This document shows, piece by piece, positions 1-39,463 of a stretch of 39,463 bases of DNA. The stretch comes from Rathayibacter sp. VKM Ac-2754. Its GTDB lineage: Bacteria; Actinomycetota; Actinomycetes; Actinomycetales; Microbacteriaceae. Below the pieces are notes generated by a model that ran no database searches, was not told where the DNA came from, and was given only the letters and a program-made list of their open reading frames with translations. Position 1 is the first letter of the stretch. The number at the start of each line of letters is the position of its first letter. The stretch lies in assembly GCF_009807095.1 (NCBI RefSeq), contig NZ_WUCC01000017.1, forward strand, positions 1 through 39,463, given 5' to 3'. Both the position numbers and the translations under genes were made by a program.

Positions 1-302
1 CGGCGCCGCTGGCCGTCGACTCCGACCTGCTCGGCGCGGCGGCCCGTGCCGACGCGAGCGCCGCCGCCGGGCGCCTGCGCCTCCCCGTGCTCGTGGTCGG
101 CTGCAGTGCCGACTCCGTCGTCGGCATCGAGGGCGCGGAGGCGCTGCTCGGCGCGATCGACGACGCCCGCTACGCCGTGGTCGACTCGGGCCACGCGGTG
201 CTCGCCGAGCGCCCCGCCGAGCTGCTCGCCCTGCTCGAGCACTTCCTCGCCGACCCGCACGGCGACCCCGCCGGCTCGGTGCTCCCCCGGATGACGGTCT
301 GA
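1..302 (+). CDS. alpha/beta hydrolase, C-terminal part (partial)
   Basis: The open frame enters from the left edge (first full codon at base 3), so only the last 99 residues are visible. What remains fits the end of an alpha/beta-hydrolase fold: a strand ending V-V-G-C-S-A-D-S-V-V, the usual place of the acid residue, then a strand followed by D-S-G-H-A-V-L, where the histidine sits like the catalytic His, then a helix rich in A-E-L-L-A-L-L. The nucleophile elbow lies outside the window. The stop overlaps the start of the flavin monooxygenase (TGATG at 300-304), so the two are translated together. A hydrolase beside a Baeyer-Villiger-type enzyme would suit cleavage of the ester or lactone product; this is inference from context. 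Confidence 0.7.
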   Translation, partial: APLAVDSDLLGAAARADASAAAGRLRLPVLVVGCSADSVVGIEGAEALLGAIDDARYAVVDSGHAVLAERPAELLALLEHFLADPHGDPAGSVLPRMTV

Positions 303-1753
303 TGGACGTCGACGTCCTGATCGTCGGCGCCGGCTTCGCGGGGATCGGTGCGGCGACCCGCCTCGCGCGCCGGGGCGGCGCCTCCTTCGCGGTGCTCGAG
401 CGCGCCGAGCGCATCGGCGGGACCTGGCGCGACAACGACTACCCGAACGTCTCGTGCGACATCCCCTCGCACCTCTACTCGTACTCGTTCGCCCCGGAGC
501 CGGACTGGTCGGCGTTCTACGCGCCCGGCGCCGAGATCCAGGCCTACCTCGAGCGCGTCGTCGAGCGGGAGCGGCTCACCCCGCACCTGAGGCTCGGCAC
601 CGACGTGCTCGAGATGGCCTTCGACGAGTCGGCGCAGCGCTGGCGCGTGGAGACGTCGCGGGGCCGCTACCGGGCGGCGGTGCTCGTCGTCTGCGCCGGG
701 CGGCTGTCGGAGCCGCGACTGCCTCCGGTCCCCGGTCTCGACGCCTTCTCAGGCCCCGCCTTCCACTCCGCTCGCTGGCGGCACGACGTCGACCTCGACG
801 GAGCACGGGTCGGCATCGTCGGCTCGGGCGCCTCCGCGGTGCAGATCGTGCCGCACCTGGCCGAGCGTGCCGCCTCCGTGGTGCTCTTCCAGCGCTCGGC
901 CCCCTACGTCGTCCCGCGCCGCAACCGCGAATACCCCCTGGAGGAGCGCCGCACGCTCGCCCGCGTGCCCGGCGCGCTCTCGCGGCTCCGCGAAGAGCTG
1001 TTCTGGCGGGCCGAGCTCGGCTTCGCCGGCCGCGTCGGCGTGCCCACCGCGATCGACCGGCTGCGGGCGGAGGCGCTCGGCCACCTCGCCGCGCAGGTCG
1101 CCGATCCCGGACTCCGCGCCGCGCTCACCCCCGACTACGAGATCGGCTGCAAGCGCGTGCTGCTCTCGGACGACTACTACCCCGCGCTGACGCAGCCGCA
1201 CGTGCAGGTGTCCCCGAGCCCTCTCCGCCGCGTCGAGGGCTCGTCGGCGATCGGCGACGACGGCGTCGCGCACGAGGTCGACGTGCTGGTCTTCGCGACC
1301 GGCTTCCACTCGACGCGGCCGCCCTTCGCTCGACGGATCCGCGGCCGCGGCGGCCTGCTCCTCGCCGACCGCTGGGCCGAGGGCATGTCGGCCTACGACT
1401 CGACCGCCGTCCACGGCTTCCCGAACCTCTTCGTGATCAACGGGCCGAACGCGAGCCTCGGCCACAACTCCGCGATCCACATGATCGAGACGCAGGTCGA
1501 CTACGTGCTCGCCGCCCTCGACCACCGCGATGCGGCCGGGATCGACGTGCTCGAGGTGACCGCCGAGGCCGAGGCCGCCTCCGTCGCGCGGGTCGACGCT
1601 CTGAGCGCCGACACGGTCTGGACCAACGGCGGCTGCGAGAGCTGGTACGTCGACGCCGAGAGCCGCCGGCTGACGCTGCTGTGGCCCGACTTCGCGTTCG
1701 CGTTCCGCGAGGAGCTCGGCCGCTTCGACCCGGCGGCGTACGCGCCGGCCTAG
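302..1753 (+). CDS. FAD-dependent monooxygenase, Baeyer-Villiger type
   Basis: A 483-residue class B flavoprotein monooxygenase, expected to use FAD, NADPH and O2 to oxidise ketones to esters or lactones. The FAD Rossmann motif G-A-G-F-A-G is at residues 9-14, followed by E-R-A and the G-G-T-W-R stretch typical of these enzymes. The Baeyer-Villiger fingerprint F-x-G-x-x-x-H-x-x-x-W is at 149-159, ending W-R-H-D rather than W-P/D. The second dinucleotide motif G-S-G-A-S-A begins at 174. An F-A-T-G-F motif near residue 335 is the usual flavin-binding ATG turn. Length is typical for the family. The start ATG overlaps the stop of the upstream hydrolase, indicating coupling. The substrate cannot be read from the sequence; N-hydroxylating relatives are a weaker alternative. 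Confidence 0.88.
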   Translation: MDVDVLIVGAGFAGIGAATRLARRGGASFAVLERAERIGGTWRDNDYPNVSCDIPSHLYSYSFAPEPDWSAFYAPGAEIQAYLERVVERERLTPHLRLGTDVLEMAFDESAQRWRVETSRGRYRAAVLVVCAGRLSEPRLPPVPGLDAFSGPAFHSARWRHDVDLDGARVGIVGSGASAVQIVPHLAERAASVVLFQRSAPYVVPRRNREYPLEERRTLARVPGALSRLREELFWRAELGFAGRVGVPTAIDRLRAEALGHLAAQVADPGLRAALTPDYEIGCKRVLLSDDYYPALTQPHVQVSPSPLRRVEGSSAIGDDGVAHEVDVLVFATGFHSTRPPFARRIRGRGGLLLADRWAEGMSAYDSTAVHGFPNLFVINGPNASLGHNSAIHMIETQVDYVLAALDHRDAAGIDVLEVTAEAEAASVARVDALSADTVWTNGGCESWYVDAESRRLTLLWPDFAFAFREELGRFDPAAYAPA

Positions 1754-1798
1754 CCGGGTGCCCCTGGTCGCTGCCGGCTCCCTCGCCTCTGGCGGGCC

Positions 1799-1863
1799 CG
1801 ATCGATCCGTCACGAACGACCCGTCCGAGTCGGCTGCACGGTGATTCTCCGACGGATCGATCG
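1799..1863. repeat. 65-bp dyad element with 13-bp arms
   Basis: CGATCGATCCGTC at 1799-1811 is perfectly complementary to GACGGATCGATCG at 1851-1863, with a 39-base spacer. The left arm continues into a 19-base stretch (GATCGATCCGTCACGAACG) that recurs with one mismatch at 16340-16358 in another dyad of nearly the same size. It lies between the monooxygenase and the three-domain fusion gene. It could be an intergenic repeat family or a pair of binding sites. The large spacer argues against a simple terminator. Confidence 0.6.
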
Positions 1864-1930
1864 CGACGTGCGGACGGCACAGCGAGGCGCGATCATGGAC
1901 CCACCCGATCCCCGCACGACAGGACTCCGC

Positions 1931-4789
1931 ATGCCGTCCGACTTCTCCGCGCCGCCGCCCCCGCCCGCCCTCGACCACGACGTCGCCGCCGCGTTCCTGC
2001 GCAAGCGCTACGGGCTGAAGGGCCGCCTGAGCGATCTCGGCAGCAACCAGGACCGCAACATGCTCGTCGAGGCGGGCGAGGAGCACTTCCTCCTGAAGGT
2101 CGCGAACCCGGCCACGCCGGCCGGCGTCGTCGCGGCGCAGACGGAGGCGATGGCGCACCTGGCCGAGCGCCTCGACGGCGTCCGGATCCCGCGGGTCCTC
2201 GCCGACCGCAAGGGGCGCACGCGCCGTGCGATCGAGCTCGACGGGACGCCCGCGATCGCCCGGGTCCTCGACTTCGTCCCCGGCCGCACGCTCTCCGGCT
2301 CGGGCTACCTCTCCCCCGCCGTCGTGCGCGCGATGGGCTCGCTCGCCGCGCGGATCGACATCGCCCTCGCCGACCAGCCGCTGACGGACCTGGAGGACAC
2401 GGGGCAGTGGGACCTGCGGAACGCCGCGGACGTCGTCGAGGCGCTCCTCCCGCGGGTGCCTCGGCGGGTGGCGCGGGTGATCCGCGAGGCGGTGGCGGGC
2501 GCTCGCGCGGTCGTCGATCCGCTCGCCGACGCGCTGCCGGTGCAGCTGATCCACGGCGATCTGACCGACGACAACGTGGTGGTCGGGGCGGGTCCCCTCC
2601 CCGACGGAGTGATCGACTTCGGTGATCTCGGCGCGGGCTGGGCGGTCGGCGAGCTCGCGGTCACGCTGTCGTCGCTGCTGCACCACGCCGACGCGTCGGC
2701 GCCCACGGTGCTCCGCGCGGCGGCCGCCTACGACGCCGAGCGCCCGCTCTCGGGCGCCGAGGTCGACGTGCTCTGGCCGCTCGTCGTCCTCCGCGCCGCG
2801 GTGCTCGTCGTCAGTGCGCACGACGTCCTCGCGCAGGATCCGGGCAACGACTACGCCCGCGAGAACCTCGAGCACGAGAACCTGATCCTCGAGCGCGCGA
2901 CCGCCGCACCGCTGCCGGTGCTGCAGGCCCTCGTCCGCCGGGCTCTCGGCCGCGAGGCTCCGGCGCCGATCCTCGCCGCCTCCGCTCGCATGCTCGACGT
3001 CGATCCGACCGTCGTCGACCTCTCCCCCGAGAGCGCCGCCCTCGACGACGGGCGCTGGCTCGACGACGACGCCGAGAGCGCGCTCGCCCGCGCGGTGCCC
3101 GGAGCCGCCCTCCTCCGGTACGGCGAGCGCCGCCTGACCCGCGCCCGCCCGCACGCGGCGCACGAGCCCGCGACCACGGCGCTGGGCGTCGAGCTGCACC
3201 TCGCGGAGCCGTCGACGCTCGTCGCCCCGGTCGACGGCGAGCTCGTGGCGGGCGGTCCCGGCACGCTCACCCTGCTCACCGCCGACGTCCGGCTGGTGCT
3301 CGACGGAGTCGACGCGACGGCCGTCGGCACCGTCGCGGCCGGAGAGACGATCGGCACCGCCTCCCGGATCCTCCGCGCCCAGGCCCTGCCCCGCTCGCTC
3401 GACGACGCGCCGTGTTTCGCCGAGCCCGCGTGGGCCGACGCGTGGCTCGACGTCCTGATCGACCCGACGCCTCTCCTCCTGGGCCGCGCCGTCCCCGCCC
3501 CGCAGCCCGACCGCGGCATCCTCGAGCGCCGCGTCGCGCACCTCGCCGACGTGCAGGAGCACTACTTCGACTCACCGCCCACGATGCTCCGCGGCTGGCG
3601 CGAGCACCTGGTCGACGACTCCGGTCGCGTGCACCTCGACGTGCTCAACAACGTCTCGTCGATCGGGCACGGGCACCCCTTGCTCGCCGAGCGCGTCGAG
3701 CGGCAGTGGCGGCTGCTCAACACCAACTCGCGCTTCTCGTACCCGGCGATCGGCGAGTTCTGCGAGCGGCTCGCGGCGCTGCTGCCCGAGGGGCTCGACT
3801 CCGTCCTCCTGGTCAACAGCGGGACGGAGGCGGCCGACCTCGCCCTGCGCCTCGCCCGCGCCTGGTCGGGTCGCGACGACGTCCTCGCGGTCCGGGAGGC
3901 GTACCACGGCTGGTCCGGGCTCTCCGACGCCGTCTCCACCTCCGTCGCCGACAACCCCGACGCGCTCGCGACGCGGCCGCCGTGGGTGCACACCCTCGAC
4001 GCGCCCAACAGCTACCGGGGCGCCCACCGCGGTGCCGACGCGCATCACTACGCGGCGGAGGCGGTCGAGCGCATCCACGCGCTGGCCGCGGCGGGCACTC
4101 CCGCGGGGGCGCTGATCGCCGAGGCCTACTACGGCAACGCGGGCGGCATCCCGCTGCCCGACGGCTACCTGGCGGCGGTGTACCCGGCGGTCCGCGAGCA
4201 CGGCGGGCTCTGCATCGCCGATGAGGTGCAGGTCGGCTACGGGCGCCTCGGCGAGTGGTTCTGGGGGTTCGAGCAGCAGGGCGTGGTCCCCGATGTGGTG
4301 GCCGTCGCCAAGGCGATGGGGAACGGGCATCCGCTCGGCGCCGTGATCACCACCCGCGAGATCGCCGAGCACTACCGCTCGCAGGGCTACTTCTTCTCCT
4401 CCGCGGGAGGCAGCCCGGTCAGCTCGGTGGTCGGCCTCACCGTGCTCGACGTCATCGAGGGCGAGCAGCTGCAGCAGAACGCTCTCGTCGCGGGCGCGCA
4501 CCTGCGCGCGCGGCTCGAGGAGCTCGCCGGCCGGCACCCGCTGATCGGCGCGGTGCACGGCCACGGCCTCTACCTCGGCCTCGAGCTGGTGCGCGACCGC
4601 GAGACGCTCGAGCCGGCGACGGAGGAGACGCGCGCGATCTGCGAGCGCCTCCGCGAGCGCGGCGTGATCGTGCAGCCCACCTCCGACAGGCAGTGCGTGC
4701 TCAAGATCAAGCCGCCGCTGTGCTTCTCGCTCGAGAGCGCCGACTTCTTCGCCGACCAGCTCGACGAGGTGCTGACGACGGGGTGGTGA
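1931..4789 (+). CDS. kinase / M23-like / class III aminotransferase-fold fusion protein
   Basis: A 952-residue protein with three parts. Residues about 15-330 are an aminoglycoside-phosphotransferase/hydroxylysine-kinase-like fold, with H-G-D-L-x-x-D-N (His208) and the metal-binding D-F-G-D (Asp229). Residues about 390-490 look like an M23 peptidase beta-barrel that has lost its metal ligands: the usual H-x-G-x-D is A-L-G-V-E and no later H-x-H is present. Residues about 520-950 are a class III PLP enzyme with N-S-G-T-E-A, D-E-V-Q-V-G-Y-G-R and the PLP lysine in A-K-A-M-G-N-G (Lys794). Vertebrate homologues of the two outer parts are hydroxylysine kinase and the phospho-lyases acting on phosphohydroxylysine or phosphoethanolamine. 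A kinase plus phospho-lyase on an amino alcohol is therefore the best guess. The start at 1931 has AGGA six bases upstream; ATG 1895 and GTG 1841 are in-frame alternatives. Confidence 0.85.
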   Translation: MPSDFSAPPPPPALDHDVAAAFLRKRYGLKGRLSDLGSNQDRNMLVEAGEEHFLLKVANPATPAGVVAAQTEAMAHLAERLDGVRIPRVLADRKGRTRRAIELDGTPAIARVLDFVPGRTLSGSGYLSPAVVRAMGSLAARIDIALADQPLTDLEDTGQWDLRNAADVVEALLPRVPRRVARVIREAVAGARAVVDPLADALPVQLIHGDLTDDNVVVGAGPLPDGVIDFGDLGAGWAVGELAVTLSSLLHHADASAPTVLRAAAAYDAERPLSGAEVDVLWPLVVLRAAVLVVSAHDVLAQDPGNDYARENLEHENLILERATAAPLPVLQALVRRALGREAPAPILAASARMLDVDPTVVDLSPESAALDDGRWLDDDAESALARAVPGAALLRYGERRLTRARPHAAHEPATTALGVELHLAEPSTLVAPVDGELVAGGPGTLTLLTADVRLVLDGVDATAVGTVAAGETIGTASRILRAQALPRSLDDAPCFAEPAWADAWLDVLIDPTPLLLGRAVPAPQPDRGILERRVAHLADVQEHYFDSPPTMLRGWREHLVDDSGRVHLDVLNNVSSIGHGHPLLAERVERQWRLLNTNSRFSYPAIGEFCERLAALLPEGLDSVLLVNSGTEAADLALRLARAWSGRDDVLAVREAYHGWSGLSDAVSTSVADNPDALATRPPWVHTLDAPNSYRGAHRGADAHHYAAEAVERIHALAAAGTPAGALIAEAYYGNAGGIPLPDGYLAAVYPAVREHGGLCIADEVQVGYGRLGEWFWGFEQQGVVPDVVAVAKAMGNGHPLGAVITTREIAEHYRSQGYFFSSAGGSPVSSVVGLTVLDVIEGEQLQQNALVAGAHLRARLEELAGRHPLIGAVHGHGLYLGLELVRDRETLEPATEETRAICERLRERGVIVQPTSDRQCVLKIKPPLCFSLESADFFADQLDEVLTTGW

Positions 4790-4792
4790 GAG

Positions 4793-4848
4793 AACCCCGG
4801 AGCGTCGAGGCGGCCAGGGAGCGCGGGCTCCCTCGACGGTCCGGGGTT
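4793..4848 (+). terminator. strong hairpin after the fusion gene
   Basis: AACCCCGGAGCGTCGAGG (4793-4810) pairs with 4831-4848 with one mismatch in 18, and an inner AGGGAGC/GCTCCCT can extend the fold. It starts four bases after the stop codon of the fusion gene. There is no T-run, as is common for terminators in high-GC actinobacteria. Confidence 0.75.
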
Positions 4849-4910
4849 GCCTCGGTGCCGGCGCCACCAGCGGTCGCCGGGGCGTCGGCCGGCCGGGGAT
4901 AATCGGAGGC

Positions 4911-5408
4911 ATGCGAGAAGACGACGATGTCGATCTGGTGATCGACGCATGGGCCGACGCCCTGCCCGATCTCGACTTCGCGCCGCTCGACGTCGTCTCG
5001 CGGCTGCGGCGCCTCAGCCCGCGCGTGCAGGAGATCCGCCGCCAGTCCTTCGCGGCCAGCGACCTCGCGCCGTGGGAGTTCGAGCTGCTCTCGATCCTGC
5101 GGCAGGCCGGCGCGAGCGGGATGACCCCGTCGGTCCTCTCCCTCCGCCTCGGCATCTCGAGCGGCAATCTCGCGAGCCGGGTCGACCGGCTGGGCGCCCG
5201 CGGCCTCGTGGTGCGCGAGCAGAACGCGGCCGACTCGCGGAGCAAGATCGTCTCGCTCACCCCGCGCGGCTCCAAGCGCGTCGACGAGGCGATGCGCCAC
5301 CTCGTCGCCGCCGAGGGCGAGGTGCTCGCGAACCTCGACGCGCGGCAGATGTCGGTGCTCATCGAGTGCCTGCGCACCATCAGCGACACGCTCGACCACC
5401 TCGACTGA
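4911..5408 (+). CDS. MarR-family transcriptional regulator
   Basis: 165 residues with the MarR layout: an N-terminal dimerisation helix, then a winged helix-turn-helix at about residues 58-120. The recognition region is L-S-L-R-L-G-I-S-S-G-N-L-A-S-R-V-D-R-L, followed by a wing containing D-S-R-S-K and then L-T-P-R-G, all family hallmarks. A long C-terminal helix completes the dimer interface. GGAGG stands just before ATG 4911, and GATAAT (4898-4903) is a plausible -10 seven bases before the start, so initiation may be nearly leaderless. MarR proteins usually respond to phenolic or other small ligands and often control neighbours; which neighbour is unclear, because a terminator separates it from the upstream gene. 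Confidence 0.88.
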   Translation: MREDDDVDLVIDAWADALPDLDFAPLDVVSRLRRLSPRVQEIRRQSFAASDLAPWEFELLSILRQAGASGMTPSVLSLRLGISSGNLASRVDRLGARGLVVREQNAADSRSKIVSLTPRGSKRVDEAMRHLVAAEGEVLANLDARQMSVLIECLRTISDTLDHLD

Positions 5409-5453
5409 CGCGGCGCTCACCCGTACGCCCGCGTACCTGGGAGGTCAACCCCG

Positions 5454-5482
5454 TTCGCCCGCCCGGTCCCGCGACATAGCGT
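5454..5482 (+). promoter_or_regulatory. putative promoter of the 5541 gene
   Basis: TTCGCC (5454-5459), 17 bases, then TAGCGT (5477-5482), a typical high-GC actinobacterial -10. Transcription would start near 5489, which excludes the in-frame GTG at 5481 as the start of the downstream gene. Confidence 0.4.
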
Positions 5483-5540
5483 GAGCGAGCACGGTCGAGG
5501 CGGAAGCCACCCGTGCACGATGCACGCGAAAGAGCGCAAC

Positions 5541-5768
5541 ATGCCACAGATCCCCAGCATCCAGCCCGCACGGTGGAGCCGGAACGGGGTCAGGATCGTC
5601 GTCGTCCCCGGAGCAGAGCTGCCCCGGTTCCGACTCGAGATCGACCCCTGCCTCGCCGTCGACCCGCGCCTCGTCCCGGGCGACCTGTTCAGCACCGTCG
5701 AGGACGCCGAGCGCGCTGCCGAGGCGGCCGCCTCCCGACTGGTGCGGCGCCTCCCCGTCAGCTCCTGA
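5541..5768 (+). CDS. small hypothetical protein (75 aa)
   Basis: A 75-residue product that I do not recognise. It has a beta-rich first half (V-R-I-V-V-V-P-G, then F-R-L-E-I-D) and a C-terminal alanine-rich helix (V-E-D-A-E-R-A-A-E-A-A-A), with no signal peptide or membrane segment. ATG 5541 has a weak purine stretch (AAAGAG) six bases upstream; ATG 5520 is an in-frame alternative. GTG 5481 overlaps the putative -10 and is unlikely. Its last 11 bases overlap the 3' end of the convergent DUF429 gene. The codon pattern is normal for this genome, supporting a real gene. Confidence 0.6.
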   Translation: MPQIPSIQPARWSRNGVRIVVVPGAELPRFRLEIDPCLAVDPRLVPGDLFSTVEDAERAAEAAASRLVRRLPVSS

Positions 5769-6501
5769 CCAGCGCGTCGAGCGGCCCGGTCGGGAGCGCG
5801 ATCCAGCCCTCGGCCTCGGCCGCCTCCCGCAGATGCCCGGGGACGGGCAGCGTGTCGCCCAGCGCGTGCGCCCGGGCGTTGAGCGCAGCGATCACCGCAT
5901 CGAAGGCGTCGTTCGAGCGCGCCATCAGGGCGAGCGTCCCGGCGGAGGCGTCGAGCCACGGAGCGGCGCGCCGGAGCGCCTCCAGGGCGAGCGCCACCGC
6001 CTCCGGGCGCGTCTTGTAGCCGGTCGTGTCGATGCGCCAGTGGCGCAGCGCCGCCGCCGGATAGGCCTCGACGAGCCGCCCACCGCCCGAGCGGTCGACG
6101 TCCTCGCCCGCGGCGGCGAACGCCTCGAGCAGCTCGGCGCACCGCATCGCGGTCATCCCGAGCCGGTCGGTCGAGACGCTGAGCGGCCAGCGACCGGTCA
6201 CCTCCCGCGCGGCCCGATCGGTCTCCCGATAGGCGAGGCGGCGCCGCCAGTCGCGCCCGGCGAGGGTGCGGGGAGCGACCTCGCGGCGGGTGTGGGCCGA
6301 GACGAACGCCGCGAACTCCAGCGGCCAGCCGAACGCGCAGTCGATGCCGATCGTCGTCGCCGTGCGCGAGAGTGCCACGATCTCCTCGTCCCCCGCGCCG
6401 AGGGAGAGGGAGGCGATGCGCGCGCGTCCGCCCGACCAGTCGACGGCGGCCAGCGCCGTCCGGACCGGCTCGGCAGCGAGGTCGACACCGATCGTCAGCA
6501 T
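5758..6501 (-). CDS. DUF429 domain protein (RNase H-like fold)
   Basis: A 247-residue protein matching the DUF429 family, predicted to have an RNase H-like fold. The N-terminal strand contains the conserved acidic residue in T-I-G-V-D-L-A-A-E-P. A second motif, I-G-I-D-C-A-F-G-W-P, comes near residue 55. Further conserved features are R-x-T-D, R-L-G-M-T-A, E-A-Y-P-A-A-A-L and Y-K, and near the C-terminus S-N-D-A-F-D-A-V-I-A-A. No enzymatic activity is firmly established for the family. The start ATG 6501 has TAGCCT six bases upstream, so the mRNA is probably leaderless. It is divergent from the Pr6Pr gene with only 33 bp between the two start codons. Confidence 0.85.
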   Translation of the reverse strand: MLTIGVDLAAEPVRTALAAVDWSGGRARIASLSLGAGDEEIVALSRTATTIGIDCAFGWPLEFAAFVSAHTRREVAPRTLAGRDWRRRLAYRETDRAAREVTGRWPLSVSTDRLGMTAMRCAELLEAFAAAGEDVDRSGGGRLVEAYPAAALRHWRIDTTGYKTRPEAVALALEALRRAAPWLDASAGTLALMARSNDAFDAVIAALNARAHALGDTLPVPGHLREAAEAEGWIALPTGPLDALVRS

Positions 6502-6534
6502 CGGATCAGGCTAGCCCGCCGCTACGCTCGAGCG
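6502..6534. promoter_or_regulatory. compact divergent leaderless promoter pair
   Basis: The 33 bp between the two start codons read symmetrically. On the minus strand TAGCCT (6508-6513) lies six bases before ATG 6501. On the plus strand TACGCT (6523-6528) lies six bases before ATG 6535. The spacing fits transcription starting at the first base of each start codon. Each -35 region would lie inside the opposite gene or its -10, so the two promoters should interfere with each other. Confidence 0.6.
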
Positions 6535-7146
6535 ATGACGCCATCCCCCGCCACGGGATCACGCGGGGGCATCGCCGCCCTCCGGATCGTCGTCGCCCTG
6601 ACCGTGCTCACCGCCGTCGCCGCAACGGCCGTCGACACGGCGTCGCGCACTCCGTTGCTCCCGTTCAACTTCTTCGGCTTCTTCACCATCCAGGGCAACA
6701 TCCTGCTGGCGGTGATCCTGCTGACGACCGCCCTGACCGGCCGGAGCCTCGCCCTCGCCCGCGGTGCGGCCACGAGCTACATCGTCGTCGTCGGCCTCGT
6801 CTACAACACGCTGCTCGTGGGCCTCGCCGGCGGAGTCGCACTCCCCTGGGCGAACACGGTCATGCACCTGCTCTTCCCGATCTACGGACTGCTCGACTGG
6901 ATCCTGTTCGCCGATCGCCCGCCGCTGCCCTGGCGCCGGCTCCCGCTCGTGATCGTGTACCCGCTCGTCTGGCTCGCCGTGGTTCTCGTGCGCGGGGCGA
7001 CGGACGGCTGGGTGCCGTACCCGTTCCTCGATCCCGCGACCGGGTACGGCACCGTCGCGGTGTACGTCGTCGTGATCGCGGTCGTCTTCCTCCTCGCGGG
7101 CGCGCTGGTCTGGGCGCTCAGCCGGGTGCGGCTGCTCCGGATCTGA
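6535..7146 (+). CDS. Pr6Pr-family integral membrane protein
   Basis: A 203-residue polytopic membrane protein with about six hydrophobic segments. The first is near residues 12-35. The family signature F-N-F-F-G-F-F-T-I-Q-G-N lies at about 45-57. Later segments carry P-W-A-N-T-V-M-H and P-I-Y-G-L-L-D-W-I-L-F, and the last hydrophobic segment ends in W-A-L-S-R-V-R. This pattern matches the actinobacterial Pr6Pr family, whose function is unknown. ATG 6535 is chosen because of the promoter hexamer six bases upstream and because the open frame further upstream is antisense to the DUF429 gene. A GGGGCCCC repeat follows the stop. Confidence 0.82.
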   Translation: MTPSPATGSRGGIAALRIVVALTVLTAVAATAVDTASRTPLLPFNFFGFFTIQGNILLAVILLTTALTGRSLALARGAATSYIVVVGLVYNTLLVGLAGGVALPWANTVMHLLFPIYGLLDWILFADRPPLPWRRLPLVIVYPLVWLAVVLVRGATDGWVPYPFLDPATGYGTVAVYVVVIAVVFLLAGALVWALSRVRLLRI

Positions 7147-7147
7147 C

Positions 7148-7179
7148 GGGGCCCCGTTCTGGGGCCCCGTTCTGGGGCC
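7148..7179 (+). repeat. GGGGCCCCGTTCT tandem repeat / hairpin
   Basis: Two exact 13-bp copies (7148-7160 and 7161-7173) plus the first six bases of a third begin one base after the Pr6Pr stop codon. Each unit contains the palindrome GGGGCCCC, so the RNA can form GGGGCCCC-loop-GGGGCCCC. It probably acts as the transcription terminator. Confidence 0.6.
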
Positions 7180-7267
7180 ACGCGTGCAGGTCCGCTCGAG
7201 AACGGGCTCCCCTAGCGTCGGCAGCGGCGGCCCCCACCGCCGACCCCCGACCGAGAGCGGTTCCCCC

Positions 7268-8173
7268 ATGCGTCTCCCCCTGTCCCCCTCACCGCGCCGC
7301 TCCGGGAGTCGCCGCCTGCGCGCCCTCGCGACCGGCGCCGCCATCGCCCTCGCCGCGGCACTGGTCCCCACCGGTGCCGCGTCCGCCGCGACCCCGACCC
7401 TCTCGCTGCTGAGCCTCGGCGACTCCATCACCCAGGCGTACGGCACCTGCGGCCGCTTCGCCGACTGCCCGCGCAACAACTGGTCGACCGGCACCAACGC
7501 GACCGTGAACTCCTTCGCATCGCGCCTGCGCACCGCGAACCCCGGCACCACGGTCACCACCGCCAACTTCGCGCAGACCGGCAGCCTCGTCGCCGGGGTC
7601 CCGGCCCGCATCGACGCCGCCGTCGCCGCAGGAGTCCGCCCCGACGTCGTCACCCTCCTGATCGGAGGCAACGACCTCTGCGCCGCCGACAACCCCGTCG
7701 CCGCCGACGGCTACACGATGACCCCCGCAGCCGCCTTCGACACCGGTGCGACCGCTGCGATCACCAAGATCCGCAGCACCTGGCCGAACGCCAAGATCGT
7801 GCTCTCCTCGATGCCGAACGTCGCCGCGGAGTGGGCCGTCGTCAAGGGCGGCATCGGATCCGTGGTCTGGGCCTCGGGCAACCTCTGCCGCACGACCCGC
7901 GGAGTGAACGCCACCGGCGGCCGCCTCAGCACCGCCGCGGCCGCCGCTTCGGCCACTGCCGCGAAGACCCGCACCACGCAGTACAACAGCGCGCTGCAGA
8001 AGGCCTGCGCCACCGCCGGCACGCTCTGCGACTACGACGGAGGCGCGCTCACCGCGACTCCGGTCACGAAGGCCCTGATCGGCACCGTCGACTACTTCCA
8101 CCCCAGCATCGCCGGGCAGGCCAAGATCGCCTCGGTGCAGTGGAGCGCATCGAACTTCGCCACGACCCGCTGA
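7268..8173 (+). CDS. secreted SGNH/GDSL hydrolase
   Basis: A 301-residue exported esterase-like enzyme. Residues 1-40 form a long Sec-type signal peptide (arginine-rich start, hydrophobic core L-A-T-G-A-A-I-A-L-A-A-A-L, cleavage after A-S-A). Block I is S-L-G-D-S-I-T-Q with nucleophile Ser53. Block III is L-I-G-G-N-D. Block V is D-Y-F-H-P-S with Asp275 and His278. The gap between these blocks contains several cysteines that may form disulfides, as in secreted actinomycete SGNH lipases and esterases. Substrate (lipid, acetylated polysaccharide or other ester) cannot be told. TAGCGT at 7213-7218 is a plausible -10 and gives a leader of about 45 bases. ATG 7268 is chosen as the start because the signal peptide begins there. 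Confidence 0.85.
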   Translation: MRLPLSPSPRRSGSRRLRALATGAAIALAAALVPTGAASAATPTLSLLSLGDSITQAYGTCGRFADCPRNNWSTGTNATVNSFASRLRTANPGTTVTTANFAQTGSLVAGVPARIDAAVAAGVRPDVVTLLIGGNDLCAADNPVAADGYTMTPAAAFDTGATAAITKIRSTWPNAKIVLSSMPNVAAEWAVVKGGIGSVVWASGNLCRTTRGVNATGGRLSTAAAAASATAAKTRTTQYNSALQKACATAGTLCDYDGGALTATPVTKALIGTVDYFHPSIAGQAKIASVQWSASNFATTR

Positions 8174-8207
8174 GCGACGGACCGCCGGCGGGTCGGCTGT
8201 CCCCGGG

Positions 8208-8591
8208 TCAGGCGTCCTGAGGACGCTCGCCCTCCCGTCGGCGCCGCTGCTCCTCGGCGAGCCGCGCGTAGTGCGCCTCCTCGCGCTCGAGGTCGGCGAG
8301 CTGCTCCTCGGTGCTCTTGGGAGCCGGCCGCATCACGATCGTCGGCGGCGGGGTCTTCGATCGCCGCACCCGCGTCGTCCGCCCGCCGGGCACGAAGGAG
8401 GCGCCGTCGCCCTTCTTCCAGTCGTGGCCGAGGACGAACCACAGCGTCACGCCGATCAGCGGGATGAACACGATCAGCAGGATCCAGACGATCTTCGGCA
8501 GATTCCGGACCACGTTGTCCGGCTGACGCACGACATCCACCAGCGCCAGCACCATCAGCACGACGGTCAGCAGCGAGAACAGGAAACCCAT
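8208..8591 (-). CDS. PLDc_N-domain membrane protein
   Basis: 127 residues with the PLDc_N architecture. One membrane helix spans about 2-20 (F-L-F-S-L-L-T-V-V-L-M-V-L-A-L-V). After the polar loop R-Q-P-D-N-V-V-R-N-L-P comes a second helix around 34-54 (W-I-L-L-I-V-F-I-P-L-I-G-V-T-L-W-F), then the conserved G-H-D-W. The charged C-terminal half (E-E-Q-L-A-D-L-E-R-E-E-A-H-Y-A-R-L-A-E-E) is likely a cytoplasmic coiled coil. Family function is unknown despite the name. TACCCT (8599-8604) lies seven bases before ATG 8591, suggesting a leaderless promoter of its own although the MazG-like gene ends only 28 bases upstream. Confidence 0.82.
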   Translation of the reverse strand: MGFLFSLLTVVLMVLALVDVVRQPDNVVRNLPKIVWILLIVFIPLIGVTLWFVLGHDWKKGDGASFVPGGRTTRVRRSKTPPPTIVMRPAPKSTEEQLADLEREEAHYARLAEEQRRRREGERPQDA

Positions 8592-8619
8592 GCGTTCGAG
8601 GGTACGGCGCTGAGCGACC

Positions 8620-8955
8620 TCACAGGGCCGACTCGTGCCCCGGACGCGTCGAGCGGTCGACCCGCATCACGACTCCGTCCGAGAAAGCGCCCCGCTCGAG
8701 CGCCTTCCTCCTCCGTGCGTCCTCGACCGCTTCCCACCGGACCTCGAGCTGAGCGGCCAGCGCGTGAAGCACCTCGAGCACATCGGCGATCTCCTCCTGA
8801 GACGGTCCGGCGACCACCTCGGCGCATTCCTCCTCGAGCTTCGCGAGCAACCACGGGAGGCGCTCCGCGGCCGGGACACGGCGGAAGCCCGCCGTGACTC
8901 CGAGCCTGTCGAGGACCTCCGGGATGCGGTCCCGCACGAGCTTCTCGCGAGTCAC
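8620..8955 (-). CDS. MazG-like nucleotide pyrophosphohydrolase
   Basis: A 111-residue all-alpha protein of the MazG/phosphoribosyl-ATP pyrophosphohydrolase-like superfamily, expected to hydrolyse a nucleoside triphosphate to the monophosphate with Mg2+. It opens with K-L-V-R-D-R-I-P, the signature of the short subgroup. It then has the metal-binding L-E-E-E-C-A-E and, one helix later, E-E-I-A-D-V-L-E. It ends with a conserved R-K-A-L-E-R-G-A-F region. The GTG start at 8955 overlaps the stop of the glycosyltransferase gene as GTGA (8955-8952), so it is coupled to that operon. A longer frame upstream is out of step with the glycosyltransferase gene and is rejected. A house-cleaning or nucleotide-sugar-related role is inference from context. 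Confidence 0.8.
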   Translation of the reverse strand: MTREKLVRDRIPEVLDRLGVTAGFRRVPAAERLPWLLAKLEEECAEVVAGPSQEEIADVLEVLHALAAQLEVRWEAVEDARRRKALERGAFSDGVVMRVDRSTRPGHESAL

Positions 8956-10073
8956 GAGAGCGCCGCGACGAGATCGACCGGACTCGCCACGCCGTCCGCG
9001 GAGGCGGTACCAGCGCTGCGCAGGCCGTCGACGGCCTCGCGGACGTCGCCCCAGGAGGGCCTCTGCCCCGTCCGGTCGACGGAGGGACCCCACTCCGAGC
9101 CCTTCCGCGTCGGGGAGTGCAGCACTGCACCCCACCCGAGGCTCCGGGCCCGCTCACCGTTGGAGAGCCTCTCCGGGTTGAGTCCCGGGAGAACGACCGC
9201 GGGGAGGGTCGAGGCCAGGCAGGTCGTCGTGATCCCGTGGCCGCCGTGATGCACGACGGCGCGGAGTGAGGGGCCCAGCCCCTCGAGATCCCAGAACGAG
9301 GCCACCCGGACACCGATCGGCGGGTCGCCGATCTCCGACACCAGCGCTGGGTCGCCGGTGGCGATGTAGATCGTGCCCGGCCAGTTGCCGAAAGCAGCGA
9401 CGAAGTCTCCGTCGATCCGCCCCACCGTCCGATAGAAGAGGAGGTCGTCGCCTCCCGACGAGGAGCAGACGCTCGTGAGCGCTCCGGTGTACACGATATC
9501 GAGGCCGTCGGTCCGCTCCGGGAGGGGATCCCACTCCGGTGAGCTGGGGACGGCGATACGGCCGAGACCGAACAGCTCGCGCACGTCCTCGCCGACGAGG
9601 GGAAGTCCGCGCCGGCGCAGCTCGTCGTTCACGCTGAGAGCCGGAGTCGTCCAGATGTCGGCGAGAGGAGTGTCGGGGAATCGGTAGTCGGGCAGTTGAT
9701 TGTCCTGACAGAGCGTGACGATCGGGATCCGGAGCTCACTGCAGCTGATGAGCATGGACAGTCGATTGTCGTTGACGACTCGATCGGGACCCACCTCCTC
9801 CAGGACGGACCGATCGAACTCGAGCGCACTGGAGAGGAAGGACGGATCGGCCCAGTTCGTCCACGGATCGGACGCATCCGCGGCAGGGGGGTACCTGATC
9901 TCCGCATCGAGGCCGGCGTCCGCTGCGAGCCGGGAGTGGAGCAGCACGTCATGCCCGAGGAGAGTGCAGTGCCAGCCCGCATCCCGGAAGGCCCTCCCGA
10001 TCGCCAGCAGCCTCGTGATGTGGCCGTTGCCGCGGCCCCAGGACACGAGCAGCAGTCTGGACTGCCTCAGCAC
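8952..10073 (-). CDS. GT-B fold glycosyltransferase (GT1/MGT-like)
   Basis: A 373-residue enzyme with two Rossmann-like halves. The N-terminus has the acceptor-side signature W-G-R-G-N-G-H-I-T-R-L-L-A-I-G-R-A-F. The C-terminal donor site reads V-V-H-H-G-G-H-G-I-T-T-T-C-L-A-S, then L-P-A-V-V-L-P and N-G-E-R-A-R-S-L-G-W-G. These are features of GT1/GT28-type transferases that use NDP-sugars on small-molecule or lipid acceptors. The GTG start at 10073 overlaps the end of the HIT gene by seven bases, and the stop overlaps the MazG-like start. All four leftward genes therefore form a tightly coupled operon. A/T-ending codons are more frequent than in the flanking genes. Donor and acceptor are unknown. 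Confidence 0.8.
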   Translation of the reverse strand: MLRQSRLLLVSWGRGNGHITRLLAIGRAFRDAGWHCTLLGHDVLLHSRLAADAGLDAEIRYPPAADASDPWTNWADPSFLSSALEFDRSVLEEVGPDRVVNDNRLSMLISCSELRIPIVTLCQDNQLPDYRFPDTPLADIWTTPALSVNDELRRRGLPLVGEDVRELFGLGRIAVPSSPEWDPLPERTDGLDIVYTGALTSVCSSSGGDDLLFYRTVGRIDGDFVAAFGNWPGTIYIATGDPALVSEIGDPPIGVRVASFWDLEGLGPSLRAVVHHGGHGITTTCLASTLPAVVLPGLNPERLSNGERARSLGWGAVLHSPTRKGSEWGPSVDRTGQRPSWGDVREAVDGLRSAGTASADGVASPVDLVAALS

Positions 10074-10720
10074 GACGTCGCGATCGTCAGACCGTCCACG
10101 AGTTCGAGGACGATCTCATGGGATCGGGGGGCGGCTTCTGCCGCATCTGAGTTCGAGAGAACGGTCTCCCAGTCCGCGAGTTCGGGAGTCGACCTCGCCT
10201 CGGCGATCACCGTCCGGAGATAGTGAGGCGGAAGGGAATGACTCACCGGGTAGAAGACGAGAGGGGCGGAGCCGCCACCCACCACGGCGTATCCATCGGC
10301 CTGGGACCCGAGGTCGATGACGTCCGTCCAAGACGAGAGGACGACCGACTGCCCGAGTGCGGCCAGCGTCCGGAGATCGAGCGCACCGGGAATGAGGTGC
10401 ACGTGCATGTGGTGGCACATCCTCTCGCCGGGTCGGCTGCGGAGGCAGTGCCCCGTCCGACCGTGCTCGAAGAGCACGACGTCTCCGAAGGCGCTCCGGA
10501 TCCTCGTGCTCAGAGCCTCTACGAGCAGATCGAGTGTCGCGGCCGATTCGACCCCGATGTAAGCAGCCGATGGGTGGTGCTCGGTGGTGTAGACGAGCAG
10601 ATGTCCGGGGCTCAGCGGAGCCGGATCGGAGCAGACGGCGAGCCCCCGGCTCTCCCACACCTTTCGAGGATTGCTTCGGCAGAAGACGCACTCCGGGTCT
10701 GCGAGCACCGACACTGTCAC
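10067..10720 (-). CDS. HIT-superfamily protein with C-terminal extension
   Basis: 217 residues. The first 115 carry HIT-family marks: C-V-F-C near the N-terminus (zinc-type pair), S-P-G-H-L-L-V-Y-T-T-E-H-H, and the histidine triad in C-H-H-M-H-V-H-L-I-P. HIT proteins are nucleotidyl hydrolases or transferases acting on a nucleotidyl phosphate through a histidine intermediate. The remaining roughly 100 residues (from about D-V-I-D-L-G) do not match anything I know. GTG 10720 overlaps the stop of the aminotransferase gene as GTGA, with GGAAGGA about eight bases upstream. In an operon with a glycosyltransferase it may activate a sugar or nucleotide precursor. Scavenging of a nucleotide by-product is an equally open possibility. 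Confidence 0.75.
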   Translation of the reverse strand: MTVSVLADPECVFCRSNPRKVWESRGLAVCSDPAPLSPGHLLVYTTEHHPSAAYIGVESAATLDLLVEALSTRIRSAFGDVVLFEHGRTGHCLRSRPGERMCHHMHVHLIPGALDLRTLAALGQSVVLSSWTDVIDLGSQADGYAVVGGGSAPLVFYPVSHSLPPHYLRTVIAEARSTPELADWETVLSNSDAAEAAPRSHEIVLELVDGLTIATSC

Positions 10721-11871
10721 GACATCCTTCCTGCAACGCTGGCACTCAGCTCGCGGATCGCCGCGATCGTCGCGTCCAGCTCGGATCGGGTGGTTCGTGA
10801 GCCGAGACTGACCCGGACCGTTCCCCCGGCGCTCGACCCGATCGTCCGGTGAGCAAGAGGGGCGCAGTGCAACCCTGAGCGAACGAGGATGTCGAAGCGT
10901 TCCTCGAGGACTGCCGCTGCACTGCTGGGCTTCATCCCGTCGATGGTGAAGGACACGACTCCCACCGTCGGCGATCGCCGTCCGACTTCGACCGGTCGCA
11001 CTCCTTCCGAATCCCGCAGCTTCTGAGCGAAGTACTCCCGCAGCGCACCGTGGTGGACGGACCGATGTTCGATCTCGGCCTGGTCGAGCTCAGCCAGCGC
11101 TGCACCGAGACCGGCGATCCCTACACCGTTCAGGGTCCCCGCTTCCTGCGACCAGGGCAGCCAGCTCGGATGCTCGGGATTCTCGGAACGCCCGCCCGAG
11201 CCGCCTCTCACGAGGGGCGGCAACGAGACACCCTCGCCGATGACGGCGCCGCCGACACCCTGCGGGCCGCCTAGGCCCTTATGGCCGGCGAAGACCACGA
11301 CATCGGCGACGGCAGCATCGATGGGCAGATGGCCGAAGGCCTGGGCCGCATCCAGCGCGAGGAAGACCCCGTACTCCCGACACAGCGCAGAGATCTCGGT
11401 CACAGGGAGGACCTCTCCCGACACGTTCGATGCCCAGGTCATGAGGACGCCGGCCGTGTCTCCTCGCCGGAGCGCCCGTTCGAAGAGGTCGAGATCGACC
11501 GGACCGTCAGATGAGGAGGGAATCACCTCGTGCGTGATCCTCCCGGCCGCCTCCAGCGCAGCCAGGGGACGAGTCACGGAGTTGTGCTCGAACGCCGAGG
11601 TGAGGACCCTGCCGCCGATGAGCCCGAGATGGTTCGCGACGGAATTGAGGGACATCGTCGCGTTCAAGGAGAACGTCACTCGGTCCGGCTGACGACAGCC
11701 GACGAGGTTCGCGAGAGAGGTGCGGGTCGCCCAGACCTGCTCCTCGGCCCACGACGCGAGGCGATGCCCTGCCCTCCCGGGACTCGTGCCGCTCTCGAGG
11801 AAGCGCTCCATCGCCTCAGCGATGCTCGGGCTCTTCGGATAGGACGTGGCCGCCGAGTCGAGGTAGATCAT
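10717..11871 (-). CDS. class V aminotransferase / cysteine desulfurase-like enzyme
   Basis: A 384-residue fold-type I PLP enzyme. It begins I-Y-L-D-S-A-A-T-S-Y-P-K, as NifS/SufS/Csd-like proteins do. The PLP lysine is in F-A-G-H-K-G-L-G-G-P-Q-G-V-G, and the PLP-ring aspartate and glutamine are in L-D-A-A-Q-A-F-G-H. A cysteine in R-S-G-L-H-C-A-P-L-A-H stands where desulfurases carry their persulfide cysteine. It may supply sulfur or selenium, or may be a lyase or aminotransferase recruited to a biosynthetic pathway. No Fe-S or tRNA-thiolation partners are nearby. ATG 11871 is preferred to GTG 11880 because AAGGAG lies eight bases before the ATG and only one before the GTG. It is the first enzyme of the leftward operon. 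Confidence 0.8.
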   Translation of the reverse strand: MIYLDSAATSYPKSPSIAEAMERFLESGTSPGRAGHRLASWAEEQVWATRTSLANLVGCRQPDRVTFSLNATMSLNSVANHLGLIGGRVLTSAFEHNSVTRPLAALEAAGRITHEVIPSSSDGPVDLDLFERALRRGDTAGVLMTWASNVSGEVLPVTEISALCREYGVFLALDAAQAFGHLPIDAAVADVVVFAGHKGLGGPQGVGGAVIGEGVSLPPLVRGGSGGRSENPEHPSWLPWSQEAGTLNGVGIAGLGAALAELDQAEIEHRSVHHGALREYFAQKLRDSEGVRPVEVGRRSPTVGVVSFTIDGMKPSSAAAVLEERFDILVRSGLHCAPLAHRTIGSSAGGTVRVSLGSRTTRSELDATIAAIRELSASVAGRMS

Positions 11872-11888
11872 GGTCGACACTCCTTCAT
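11868..11888 (-). CDS. candidate 6-residue mini-ORF before the aminotransferase
   Basis: ATG 11888 opens a six-codon frame encoding MKECRP. Its TGA overlaps the aminotransferase start (ATGA, 11871-11868), and the aminotransferase ribosome binding site AAGGAG lies inside it. GGAG stands about ten bases upstream. TAGGTT on the minus strand near 11920-11925 could be the -10, which would make this nearly the start of the transcript. The same frame extends upstream to ATG 11969 (33 residues) if transcription begins earlier. It may be only a translational-coupling leader. Confidence 0.25.
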   Translation of the reverse strand: MKECRP

Positions 11889-12300
11889 GTCCAGGTTCTC
11901 CGGTGCGCTTTCCTGCGAGAACCTACGCCGACGAAGGCGGCCGACCGGCGCAGGCGCGAGATGCAGCATCGCCCAGAGGGCGCCGGACGACACGGTGTCG
12001 TCCTGGCGCGAATCGCGCCTTCGACTCCTGATCGGTGCGGGGGCTGCGGGCGGTCCGCGCCGTTCTGCGGCCGGCGGGAGCGCCCCGCCGAAGCCGAGCA
12101 CCTGTGCAGCTGGGTCGGACCGCTGCCGCCGGGCAGCCCAGGCCGGGCGCGAGTGCGGTGGCCGCTAACGTCTACTCCCGAGCCGGCGGGTCCGTGTCTC
12201 GCGAGCGGGCGAATCCCCGCGCGGCGATCGATCACGACCCGTCGTCGTGCATCCCTCGGGACTCGCCCAGGGGATCCCCCCCTCGTTCGAAGGAGAGCAG
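11889..12300. other. divergent intergenic/leader region of the biosynthetic block
   Basis: 412 bp between two divergent operons, with no convincing gene on either strand. On the plus strand TAACGT (12166-12171) is the best -10 candidate and gives a GC-rich leader of about 120 bases before the mini-ORF at 12301. The leader contains several G/C runs that could fold, for example around 12205-12222 and 12257-12281. A fragment at 12227-12244 resembles the left arm of the 1799 dyad (GATCGATC, then ACGACCCGTC) with a deletion. On the minus strand TAGGTT near 11920-11925 could serve the aminotransferase operon. Confidence 0.45.
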
Positions 12301-12354
12301 ATGGTCGGCAGCGCAACGCCCCTCGTCCCCGATCGGAGCGGCCGAGACCGATGA
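12301..12354 (+). CDS. 17-residue mini-ORF coupled to the glycosyltransferase
   Basis: ATG 12301 follows an excellent ribosome binding site, AAGGAG at 12289-12294, six bases away. It encodes MVGSATPLVPDRSGRDR, and its TGA overlaps the glycosyltransferase start (ATGA, 12351-12354). The glycosyltransferase itself has no separate strong ribosome binding site, so ribosomes probably arrive by translating this frame. The peptide has no cysteine, signal sequence or resemblance to anything I know. It could be a coupling leader, an attenuation peptide or a very short precursor peptide. Translation is well supported; function is not. Confidence 0.5.
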   Translation: MVGSATPLVPDRSGRDR

Positions 12355-13628
12355 CGGACGCACGATCGACGGTCACCGACGCGCCTCCGGACGTCTCCGT
12401 GATCATCCCGACGTTCGAGCGGGAGGACGAGCTCGAGCAGACCCTCGCCAGCCTCACCGAGCAGACGACATCGATGAGGTTCGAGATCGTCGTCGCGGAT
12501 GACGGGTCCGCAGGTGACACCGTGGCAGTGGTCCGAGGTTTCGAGTCGAGACTCGACCTCGTCTACACGAGGCAGAAGGACACCGGTTTCCGGCTCAGCG
12601 CAGCGAGGAACCTGGGCGCACGCGCCTCTCGCGGACGGACACTGATCTTCCTCGACTGCGGGACGCTCGCGGGACCGTCCCTCGTGGAGTCGCACGGGAG
12701 ACGAGTCGAGGCCGGGCGACGTGCCACGACCGGCCCCACCTTCGGCTGGGATCTGTCGGGTGCGGACGCCGTTCGCTTCCGGGAGATCGTCAGGGGCTCG
12801 GGCTGGCAGGAGCGGCACGAGCAGATGTCCGATCACCCGCTCCACCGCGACTACCGATCGGAGAAGTGGCTCGATGTCTTCGAGCGCCGAGTCCCCCTGG
12901 CGCTTCCCTGGAGGTTCTTCTGGGGTCGGAACATCGGAGTGGCCCGCTCCGACTACGACGCAGCCGGTGGGTTCGACGAGCGCTTCGCCAGCTACGGGGT
13001 CGAGGACGTCGAGTTCGGGTACCGCCTGCAGCGCCGAGGAGTGGAGCTCGGCTGGTCCGAGGACGCATGGGCGGTGGAGCTGCCGAGCATCTCGGAGGAC
13101 GCAGCGGCGCAGGCCGAGCAGAACCGCGCGAATCTCGCTCGATGGGCGGATCGCTGCACCGACCTGCAGATCGAGTTCTTCGTGTGCAACCGTCCGCTGC
13201 CGCAGCTCGAACAGCCCGAGTGGGAGCGAATCGAGCGCTGGTCGGCATCGGCGACGAACAGTCGCGACGATCTCGACGTCCTCCTCCGCGCCTCACGGAC
13301 GAGCGACTCGATGCTCTTCGTCGGGTCGATGGTGGGCGCGCCGCACTCCCGATCGGTCGTCACCCTCGGGCCCGGGTTCCCGATCGGGACTCTGAGCTGG
13401 GCGGACTGCCTGGAACGATCGACGCAGGAACCGGTCGATGTCAACGCGATCGGGATCCGCGCAGGGTTCGCCGACCGGTCGTTCGACACGGTCTACATCA
13501 GCGACGCGATGGCCCCGTTGGCAGCCACGTGGGGCGAGCACCTCCTCCGGACGGCACGCCGATGCGGACGCGGCGTTCAGCTCGGGCGTGCCTTCTCCGC
13601 CGCTCTGAGCGAATCGGGTGTCGTCTGA
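12351..13628 (+). CDS. GT-A glycosyltransferase (GT2 with GT7C-like motif)
   Basis: 425 residues. The N-terminal GT2 core begins V-S-V-I-I-P-T-F-E-R and has V-V-A-D-D-G-S. At the metal-binding DxD position it reads F-L-D-C-G-T, so the second aspartate is missing. The following segment F-F-W-G-R-N-I-G-V, then G-G-F-D-E and G-V-E-D-V-E-F-G-Y-R, is the galactosyltransferase-type GT7C motif that supplies the W-G-x-N and E-D residues. After about residue 270 comes a roughly 150-residue domain that I do not recognise. ATG 12351 overlaps the mini-ORF stop. Codon use is more A/T- and AGG-rich than in the housekeeping flanks. It is probably co-transcribed with the MFS exporter. Sugar and acceptor are unknown. 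Confidence 0.8.
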   Translation: MTDARSTVTDAPPDVSVIIPTFEREDELEQTLASLTEQTTSMRFEIVVADDGSAGDTVAVVRGFESRLDLVYTRQKDTGFRLSAARNLGARASRGRTLIFLDCGTLAGPSLVESHGRRVEAGRRATTGPTFGWDLSGADAVRFREIVRGSGWQERHEQMSDHPLHRDYRSEKWLDVFERRVPLALPWRFFWGRNIGVARSDYDAAGGFDERFASYGVEDVEFGYRLQRRGVELGWSEDAWAVELPSISEDAAAQAEQNRANLARWADRCTDLQIEFFVCNRPLPQLEQPEWERIERWSASATNSRDDLDVLLRASRTSDSMLFVGSMVGAPHSRSVVTLGPGFPIGTLSWADCLERSTQEPVDVNAIGIRAGFADRSFDTVYISDAMAPLAATWGEHLLRTARRCGRGVQLGRAFSAALSESGVV

Positions 13629-14794
13629 GGAGCCGGTCGAGCGCTGGACGGCGCCTGCCTCGCTCGGTCACCGGCGCGCTCGCGAGCAACGCGGTCTTCG
13701 GTGGGATCACCGCTGTCGGTCTGCCCGTCGCTCTCGACGCTGCCGGACTCTCGAAGGCCCAGATCGCCGTGTTCTTCGTGGTCAACGCCGGTCTTGCAGT
13801 CGCCTACAACACCGTCCTCGTTCCTCGCATCCGGGTGGCCGGGTATCCGAGACTCGCGCTTCTCGTGACGACGACCGCGGTGCCGGTCGGGGTCCTTTTC
13901 GTGCGGTTCAGCTCTGGCAGCGTCGGGATGCTCTACCTCGGAGGGGCGCTGATGCTGTTCGTCAGCACCGTCGTCCCCCAGCTCTTCGGTCGCGTCGCCT
14001 CGCAGAACGCCGGCCACGCGCAGGAGTGGATGGTCGCCCGATTGCGGACGGTTCTCATCTCCGGATACATCCTCGGGCTGGTCCTCTACTCGATGCTCGC
14101 GCAACTGGGCGTCGATCCGCTCGTGGCGGCGGCAGGTGCGGCAGGACTGACGATCGTCTGCACGGCCGGGCGCTCGTTCGCTCGTCGACTTCCCGTGCCG
14201 GATCGCCGTCCCGATGCCGCTGCCGCTGCCGGGGGCGATCCGCCTCCCCGGCGTCTGCTCTTCGTTCTCGCGCTGGCCCTGGTCGCTCTCCTCAAGTCGG
14301 TGGACACGCTGCGCGCGATCTACCTGCCGCTGTTCGCGGTCTCCTCCGGTGTTCCTCCCGCGCTGGTGTCACCGGTGTTCCTGGCCTCGGCGGTGCTCGA
14401 GCTCGCTGCGCTGCCCGCGCTCACGCGACTCAGCACTGCTCGCGGCAGCGCGTTCACTCTCGGGATCGTCTCACTGGCCGCGATCGTCACCTTCGCGATC
14501 CTCGTCGGCGACCAGTCCTACGGGGCACTGGTGCTGTCGCAAGCCGTCTACGCGGTCGTGGGCGCCGGTTTCCAGAGCATCGGAATCCTCCTGCTCGAGA
14601 GGACGAGCAACGGCGGTCCGGGCGCGGGGGCCAGCGCCTACACCGCGGTCACGCAGGTCGGGACGGTGCTGGGCGCGCTCCTGCCGCTCGCGGTGTCCGG
14701 GTACGATCCGCAGATCTTCCTGATCGCGGTCCTCCTATCCGCCGCGTCCGTGATGCTCGCGGTGGCCCTTCGGGTGAATGGCGGGCGGCTGTGA
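13562..14794 (+). CDS. MFS transporter, probable exporter
   Basis: About 410 residues with about 12 hydrophobic segments and a central cytoplasmic loop near residue 210 (R-R-L-P-V-P-D-R-R-P-D-A-A). The order and spacing resemble DHA1/sugar-efflux-type MFS proteins. The start is uncertain: ATG 13562 lies inside the end of the glycosyltransferase gene (67-base overlap) and gives an arginine-rich N-terminus before the first helix at V-T-G-A-L-A-S-N-A-V-F-G-G. No other ATG or GTG in frame comes early enough to keep helix 1. As the last gene of the rightward operon it is a natural candidate to export the product of the block. That role is inference. Confidence 0.75.
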   Translation: MRTRRSARACLLRRSERIGCRLRSRSSAGRRLPRSVTGALASNAVFGGITAVGLPVALDAAGLSKAQIAVFFVVNAGLAVAYNTVLVPRIRVAGYPRLALLVTTTAVPVGVLFVRFSSGSVGMLYLGGALMLFVSTVVPQLFGRVASQNAGHAQEWMVARLRTVLISGYILGLVLYSMLAQLGVDPLVAAAGAAGLTIVCTAGRSFARRLPVPDRRPDAAAAAGGDPPPRRLLFVLALALVALLKSVDTLRAIYLPLFAVSSGVPPALVSPVFLASAVLELAALPALTRLSTARGSAFTLGIVSLAAIVTFAILVGDQSYGALVLSQAVYAVVGAGFQSIGILLLERTSNGGPGAGASAYTAVTQVGTVLGALLPLAVSGYDPQIFLIAVLLSAASVMLAVALRVNGGRL

Positions 14795-14843
14795 CCTTGC
14801 TCGTCCGGGCAAGCGCAGGAGCGGTTCGTGACACGATCGGACG

Positions 14844-15254
14844 ATGACCGAGACCCCTGCGCGCGGCCTCCGTGAACCTCGCGACATCACGAAGCGCAGA
14901 CGCCTCACTCCGCGCCGCATCGCGCTGATCGCCGGCGCCGTCCTGCTGCTCGTCGGCCTGGCCCTCGTCGGCCTGGTCGCACTGCAGTACGGGAGCCTCG
15001 CCCAGCAGGGCTTCGACTCCGTGTGCTCCGCGAGCGTCGGCGGCGTCCCGCCCGGCGAGGGCACTCTCGTGGGCGGCTCCTGGTCGTGGTGGCCGCTCGG
15101 CGTCACCTGCGAGTGGCAGGCGCTCGACGGGTCGACGCTCCTCGAGCGGCCCGACTGGTCGACGACCGCGGTCGCGATCACCGGAGCGGGGATCCTGCTC
15201 ATCGGCCTGGTCACGCTGCTCTCGGCAGTGCTCCTGCGTCGCGCGAAGCACTGA
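14844..15254 (+). CDS. small two-helix membrane protein, hypothetical
   Basis: 136 residues. A basic N-terminus (T-K-R-R-R-L-T-P-R-R) precedes a membrane helix at about 27-50 (I-A-L-I-A-G-A-V-L-L-L-V-G-L-A-L). An extracytoplasmic loop of about 55 residues with two cysteines (S-V-C-S-A and V-T-C-E-W) probably carries a disulfide. A second helix at about 109-130 ends in L-R-R-A-K. No family is recognised. CACGAT lies six bases before ATG 14844, a possible leaderless -10. It is convergent with the gene ending at 15410 and is followed by a large inverted repeat. Confidence 0.65.
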   Translation: MTETPARGLREPRDITKRRRLTPRRIALIAGAVLLLVGLALVGLVALQYGSLAQQGFDSVCSASVGGVPPGEGTLVGGSWSWWPLGVTCEWQALDGSTLLERPDWSTTAVAITGAGILLIGLVTLLSAVLLRRAKH

Positions 15255-15308
15255 CTCGCGGCGTCGACCCGGCCGCCGTCCGATTCACGGTGTCCCGGAG
15301 CGGCCGAG

Positions 15309-15393
15309 GTGCGATCTGCAGGAGATCGACTCCGCAGGGTGCGATCCGCGCGGTAGAACAGCCCATCCGGCGACGATCTCCTGCAGACCGCAC
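15309..15393. repeat. 20-bp inverted repeat enclosing 45 bp
   Basis: GTGCGATCTGCAGGAGATCG (15309-15328) is complementary to 15374-15393 with a single mismatch. It lies between two convergent genes. The stem could act as a bidirectional terminator, but a 45-base loop is long, and the 85-bp size also fits a palindromic intergenic repeat or miniature element. A shorter G-T-G-C-G-A-T-C motif recurs in the loop at 15340-15347. Confidence 0.65.
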
Positions 15394-15409
15394 GACCCCC
15401 GTCGGCGAC

Positions 15410-16216
15410 TCAGCGGTCGAAGAGGTTCCCGATATCGCCGAGGCCCGGCATCTCGAAGTTCGAGCCGAAGTCCGACACCTGCTCGCCGAGCCCCGACACG
15501 TGCTCGCCGGCCCCGGACACGAAGTCGCCCGCCGCGCCGGTGATGTCGCCGAACTCGCCCAGGTCGCCGAAGCTCCCCGTCAGACCCTCCAGGTCGACAC
15601 CCTGCAGGAGCGGACCGGCGACGCTGCTGAGCACCGCGCCACCCGCGACCGCCGCGAGCAGTCCGCCCGCCGCGCCCAGACCGACGCCCGCCACCGCGCC
15701 GACGCCGGCACCCGCGAGGGCCCCGCGCGTCCCCGGCTTCGAGAACATCTTCTTCAGGAACCCCGGGTTCTGGGCCTCGCCGCGCGTCGCGGCCCGCGCC
15801 AGATCGTCGGGGTTCGACGAGCGCGGCTGCTCGTTCGCGGGCAGCTCCTCGCGCAGCCGCGCCTCGACCTGCGAGCGCTGCGCCGGCGTCAGCTTCGCGA
15901 ACGCGTCGCGGTGCACCTGCTCGAGCTGCTCGGGGTCGGCCGTGCGGAGGAGGTAGTCGTACCGCGCGATCGCGGCACGATCCTCCTGGGTCACGGCGGG
16001 CTGCCCCGGTCGCGCGTCCTGCGGACGGATCGGAGCGCGCGGCGCCGCGGAGGCGGGCGACTGCGACGGCCGGGCGTCGCCGGTCACCTTGTCGGCCGCG
16101 GTGCGCACCATGGCACGCCAGTCCGGGGTACCGCCGGTGGTGCCGCCGGTGCTCGACGACCCCTTCGAGTCGAGGGCCTTCGACGCCATGCCGAGGACGC
16201 GCTTGAACATGCTCAC
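15410..16216 (-). CDS. conserved hypothetical protein with glycine-rich C-terminus
   Basis: 268 residues. A Ser/Thr/Gly- and Pro-rich N-terminal linker spans about 1-75. A helical, charged region follows at about 77-150 (D-Y-L-L-R-T-A-D-P-E-Q-L-E-Q-V-H, L-T-P-A-Q-R-S-Q-V-E-A-R-L-R-E-E-L). Next is a Gly/Ala-rich hydrophobic stretch at about 163-203 (A-G-A-G-V-G-A-V-A-G-V-G-L-G-A-A-G-G) that could insert in a membrane. The C-terminal tail of G-D-L/G-E-F/G-D-I repeats ends L-F-D-R. Similar actinobacterial proteins exist, some named cation-transporting ATPase, but no ATPase motif is present here and I would not keep that name. GTG 16216 has GGAAGG six bases upstream. Confidence 0.7.
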   Translation of the reverse strand: MSMFKRVLGMASKALDSKGSSSTGGTTGGTPDWRAMVRTAADKVTGDARPSQSPASAAPRAPIRPQDARPGQPAVTQEDRAAIARYDYLLRTADPEQLEQVHRDAFAKLTPAQRSQVEARLREELPANEQPRSSNPDDLARAATRGEAQNPGFLKKMFSKPGTRGALAGAGVGAVAGVGLGAAGGLLAAVAGGAVLSSVAGPLLQGVDLEGLTGSFGDLGEFGDITGAAGDFVSGAGEHVSGLGEQVSDFGSNFEMPGLGDIGNLFDR

Positions 16217-16339
16217 AGAGAACCTTCCGTCGGGTATCAGCCTCGATCATCCCGACGCAGCCTGAGCAGAACCCGTCCGGAAGCCCTCCGATTGCTCGGA
16301 ACCGCCTCGTCGTGCACCTCCGAGTCCTCGACCTCCGGC

Positions 16340-16402
16340 GATCGATCCGTCGCGAACGGCTCCTCCGTAGCGCGTCGATGGCGCGTTCGTGCCGGATCGA
16401 TG
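16340..16402. repeat. 63-bp dyad element, second copy of the 1799 type
   Basis: 16340-16358 (GATCGATCCGTCGCGAACG) pairs with 16384-16402 with three mismatches in 19, spacer 25. The left arm matches 1800-1818 at 18 of 19 positions, while the spacers differ. Two unlinked intergenic dyads of almost equal size and shared arms suggest a dispersed repeat family or a common binding protein. Confidence 0.6.
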
Positions 16403-16424
16403 CGGCCGGCGACCACGCGATGTC

Positions 16425-16480
16425 CGGCTCGCAGGAACACGTTCGGCTCGCAGGAACTCCCGGTTTCCGCGAGCCGAACG
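16425..16480. promoter_or_regulatory. direct and inverted repeat cluster, candidate operator
   Basis: CGGCTCGCAGGAAC occurs at 16425-16438 and again at 16444-16457, a 19-base step. CGTTCGGCTCGC (16440-16451) is perfectly inverted at 16469-16480. The cluster lies about 110 bases upstream of the MFS efflux gene. The arrangement looks like several binding sites for one regulator; the convergent AraC protein at 17789-18658 is one candidate. Function is inferred only from the arrangement. Confidence 0.45.
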
Positions 16481-16587
16481 CAGTTCCGCGCGCCCGAGAT
16501 GCTCCAGAGCGCCCACCCCGGCCGATCGGTCGGATCCCGCGGCCGTCCGGTCGGGCGCCCGCCGCGCCACTCCGCCAGGCTGGACCC

Positions 16588-17784
16588 ATGCCCTCGACCG
16601 CGTCCGTCCCCGTCGTCCGCCCCGAGCCGACGACGGGGCGCCTCCCCTACATCCCCCTCATCACCCTGATGCTCCTGAGCTTCCTGCTCGTGACAGCCGA
16701 GTTCCTGCCGAACGGCGTCCTGACCGAGATGGCCGCCGGTCTCGACGTCACCCCCGGCCAGGCGGGCCAGACCGTCACCGTGACCGCGCTCGTCGGCCTC
16801 CTCGTCGCCCCGACGGTCGGCCTGATGTTCCCCCGGCTCGACCGCCGCACGCTCTTCATCTGGACGGCCGTCGCCGCCGGCGCCTCCAGCGTCTTCGCCG
16901 GCCTCGCCCCGAACCTCGCCCTGGTCCTGCTCTCGCGCCTCCTGCTCGGAGCCGCGATCAGCGCCTTCTGGTCGATGTCCCTCACCGTCGCCGCCCGCGT
17001 CGCCGGCCCCGACCGCGTCGGTCGCGCCACGATGTTCACCAGCGCCGGCCTCTCGCTCGCGACGGTCGCCGGGGTGCCGCTCGGCGTGATCCTCAGCGAG
17101 CTCATCGACTGGCGTGCCGCCTTCGTCCTGATCGGCGTCCTCACGGCGCTGCTCGCCGTCCCGCTCCGCCTCCTGCTGCCCAGCGTCCCCGCCGCCCCGG
17201 CCGCCGGGCTCGGCGTGCTCCTCGACACCGTGCGCCGCCGCGGAGTGCGCCAGGGCTTCGCGGGCCACATCCTCGTCGTCCTCGGCCACTTCCTCGCGTA
17301 CACCTACATCCGCCTGGCGCTCGAGCGCACCGAGGGCACCGATGCCGCGACCATCGTCGCTCTGCTGGCGCTCTTCGGCGTGGGCGGCCTCGCCGGCAAC
17401 ATCGTGATCGGCTCGGTGATCGACCGCTCCTTCGCCTTCTTCGGCGTCGTCGCACCGGTCGCGATCGCGATCGCCGTCGGAGCGGTCCTGCTGCTCCCCG
17501 GCTCCGTCCCGGCCATCGCGGTGGCGGTGGTCGTCTGGGGCTTCTTCTTCGCCTCCTGGCTGATCATCGTCAACGCGTGGGTCGGTCACCGGATGACCGA
17601 CCGCCTCGAGGCCGGCGGCAGCCTGGTCGTCGTCGGCTTCCAGGCCGCGATCGTGATCGCCGCCGGTGTCGGCGGAGTCCTGGTCGACGCGGTCGGAGTC
17701 GAGGCCGACTACGCGATCGGCGCGGGCCTGCTCCTCGTCGGCGCGGCCCTCTTCGGCGCGTCGAACCGCAGGCGCACGGCCTGA
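16588..17784 (+). CDS. MFS transporter, DHA1 efflux type
   Basis: 398 residues with about 12 hydrophobic segments. The first helix contains L-V-T-A-E-F-L-P-N-G-V-L, typical of the AraJ/NepI-like DHA1 branch. The loop 2-3 region is G-L-M-F-P-R-L-D-R-R-T-L-F. Helix 4 carries S-R-L-L-L-G-A-A-I-S-A-F-W-S, and helix 5 has G-L-S-L-A-T-V-A-G-V-P-L-G, the motif C (antiporter) region. These support proton-driven efflux of a sugar, nucleoside or drug. ATG 16588 begins the protein shortly before helix 1. The gene ends four bases from the convergent AraC gene and is preceded by a repeat-rich region that probably controls it. Confidence 0.85.
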   Translation: MPSTASVPVVRPEPTTGRLPYIPLITLMLLSFLLVTAEFLPNGVLTEMAAGLDVTPGQAGQTVTVTALVGLLVAPTVGLMFPRLDRRTLFIWTAVAAGASSVFAGLAPNLALVLLSRLLLGAAISAFWSMSLTVAARVAGPDRVGRATMFTSAGLSLATVAGVPLGVILSELIDWRAAFVLIGVLTALLAVPLRLLLPSVPAAPAAGLGVLLDTVRRRGVRQGFAGHILVVLGHFLAYTYIRLALERTEGTDAATIVALLALFGVGGLAGNIVIGSVIDRSFAFFGVVAPVAIAIAVGAVLLLPGSVPAIAVAVVVWGFFFASWLIIVNAWVGHRMTDRLEAGGSLVVVGFQAAIVIAAGVGGVLVDAVGVEADYAIGAGLLLVGAALFGASNRRRTA

Positions 17785-17788
17785 CGCC

Positions 17789-18658
17789 TCACGCCGCGCG
17801 TCGTGCCGCTCGCCACTGCGACGGCACGACGCCGACGTTCCGGCGGAAGGCGCGGCTGAACCCGTCGTCGGAGGAGTAGCCGAGCGCCCGCGACGCCTCC
17901 GACACGGTCCGTCCCGCCTCCAGCAGCTCCTTCGCCCGGCGCATCCGCACCTCGGTGACGAACCCCGCGGGAGTGCGCCCGAAGGCCGCACGGAACCGCT
18001 CCGTCAGCACGGTGCGCGACATCGCGCCGACGCTCGCGAGCAGATCCACGCTCCACTCCCGGCCCGGCTCGCTGCTCACGGCCGCGGCCACTCGGTCGAG
18101 GTGGACGTCGCCGGTCACCGGAGGCAGCGCGCCGGTGTCGCCGAACGCCCACGCCCGCACGACCGACAGCACGACGGTGCGCACCATCAGCCGGCAGATC
18201 ACCGGATCGCCCGAGCGCTCCGACCCGTCGTACGCCGGCCCGAGCTGCGCCGCCAGTGCGGCCGCCGCCGGCTCGAGCCGGGCGAATCCGCTCGCGAACA
18301 CCAGCCCCGGCAGCGACCGCGGGCACGCCTCGAGCTCGACCTCGACGATCGTCAGCCGCGCCCCCGGGACCGACGCGAGCGTCGCCTCCTGCCGCCCGAA
18401 CGTCAGCAGCGCGTCCCCGGCCAGCAGGGTCCGGGGCACGGAGGCGGCCACTGCGTCGCCCGCGCAGAGCTCTAGCGCGCAGGCGGTCCCCTCCGGGGCG
18501 AGCGCCGTGATCTCGCCCTCGACGACGTAGACGAGCACGACGATGCCGGCCGGCAGCGCCATCCGCTCTCCGGAGGCGAGAGTCGCGCGCCGGGTCGCCC
18601 CGAGCGTCACGTCCAGCGTGGCCAGGACATCGTCGAGCACCGCGGGTTCGATCGTCAT
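17789..18658 (-). CDS. AraC-family transcriptional regulator
   Basis: 289 residues. The N-terminal part (about 1-120) is a cupin-like sensor (L-P-A-G-I-V-V-L-V-Y-V-V-E-G-E). The C-terminal part (about 190-285) has the two helix-turn-helix units of AraC proteins: W-S-V-D-L-L-A-S-V-G-A-M-S-R-T-V-L-T-E-R-F-R, then A-S-R-A-L-G-Y-S-S-D-D-G-F-S-R-A-F-R-R, ending P-S-Q-W-R. ATG 18658 is preferred; the longer in-frame start at 18769 adds a low-complexity arginine-rich stretch. It probably regulates the convergent MFS pump, an arrangement common for cupin-type AraC regulators of efflux genes. This is inference. Confidence 0.85.
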   Translation of the reverse strand: MTIEPAVLDDVLATLDVTLGATRRATLASGERMALPAGIVVLVYVVEGEITALAPEGTACALELCAGDAVAASVPRTLLAGDALLTFGRQEATLASVPGARLTIVEVELEACPRSLPGLVFASGFARLEPAAAALAAQLGPAYDGSERSGDPVICRLMVRTVVLSVVRAWAFGDTGALPPVTGDVHLDRVAAAVSSEPGREWSVDLLASVGAMSRTVLTERFRAAFGRTPAGFVTEVRMRRAKELLEAGRTVSEASRALGYSSDDGFSRAFRRNVGVVPSQWRAARRAA

Positions 18659-18823
18659 GCTCGAGGCAACGTGCGCCGCTCCCCCGCCATTCCGCGAGGC
18701 GCGCTCGCGAGGGACACCCCGTCCGAGGGCACCCCAGCAGCCCGGGCCGACGAGGCGGGCGCGCATCACGGTCCCCGGCGGCGATCTCCGGGCGACGTCC
18801 GACGGTCTCGGCGTCGACGCGCC

Positions 18824-19486
18824 CTAGCGTGCCGGAGTCGTCCAGGTCGCCGTCGCGAGCAGGCGCGGAATGACCTGCGGGCCTTCTGAGGTCACGAGCA
18901 CGAGGGACTCCGCCTCGGCGCGCGTGTCGATGGTCGCACCGGGGGCGATGCCGAGGGCGGCCGCATCGGTCAGGGCGAGGGGCTCCGCATCCGAGATGCG
19001 ATGGACCAGGTGACGCCCCGGCCCGGCCTCGCTGAGGCGGACCGCGCCGTCGACGGTGCGCGTGCGCCCCTCGGAGGTGGGGATCGGGTCGCCGTGGGGG
19101 TCCGCGGACGGGTGTCCGAGGAGGGCGTCCAGCCGGTCGATGAGTCCGTCGCTCGCGGCGTGCTCCAGTCGCTCCGCCTCGTCGTGGACCTCGTCCCACG
19201 GGTAGCCGAGGGTCGTGACGAGGAACGACTCCAGGATCCGGTGGCGGCGCACCATCACCAGCGCGAGGGCCGCTCCGGTCTCCGTCAGCCGGACCGGCTT
19301 GTACGGCCGGTACTCGACGAGGTCCTGGGCGGCGAGGCGGTGCAGGGTGTCCGAGACATTGGCGGGACTGGTTCCGAAGCGCGCGGCGAGGGCCTTCGTC
19401 GTGATCGGCGGGTCGCCCCACTCGGTGGCCGACCAGATCGCCTTGACGTAGTCCTGGGCGACAGGGCTGATCGAGTCGATGTCCAC
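18824..19486 (-). CDS. mntR: MntR/DtxR-family manganese-dependent repressor
   Basis: 220 residues. The N-terminal winged helix has S-P-V-A-Q-D-Y-V-K-A-I-W, then L-A-A-R-F-G-T-S-P-A-N-V-S-D-T-L-H-R-L. The metal-binding and dimerisation region includes M-V-R-R-H-R-I-L-E-S-F-L and H-D-E-A-E-R-L-E-H-A-A-S-D, the DtxR-family ligand pattern. The C-terminal 75 residues are the SH3-like FeoA domain (H-R-I-S-D-A-E, A-P-G-A-T-I-D). It follows mntH on the same strand with a 50-base gap and presumably binds the palindrome upstream of mntH. GTG 19486 has TAACGT (19494-19499) seven bases upstream, so it may also have its own leaderless promoter. DtxR family is certain; manganese specificity is inferred from mntH. 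Confidence 0.88.
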   Translation of the reverse strand: MDIDSISPVAQDYVKAIWSATEWGDPPITTKALAARFGTSPANVSDTLHRLAAQDLVEYRPYKPVRLTETGAALALVMVRRHRILESFLVTTLGYPWDEVHDEAERLEHAASDGLIDRLDALLGHPSADPHGDPIPTSEGRTRTVDGAVRLSEAGPGRHLVHRISDAEPLALTDAAALGIAPGATIDTRAEAESLVLVTSEGPQVIPRLLATATWTTPAR

Positions 19487-19487
19487 G

Positions 19488-19523
19488 GAGTCGACGTTAC
19501 TTCGCGAGTCGACGTCGCTTCGA
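19488..19523 (-). repeat. 18-bp tandem repeat at the mntR start
   Basis: On the plus strand GAGTCGACGTTACTTCGC (19488-19505) is followed directly by a partly diverged copy (19506-19523, sharing GAGTCGACGT and CTTCG), and GTCGG starts a third unit. The putative mntR -10 (TAACGT on the minus strand) lies in the first copy. It may be a regulator site or slipped duplication. If translated upstream of GTG 19486 it would read as repeated V-D-S motifs. Confidence 0.45.
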
Positions 19524-19536
19524 GTCGGCGGCGGAG

Positions 19537-20811
19537 TCAGCCGGTCACGGTGAGGACGATCAGTGCGACGTTCAGCAGCACGATCAGACCGGTGACCGCC
19601 CACGCCGAGACCCGGACGGCGGGACGATTGGCGAAGCTCCCCATCAGCGCCCTGTCCTGCGTGTAGGCGACCAGCGGGATCAGAGCGAACGGGATCCCGA
19701 AGCTCAGGACGACCTGGCTCAGAACCAGCGCTCGAGTGGGGTCGAACCCGACCCCGAGCACGATCAGCGCCGGGATCAGGGTGACGACCCGGCGCACCAG
19801 CAGGGGGATCCGCAGGTGGAGGAGGCCGCCCATGATGGCCGAGCCGGCGTAGCAGCCGACCGCCGTCGAGGCCAGGCCGGACGCGAGCAGGCCGATCGCG
19901 AAGAGGATGCCGACGATCGGTCCGAGCGCCGCGACGATGGCGCTGTGGGCGCCCTGGATGGTGTCGGTCCCCTCGACCCCGCGCAGGCTCGCTGCGGCGA
20001 GGAGGAGCATGGCGATGTTCACCGTCCCGGCGATCACGAGCGCGATGCCGACGTCCCAGCGCGTCGCCCTGAGCAGCCGGGCGATCCTGGCGGGGTGCGT
20101 GCTCGCTCCGTGGCGGTCCCTGGCGAGGCCGGAGTGGAGGTAGATCGCGTGGGGCATCACCGTGGCGCCGAGCATGCTCGCGGCCAGCAGGACCGTCTCG
20201 GCTCCCTGGAACCGTGGCACGAGGCCGGCGACCACGTCGCTCGCCGACACGGGGCTGACCAGGAGGCCGGCGACGAATCCGACGGCGATCACGGCGAGGA
20301 GTCCGATGATCACGAACTCGAAGGGCCGCTGCCCCCGCCGGGACTGCACGGTGAGCATCGCGGTCGAGATCGCGCCGACGATGAGCCCGCCGAGCAGGAG
20401 CGGGACGTCGAACAGGATCTGCAGGGCGATGGCGCCACCGATCACCTCCGCGAGATCGGTCGCCGCCGCGACCAGCTCCGCCTGCACCCAGAACAGTCGT
20501 CGGCGCGTCCGCGGCAGCCGGTCGCCGAGCAGCTCCGGGAGGCTCCTCCCGGTGACGAGCCCCAGCTTGGCGGAGAGGTACTGGATCAGGACCGCCATCA
20601 CGTTCGCGACGACGAGGACCCAGACGAGCAGGTAGCCGTACTCCGCTCCGGCGGTCAGGTTCGCAGCGACGTTCCCCGGATCGACGTAGGCGATGGCTGC
20701 GACGAACGCGGGTCCGAACAGGAACAGCAGCCGCCTCTCGGGTCGGCGGGCACCGGGCGCCGGCCCAGCACCCACGGGCTCGGATGCCGGATCCGCACGC
20801 ACGTCGCTCAT
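19537..20811 (-). CDS. mntH: NRAMP-family Mn2+/Fe2+ transporter
   Basis: A 424-residue proton-coupled divalent metal importer with about 11 membrane segments. Helix 1 carries the metal-binding D-P-G-N at 44-47. Helix 6 carries the matching M-P-H at 219-221 (A-T-V-M-P-H-A-I-Y-L-H-S). Between them lies the conserved A-E-L-V-A-A-A-T-D-L-A-E-V-I-G-G helix. All key NRAMP residues are present and length is normal. The gene lies directly upstream of mntR, and its start codon is three bases from an 18-bp palindrome of the DtxR/MntR type. TAACTT (minus strand, 20818-20823) ends six bases before ATG 20811 inside that palindrome, so the promoter is leaderless and its -10 is covered by the operator. Confidence 0.93.
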   Translation of the reverse strand: MSDVRADPASEPVGAGPAPGARRPERRLLFLFGPAFVAAIAYVDPGNVAANLTAGAEYGYLLVWVLVVANVMAVLIQYLSAKLGLVTGRSLPELLGDRLPRTRRRLFWVQAELVAAATDLAEVIGGAIALQILFDVPLLLGGLIVGAISTAMLTVQSRRGQRPFEFVIIGLLAVIAVGFVAGLLVSPVSASDVVAGLVPRFQGAETVLLAASMLGATVMPHAIYLHSGLARDRHGASTHPARIARLLRATRWDVGIALVIAGTVNIAMLLLAAASLRGVEGTDTIQGAHSAIVAALGPIVGILFAIGLLASGLASTAVGCYAGSAIMGGLLHLRIPLLVRRVVTLIPALIVLGVGFDPTRALVLSQVVLSFGIPFALIPLVAYTQDRALMGSFANRPAVRVSAWAVTGLIVLLNVALIVLTVTG

Positions 20812-20813
20812 GA

Positions 20814-20831
20814 AGTTAAGTTAGCTTAACT
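20814..20831 (-). promoter_or_regulatory. MntR/DtxR-type operator over the mntH -10
   Basis: AGTTAAGTTAGCTTAACT is a perfect inverted repeat of two 7-bp arms around TTAG, in an otherwise GC-rich region. It resembles the known DtxR/MntR boxes (TTAGG-type arms around a central TTAG/CTAA). It sits three bases before the mntH start and contains the putative -10. Binding by Mn-loaded MntR would block mntH transcription. Confidence 0.75.
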
Positions 20832-20939
20832 CTGCGCCGAGAGCAGCCCTCGGAGTCAGGAGATCATGCCGCTCGAAGCGGTGCCCCCGTCACCGACAGG
20901 AGGGTCGTGAACGGCAGCACACCGGGAGCCCCGTCCGCC

Positions 20940-20961
20940 GGGTCGCTCGGTTCGGCGACCC
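20940..20961 (-). terminator. hairpin after the TetR gene
   Basis: GGGTCGC (20940-20946) and GCGACCC (20955-20961) form a perfect 7-bp stem with an 8-base loop. It lies 12 bases beyond the stop of the leftward TetR gene and before mntH. No T-run. Confidence 0.55.
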
Positions 20962-20973
20962 TCGGCCGGGTGC

Positions 20974-21594
20974 TCAGGCGGGATCCTCCGACGGCGCCTC
21001 CGGGAGCATCGCGGCGAAGAAGCTCGCCATCGCACGCTCCATGTCCCGCGAGGGGTCGATGAGCCACTGGAGCTGCAGCCCGTCCCACATCCCCACGAGG
21101 ATCTCGGCCAGCACCTCGACATCGCGAGAAGGATCGACGCGCCCCTGCTCCTGATCGAAGCGCAGCGCCTCCACCCAGGCGGCGATCGTCGCGCTGTAGC
21201 GGTCGACGAACCACTGGTGCGCGGGATGGTCGGCCGAGGACGCCTCGGCGGCGAGCATCGCGAGGATCCGCAGCAGTTCGGGGCGCTGCAGATTGAAGCG
21301 CACGAGTCGCATCGAGGCGATCACGAGCCCGTGCTCGCGGCAGTCGCTCTCGAACGAGGCGAGACCCGTCTCGTTCGCCCGCTCGAGGACGGCCTCGAGG
21401 AGGATGTACTTCGATCCGAAGTGGTGGACGACGCTCGTGAGGCTCAGGTCGAGCTGGCGGGCGATGTCGCGGAGCGAGCCGCCGTGGTAGCCGCGAGCGG
21501 CGAAGACGGTGGTCGCCGCGTCGATGATCTCCCGTCGGCGCTGAGCGGTCTTCGCGTACGGGCCGCGCGTGCGGGCGGGCTCGGTCTGCTCCAT
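20974..21594 (-). CDS. TetR-family transcriptional regulator
   Basis: 206 residues. The N-terminal helix-turn-helix reads R-R-R-E-I-I-D-A-A-T-T-V-F-A-A-R-G-Y-H-G-G-S, then I-A-R-Q-L-D-L-S-L-T-S-V-V-H-H-F-G-S-K. The rest is an alpha-helical ligand and dimerisation domain with H-Q-W-F and D-Q-E-Q-G-R-V-D-P. It aligns along its whole length with the TetR protein at 28905-29537, so the two are paralogues. ATG 21594 is chosen over GTG 21597 because TAGGTT (minus strand, 21601-21606) lies exactly six bases before it, a leaderless promoter. It sits downstream of the ABC uptake operon and probably controls that operon; this is inference. Confidence 0.85.
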   Translation of the reverse strand: MEQTEPARTRGPYAKTAQRRREIIDAATTVFAARGYHGGSLRDIARQLDLSLTSVVHHFGSKYILLEAVLERANETGLASFESDCREHGLVIASMRLVRFNLQRPELLRILAMLAAEASSADHPAHQWFVDRYSATIAAWVEALRFDQEQGRVDPSRDVEVLAEILVGMWDGLQLQWLIDPSRDMERAMASFFAAMLPEAPSEDPA

Positions 21595-21701
21595 CACGCC
21601 AACCTATCCGTCCGGGAGGCCCGGGGCCGGCCGATCCCGCCGGACGCCGGAGCGGGGCGCGCTCGTGCGAGCGTTCAGCACGGCGCGCGCCCCTCCTCCC
21701 G

Positions 21702-22532
21702 TCACGACGGCGTCGCCGCGACCCTGTACCGCTCCGCCCGCCTCTCCCGCTGCGCCGACGGATCCGGGATCGGCGCGGCGAGGAGGAGCTGCTGCGTGTA
21801 GGGATGCTGCGGCGACTCTGTGACGGCGGCGGCGTCGCCCTGCTCGACGATCTCGCCGCGGAACATCACGGCGACGCGGTGCGCGACGTAGCGCACGACG
21901 GCGAGGTCGTGGGTCACGAACAGGTAGGAGACACCGGTGCGCTCCTGGATCTCGATGAACAGGTCGAGCACGCGCGCCTGCGTGGTGAGGTCGAGCGCCG
22001 AGACGGGCTCGTCGCAGACGATCAGCCTGGGCTGCAGCGCGAGCGCCCGGGCGATGGCGATGCGCTGCCGCTGTCCTCCGCTGAACTCGCGAGGCAGCCG
22101 ATCGGCGGAGTCGGCGGGCAGTCCGACGTCGGAGAGCAGCGAGCGGACCTTCCGCCGCGCCTCGGCCTTGCCCGTCCCCGACGCCCAGAGCGGCTCGGCG
22201 AGGATCTGCTCGATCGTCATGCTCGGGTTGAGGGACGTGTACGGATCCTGGAACACGACCTGGATGTCGGCCGCCAGCGCTCGACGCTCGCGCCGTCCGA
22301 GGTGCGAGATGTCCCGCCCCTCGAACGCGATGCTGCCGCTCGTGACCGGCGCGAGGCCGAGGATCGCCCGACCGAGCGTCGTCTTCCCCGACCCCGACTC
22401 CCCGACCAGACCGAGGGTCTGCCCGGGCGGGATGTCGATCGAGATGTCGGTGAGCACCGGCACGGGCTTCGCGAGCGCCGTCCGACCGGGGTAGCTGACC
22501 GACAGCCTGTCGGTCGAGATCACGGCGGTCAT
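21702..22532 (-). CDS. ABC transporter ATP-binding protein (OppF/DppF type)
   Basis: 276 residues. The Walker A motif is G-E-S-G-S-G-K-T-T. The Q-loop is V-F-Q-D-P-Y-T-S-L-N-P, typical of oligopeptide-family ATPases. The signature is F-S-G-G-Q-R-Q-R, and the Walker B region is L-I-V-C-D-E-P-V-S-A-L-D. The C-terminal segment H-P-Y-T-Q-Q-L-L-L-A-A-P-I-P-D is the usual OppF extension. ATG 22532 overlaps the stop of the permease-ATPase fusion (ATGA). It powers the importer together with the ATPase half of the upstream fusion. The family moves peptides or oligosaccharides; the neighbouring beta-galactosidase-like gene favours a sugar-containing substrate, but this is inference. Confidence 0.9.
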   Translation of the reverse strand: MTAVISTDRLSVSYPGRTALAKPVPVLTDISIDIPPGQTLGLVGESGSGKTTLGRAILGLAPVTSGSIAFEGRDISHLGRRERRALAADIQVVFQDPYTSLNPSMTIEQILAEPLWASGTGKAEARRKVRSLLSDVGLPADSADRLPREFSGGQRQRIAIARALALQPRLIVCDEPVSALDLTTQARVLDLFIEIQERTGVSYLFVTHDLAVVRYVAHRVAVMFRGEIVEQGDAAAVTESPQHPYTQQLLLAAPIPDPSAQRERRAERYRVAATPS

Positions 22533-24319
22533 CGGGCCACCCCGCCGTCCCGCTCGACGCGGGGCGGACGGCTCTCGAGGGTCGAGCCGAGGAGGGTTCG
22601 GCTGTACGGGTGCCGCGGCCGGGCGAACAGCTCGTCCACCTGACCGGTCTCGACGATCTGACCCTGCTGCATCACGGAGACGCGGTCGCAGATGTCGGCG
22701 ACGACGCCGAAGTTGTGGGTGACGAGGAGCATGCCCATTCCTCTCTCCTTCTGGAGGTCGCGGAGGAGGTCGAGGACCTCCGCCTGGACGGTGACGTCGA
22801 GTGCGGTGGTCGGCTCATCGGCGACGATGAGCTCGGGATCGCACGAGATCGCTCCGGCGATCAGGACGCGCTGCGCCATGCCTCCGGAGATCTGGTGCGC
22901 GTAGGAGCCGAAGGTGCGCTTCGGATCGGCGATGCCGACGCGGTCGAGCAGGTCGAGCGCGCGGGAGGTGGCGTCGGCGCGGCTCAGTCCGAGTCGGCGG
23001 CGCATCGGGGTGACGAGCTGGTGGCCGACGGTGAAGGAGGGGTCGAGGTTCGACATCGGCTCCTGCGGAACGTACGCGATCGTCGTTCCGCGCAGGGCGA
23101 GCAGGTCGCGATCGGCGATCGTCGTCATCTCGCGTCCTGCGACCTGGACGGAGCCGTCGAGGATGCGGGCCGTGGGCGGCAGGAGGCCGAGGATCGCGAA
23201 GGCGGTCTGCGACTTGCCCGATCCCGACTCGCCGACGAGGCCGACGATCTCGCCGCGCGCGATGCTCAGGTCGACGTCGCTGACGACGATCTTCTCCCCA
23301 CCGCGTCCGTCGGGATAGCCGATCCGCAGACCGCTGACCGAGACGAGGAGGTCCCGATCGGGCACGGTCGGCGCGGAGGAGTCGGGCACGCGGGAGGTGC
23401 GGATCGCCTGGGTGGCGAGGCGCTTCTCCTCGGTCCTCGTCCTGACGGGGGCGGTGTCCTCGAGGGCGTCGCGGAGGGCGTTGGCCAGGAGGCTGAGCGA
23501 GCCGATGGTCAGGCCGATCGCGAGGCCCGGCCAGACGACGTTGAGCGGCGCGCTGTAGATGTTGAGGAAGGCGTCGTTGAGCATCCCGCCCCAGGTCGGC
23601 GACGACGGGTCTCCGAGGCCGAGGAACTCCAGGCCCGCCTGGATGGCGATGCCCGCTCCGACGGTGCTGGCTCCGACGATGATCAGCGGGGCGCGGACAG
23701 CGGCGAGCACGTGCCGGGTCACGATCCGGGTGTCGCTGAGCCCCGAGACGCGGGCGGCGTCGACGTACAGCTCGTTGCGCACCCCCCGGACGACGGTGCG
23801 CACGAGCCGGTAGATGAAGGGGGACACGAGGATGCCGAACGCCGCCATGGCGATGCTCACGTTGGGCCCGAAGACCGCGAAGAGGGCGACGAGCAGGATC
23901 ATCGCGGGGAGAGCCATGATCACGTCGGTGACGAAGTTCAGCGACGAGTCGACCCAGCGTCCGACGTAGCCCGCGAGCAGTCCGCCCGACAGGCCGAGGA
24001 CGAGGGCGACGACGGCCACGATCAGGCCTGCGAGCAGCGTGAGCCTCGCGCCGGCGAGCAGTCGGCTCAGGATGTCGCGGCCGGAGCCGTCGCCACCGAG
24101 GAGGTAGCCGGCGTTCGGTGCGGAGTTCACCTGGTCGAGGTCGGCGAAGGCAGGATCGTTCGGGGTGATCCACGGGGCGAGAAGGGCGCCGAGCACGATC
24201 ACCAGGAGGATGACGGCGGAGATCACACCCAGCGGGTTCCGGACGAAGCGGAGCAGGGCACCCCGCCGCGCGGGGGGCCTGCCGTCGAGGGCGGCTTGCG
24301 GGTCGATCACGGTGGTCAT
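22529..24319 (-). CDS. ABC permease-ATPase fusion (DppC-DppD)
   Basis: 596 residues joining two normally separate subunits. Residues about 1-290 are a DppC-like permease: an N-terminal helix after L-R-F-V-R-N-P-L-G-V, the conserved G-G-D-G-S-G-R-D-I-L-S-R loop, and the cytoplasmic coupling motif E-L-Y-V-D-A-A-R-V-S-G-L. After a linker (T-R-T-E-E-K-R-L-A-T-Q-A) comes a DppD-like ATPase with Walker A G-E-S-G-S-G-K-S-Q, Q-loop Y-V-P-Q-E-P, signature I-S-G-G-M-A-Q-R and Walker B L-I-V-A-D-E-P-T-T-A-L-D. The second Walker A Ser/Thr is Gln. ATG 24319 overlaps the DppB stop as ATGA, and the end overlaps the next ATPase. Such fusions are known in actinobacteria. Confidence 0.9.
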   Translation of the reverse strand: MTTVIDPQAALDGRPPARRGALLRFVRNPLGVISAVILLVIVLGALLAPWITPNDPAFADLDQVNSAPNAGYLLGGDGSGRDILSRLLAGARLTLLAGLIVAVVALVLGLSGGLLAGYVGRWVDSSLNFVTDVIMALPAMILLVALFAVFGPNVSIAMAAFGILVSPFIYRLVRTVVRGVRNELYVDAARVSGLSDTRIVTRHVLAAVRAPLIIVGASTVGAGIAIQAGLEFLGLGDPSSPTWGGMLNDAFLNIYSAPLNVVWPGLAIGLTIGSLSLLANALRDALEDTAPVRTRTEEKRLATQAIRTSRVPDSSAPTVPDRDLLVSVSGLRIGYPDGRGGEKIVVSDVDLSIARGEIVGLVGESGSGKSQTAFAILGLLPPTARILDGSVQVAGREMTTIADRDLLALRGTTIAYVPQEPMSNLDPSFTVGHQLVTPMRRRLGLSRADATSRALDLLDRVGIADPKRTFGSYAHQISGGMAQRVLIAGAISCDPELIVADEPTTALDVTVQAEVLDLLRDLQKERGMGMLLVTHNFGVVADICDRVSVMQQGQIVETGQVDELFARPRHPYSRTLLGSTLESRPPRVERDGGVAR

Positions 24320-25254
24320 CGTGCACGCACCTTCGGGTTGAGCCAGGCGTTGGCCAGGTCGATGAGCAGGTAGATCAGGACGACGAGGACCACCACGACG
24401 AGGACGACGCCCATGATGATCGGGACGTCTCCCTGGAGGGCGGCCGAGACCGTCAGGCTCCCGAGCCCGGGGAGGGCGAAGACCTTCTCGATCACGACCG
24501 CTCCGCCGATGAGGCCGATGAACTGCAGCCCGAGCAGCGTCAGCCAGGGGGCGGCCGCGTTCCGCAGCGCGTGGACGTAGAGGATCTCGCGACGCGACAG
24601 ACCGCGGGACTGCAGGGTGCGGATGTAGTCCTGCCGCAGGACGTCGATCATCGAGCTGCGGACGATCGAGGCGACCGAGAGTCCACCGAAGGCGAGCGAG
24701 ACGATCGGGAGGATGAGCCCGAGCAGCCACAGGCCCGGGTCGTCCTCGAAGCGGGTGTAACCGGTGGCGGGGAAGAGGGGGACGGTGATCGCGAAGGCGA
24801 TCACGAGGACGAGGGCGAGCCAGAAGTTCGGGATGGCGTTGGCGATCACGTTGAAGACCTGGACGGCGCGGTCGATCCAGCCGCGGCGGACGGCCGCGAG
24901 CACTCCGAGCAGTGCAGAGAAGAGGGCGACGACGAGGACCGCTCCGATCACGACCGACAGGGTGACGGGGACGCGGTTGGCGAGGGCGTCGGTGACCGGC
25001 TGGTTGTTGTAGAAGGAGCTGCCGAGGTCGCCCGTGAGGGCGCCGCCGAGCCAGTCGGCGTACTGCTGCCAGAGGGGCAGGTTCAGCCCGAGCTCCTCGG
25101 TGCGCTGGCGGACGGACTCCTCGGTTGCGGTCTGGCCGAGGATGTTGCGGGCGATGTCCGCTCCGCTGGAGTAGACGAGGAAGAAGGTCACGACGGAGAC
25201 CGACAGGATGAGGAGGATCGCTGCGATCAGCCGGCGCGCGAGGAAAGCGACCAT
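24316..25254 (-). CDS. ABC transporter permease (DppB/OppB type)
   Basis: 312 residues with six membrane helices. The N-terminus F-L-A-R-R-L-I-A-A-I-L-L-I-L-S-V-S-V-V-T-F-F has the family's typical first helix. A periplasmic region contains L-G-L-N-L-P-L-W-Q-Q-Y and G-D-L-G-S-S-F. The coupling motif near residues 208-230 includes D-Y-I-R-T-L-Q-S-R-G-L-S, the OppB-type EAA loop. It ends A-W-L-N-P-K-V-R. It is the first membrane subunit of the operon, separated from the binding-protein gene by a strong hairpin, and its stop overlaps the next start. Confidence 0.9.
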   Translation of the reverse strand: MVAFLARRLIAAILLILSVSVVTFFLVYSSGADIARNILGQTATEESVRQRTEELGLNLPLWQQYADWLGGALTGDLGSSFYNNQPVTDALANRVPVTLSVVIGAVLVVALFSALLGVLAAVRRGWIDRAVQVFNVIANAIPNFWLALVLVIAFAITVPLFPATGYTRFEDDPGLWLLGLILPIVSLAFGGLSVASIVRSSMIDVLRQDYIRTLQSRGLSRREILYVHALRNAAAPWLTLLGLQFIGLIGGAVVIEKVFALPGLGSLTVSAALQGDVPIIMGVVLVVVVLVVLIYLLIDLANAWLNPKVRAR

Positions 25255-25278
25255 GGTGTGACTCGATTCGGTTCGCGC

Positions 25279-25306
25279 GCCCGGGGCCGGCGAACCGGCC
25301 CCGGGC
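25279..25306 (-). terminator. intercistronic hairpin after the binding-protein gene
   Basis: GCCCGGGGCCGG (25279-25290) and its exact complement (25295-25306) make a perfect 12-bp stem with a 4-base loop. It lies between the stop of the binding-protein gene and the permease start. It probably works as a partial terminator or 3' stabiliser, giving more binding protein than permease. Confidence 0.7.
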
Positions 25307-25315
25307 GACGAGCGG

Positions 25316-26842
25316 TCAGGATGCGGGGGCGAAGCTGCCGATCAGCGGCGCGACCGAGCCGAACAGGCGCTCGGTGGTGGTGTCCTTCGAGGTGACGTAG
25401 AAGCTGTCGACCTTGTACCAGGGGGCGACCCAGGCGTTGTCGGTGACGTAGCGGTTGGCCGCCTGGTAGGCGCTCACCTGCTCCGCGTCGCTCGTGCTGC
25501 GGATCTGCTCGACGATGCTCTCGAGCTCCGGAGTGCTCGTGTGGAACGGGTTGAAGAAGCCGTCGGGCAGGACCGTGGTGAGGTTGTCCCACGAGTCGGC
25601 TCCTCCGCCGACGCTCGCGATCTGGAGGGTGAACCGCGGGTTCGCGAACTCCTGGAAGAGGTTCGCCGGGTTGATCGGCACGTAGGTCACGGTGATCCCG
25701 ATGGCCGCGAGGTACTTCTGCACGATCGGCTGGTACTTCGCGCGGAAGCTGAAGTCCGCCATCTCGACCGCGAAGCCGTCGGGGTAGCCGGCCTCCGCGA
25801 GCAGCTCCTTCGCGCGATCGGGATCGTAGGGGTAGGTCCCCTCGATCGCCGGGTCGTACGCGGCGGTGCCCTCCGACCACATCTGCTCGGTGACGGTGCC
25901 CGCTCCCCCGTCGATGCTGTCGAGGATCGCCTGGCGGTCGAACGCCATCGCGATCGCCTGGCGGACCCGGACGTCGGCGAGGGCCGGCTGGGTGGTGCCG
26001 TCGCGGTCGGCGATGTTGATGCCGACCCAGTCGACCGGATCCGAGTAGAGGGCGAACCGCGCGTCGTCGAAGCCGGTGGAGGTGGCCTGGTCGATCCAGG
26101 CGCCGTCCGCCTGGCCGGACTTCACCGCGTTCACGCGGGCAGTCACGTCGGCGATGACGGTGAGGGTGATCCTCTCGTAGGGCCAGGCCTCGGCGTCCCA
26201 GTAGTCGGGGTTCTTCGCGTAGACGAAGCTGGAGCCCACCGTGGTGGCTGCGGTGTCGAGCGTGTAGGGGCCGGAGCCGACGGGATTCAGTGCGATGTCG
26301 GCGTTCTCGAGCGCGTCGGGTGCACCGATCGCTCCGGCGCTGAAGGCGAGGTTCGTCAGGAGGAAGGGGTCCGGCTGGGCGAGCGTGAACACGACCTCGG
26401 TGGGGCTGACCACCTCGACCTCGGAGATGGACGCCGATCGCCACTTGTCGGCGCCGGATCCTGCGGCGGCGTGCTCGATGTTGGCCTTGACCGCCTCGGC
26501 GTCGAACGCCGATCCGTCGGTGAAGGTGACGTCGTCGCGCAGCTCGAGCGTCAGCTCGGTGTTGGTCTCGTCGTAGGTCCAGCTGGTCGCGAGCCCGGGG
26601 CTCAGCGTGCCGTCCGGCTCCGAGGTCAGGAGCGTGTCGTAGACGGGCATCCAGTACTGCGGAGCCTCGCCGCCGGTGGTCAGCTCGCCCGGGTCGAACG
26701 ACTGGAAGTCGAAGGAGGTGGCGAGGGTGAGGTCGGTGGGGGCGGCGCTGCCGCCGCCTCCACCGGGCGCGCATCCGGTGAGGGCGAGCGCGGCGACGGC
26801 GGCGATCACTCCGAGTCGGATCGAGCGTGTACGGATCGTCAT
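25316..26842 (-). CDS. ABC substrate-binding lipoprotein, SBP family 5
   Basis: 508 residues. The signal peptide of about 23 residues ends in the lipobox L-T-G-C with lipid-anchored Cys24, followed by a glycine-rich linker. The family-5 features are present: F-D-F-Q-S-F-D-P, M-P-V-Y-D-T-L-L, L-S-P-G-L-A-T-S-W-T-Y, T-F-T-D-G-S-A-F-D-A-E-A-V-K, G-S-G-P-Y-T-L, and V-R-Q-A-I-A-M-A-F-D-R. AAGGAG stands seven bases before ATG 26842. Family 5 proteins bind peptides, glutathione, nickel chelates or oligosaccharides. The position between a beta-galactosidase-like gene and permeases suggests an oligosaccharide or glycoconjugate, but ligand residues cannot be judged here. Confidence 0.9.
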   Translation of the reverse strand: MTIRTRSIRLGVIAAVAALALTGCAPGGGGGSAAPTDLTLATSFDFQSFDPGELTTGGEAPQYWMPVYDTLLTSEPDGTLSPGLATSWTYDETNTELTLELRDDVTFTDGSAFDAEAVKANIEHAAAGSGADKWRSASISEVEVVSPTEVVFTLAQPDPFLLTNLAFSAGAIGAPDALENADIALNPVGSGPYTLDTAATTVGSSFVYAKNPDYWDAEAWPYERITLTVIADVTARVNAVKSGQADGAWIDQATSTGFDDARFALYSDPVDWVGINIADRDGTTQPALADVRVRQAIAMAFDRQAILDSIDGGAGTVTEQMWSEGTAAYDPAIEGTYPYDPDRAKELLAEAGYPDGFAVEMADFSFRAKYQPIVQKYLAAIGITVTYVPINPANLFQEFANPRFTLQIASVGGGADSWDNLTTVLPDGFFNPFHTSTPELESIVEQIRSTSDAEQVSAYQAANRYVTDNAWVAPWYKVDSFYVTSKDTTTERLFGSVAPLIGSFAPAS

Positions 26843-27010
26843 TGATGTACTCCTTGGTGCGAGGTGGGGGTGAGGGGCGTCGGTGGGACCGTGTCCAGCC
26901 CTCGTGCGGGCACGGCGAACGTCGCTCGGAGTCCGGAGGGGGTGACCGGACCTCGGTGGACGGGGTGGATCGTCGTCCCGGTCGAGGGACGGACGCTGTC
27001 GGGAGCGGGG

Positions 27011-28690
27011 CTACACGGCCCGGTGGCGGAGGAGACGGACGCGGGAGCCGCCGAGGGCGCCCATCGGCACGAGGCGCATGTGCTCGTCACCGTTGAGGAT
27101 GCGCCCGTCGACCCACTCGCCGTCCTCCTGGCGGAGTTCGCGCACGCGGTCGATCTCGACGACGTCCACGGCATGGGCGAAGTCGACGGTGAAGCCGGTC
27201 CCGAGGAGGAGGAACTCGTCGTCGGCGATCTGCAGGATCGCTCCGAACGCGCGGTCGTCGGCGGGGTCGGGGCCGAAGGGTCCGCTGGTGCTCTCGAGCT
27301 CGAGCTCGGGCCGGATCGCCGGTCGGGCGACTCCCGCGTCCAGCAGCACCCGGGAGAAGAGCTCACCGGTGTCGTGCACCGTGACGGTGTAGTCGCCGAA
27401 GCTCAGCACCTGCGCTTCCGCGCCCTCGATGAGGACCGCGCGGATGCGGCCGGTCGCCTGCGCCTCGACGATCGCGTCGGTCTGGCTGACGAGGAGCGTC
27501 GATGCCGTGAAGTACTGGTTGCGCGGGCGGCCGTCCTCGACGCCGAACGCGCAGTAGCCGAGCCCGTTGTAGCGGGCGAGGGTCAGGAAGAGATCTGCGG
27601 CCCGGAAACGCGCCTCCGGGATGAACAGCGCACGCCCGTCGCGGGAGTACTCCCGCATCACCGGCTCCGAGTCCTGCACGTAGATGTCCGGCGAGACGAT
27701 GTCGATCGACGTAGCGAGAGCCTCCCAGACGGGGATCATCACGGAGGTCGGCCCCCCACTGGGGTACTGCCCCGCGAGCGACTGGCCGGGCTGCGGGCCG
27801 AGCCAGGCGTTCACGAGCGTCGGGAGCGGCAGGATCGCCTTGCCGGCAGCGGCGAGCTCCTCGATGTAGGTCGAGAAGCCCCAGCTCATGAAGAGCTCGT
27901 CCGAGGAGTTGTCCTCGCCGAACACCTCCGCCCATGAACCGGTGCGCTGCGCGACCCGCGCGGCGAGCCGGCTGCCTGCGAACTCGGGATGGGCGAGCAG
28001 GGTGTCGACGACCGCAGCCGGCACGTCCGCCTCCCAGGCCGCTCGGGCGATCGCGCTGCGGTCCCGGCCGCCGCCGAGGAGCCCGACCTCGTTCTCGACC
28101 TGCACCATGACCACCGTGTGATCCGAGTCGTTCAGGCGCAGGTGCTCCATCAGCGCGGCGTAGGCGGCGGCGTCGGCGCTGCACAGCTCCGGCGAGAAGA
28201 CCGACAGCTCGGGCTTGGGCATCGAGCCGGCGTAGCCGAAGGGAACGGCCATCTCCGAGGGCGCCGTGCGGGCCCGGGGGAAGCGCTCGACGTCGGCCCG
28301 CACCCAGGTCGGCGCGTAGGTCGACCGCGCGTTCTTGAACGCGCCGAACCAGATCAGGACGATCCTCAGCCCGTGCTCCCGAGCGACAGCGAGCGTCGCC
28401 GACACCGAGGAGAAGTCGAACTCGCCCTCGCGCGGCTCGACCTCCTCCCAGGTCGCCGTCGCGACGATCGTGGTCACTCCGGACTCCCGCAGGCGTCGGC
28501 AGGCCCGGTCGAGGTACACCGGGTCGGACGCGGTCGAGTTGTGCAGCTCGCCGCCGATGGCCAGGTACGGGGCGCCGTCGACGACCAGGCGCACGGCCTC
28601 GCCGACCCGCTCGAGATGGGGCAGGCCGGCCGGGATCGCGGCGTCGTCCGAGTCGGAGCGCCGGCGAGTCGGGAGCGGAGTGAACGTCAT
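27011..28690 (-). CDS. beta-galactosidase-like glycoside hydrolase (DUF5597 type)
   Basis: 559 residues. The first 400 are a GH-A TIM barrel of the GH35/DUF5597 kind: G-G-E-L-H-N-S-T, then Y-L-D-R-A-C-R-R-L-R-E-S-G-V-T-T-I-V and W-E-E-V-E-P-R-E-G-E-F-D-F. The acid/base glutamate is in V-Q-V-E-N-E-V-G, and the likely nucleophile is in F-I-P-E-A-R-F. The C-terminal 150 residues are a beta-sandwich like DUF5597. No signal peptide is seen, so it should act on imported oligosaccharides in the cytoplasm, matching the transporter genes on both sides. ATG 28690 has AGAAGG nine bases upstream. A 21-bp box and a TAGTGT -10 lie upstream. Exact sugar linkage is unknown. Confidence 0.83.
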   Translation of the reverse strand: MTFTPLPTRRRSDSDDAAIPAGLPHLERVGEAVRLVVDGAPYLAIGGELHNSTASDPVYLDRACRRLRESGVTTIVATATWEEVEPREGEFDFSSVSATLAVAREHGLRIVLIWFGAFKNARSTYAPTWVRADVERFPRARTAPSEMAVPFGYAGSMPKPELSVFSPELCSADAAAYAALMEHLRLNDSDHTVVMVQVENEVGLLGGGRDRSAIARAAWEADVPAAVVDTLLAHPEFAGSRLAARVAQRTGSWAEVFGEDNSSDELFMSWGFSTYIEELAAAGKAILPLPTLVNAWLGPQPGQSLAGQYPSGGPTSVMIPVWEALATSIDIVSPDIYVQDSEPVMREYSRDGRALFIPEARFRAADLFLTLARYNGLGYCAFGVEDGRPRNQYFTASTLLVSQTDAIVEAQATGRIRAVLIEGAEAQVLSFGDYTVTVHDTGELFSRVLLDAGVARPAIRPELELESTSGPFGPDPADDRAFGAILQIADDEFLLLGTGFTVDFAHAVDVVEIDRVRELRQEDGEWVDGRILNGDEHMRLVPMGALGGSRVRLLRHRAV

Positions 28691-28814
28691 GGAGGGATGC
28701 CTTCTCGTCGAACGGAGGGAGAGCGCCGTCGACGTCAGAGGAATCACGACGTCATCGGGTCATTCTCGGTAGAGCCGTCGCCCTCGCGGTGGCGGTGGGG
28801 CGGCGGTGATCAGG

Positions 28815-28861
28815 ACACTAATGCACCCGGAGCCAAAAAGCGAACACCTGATACATTTCGG
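28815..28861 (-). promoter_or_regulatory. promoter and 21-bp operator box of the hydrolase gene
   Basis: On the minus strand TAGTGT (28815-28820) is a -10 candidate. The AT-rich box read on the plus strand as CGAACACCTGATACATTTCGG (28841-28861, 21 bases, 16 shared with the box at 30840-30860) adjoins the -35 position. Boxes at two related promoters suggest one regulator, most likely the TetR protein whose gene ends at 28905. Confidence 0.55.
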
Positions 28862-28904
28862 TTCGGTCTCGGTCGTCCCCTCGCCGCAGCCCCGGTGCAG
28901 ACGG

Positions 28905-29537
28905 TCAGGCCGAGGGCACGAGAGCTGTCACGCAGTGGCCGAAGACGGCGAGAGCATCGGCCTGGGGGTCGAGAAGGCACAGCAGGCGCACCCCGCCCCA
29001 GGCAGCGAGGACACTCGCCGCAGCGAGATCCGCAGGGCAGGAGGGGTCGATCCGGCCGCGCTCCTGATCCCGACGGATGCCCGCCGCCAGACGCTGCCGG
29101 GTCGCCGCTTCCCGGACGCTGAGCCACTGATGGGCCGCGTGCACGGGAACGGCCGCCTCGACGCCGAGTACTGCGATCAGCTTCAGCACCTCGCGCCGGC
29201 CGGCCGCGCACTCGGCGAGACGGAGCACCGCCACGGCGAAGCCGTGGGCCTCGAGGTCGTGCTCGAACCGGTCGGGAACCTCGCTCTCGACGTGCGCGAG
29301 AACCGCGTGCAGCAGGCTCTCCTTGCCGCCGAAATGATGCATGACTCCCGCGACGCTGAGCGAGAGTGCGCTCGCGATCCGCGCGACGGAACCGCCGGCG
29401 TACCCGTGGTCCCCGAACTCGACGATCGCCGCTTCGAGGATCTGCCGACGCCGCCGCTCGCTCTTCGCATAGGGACCCCTGCCGCCGTCCCGCGGAGCAG
29501 GCGCAGCCGCCGCGACCGTGCCCGTCGACGGCGTCAC
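28905..29537 (-). CDS. TetR-family transcriptional regulator
   Basis: 210 residues. An Ala/Pro-rich start is followed by G-P-Y-A-K and the helix-turn-helix: R-R-R-Q-I-L-E-A-A-I-V-E-F-G-D-H-G-Y-A-G-G-S, then I-A-S-A-L-S-L-S-V-A-G-V-M-H-H-F-G-G-K-E. The ligand domain has A-H-Q-W-L-S-V-R and R-R-D-Q-E-R-G-R-I-D-P. It is a full-length paralogue of the TetR at 20974-21594. GTG 29537 overlaps the MFS stop as GTGA (29537-29534), so the two are co-translated. It probably represses its own operon and the hydrolase gene through the shared box; this is inference. Confidence 0.87.
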   Translation of the reverse strand: MTPSTGTVAAAAPAPRDGGRGPYAKSERRRRQILEAAIVEFGDHGYAGGSVARIASALSLSVAGVMHHFGGKESLLHAVLAHVESEVPDRFEHDLEAHGFAVAVLRLAECAAGRREVLKLIAVLGVEAAVPVHAAHQWLSVREAATRQRLAAGIRRDQERGRIDPSCPADLAAASVLAAWGGVRLLCLLDPQADALAVFGHCVTALVPSA

Positions 29538-30781
29538 CGCACCCGGCGGATGGGGATCAGCGCGAGCCCGGCGAGCACCGCGAGGATCACGGCGATGATG
29601 AAGACCGGCTGGAATCCGGCACTGGACACGATCACGCCCGCGACGATCGGAGCGATGATCTGCGGTCCCGTGTTGGCGATGTTCAGGATGCCCATGTCCT
29701 TGCCGCGGTTCTCGGCGCTGGGCAGCACCTCGGCGAGCAGGGCCTGGTCGACGGCGATGTACATCCCGTAGGCGAACCCGCCCACGGCGAGGAACGCGTA
29801 GAACGCCCAGACGTCGGCGACGAAGACGAGCGGCAGCTCGGCGACGGCGAACACGAGGGAGGCCGCGATCACGATGGGCTTGCGGCGCTTGATCCGGTCC
29901 GAGAGCGGCCCCGACACGAGCGTCGCGATCCCGGACGAGACGGCCATCACGATGCCGCCGATCGCGATGACCCCTCCGGCCGCGGCGAGGTCGATCCCGA
30001 TGTAGTCGGTGAGGACGAACAGCTGGTAGAGCAGCACCATCATGAACGAGAGCAGCAGGAGGAAGCGCCCGACGAGGGCGAGGAGGAAGTCGCGGTCCTT
30101 CGGCGGAACGAAGCTGCGCAGGAGCAGTCCGACCGAGAACGCCTCGCGCGGCTCGCTCCGGTTGTCGGGCTCTCTCGAGAAGGCGACGAAGACGACCATG
30201 GCCACGGCGATGAGCCAGGGCAGCCACCGCAGGCCGTCGCGCGGCATCGTGATGTAGGCGCCGCCGACGATCGCGCCCAGGCTCTGAGCCAGCAGCTGCC
30301 CGAGGCCGATCAGCGTCGACGCCTTGCCGAGATCCTGCACACCGACCCGCTCCGGGAGAACGGCGAAGAGCGGAGCGAGCACGACCGCGAGACCGATCTG
30401 GATCACCACCCACAGCACCACGAGCAGTCCGAAGTCGCTGGTGAACGACATCGCCGTCGAGGCCGCTCCGAGGAGGACGCCGCCGCTGACGATCCAGGGG
30501 TTCCGTCGGCCGAAGCGCGACCGGGTGCGGTCCGAGAGGGTGCCGAAGACGACGGTCGCCAGCATGCTCGCGACCGAGCCGGCCGCGGCGAGCGTCGCGA
30601 AGAGGGCGATCTTGCGATCGGGGTCGATCTCCGTCATCAGCGCCGGGATCAGCGCGTTCACCGCACTGAAGGGGAGCATCCACCCGGCATGGGCGAGGAA
30701 GAGGAGCGGACCGAGCCTGCCGAGTCCGGACCGCCCTGCGGTCGTCGTCGAGTGGTCCGTCGTCCGGGTGGCCGATGTCAT
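29534..30781 (-). CDS. MFS transporter, sugar (GPH-like) type
   Basis: 415 residues with about 12 membrane segments. Loop 2-3 has G-T-L-S-D-R-T-R-S-R-F-G-R-R-N-P-W-I, and its mirror in the second half is G-P-L-S-D-R-I-K-R-R-K-P. The R-x-G-R-R-x-P-W-I signature is characteristic of the glycoside-pentoside-hexuronide group and related sucrose/maltose carriers. ATG 30781 is chosen because GAAGGAG lies seven bases upstream; GTG 30799 overlaps that site. It is in an operon with the TetR gene, next to a beta-galactosidase-like gene, so uptake of a glycoside is likely. Confidence 0.85.
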   Translation of the reverse strand: MTSATRTTDHSTTTAGRSGLGRLGPLLFLAHAGWMLPFSAVNALIPALMTEIDPDRKIALFATLAAAGSVASMLATVVFGTLSDRTRSRFGRRNPWIVSGGVLLGAASTAMSFTSDFGLLVVLWVVIQIGLAVVLAPLFAVLPERVGVQDLGKASTLIGLGQLLAQSLGAIVGGAYITMPRDGLRWLPWLIAVAMVVFVAFSREPDNRSEPREAFSVGLLLRSFVPPKDRDFLLALVGRFLLLLSFMMVLLYQLFVLTDYIGIDLAAAGGVIAIGGIVMAVSSGIATLVSGPLSDRIKRRKPIVIAASLVFAVAELPLVFVADVWAFYAFLAVGGFAYGMYIAVDQALLAEVLPSAENRGKDMGILNIANTGPQIIAPIVAGVIVSSAGFQPVFIIAVILAVLAGLALIPIRRVR

Positions 30782-30823
30782 CGTGATGCTCCTTCGCACG
30801 CGTCGTGTCTTCGAGACGAGACG

Positions 30824-30860
30824 ACGCTAACGCAGAAATAGATCACTTGCTACATTTTGG
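30824..30860 (-). promoter_or_regulatory. promoter and 21-bp operator box of the MFS-tetR operon
   Basis: On the minus strand TAGCGT (30824-30829) is the -10. The box read on the plus strand as AGATCACTTGCTACATTTTGG (30840-30860) covers the -35 position. 16 of 21 positions match the box at 28841-28861, with identical spacing style to the -10. Confidence 0.55.
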
Positions 30861-30987
30861 GAGGCTCCCACCGCGGACTCGAGGATCGGAGTGGACCTGA
30901 GCCCGCGCTCGACGGACACGACCAGTCGCGGCGCGAGCCGGCGGCACGGACGTCTCGTGGACGACCGCTCCCTCCAGCGCCTCGTGC

Positions 30988-31569
30988 CTAGGTCGCTCTG
31001 TTCGCGATCCCGGGATACTCGATGACGAGCCCCGAGCCGTCGTACCTCAGGTCGCACGCGAAGTCGAACGTCGACGATTCGTAGTGGAACAGCAAGTGCC
31101 CCGAGCCGGCCTCGGTCAAGGTGTAACGCTGTTCGAGACGTTCGACACGGAGGTCGTCAGCTCGGACGAACGCCGCCGGCACGTCCACACCGACTCCCTC
31201 GACGAGATCGAGACGATGGAGGGGAAGCGTGTTCGTCACCGCGGACGACTCGAGATCGACATCCAGGCATCCATCGAGGTCGGGTCGCACCTCACCGTTC
31301 GCGGCCCACCGACCCGTGGAGTCGCGCGTCAGAATCAGTTCGCCCCTCCCGTCGACCGACAGGTTGACCACCTGCACCGCGACAGTCCTCCACGAACGAT
31401 CCACCGTCACGTCGTAGCCGACCGACCACAGTGCAGAGGACTCGTGCGCGGTCGTGTGACCGATCACACGATGTCCGGCACTCACCACCTCGAAGAAGGC
31501 GATCTCGAAACCGGCCCGTACTCCCCTGTGATCCCAGCTCGCCCCAGCAGGCAGTGCCGTCAGTCTCAT
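30988..31569 (-). CDS. putative glycolipid-binding domain protein
   Basis: 193 residues matching the glycolipid-binding family (PF06475 type), a single beta-rich domain. Recognisable family features are Y-D-V-T-V-D-R-S-W-R-T, R-D-S-T-G-R-W-A-A-N-G, then D-L-D-G-C-L-D-V-D-L and T-N-T-L-P-L-H-R-L, L-R-V-E-R-L-E-Q-R-Y, and near the end F-D-F-A-C-D-L-R-Y-D-G-S-G-L-V-I-E-Y-P-G. The family's biological role is poorly known. TAGGTT (minus strand, 31576-31581) lies exactly six bases before ATG 31569, so the transcript is probably leaderless. It is not obviously linked to the neighbouring operons. Confidence 0.82.
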   Translation of the reverse strand: MRLTALPAGASWDHRGVRAGFEIAFFEVVSAGHRVIGHTTAHESSALWSVGYDVTVDRSWRTVAVQVVNLSVDGRGELILTRDSTGRWAANGEVRPDLDGCLDVDLESSAVTNTLPLHRLDLVEGVGVDVPAAFVRADDLRVERLEQRYTLTEAGSGHLLFHYESSTFDFACDLRYDGSGLVIEYPGIANRAT

Positions 31570-32215
31570 GAACGGAACCTACAGGCACCTCGCCGAGGCC
31601 AAGAACCTCGAACCACGACATGAAGCGCCCTGAGGACGCAGCCGCAAGACGCCGCGGTCGACAGCGCGCAGCGCTCTTCGCTCCTCGAGCGATGCAGTGC
31701 ACCTCCCCAGGGGGACGCGCGAACTCTCATCAGGTCAATGCGATCGGCACTGGTGGCGGTCAGGACAGGAGTCAACAGGGGTGAGGAGGCGGAACCGGCC
31801 GCTCCTCCAGTCGGTGTGCAGACCATCCGTCAGCGCCAGGTGCGGCTGTCCGACGAGCAGAAGGCCAAGCGCCGACAGCTCGACAGCCGGCGCACGCAGC
31901 GGAGCTGAAGACCCAAGGCTGGTGACTGAATCAGCTAGGCGCGCAGCACGGCGTCGATCCGAAGACGATGAAAGCGAGACTTCAGGCGCGGCCCGAGAAC
32001 CGGAGCAGACCTGGGTGCGCGCTTAAAGGGGGGTATCCCCATCCGCGGCCGATCAGGGTCGAGTAGGTCACACTGAGCGCGTCGAGCGTTGCGCACCTCA
32101 CGCCGGTCGACCGAGTCGTGCCTGTGGTGCGCGGCTCGGATGCCGGCCCGCCTCGCCCGACGGCGGCCGTCGCACCTCCGATCCCTCGCCGACCCGAACG
32201 CCCTGGAGCACACTC
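31570..32215. other. gene-poor stretch with possible relic frame
   Basis: 646 bp without a convincing intact gene and with less G/C bias than its surroundings. The plus-strand frame through 31681-31906 stays open and ends with a basic stretch (Q-R-Q-V-R-L-S-D-E-Q-K-A-K-R-R-Q-L-D-S-R-R-T, stop at about 31908). It has no good start and may be the remnant of a DNA-binding or recombinase-like protein. GGGGTATCCCC at 32030-32040 is a short palindrome. The last 150 bases are the leader of the exported-protein gene, with GGAG shortly before its ATG. Confidence 0.4.
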
Positions 32216-32746
32216 ATGACCGACCTCGAAGACACCCCCACCGAGTCGACCGGCCTCTCCCGTCGCCACCTCGCCCAGGCCGCCGGCTGGTCCGCGCCCC
32301 TCGTCCTCGCAGCGGTCGGCGCGCCGGCTGCTCAGGCGAGCGTGACTCCGGAGCCGTTCGATGGATTGACAGGGACGTGGAGCGTACCGGAGGTACTCGG
32401 GACGGGCATCGTGCACGCTGTCTTCACCGTCACGAACACGTCGAAGACGCCCCAGCAGCTCCTCACGCTGGTGTTCGAGTACTCCAGCACCAACATCTTT
32501 CGCTCCGTGATCGCCGGTGGTCCCGGCTACGCCTACAGCTACGCGATCTACAACCGTGGCGGAGAGGTCGACAACGCCGCCGAACTCTATACCGGCTCCG
32601 ACGTGTATCAGCCCGGGCAGAGCGTCTCGTTCGATTGCTTCACGAACCGCACGACCGAACGCGGATCCGATCTGATCGTGTACGCGACGGGAAACGCGGT
32701 TCCGACGTCGTTCGCGACCGTCCACATGCCTGGATGGCCGTTCTGA
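32216..32746 (+). CDS. Tat-type exported protein of unknown function
   Basis: 176 residues. The N-terminus has S-R-R-H-L-A-Q followed by a hydrophobic stretch and A-P-A-A-Q-A, which fits a twin-arginine signal peptide of about 42 residues cleaved after A-Q-A. The mature part of about 134 residues looks beta-rich (V-H-A-V-F-T-V-T-N-T-S-K-T-P-Q-Q-L-L-T, V-Y-Q-P-G-Q-S-V-S-F-D-C), like a small immunoglobulin-like or jelly-roll domain. It has one cysteine and ends H-M-P-G-W-P-F. I do not recognise a family. The next gene, 49 bases downstream, is a HPr-kinase-like/PqqD-like fusion, so the two may work together. GGAG lies about seven bases before ATG 32216. Confidence 0.7.
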   Translation: MTDLEDTPTESTGLSRRHLAQAAGWSAPLVLAAVGAPAAQASVTPEPFDGLTGTWSVPEVLGTGIVHAVFTVTNTSKTPQQLLTLVFEYSSTNIFRSVIAGGPGYAYSYAIYNRGGEVDNAAELYTGSDVYQPGQSVSFDCFTNRTTERGSDLIVYATGNAVPTSFATVHMPGWPF

Positions 32747-32795
32747 CCGTGACTCCACGGCTCACGCGCCGGCGTGAGGCAGCGAGGACACTGCA

Positions 32796-33788
32796 GTGCT
32801 GATCCAGGCGTTGAACCGGACCATCGTGATGGATGTGCATCGTCTCTCCACTGCGGACCGTGCCGCCACGAGAGCGCTCTGGGATCGCGCGTCGGTCACT
32901 CCTCCGGATTCGGTGGGCGACAGTTCTTTCACCCTCCCCAGCTCGACGGAGTCATTCGACCATCGGGCCTCTGCTGCGATCGCGGAGGTGACCCTGCGGG
33001 CGATCGAGGCCGCGCAGGGCACGCTCCTGATGCTGCACGCCTGCGCGCTCGCGGATCCCACCGGCGCCTCCGCGGTCTTCGTCGGACCGTCCGGCCGCGG
33101 GAAGACGACGGCCGCGGCGACCCTGGGCCGCTCCTACGGGTACCTCACCGACGAGACCACGGGCATCGCTCCGGACGGGCGGATCCTCCCCTACGAGAAG
33201 CCGCTCTTGATCCGCACCGCCGAGGGCATGCCGAAGCGGCCGTTCTCGCCCGACGAGCTCGGCCTCCTGCCGGCGCCCGCGAACCCGCGGCTCGCCGCTC
33301 TCGTGATCCTCGACCGCGACCCGTACATGGTCGGACCCGCGCAGCTCGAGCTCCTCGACCTGGCCGACGCGATCCCCCTCCTGGTCCCCGAGACCAGCGC
33401 CCTGCCCGCCCTCGAGAACGGCATCCCGATCCTCACCCGCCTCGCAGCCGGGATCGGCGGCGTGCACCGCGTCCGCTACCGCGACGCCGAGCAGCTCGTC
33501 GCGATCACTGCCGGCCTGCTCGCGGCGCCGCCCGCATCGGACGAGAGCTGGTGGGAGATCCAGGGCCGCAACGCGGTCACCGACGGGCAGAGGGTGATCG
33601 TGCTCGCCGCAGGCACCGTGCACGTGCTCGACGGCATCGCCGCGACCATCTGGCACCACCCGCACCTTCACGGCGACACCCTCACCGGGGCAGTCACCGC
33701 CCAGCACGGACCTGCGGTCGACGCCTCGGAGCGCGTCGACGAAGCCGTGACAGCGCTCACGACACTCGGGCTGCGCGGAGAGGCGTGA
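32796..33788 (+). CDS. HPr-kinase-like P-loop protein with PqqD-like C-terminus
   Basis: 330 residues. Around residue 97 is the P-loop G-P-S-G-R-G-K-T-T, preceded by L-M-L-H-A-C-A-L-A-D-P. It is followed by G-Y-L-T-D-E-T-T-G-I-A and P-Y-E-K-P-L-L-I, the layout of HPr kinase/phosphorylase-like proteins found outside PTS operons. The last 85 residues (R-N-A-V-T-D-G, V-H-V-L-D-G-I-A-A-T-I-W, then the final L-T-T-L-G-L-R-G) follow the PqqD/RiPP-recognition pattern. HprK-like proteins with PqqD-like partners occur in peptide-modification loci such as lasso-peptide clusters, where they phosphorylate a peptide. No precursor or cyclase is recognisable here, so function is open. GTG 32796 has GAGGA seven bases upstream. 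Confidence 0.72.
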   Translation: MLIQALNRTIVMDVHRLSTADRAATRALWDRASVTPPDSVGDSSFTLPSSTESFDHRASAAIAEVTLRAIEAAQGTLLMLHACALADPTGASAVFVGPSGRGKTTAAATLGRSYGYLTDETTGIAPDGRILPYEKPLLIRTAEGMPKRPFSPDELGLLPAPANPRLAALVILDRDPYMVGPAQLELLDLADAIPLLVPETSALPALENGIPILTRLAAGIGGVHRVRYRDAEQLVAITAGLLAAPPASDESWWEIQGRNAVTDGQRVIVLAAGTVHVLDGIAATIWHHPHLHGDTLTGAVTAQHGPAVDASERVDEAVTALTTLGLRGEA

Positions 33789-33827
33789 CTGCGGGGGACA
33801 TCTCCGCCGGCTCTCCGCTGGCCGACC

Positions 33828-33851
33828 CCGAAGCCGACACGCCCACTTCGG
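33828..33851. terminator. small hairpin between HprK-like gene and tRNA
   Basis: CCGAAG (33828-33833) and CTTCGG (33846-33851) pair across a 12-base loop. It could end transcription of either the rightward gene or the leftward tRNA. Weak stem. Confidence 0.35.
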
Positions 33852-33874
33852 CGACGGTCCTCGTCACCACACCC

Positions 33875-33949
33875 TGGTGCCCCTGGAGGGACTCGAACCC
33901 CCAACCTGCTCCTTAGGACGGAGTCGCTCTTCCATTGAGCTACAGAGGC
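33875..33949 (-). tRNA. tRNA-Arg (anticodon CCU)
   Basis: Read on the minus strand, a complete 72-base cloverleaf plus encoded CCA. The acceptor stem is GCCTCTG/CAGGGGC with one G-U pair. The D arm is GCTC/GAGC. The anticodon loop is GTCCTAA with CCT at 34-36, which reads AGG. The T arm GGGGG-TTCGAGT-CCCTC has one G-U pair. The first pair of the anticodon stem (A-C) is mismatched and the other four pair. The 3' end faces the HprK-like gene and the gene-poor stretch, a common orientation for integration sites, but no second attachment site is visible. Confidence 0.95.
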
Positions 33950-34001
33950 TGGCCGGATCCAGTGTACCGACGGCCGCGCGGCCCGCCACGCCCGCGCGCT
34001 C

Positions 34002-34052
34002 TTGACACCGGGGGTCCCGCCTGCTTGGTTAGTTACTGCACCAACCAACCAA
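34002..34052 (+). promoter_or_regulatory. promoter with palindromic operator of the GntR-ABC operon
   Basis: TTGACA (34002-34007) is a perfect -35. 17 bases on, TTGGTT occupies the -10 position and is part of the inverted repeat TTGGTTAGTT (34025-34034)/AACCAACCAA (34043-34052, one mismatch, 8-base spacer). This is an obvious operator for the GntR protein encoded immediately downstream, giving autoregulation of the operon. Confidence 0.7.
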
Positions 34053-34079
34053 CACACCACCGTAGGGAAGGAGGCCCCC

Positions 34080-34436
34080 ATGGACGACTCCCGCCCGATC
34101 TTCCTGCAGATCGCGGAGCAGATCGAGAACGACATCATCGCCGGGGCGCTCCCCGAAGAGACCCAGGTCCCCTCCACCAACGAGTTCGCAGCGTTCCACC
34201 GCATCAACCCGGCCACCGCCGGCAAGGGCGTGAACCTGCTCGTCGACGACGGGGTCCTCTACAAGAGACGGGGGATCGGCATGTTCGTCGCCGAGGGCGC
34301 CCGCGACCGGCTGGTCGAGAAGCGCCGCACGCAGTTCCGCGACCAGTTCGTCGCACCCCTGCTCGCCGAGGCCGCCAAGCTCGGCCTCACCACCGAGCAG
34401 CTCGCCGCCATGATCAACGAAGGGGGATCGCGATGA
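34080..34436 (+). CDS. GntR-family regulator, YtrA subfamily
   Basis: 118 residues, the short size typical of YtrA-type GntR regulators without a ligand domain. The winged helix begins P-I-F-L-Q-I-A-E-Q-I-E-N-D-I-I-A-G-A-L, followed by V-P-S-T-N-E-F-A-A-F-H-R-I-N-P-A-T-A-G-K-G and the wing L-Y-K-R-R-G-I-G-M-F-V. A short helical tail provides dimerisation. GGAAGGAGG (34066-34074) gives an excellent ribosome binding site before ATG 34080. Its stop overlaps the ATPase start (ATGA). It should repress the whole operon through the palindrome at 34025-34052. YtrA-type regulators usually respond to cell-envelope-active antibiotics. Confidence 0.9.
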   Translation: MDDSRPIFLQIAEQIENDIIAGALPEETQVPSTNEFAAFHRINPATAGKGVNLLVDDGVLYKRRGIGMFVAEGARDRLVEKRRTQFRDQFVAPLLAEAAKLGLTTEQLAAMINEGGSR

Positions 34437-35308
34437 GCGCGGTCATCGAGGTCGCCGGCCTCAGCAAGCACTACGGCAGCATGCACGCGGTCACCGACGT
34501 CAGCTTCGCGCTCGACGAGAACCGGATCCACGGCCTCCTCGGCCGCAACGGCGCCGGCAAGACCACGCTCATGTCCCTGCTCACGGGCCAGGAGTTCGCG
34601 AGCAGCGGCGACATCCGCGTCTTCGGCGCCTCGCCCGTCGAGAACGCCGCCGTCCTCTCCCGCACCTGCTTCATCAAGGAGAGCCAGAAGTACCCCGACG
34701 ACTTCCGGGTCAAGCACGTCCTGGGGAGCGCCCGCTGGTTCTTCGAGGGCTGGGACGAGGATTTCGCCCAGCAGCTCGTCGAGGAGTTCCGACTCCCCCT
34801 CGACCGCAAGGTCAAGAAGGTGAGCCGCGGCCAGCTCTCGGCGATCGGCGTGATCGTCGGTCTCGCCTCCCGCGCCCCGCTGACCTTCTTCGACGAGCCC
34901 TACCTCGGCCTCGACGCCGTCGCACGGCAGCTCTTCTACGACCGCCTGCTCGCCGACTTCGCCGAGCACCCGCGCACGGTGATCCTCTCGACCCACCTGA
35001 TCGACGAGGTGAGCAACCTCCTCGAGCACGTCCTCGTCATCGACGACGGCCGCCTGCTCATCGACAGCGACACGGAGGAGCTGCGCGGCTCGGCCGCGAC
35101 GGTCACCGGGCCCCGCGGTGCGGTCGACTCGTTCACCAGCAGCCGTGAAGTCATCGGCCGCACCGCGATGGGGGGCCTCGCCACGGCCACGCTCCCCCGG
35201 CTCGACCAGGCGGGGCGCGAGAGCGCCCGCGCCTTCGGACTCGAGCTCGAGCCGGTCTCGCTCCAGCAGCTCGTCGTGCAGCTCACCACGGGGAGGGACG
35301 AGAGATGA
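34433..35308 (+). CDS. ABC transporter ATP-binding protein
   Basis: 291 residues. Walker A is G-R-N-G-A-G-K-T-T with Lys43. Walker B is L-T-F-F-D-E-P-Y-L-G-L-D, and the H-loop is L-S-T-H-L-I-D-E. The signature motif is V-S-R-G-Q instead of L-S-G-G-Q, a known variation in this YtrB-like group. The last 70 residues form a small accessory domain. It is coupled by ATGA overlaps to the GntR gene upstream and to the first permease downstream, so regulator, ATPase and permeases form one operon. Likely function is export or membrane-stress response; the substrate is unknown. Confidence 0.9.
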   Translation: MSAVIEVAGLSKHYGSMHAVTDVSFALDENRIHGLLGRNGAGKTTLMSLLTGQEFASSGDIRVFGASPVENAAVLSRTCFIKESQKYPDDFRVKHVLGSARWFFEGWDEDFAQQLVEEFRLPLDRKVKKVSRGQLSAIGVIVGLASRAPLTFFDEPYLGLDAVARQLFYDRLLADFAEHPRTVILSTHLIDEVSNLLEHVLVIDDGRLLIDSDTEELRGSAATVTGPRGAVDSFTSSREVIGRTAMGGLATATLPRLDQAGRESARAFGLELEPVSLQQLVVQLTTGRDER

Positions 35309-36066
35309 CCGCCCTCACCGACGCTCGGCCCCGCACCGGCAGCCGACTCCTCGCCGTCGTCCGGCTCCACTTCGCGAACCCGGCGACGATCCTCTACACG
35401 CCGTTCGTCATCCTGATGGTGATCTTCCTCGGCAACCTCGCGGTGTGGTGGCTGATCCTGCAGAACCTCGACACCCAGGCCGAGATCGACGAGACGACCC
35501 TCGGCATGCAGTACTCGGGCGCGACGTTCTTCATCTTCGTCTACATGATGGTGGTGGCCGTCCAGGCCGTGAACATCAGCTTCGGGCTGGCCCTCGGCTA
35601 CGGCTCCACCCGACGCGAGTTCTCCCTCGGCAGTGCCGTCACCTTCATCGGACTCTCGTTCGCCTGGACCGCGCTCTTCGCCGTCCTCGGCGGCCTCGAG
35701 GAGTCGACCGACGGCTGGGGCTTCGGCGGCAACTTCTTCCGCTCCATCTACTTCGGCGACGGCTCGCTGCTCGAGCGGGTCTTCGCGGTGCTCTGCGCAT
35801 TCCTGTTCTTCTTCTTCGTCGGCGCGGCCACCGCCTCCGCCTACGTCCGCTGGCGTCAGCGGGGCATGCTCGTCTTCTTCACCGTCCTCGGGGCTCTCGT
35901 GCTCGGCGCGGTCACGCTGCTCACCCTCACCGAGAGCTGGGGGGAGTTCGGAGCGTTCTTCGCCCGCGTCGGCTTCGTCGGCGGCTACGCGCTCTCGCTG
36001 ATCCCGACCGCGCTCGCCGCCCTCGCCGGTCATCTGATCCTCCGACGCGCGACTCCGCGCGGCTGA
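35305..36066 (+). CDS. ABC transporter permease, copy 1
   Basis: 253 residues with six membrane helices: R-L-H-F-A-N-P-A-T before helix 1, then T-F-F-I-F-V-Y-M-M-V-V-A-V-Q-A-V-N-I in helix 2, L-G-Y-G-S-T-R-R-E-F after it, a helix with A-F-L-F-F-F-F-V-G-A-A-T-A-S, and the ending L-R-R-A-T-P-R-G. ATG 35305 overlaps the ATPase stop. It is a clear paralogue of the next gene and probably pairs with it as a heterodimeric membrane channel. The substrate is unknown. Confidence 0.85.
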   Translation: MTALTDARPRTGSRLLAVVRLHFANPATILYTPFVILMVIFLGNLAVWWLILQNLDTQAEIDETTLGMQYSGATFFIFVYMMVVAVQAVNISFGLALGYGSTRREFSLGSAVTFIGLSFAWTALFAVLGGLEESTDGWGFGGNFFRSIYFGDGSLLERVFAVLCAFLFFFFVGAATASAYVRWRQRGMLVFFTVLGALVLGAVTLLTLTESWGEFGAFFARVGFVGGYALSLIPTALAALAGHLILRRATPRG

Positions 36067-36127
36067 GGACCGGCACCGACATCCCGGCGCCCTGCGCGTC
36101 GCCCACTGCAAGGGAAGGACCAGCACC

Positions 36128-36892
36128 ATGACCACGACGACCACCGCCACCGGGCGGCGCCCCACCCAGGCGAACCGACTGCTCGCCGTCATCCGCCTCC
36201 ACTTCGCCAACCCGGCGACGCTGCTCTACTCACCCCTGCTGATCCTCGCGGCCATCGTCGCCGGGAGCCTCGTGATCTGGCTGCTCGTCCTCCGCCTGAT
36301 CGGGGTCGAGACGGCCGGCGGCGACTCCGGAGTCAGGATCACGGGCGGCACCTTCTTCATCTTCGTCTACATGCTGATCGTGGCGATCCAAGCCACGAAC
36401 GTCACGTTCGCCCTCGCCCTGGGCTACGGCTCGACGAGGCGCGACTACTTCCTCGGCAGTGCGCTGACCTTCGTCCTCCTCTCCGCGGGATGGACGGTGC
36501 TCTACTCCCTCCTCGCGGCGCTCGAAGCGGCGACCGGCGGCTGGGGACTCGGTGGCAGCATGTTCCGATCGGACGACTTCGCCGGGACCTCGTGGGCGGA
36601 GCAGGCCTTCGCGACCTTCGTCCTGTTCCTCTTCTTCTTCTTCGTCGGCTCCGCCACCGCCTCCGTCTACGTCCGCTGGCAGTCCCGGGGGATGACGGTC
36701 TTCTTCACCGCCCTCGGCGCGCTCCTGCTCGCCCTGTTCGCGCTCGTCACCCTGACGGACGGCTGGGGCGCGATCAGCGACATCGCGACGGGGATCGGTC
36801 CGACCGGGGCGTTCGCCCTCCTGCTGATCCCGACGGCCCTGGCAGCGGTGGCCGGATACCTCCTCCTCCGCCGCGCGACTCCGCGGGGCTGA
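36128..36892 (+). CDS. ABC transporter permease, copy 2 (tandem paralogue)
   Basis: 254 residues sharing order and motifs with copy 1: R-L-L-A-V-I-R-L-H-F-A-N-P-A-T-L-L-Y, T-F-F-I-F-V-Y-M-L-I-V-A-I-Q-A-T-N, L-G-Y-G-S-T-R-R-D-Y, F-L-F-F-F-F-V-G-S-A-T-A-S-V-Y-V-R-W, and the identical end L-R-R-A-T-P-R-G. The intervening 61 bases hold a purine-rich AAGGA before ATG 36128. The two copies differ mainly in the loop between helices 1 and 2, where copy 1 is more acidic. They arose by tandem duplication. A terminator-like hairpin follows. Confidence 0.85.
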   Translation: MTTTTTATGRRPTQANRLLAVIRLHFANPATLLYSPLLILAAIVAGSLVIWLLVLRLIGVETAGGDSGVRITGGTFFIFVYMLIVAIQATNVTFALALGYGSTRRDYFLGSALTFVLLSAGWTVLYSLLAALEAATGGWGLGGSMFRSDDFAGTSWAEQAFATFVLFLFFFFVGSATASVYVRWQSRGMTVFFTALGALLLALFALVTLTDGWGAISDIATGIGPTGAFALLLIPTALAAVAGYLLLRRATPRG

Positions 36893-36922
36893 CCCCGCGC
36901 GACATCGGCTGAGGGCGGGGTC
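36891..36922 (+). terminator. hairpin after the ABC operon
   Basis: GACCCCGC (36891-36898) overlaps the last permease's stop codon and pairs perfectly with GCGGGGTC (36915-36922) across a 16-base loop. No T-run. Confidence 0.55.
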
Positions 36923-37035
36923 GCTCGCCCGAGGAGGGAGGGCACCCCTTCTCAGCTGATGGTGCGCAGCGGAATTCTCCGCGTGGACCCCGCAAGACCC
37001 TTCCGCCCCACGCCTCCGGCTGCCAGCGTTGCCGC

Positions 37036-39463
37036 ATGGCCGCATCCACGCTCACCACCGCCGCTCAGCACGTCTGGGCCTCCCGCGACGACACTCCGCT
37101 CGACCCCGACACCCTCGAGACGATCGACGCCTGGTGGCGTGCCGCGAACTACCTGGCGGTCGGACAGATCTACCTGCTCGCGAATCCGCTGCTCCGCGAG
37201 CCGCTGGCGAAGGAGCACATCAAGCCCCGCCTCCTCGGGCACTGGGGCACGACCCCCGGCCTCAACCTGATCTACGCGCACCTCAACCGCGCGATCCGCG
37301 AGCGCAGCCAGCCGACCCTCTACATCACCGGCCCCGGCCACGGCGGGCCCGGCATGGTCGCCAACGCCTACCTCGACGGCACCTACAGCGAGATCTACTC
37401 GCACATCGACGAGACCGAGGACGGCCTGCGCCGCCTCTTCCGCCAGTTCAGCTTCCCCGGCGGCATCCCCAGCCACGCCGCTCCCGAGACCCCGGGCAGC
37501 ATCCACGAGGGCGGCGAGCTCGGCTACGCGCTGAGCCACGCCTACGGAGCCGCCTTCGACAACCCCGATCTGCTCGTCGCCGCAGTCGTCGGCGACGGCG
37601 AGGCCGAGACCGGGCCGCTCGCCACGAGCTGGCACTCGAACAAGTTCGTGAACCCCGCGACCGACGGCGTCGTGCTGCCGATCCTGCACCTCAACGGCTG
37701 GAAGATCGCGAACCCGACGATCCTCGCCCGCATCCCGCACGAGGAGCTCGAGAGCCTGATGCGCGGCTACGGCCACGAGCCGTTCCTCGTCGAGGGCGGC
37801 TTCGACGGCGAGGACCCGATGCGCGTGCACGAGCGCTTCGCCGCGGTCCTCGACACGGTCCTCGACCGCATCGCCGCGATCAAGAAGCGCGCCGCCGAGG
37901 GCGATCTCACCCGCCCGGCCTGGCCGATGATCATCCTGAAGACCCCCAAGGGCTGGACCTGCCCCGCCGAGATCGACGGCGTCCAGGTCGAGGGCACCTA
38001 CCGCGCCCACCAGGTCCCGCTCGCCAACGCGCGCGACACCGAGGCGCACACCCGCCTCCTCGAGGACTGGCTGCGCTCGTACCGCCCCGACGAGCTCTTC
38101 ACCGCCGAGGGAGGCATCGCCGAGCAGGTCCGCTCGCTCGCACCCGACGGCGAGCTGCGCATGAGCGCGACGCCGCACGCCAACGGCGGCCTGCTGCGCC
38201 AGACCCTCCGCCTCCCCGACTTCCGGAAGTACGAGGTGATCGTCGAGCAGCCGGGCGGCACCATCGCCGAGGCGACGAAGGTCCTCGGCGAGTGGCTCGC
38301 GGACGTCATCCGCGCCAACCCGACCAACTTCCGCATCTTCGGCCCCGACGAGGTCGCGAGCAACCGCCTGCAGAGCGTCTACGCCGCCACCGACAAGCAG
38401 TGGGACGCCGAGCTCAGCCCGCTCGACGACCACCTCGCCCGCGCCGGCCGCGTGATGGAGGTCCTCTCGGAGCACCAGTGCCAGGGCTGGCTCGAGGGCT
38501 ACCTCCTCACCGGCCGCCACGGCCTGTTCACCTGCTACGAGGCGTTCATCCACATCATCGACTCGATGTTCAACCAGCACGCGAAGTGGCTCGACGGCAC
38601 TCGCGACATCGAGTGGCGCCGCCCGATCGCGAGCCTCAACTACCTGCTCTCGAGCCACGTCTGGCGCCAGGACCACAACGGCTTCAGCCACCAGGACCCG
38701 GGCTTCATCGACCACGTCGTCAACAAGAAGCCGGAGGTGGTGCGCGTCTACCTGCCGTTCGACGCCAACACCCTGCTCTCGGTCTACGACCACTGCCTCC
38801 GCAGCGTCGACTACGTCAACGTCGTCGTCGCCGGCAAGCAGCCGGCTCCCGCATGGCTCACCATGGCGGAGGCGGTCGCGCACTGCACGCGCGGCCTCGG
38901 CATCCTCGAGTGGGCCAGCAACGAGCGCCGGGGCGAGTCACCGGATGTGGTGCTCGCCTGCGCGGGCGACGTCCCGACCCTCGAGACCCTCGCCGCCGTG
39001 AGCATCCTGCGCGAGCACCTGCCCGACCTCGCCGTCCGCACGGTCAACGTCGTCGACCTGATGCGACTGATGTCCGAGTCCGAGCACCCGCACGGACTCT
39101 CCGACCGGGAGTTCGACGCGATCTTCACCCCCGACCGCCCCGTGGTCTTCGCGTACCACGGGTACCCGTGGCTGATCCACCGCCTGACCTACAAGCGGAC
39201 CGGCCACCAGAACCTGCACGTCCGCGGCTACAAGGAGAACGGGACCACCACGACTCCGTTCGACATGGTGATGCTCAACGACCTCGACCGCTACTCGCTG
39301 GTCATCGACGTCATCGATCGCACCCCGGGCCTCGGAGCGCGTGCCGCCGGCCTCCGCCAGGAGATGCAGGACTCCCGCATCCGAGCCCGCGCCTACACCC
39401 GCGAGCACGGCGAGGACCTCCCCGAGGTCGCCGACTGGACCTGGGCGGGCGAGCGCTCCGGCA
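37036..39463 (+). CDS. xfp: phosphoketolase (xylulose-5-P/fructose-6-P), 3' end missing
   Basis: 809 codons are visible and the frame runs off the right edge. Full-length enzymes are about 800-830 residues, so little is missing. The enzyme cleaves xylulose 5-phosphate or fructose 6-phosphate with phosphate to acetyl phosphate plus glyceraldehyde 3-phosphate or erythrose 4-phosphate, using thiamine diphosphate. Family marks are [19 protein letters not shown], the TPP motif [11 protein letters not shown] followed by N-K-F-V-N-P, H-Q-V-P-L, and [21 protein letters not shown] 37036 has CAGCGT (37024-37029) six bases upstream, so the transcript may be leaderless. It is a single gene here, with no acetate kinase in view. 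Confidence 0.95.

Follow-up and report, generated by a model that had tools for sequence, protein, structure and literature searches.

The 6-thioguanine operons, tgs in Staphylococcus chromogenes and ycf in Erwinia, encode a SufS-like desulfurase, nucleotide-hydrolase-type proteins and an efflux protein and yield a sulfur-bearing nucleobase antimetabolite, as set out in the passages of PMC7994395 that describe them. The paulomycin cluster (pau) is 61 kb long and, according to the excerpts of PMC4425429 consulted, contains a cysteine desulfurase, Pau31, and a MoeZ/ThiF-like protein, Pau30, with a proposed origin of the sulfur in cysteine. Sulfamate formation, as in nucleocidin and ascamycin, was also considered as a model and dropped because a review reports a proposed PAPS sulfotransferase for this step (PMC9113183). 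The window analysed here, a stretch of 39,463 nucleotides from Rathayibacter sp. VKM Ac-2754, contains an accessory island of six genes (8620-14794). Our favoured reading, held tentatively and with somewhat less than even confidence, is that the island makes an exported, glycosylated compound with cysteine-derived sulfur, via a nucleotide-linked intermediate. The product is probably nucleotide-related. An earlier, sequence-only reading had taken the block to be biosynthetic, with a glycosylated small molecule or peptide as its exported product; a glycosylated, exported compound is still the best idea available, and one point against it is that the set of six was found solely here among the genomes searched. 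Word searches of the open-licence literature returned nothing on the gene set or on a bacterial CWF19-like HIT protein with a cysteine desulfurase.

All six reading frames are open and fall into two divergent sets. The reverse strand encodes a MazG-like nucleotide pyrophosphohydrolase at the left island edge (8620-8955, 111 residues), a GT-B glycosyltransferase (8952-10073, 373 residues), a CWF19-like HIT protein (10067-10720, 217 residues) and a class V PLP enzyme, AT (10717-11880), with frames overlapping by 4, 7 and 4 nucleotides. Beyond a 470 bp region (11881-12350) the forward strand encodes a GT-A glycosyltransferase of family GT2 (12351-13628, 425 residues with a C-terminal extension) and an MFS-like transporter ending at 14794, for which the start is either ATG at 13562 or CTG at 13625; these two frames also overlap, to an extent that hinges on the uncertain start. 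A 17-codon open reading frame (12301-12354, forward strand) with a GGAG-like ribosome site overlaps the GT-A start with its stop (ATGA) and is possibly a translational-coupling leader. A scan of positions 8500-15000 for sigma-70-type promoters gave zero matches. This arrangement, including the overlapping leftward stops and starts, agrees with the sequence-only reading, and so does the less G/C-biased codon use it had noticed: in coordinate order the six genes have GC3 values of 0.866, 0.853, 0.784, 0.799, 0.845 and 0.836 (0.78-0.87), against 0.927 and 0.922 on the left and 0.912, 0.937 and 0.919 on the right (0.91-0.94), and equally low values occur in some mechanically picked frames elsewhere in the window, a few of which may be wrong-frame picks. 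AT, GT-A and the C-terminal domain of GT-B score above their Pfam cut-offs, the HIT protein falls under its cut-off, and at E 0.1 Pfam matches neither the MazG-like nor the MFS-like protein; the HIT, MazG and MFS assignments rest on relatives, not Pfam. The MazG-like protein is 42% identical to Streptomyces plasmid proteins annotated as 'nucleoside triphosphate pyrophosphohydrolase'.

Cysteine desulfurases are marked by a PLP lysine in an HK motif, an upstream EH, DxxQ, a catalytic cysteine (R.GL.CAP in the SufS type) and a C-terminal arginine. The PLP enzyme (Aminotran_5, 223 bits) carries this residue signature on a class V PLP fold, and its H99, D177, Q180, H200, K201, C339 and R356 are invariant in five of five aligned desulfurases. 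It looks like a SufS-type cysteine desulfurase rather than the aminotransferase it had been called, which makes the earlier guess at sulfur chemistry a good one. We did not assign it to the TIGR01977, SclA or SufS models because its scores lie under their cut-offs (336.6 against 377, 268.9 against 525 and 178.4 against 475.1 bits).

The HIT protein has an intact triad (HMHVH) and a cysteine pair, C92 and C102. Its AF2 model (mean pLDDT 83.5) has as best Foldseek match 8ro1_L1 (E 2.7e-8, 202 columns, TM 0.64 by query); a profile match to CWF19L1 covers positions 9-201, and its C-terminal region aligns with CWF19. By sequence and predicted fold, the protein belongs to a bacterial branch resembling spliceosomal CWF19 over its whole length. 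Eukaryotic CWF19 members sit in the spliceosome, and little is understood of what they do biochemically. The sequence-profile and Foldseek matches to CWF19L1 and CWF19L2 of the lariat spliceosome include the C-terminal region; unlike those proteins, the one in the window is free-standing and bacterial, keeps its triad and is encoded in operons alongside enzymes for nucleotides and sulfur. Two HIT queries matched nothing in the phages searched, and two scans of viral contigs yielded no relatives. One scan of genome contigs came back empty; a second gave six loci, two of which (L066 and L067) encode ordinary HIT proteins.

A desulfurase gene adjoins the HIT gene, or lies one gene off, at 7 of 17 CWF19-like HIT loci (the window included) and at 0 of 30 ordinary HIT loci (Fisher p 3e-4; 0.0013 once near-duplicates are merged, 5 of 13); the other 10 of the 17 lack one. 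MazG occurs at 7 of the 17, and some have DCD, thymidylate-kinase, PRPP-synthase-like or NUDIX neighbours. The AT and HIT homologues of Actinoplanes rectilineatus (50% and 38% identity) are adjacent within an NRPS cluster. A desulfurase gene and a HIT gene are likewise adjacent on Rhizobium pRL1 and on L. lactis pUC06C, where a transporter-like gene comes next (26.5 bits for EamA against a cut-off of 28.2), and are separated by one gene on two Streptomyces plasmids. The neighbourhood spans Actinomycetota, Bacillota and Pseudomonadota. Both IscS/NifS-type and SufS-type desulfurases occur at CWF19-like loci and the PLP lysine and catalytic cysteine are kept in all five aligned; sulfur release is therefore their common denominator. 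The check for co-occurrence of all six proteins was borne out in part: AT with HIT, HIT with MazG and GT-A with MFS recur, and the full set was found nowhere else among the genomes searched. Because the first two pairs are neighbours in several genomes and the third in one more, the genes do not behave as scattered housekeeping orthologues.

The C-terminal domain of GT-B matches PF06722 (35 bits, cut-off 31.7) as well as 3wad, SsfS6 and CalG3; an EryCIII-like donor domain is thus present, and by sequence the domain resembles natural-product enzymes of the EryCIII/CalG type. Across 296 genomes of the class, GT-B has matches in 12 apart from that of the window, all of them beyond residue 177, and no relative of the N-terminal half was found; a single-sequence fold reached a pLDDT of only 35. 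Among solved structures GT-A is closest to chondroitin synthase. Its C-terminal extension is covered by alignments to relatives from two clusters on Streptomyces plasmids, and the two relatives inspected, from 143 matching plasmid records, both lie in Streptomyces clusters of biosynthetic appearance. The likeness to chondroitin synthase would fit a glycan as well as a metabolite. A module for a cell-surface glycan or wall decoration, in which GT-A and GT-B build or cap the glycan, the MFS protein moves a precursor and the PLP, HIT and MazG proteins are accessory, could also account for the several polysaccharide GT2 models that GT-A matched under their cut-offs and for the weak similarity of GT-B to the MJ1255 family. 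We consider it unlikely, with no flippase, polymerase or lipid-carrier transferase recognised in the block, a GT-B donor domain nearer to EryCIII/CalG-type enzymes, and AT-HIT loci in Lactococcus and Rhizobium where neither glycosyltransferase has a BLAST match.

The block is absent from the locus in 12 of 12 same-genus genomes inspected, of which three keep an MFS gene there, two MFS wreckage and one a MazG remnant. HIT and GT-B each matched 1 of 15 genus genomes, the window's own; AT found elsewhere in the genus only desulfurases of 32-37% identity, and GT-A at E 1e-30 matched 0 of 5 other genus genomes of the family sample. That the locus is an insertion hotspot where independent accessory genes gathered without forming a functional unit is unlikely. 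In favour of this view are the variability of the locus, the lack of a second complete set among the genomes searched, and the high GC3 (0.95-0.96) of the solitary MFS gene of three relatives, unlike the window copy; yet the overlapping frames, common codon bias and recurrent gene pairs point to a unit. The leftovers, MazG in one relative (G949) and MFS in three others (G045, G943 and G945), are the two edge genes of the block at the same site, a pattern that decay of the entire block would leave. The MFS gene was first suspected to be an unrelated resident because it stands alone in those three relatives. We kept it because its codon bias fits the block, the leftovers are the edge genes, and GT-A followed by a related MFS gene occurs once more, in another genus of the family (G268); its membership is probable. 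The operon in G268 also contains two dCTP-deaminase-like (DCD) genes, a cytidine-deaminase protein and NUDIX, and lacks HIT, desulfurase and MazG. Two further MFS relatives have no neighbouring GT-A, and an MFS query found zero matches in the plasmids searched. From 13625 onward the protein has 11 hydrophobic segments.

The scattered distribution of the block, with losses recurring at a single site, would also suit a nucleotide-based defence, in which sulfur- or sugar-modified nucleotides or DNA block phage. In Microbacterium K24 a related HIT-MazG operon has a type III restriction system beside it, and the PADLOC SspA/DndA models match the PLP enzyme. PADLOC is blank for the other five block proteins and, in an Agreia operon, for the HIT protein, the 2-TM protein and the long MazG; an exporter would moreover be out of place in a defence of this kind, so we regard defence as improbable. 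DndA and SspA act with partners, DndB-E and SspBCD, in DNA phosphorothioation; that system was excluded, with the PLP enzyme scoring 117 against a cut-off of 480 on the TIGR03235 dndA model and PADLOC blank for the other five proteins. A glycosylated ribosomal peptide is very improbable: the 17-codon frame with its ribosome site could be a very short precursor and HIT hydrolases confer immunity in microcin C-type systems (PMC7157772, in part), but that frame encodes no cysteine and no adenylating, protease or radical-SAM domain was found in the six proteins.

For the glycosylated, sulfur-bearing compound we favour, the PLP enzyme would take the sulfur from cysteine and carry it as a C339 persulfide, as its conserved residues suggest. 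The HIT protein, following HIT chemistry, would bind a nucleoside phosphate, form a His-NMP intermediate and either move the nucleotidyl group onto a sulfur acceptor or strip it later. MazG may hydrolyse a nucleoside triphosphate, as substrate or by-product, GT-B and GT-A would each add a sugar, and the MFS protein would export the product. In a domain search the six proteins yielded neither a sulfur carrier nor an ATP-dependent sulfurtransferase, and nothing that would build a scaffold; therefore the acceptor must come from elsewhere. A bolder and doubtful suggestion is that CWF19-like HIT and desulfurase form a portable two-enzyme sulfur module recruited by unrelated clusters in several phyla, in which the persulfide passes to HIT, perhaps via the cysteines near its triad, and a P-S linkage is formed or broken, here feeding a glycosylated thio-compound. 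If true, HIT enzymes could do sulfur-nucleotide chemistry in biosynthesis, beyond hydrolysis. If the favoured reading is right, the island would offer a genetic handle on a sulfur-bearing glycosylated metabolite and on the bacterial CWF19 branch.

Compared with known systems, the block has a HIT protein as microcin C does, where the HIT hydrolase MccH belongs to a nucleotide-antibiotic operon (PMC7157772). The HIT protein of the block is of the CWF19-like branch and travels with a desulfurase. Microcin C-like clusters are marked by an MccB-like (ThiF-type) adenylyltransferase and a precursor peptide; membership was rejected, no ThiF-type domain being found in the six proteins. With paulomycin it would share an actinobacterial glycosylated product, a desulfurase and glycosyltransferases, of which pau has several (PMC4425429); pau has Pau30 and scaffold genes, and a word search of that text found no 'HIT'. 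Membership of the 6-thioguanine family was likewise rejected, with no TtuA-type sulfurtransferase domain found in the six proteins; no NUDIX was found either, and the block has instead a CWF19-like HIT, MazG and two glycosyltransferases. The likeness is that the 6-thioguanine operon, as described in PMC7994395, is also small and codes for a cysteine desulfurase of SufS-like type, proteins of nucleotide-hydrolase type and an efflux protein in the membrane; by sequence, the block has a candidate desulfurase and a candidate efflux protein.

The six genes of the block lie in two divergent sets, as the sequence-only reading had proposed. The leftward set comprises a class V PLP enzyme (AT, 10717-11880, minus strand), a HIT protein (10067-10720, minus), a GT-B glycosyltransferase (8952-10073, minus) and MazG (8620-8955, minus), with successive overlaps of 4, 7 and 4 nt, and the rightward set a GT-A glycosyltransferase (12351-13628, plus) and an MFS transporter ending at 14794. 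The stop of a 17-codon open reading frame with its own ribosome site (12301-12354, plus) overlaps the GT-A start. The MFS gene has two candidate starts, ATG 13562 or CTG 13625; its intact relatives start six residues upstream of the position matching CTG 13625, and the original start therefore seems to have been lost. The weaker G/C bias suspected for the block was confirmed, with GC3 values of 0.78-0.87 for the six genes against 0.91-0.94 for the flanking genes. Across the window, from a host genome of 3.97 Mb, GC ranges from 0.65 to 0.76 per kilobase. The lowest value falls at 31001-32000, a possible second accessory site some 2 kb away from the tRNA-Arg (CCT) gene at 33875-33949.

Using 14 kb of DNA as query against 15 same-genus genomes, including the window's own, we examined this locus in 12 of the remaining 14, omitting G946 and G947 for want of a matching flank pair. 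The block was present at this locus in none of the 12, and in six of them none of our six protein queries found a match there. In the window the flanks end near 8615 and resume near 14826; the gap between them is 155 bp in G263, 168 bp in G944 and 795 bp in G949. Three genomes (G045, G943 and G945) carry an intact MFS gene alone at the locus, 69-71% identical to that of the window in protein and 74-75% in DNA, with GC3 of 0.95-0.96; G171 has a broken MFS and G116 a scrap of 16 residues. G949 retains a MazG remnant (L077 2048-2212, 58% identity over residues 31-85) at the same chromosomal site, side and strand as the window gene. The remnants found in different relatives are of the genes at the two ends of the block, consistent with a block that once stood at this site and was lost piece by piece. 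Alternatively, the window copy may be a later, separate arrival or exchange, as its lower GC3 suggests. Across the 15 whole genomes the MazG query matched two, the window's own and the G949 remnant, and the GT-B and HIT queries only the window's own. The AT query matched desulfurases of 32-37% identity in 11 of the 14 others, and GT-A at E 1e-30 had no match in the five of these 14 that fall within the family sample.

In the wider genome sets, which are samples and no census, the HIT query matched two of 299 family genomes (the window's own and Microbacterium sp. K24) and seven of 396 from the phylum, where the six besides our own were ordinary HIT proteins. With a HIT profile, 108 of 296 class genomes gave matches, mostly ordinary HIT proteins by score and length; besides the window and K24, six reached at least 55 bits over most of the length. 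GT-B was matched in 13 of the 296, own included, the 12 others only past residue 177, the MFS profile at E 1e-25 in three, and GT-A at E 1e-30 in two of the 299 family genomes, own included in each. A three-sequence HIT alignment found six loci, one of them an AT-HIT pair (Actinoplanes, L062), in 84,980 species genomes, in a scan that needs short exact patterns and misses the majority of distant members.

The HIT protein belongs to a CWF19-like branch. When solved structures were searched, a profile built from seven family members matched first the ordinary HIT protein 1y23 (E 5.9e-12, positions 7-114) and second CWF19L1 (E 7.8e-12), and only CWF19-like chains aligned over nearly the whole length (9-201). 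An AlphaFold2 model from five sequences (mean pLDDT 83.5) gave as top Foldseek matches six spliceosome-structure chains (best E 2.7e-8, TM 0.64 by query length), three of them named CWF19L1/L2 in the profile search. The protein retains the full HxHxH triad. Two motifs, [FY]EHGR.G.C and P.E..C.H.H.H, are common to the three members beside SufS-type desulfurases; their two cysteines are C92 and C102 in the window. Of 13 listed family members, 12 have a cysteine shortly upstream of the triad.

For AT, labelled an aminotransferase with sulfur or amino chemistry, the sulfur part is the likelier, as models, solved relatives and residues make it look like a cysteine desulfurase. AT matches Pfam Aminotran_5 at 223 bits and most closely TIGR01977 among NCBIfam models (336.6 bits, below the cut-off of 377), and each of its 21 solved relatives at E 1e-30 carries one of the names cysteine desulfurase, SufS, CsdB or selenocysteine lyase. 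EH, DxxQ, HK and the catalytic Cys are kept across five HIT-linked members. Since both a SufS/TIGR01977-like subtype (window, Actinoplanes, Lactococcus) and a NifS/IscS/DndA-like subtype (Rhizobium, Streptomyces) occur next to HIT proteins of one kind, sulfur release rather than transamination is likely their common property.

We compared 17 CWF19-like HIT loci, window included, with 30 ordinary ones, divided by match length (L060 is borderline at 55 bits without a clear triad, and two ordinary members score 53-55 bits). With profiles trained on CWF19-like-group members, a desulfurase lay within 1.5 kb at 7/17 (window, L011, L024, L020, L021, L023, L062) versus 0/30 (Fisher p 3e-4), counting the broken copies of L024 and leaving uncounted the short-flank duplicates L027-L032, L063 and L010/L025; with near-duplicates merged the figures were 5/13 versus 0/30 (p 0.0013). 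MazG, with a profile of the same training, was found at 7/17 (window, L020, L021, L022, L061, L064, L065; 3 kb from HIT in L020/L021) versus 0/30, a less fair comparison because flanks are mostly at most 1.5 kb at ordinary loci and 5-9 kb at most CWF19-like ones. Six of the 17 have neither. Co-occurrence recurs for AT with HIT and HIT with MazG; the block as a unit was found in none of the other genomes searched.

The neighbours of these pairs vary. In Actinoplanes the pair lies near an NRPS with a methyltransferase domain, an AIR-synthase-family protein nearest thiL, a DUF1839 protein, a relative of amino acid:carrier-protein ligase (326.5 bits against 357) and, by eye, a radical-SAM-like protein. 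Rhizobium has PRPP-synthase-like, thymidylate-kinase-like, desulfurase, HIT and TrpD-type transferase genes, and Lactococcus AT, HIT and an EamA-like transporter; its pair is intact on pUC06C, and broken beside an IS element on plasmid pUCCL635A (L024 6412-7643). The Streptomyces circular plasmids L020/L021 carry MazG, DCD-like, CWF19-like HIT, a 313-314 aa protein and desulfurase; an annotated phage portal protein near the locus on the NBC_01278 plasmid makes this set possibly phage-plasmid cargo.

Other CWF19-like HIT genes keep different company. A conserved three-gene operon in Microbacterium sp. K24 (L061/L063, adjoining a type III restriction system), Agreia sp. PsM10 (L064) and a Planctomycetota MAG (L065) encodes HIT, a membrane protein, which in L064 has two hydrophobic segments, and a long protein of 811-846 aa. 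The long protein carries a MazG stretch at its C-terminus, and its N-terminal part resembles, by eye, the PEP-synthase ATP-binding domain, although Pfam gave no match there in L064. The operon is possibly an undescribed nucleotide-acting system. In two actinobacterial genera (L058 7164-10053, L059 7125-10324), NUDIX, kinase-like (cytidylate-kinase-like in L058) and HIT genes are consecutive, followed by an ORF that by eye resembles a terpenoid-type enzyme. A cluster kept in two genomes (L056/L057) has, by eye, an AMP-ligase-like protein, HIT, a second ligase-like ORF, oxidoreductase-like ORFs and a radical-SAM-like protein.

The rightward set also has relatives. In G268, of the same family, a GT-A relative overlaps an MFS 30% identical to ours, within a nucleoside-like run of overlapping same-strand genes (L099 5105-13588) that includes two DCD-like proteins, a methyltransferase, NUDIX, a dehydrogenase, a phosphodiester-glycosidase-like (NAGPA-like) protein and a cytidine-deaminase-domain protein with a weak N-terminal kinase-like match. 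A serine recombinase lies upstream, and the run contains no HIT, desulfurase or MazG. The Streptomyces sp. BB1-1-1 plasmid L018 carries an apparent nucleoside-type cluster (7009-17237), annotated with GTP cyclohydrolase II, oxidoreductase, the GT-A relative, MFS (no BLAST match to ours), a second glycosyltransferase, DsbA, aminotransferase and thymidine phosphorylase. The surroundings of the MFS relatives in G778 and G823 gave no match to the other five block genes.

Catalysis by HIT enzymes proceeds through a nucleotidyl-histidine intermediate. They are reported to split the phosphoramide bond of processed microcin C (PMC7157772) and nucleoside thio- and selenophosphates, giving H2S or H2Se (PMC8775712). 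With a dedicated desulfurase beside HIT, the economical guess is that the pair would carry out a sulfur-nucleotide step, running one way or the other. Such a step would also suit MazG and the nucleotide genes at relatives' loci, and the two glycosyltransferases and transporter are consistent with a finished glycoside that would be exported. The glycosylated, exported molecule proposed earlier would fit at the gene level and may contain sulfur by way of the desulfurase. The block lacks defining parts of the known systems with which it was compared, in line with the earlier impression that this exact set matches no familiar pathway. It is real, rare and accessory, looks biosynthetic, and centres on an enzyme pair that recurs elsewhere.
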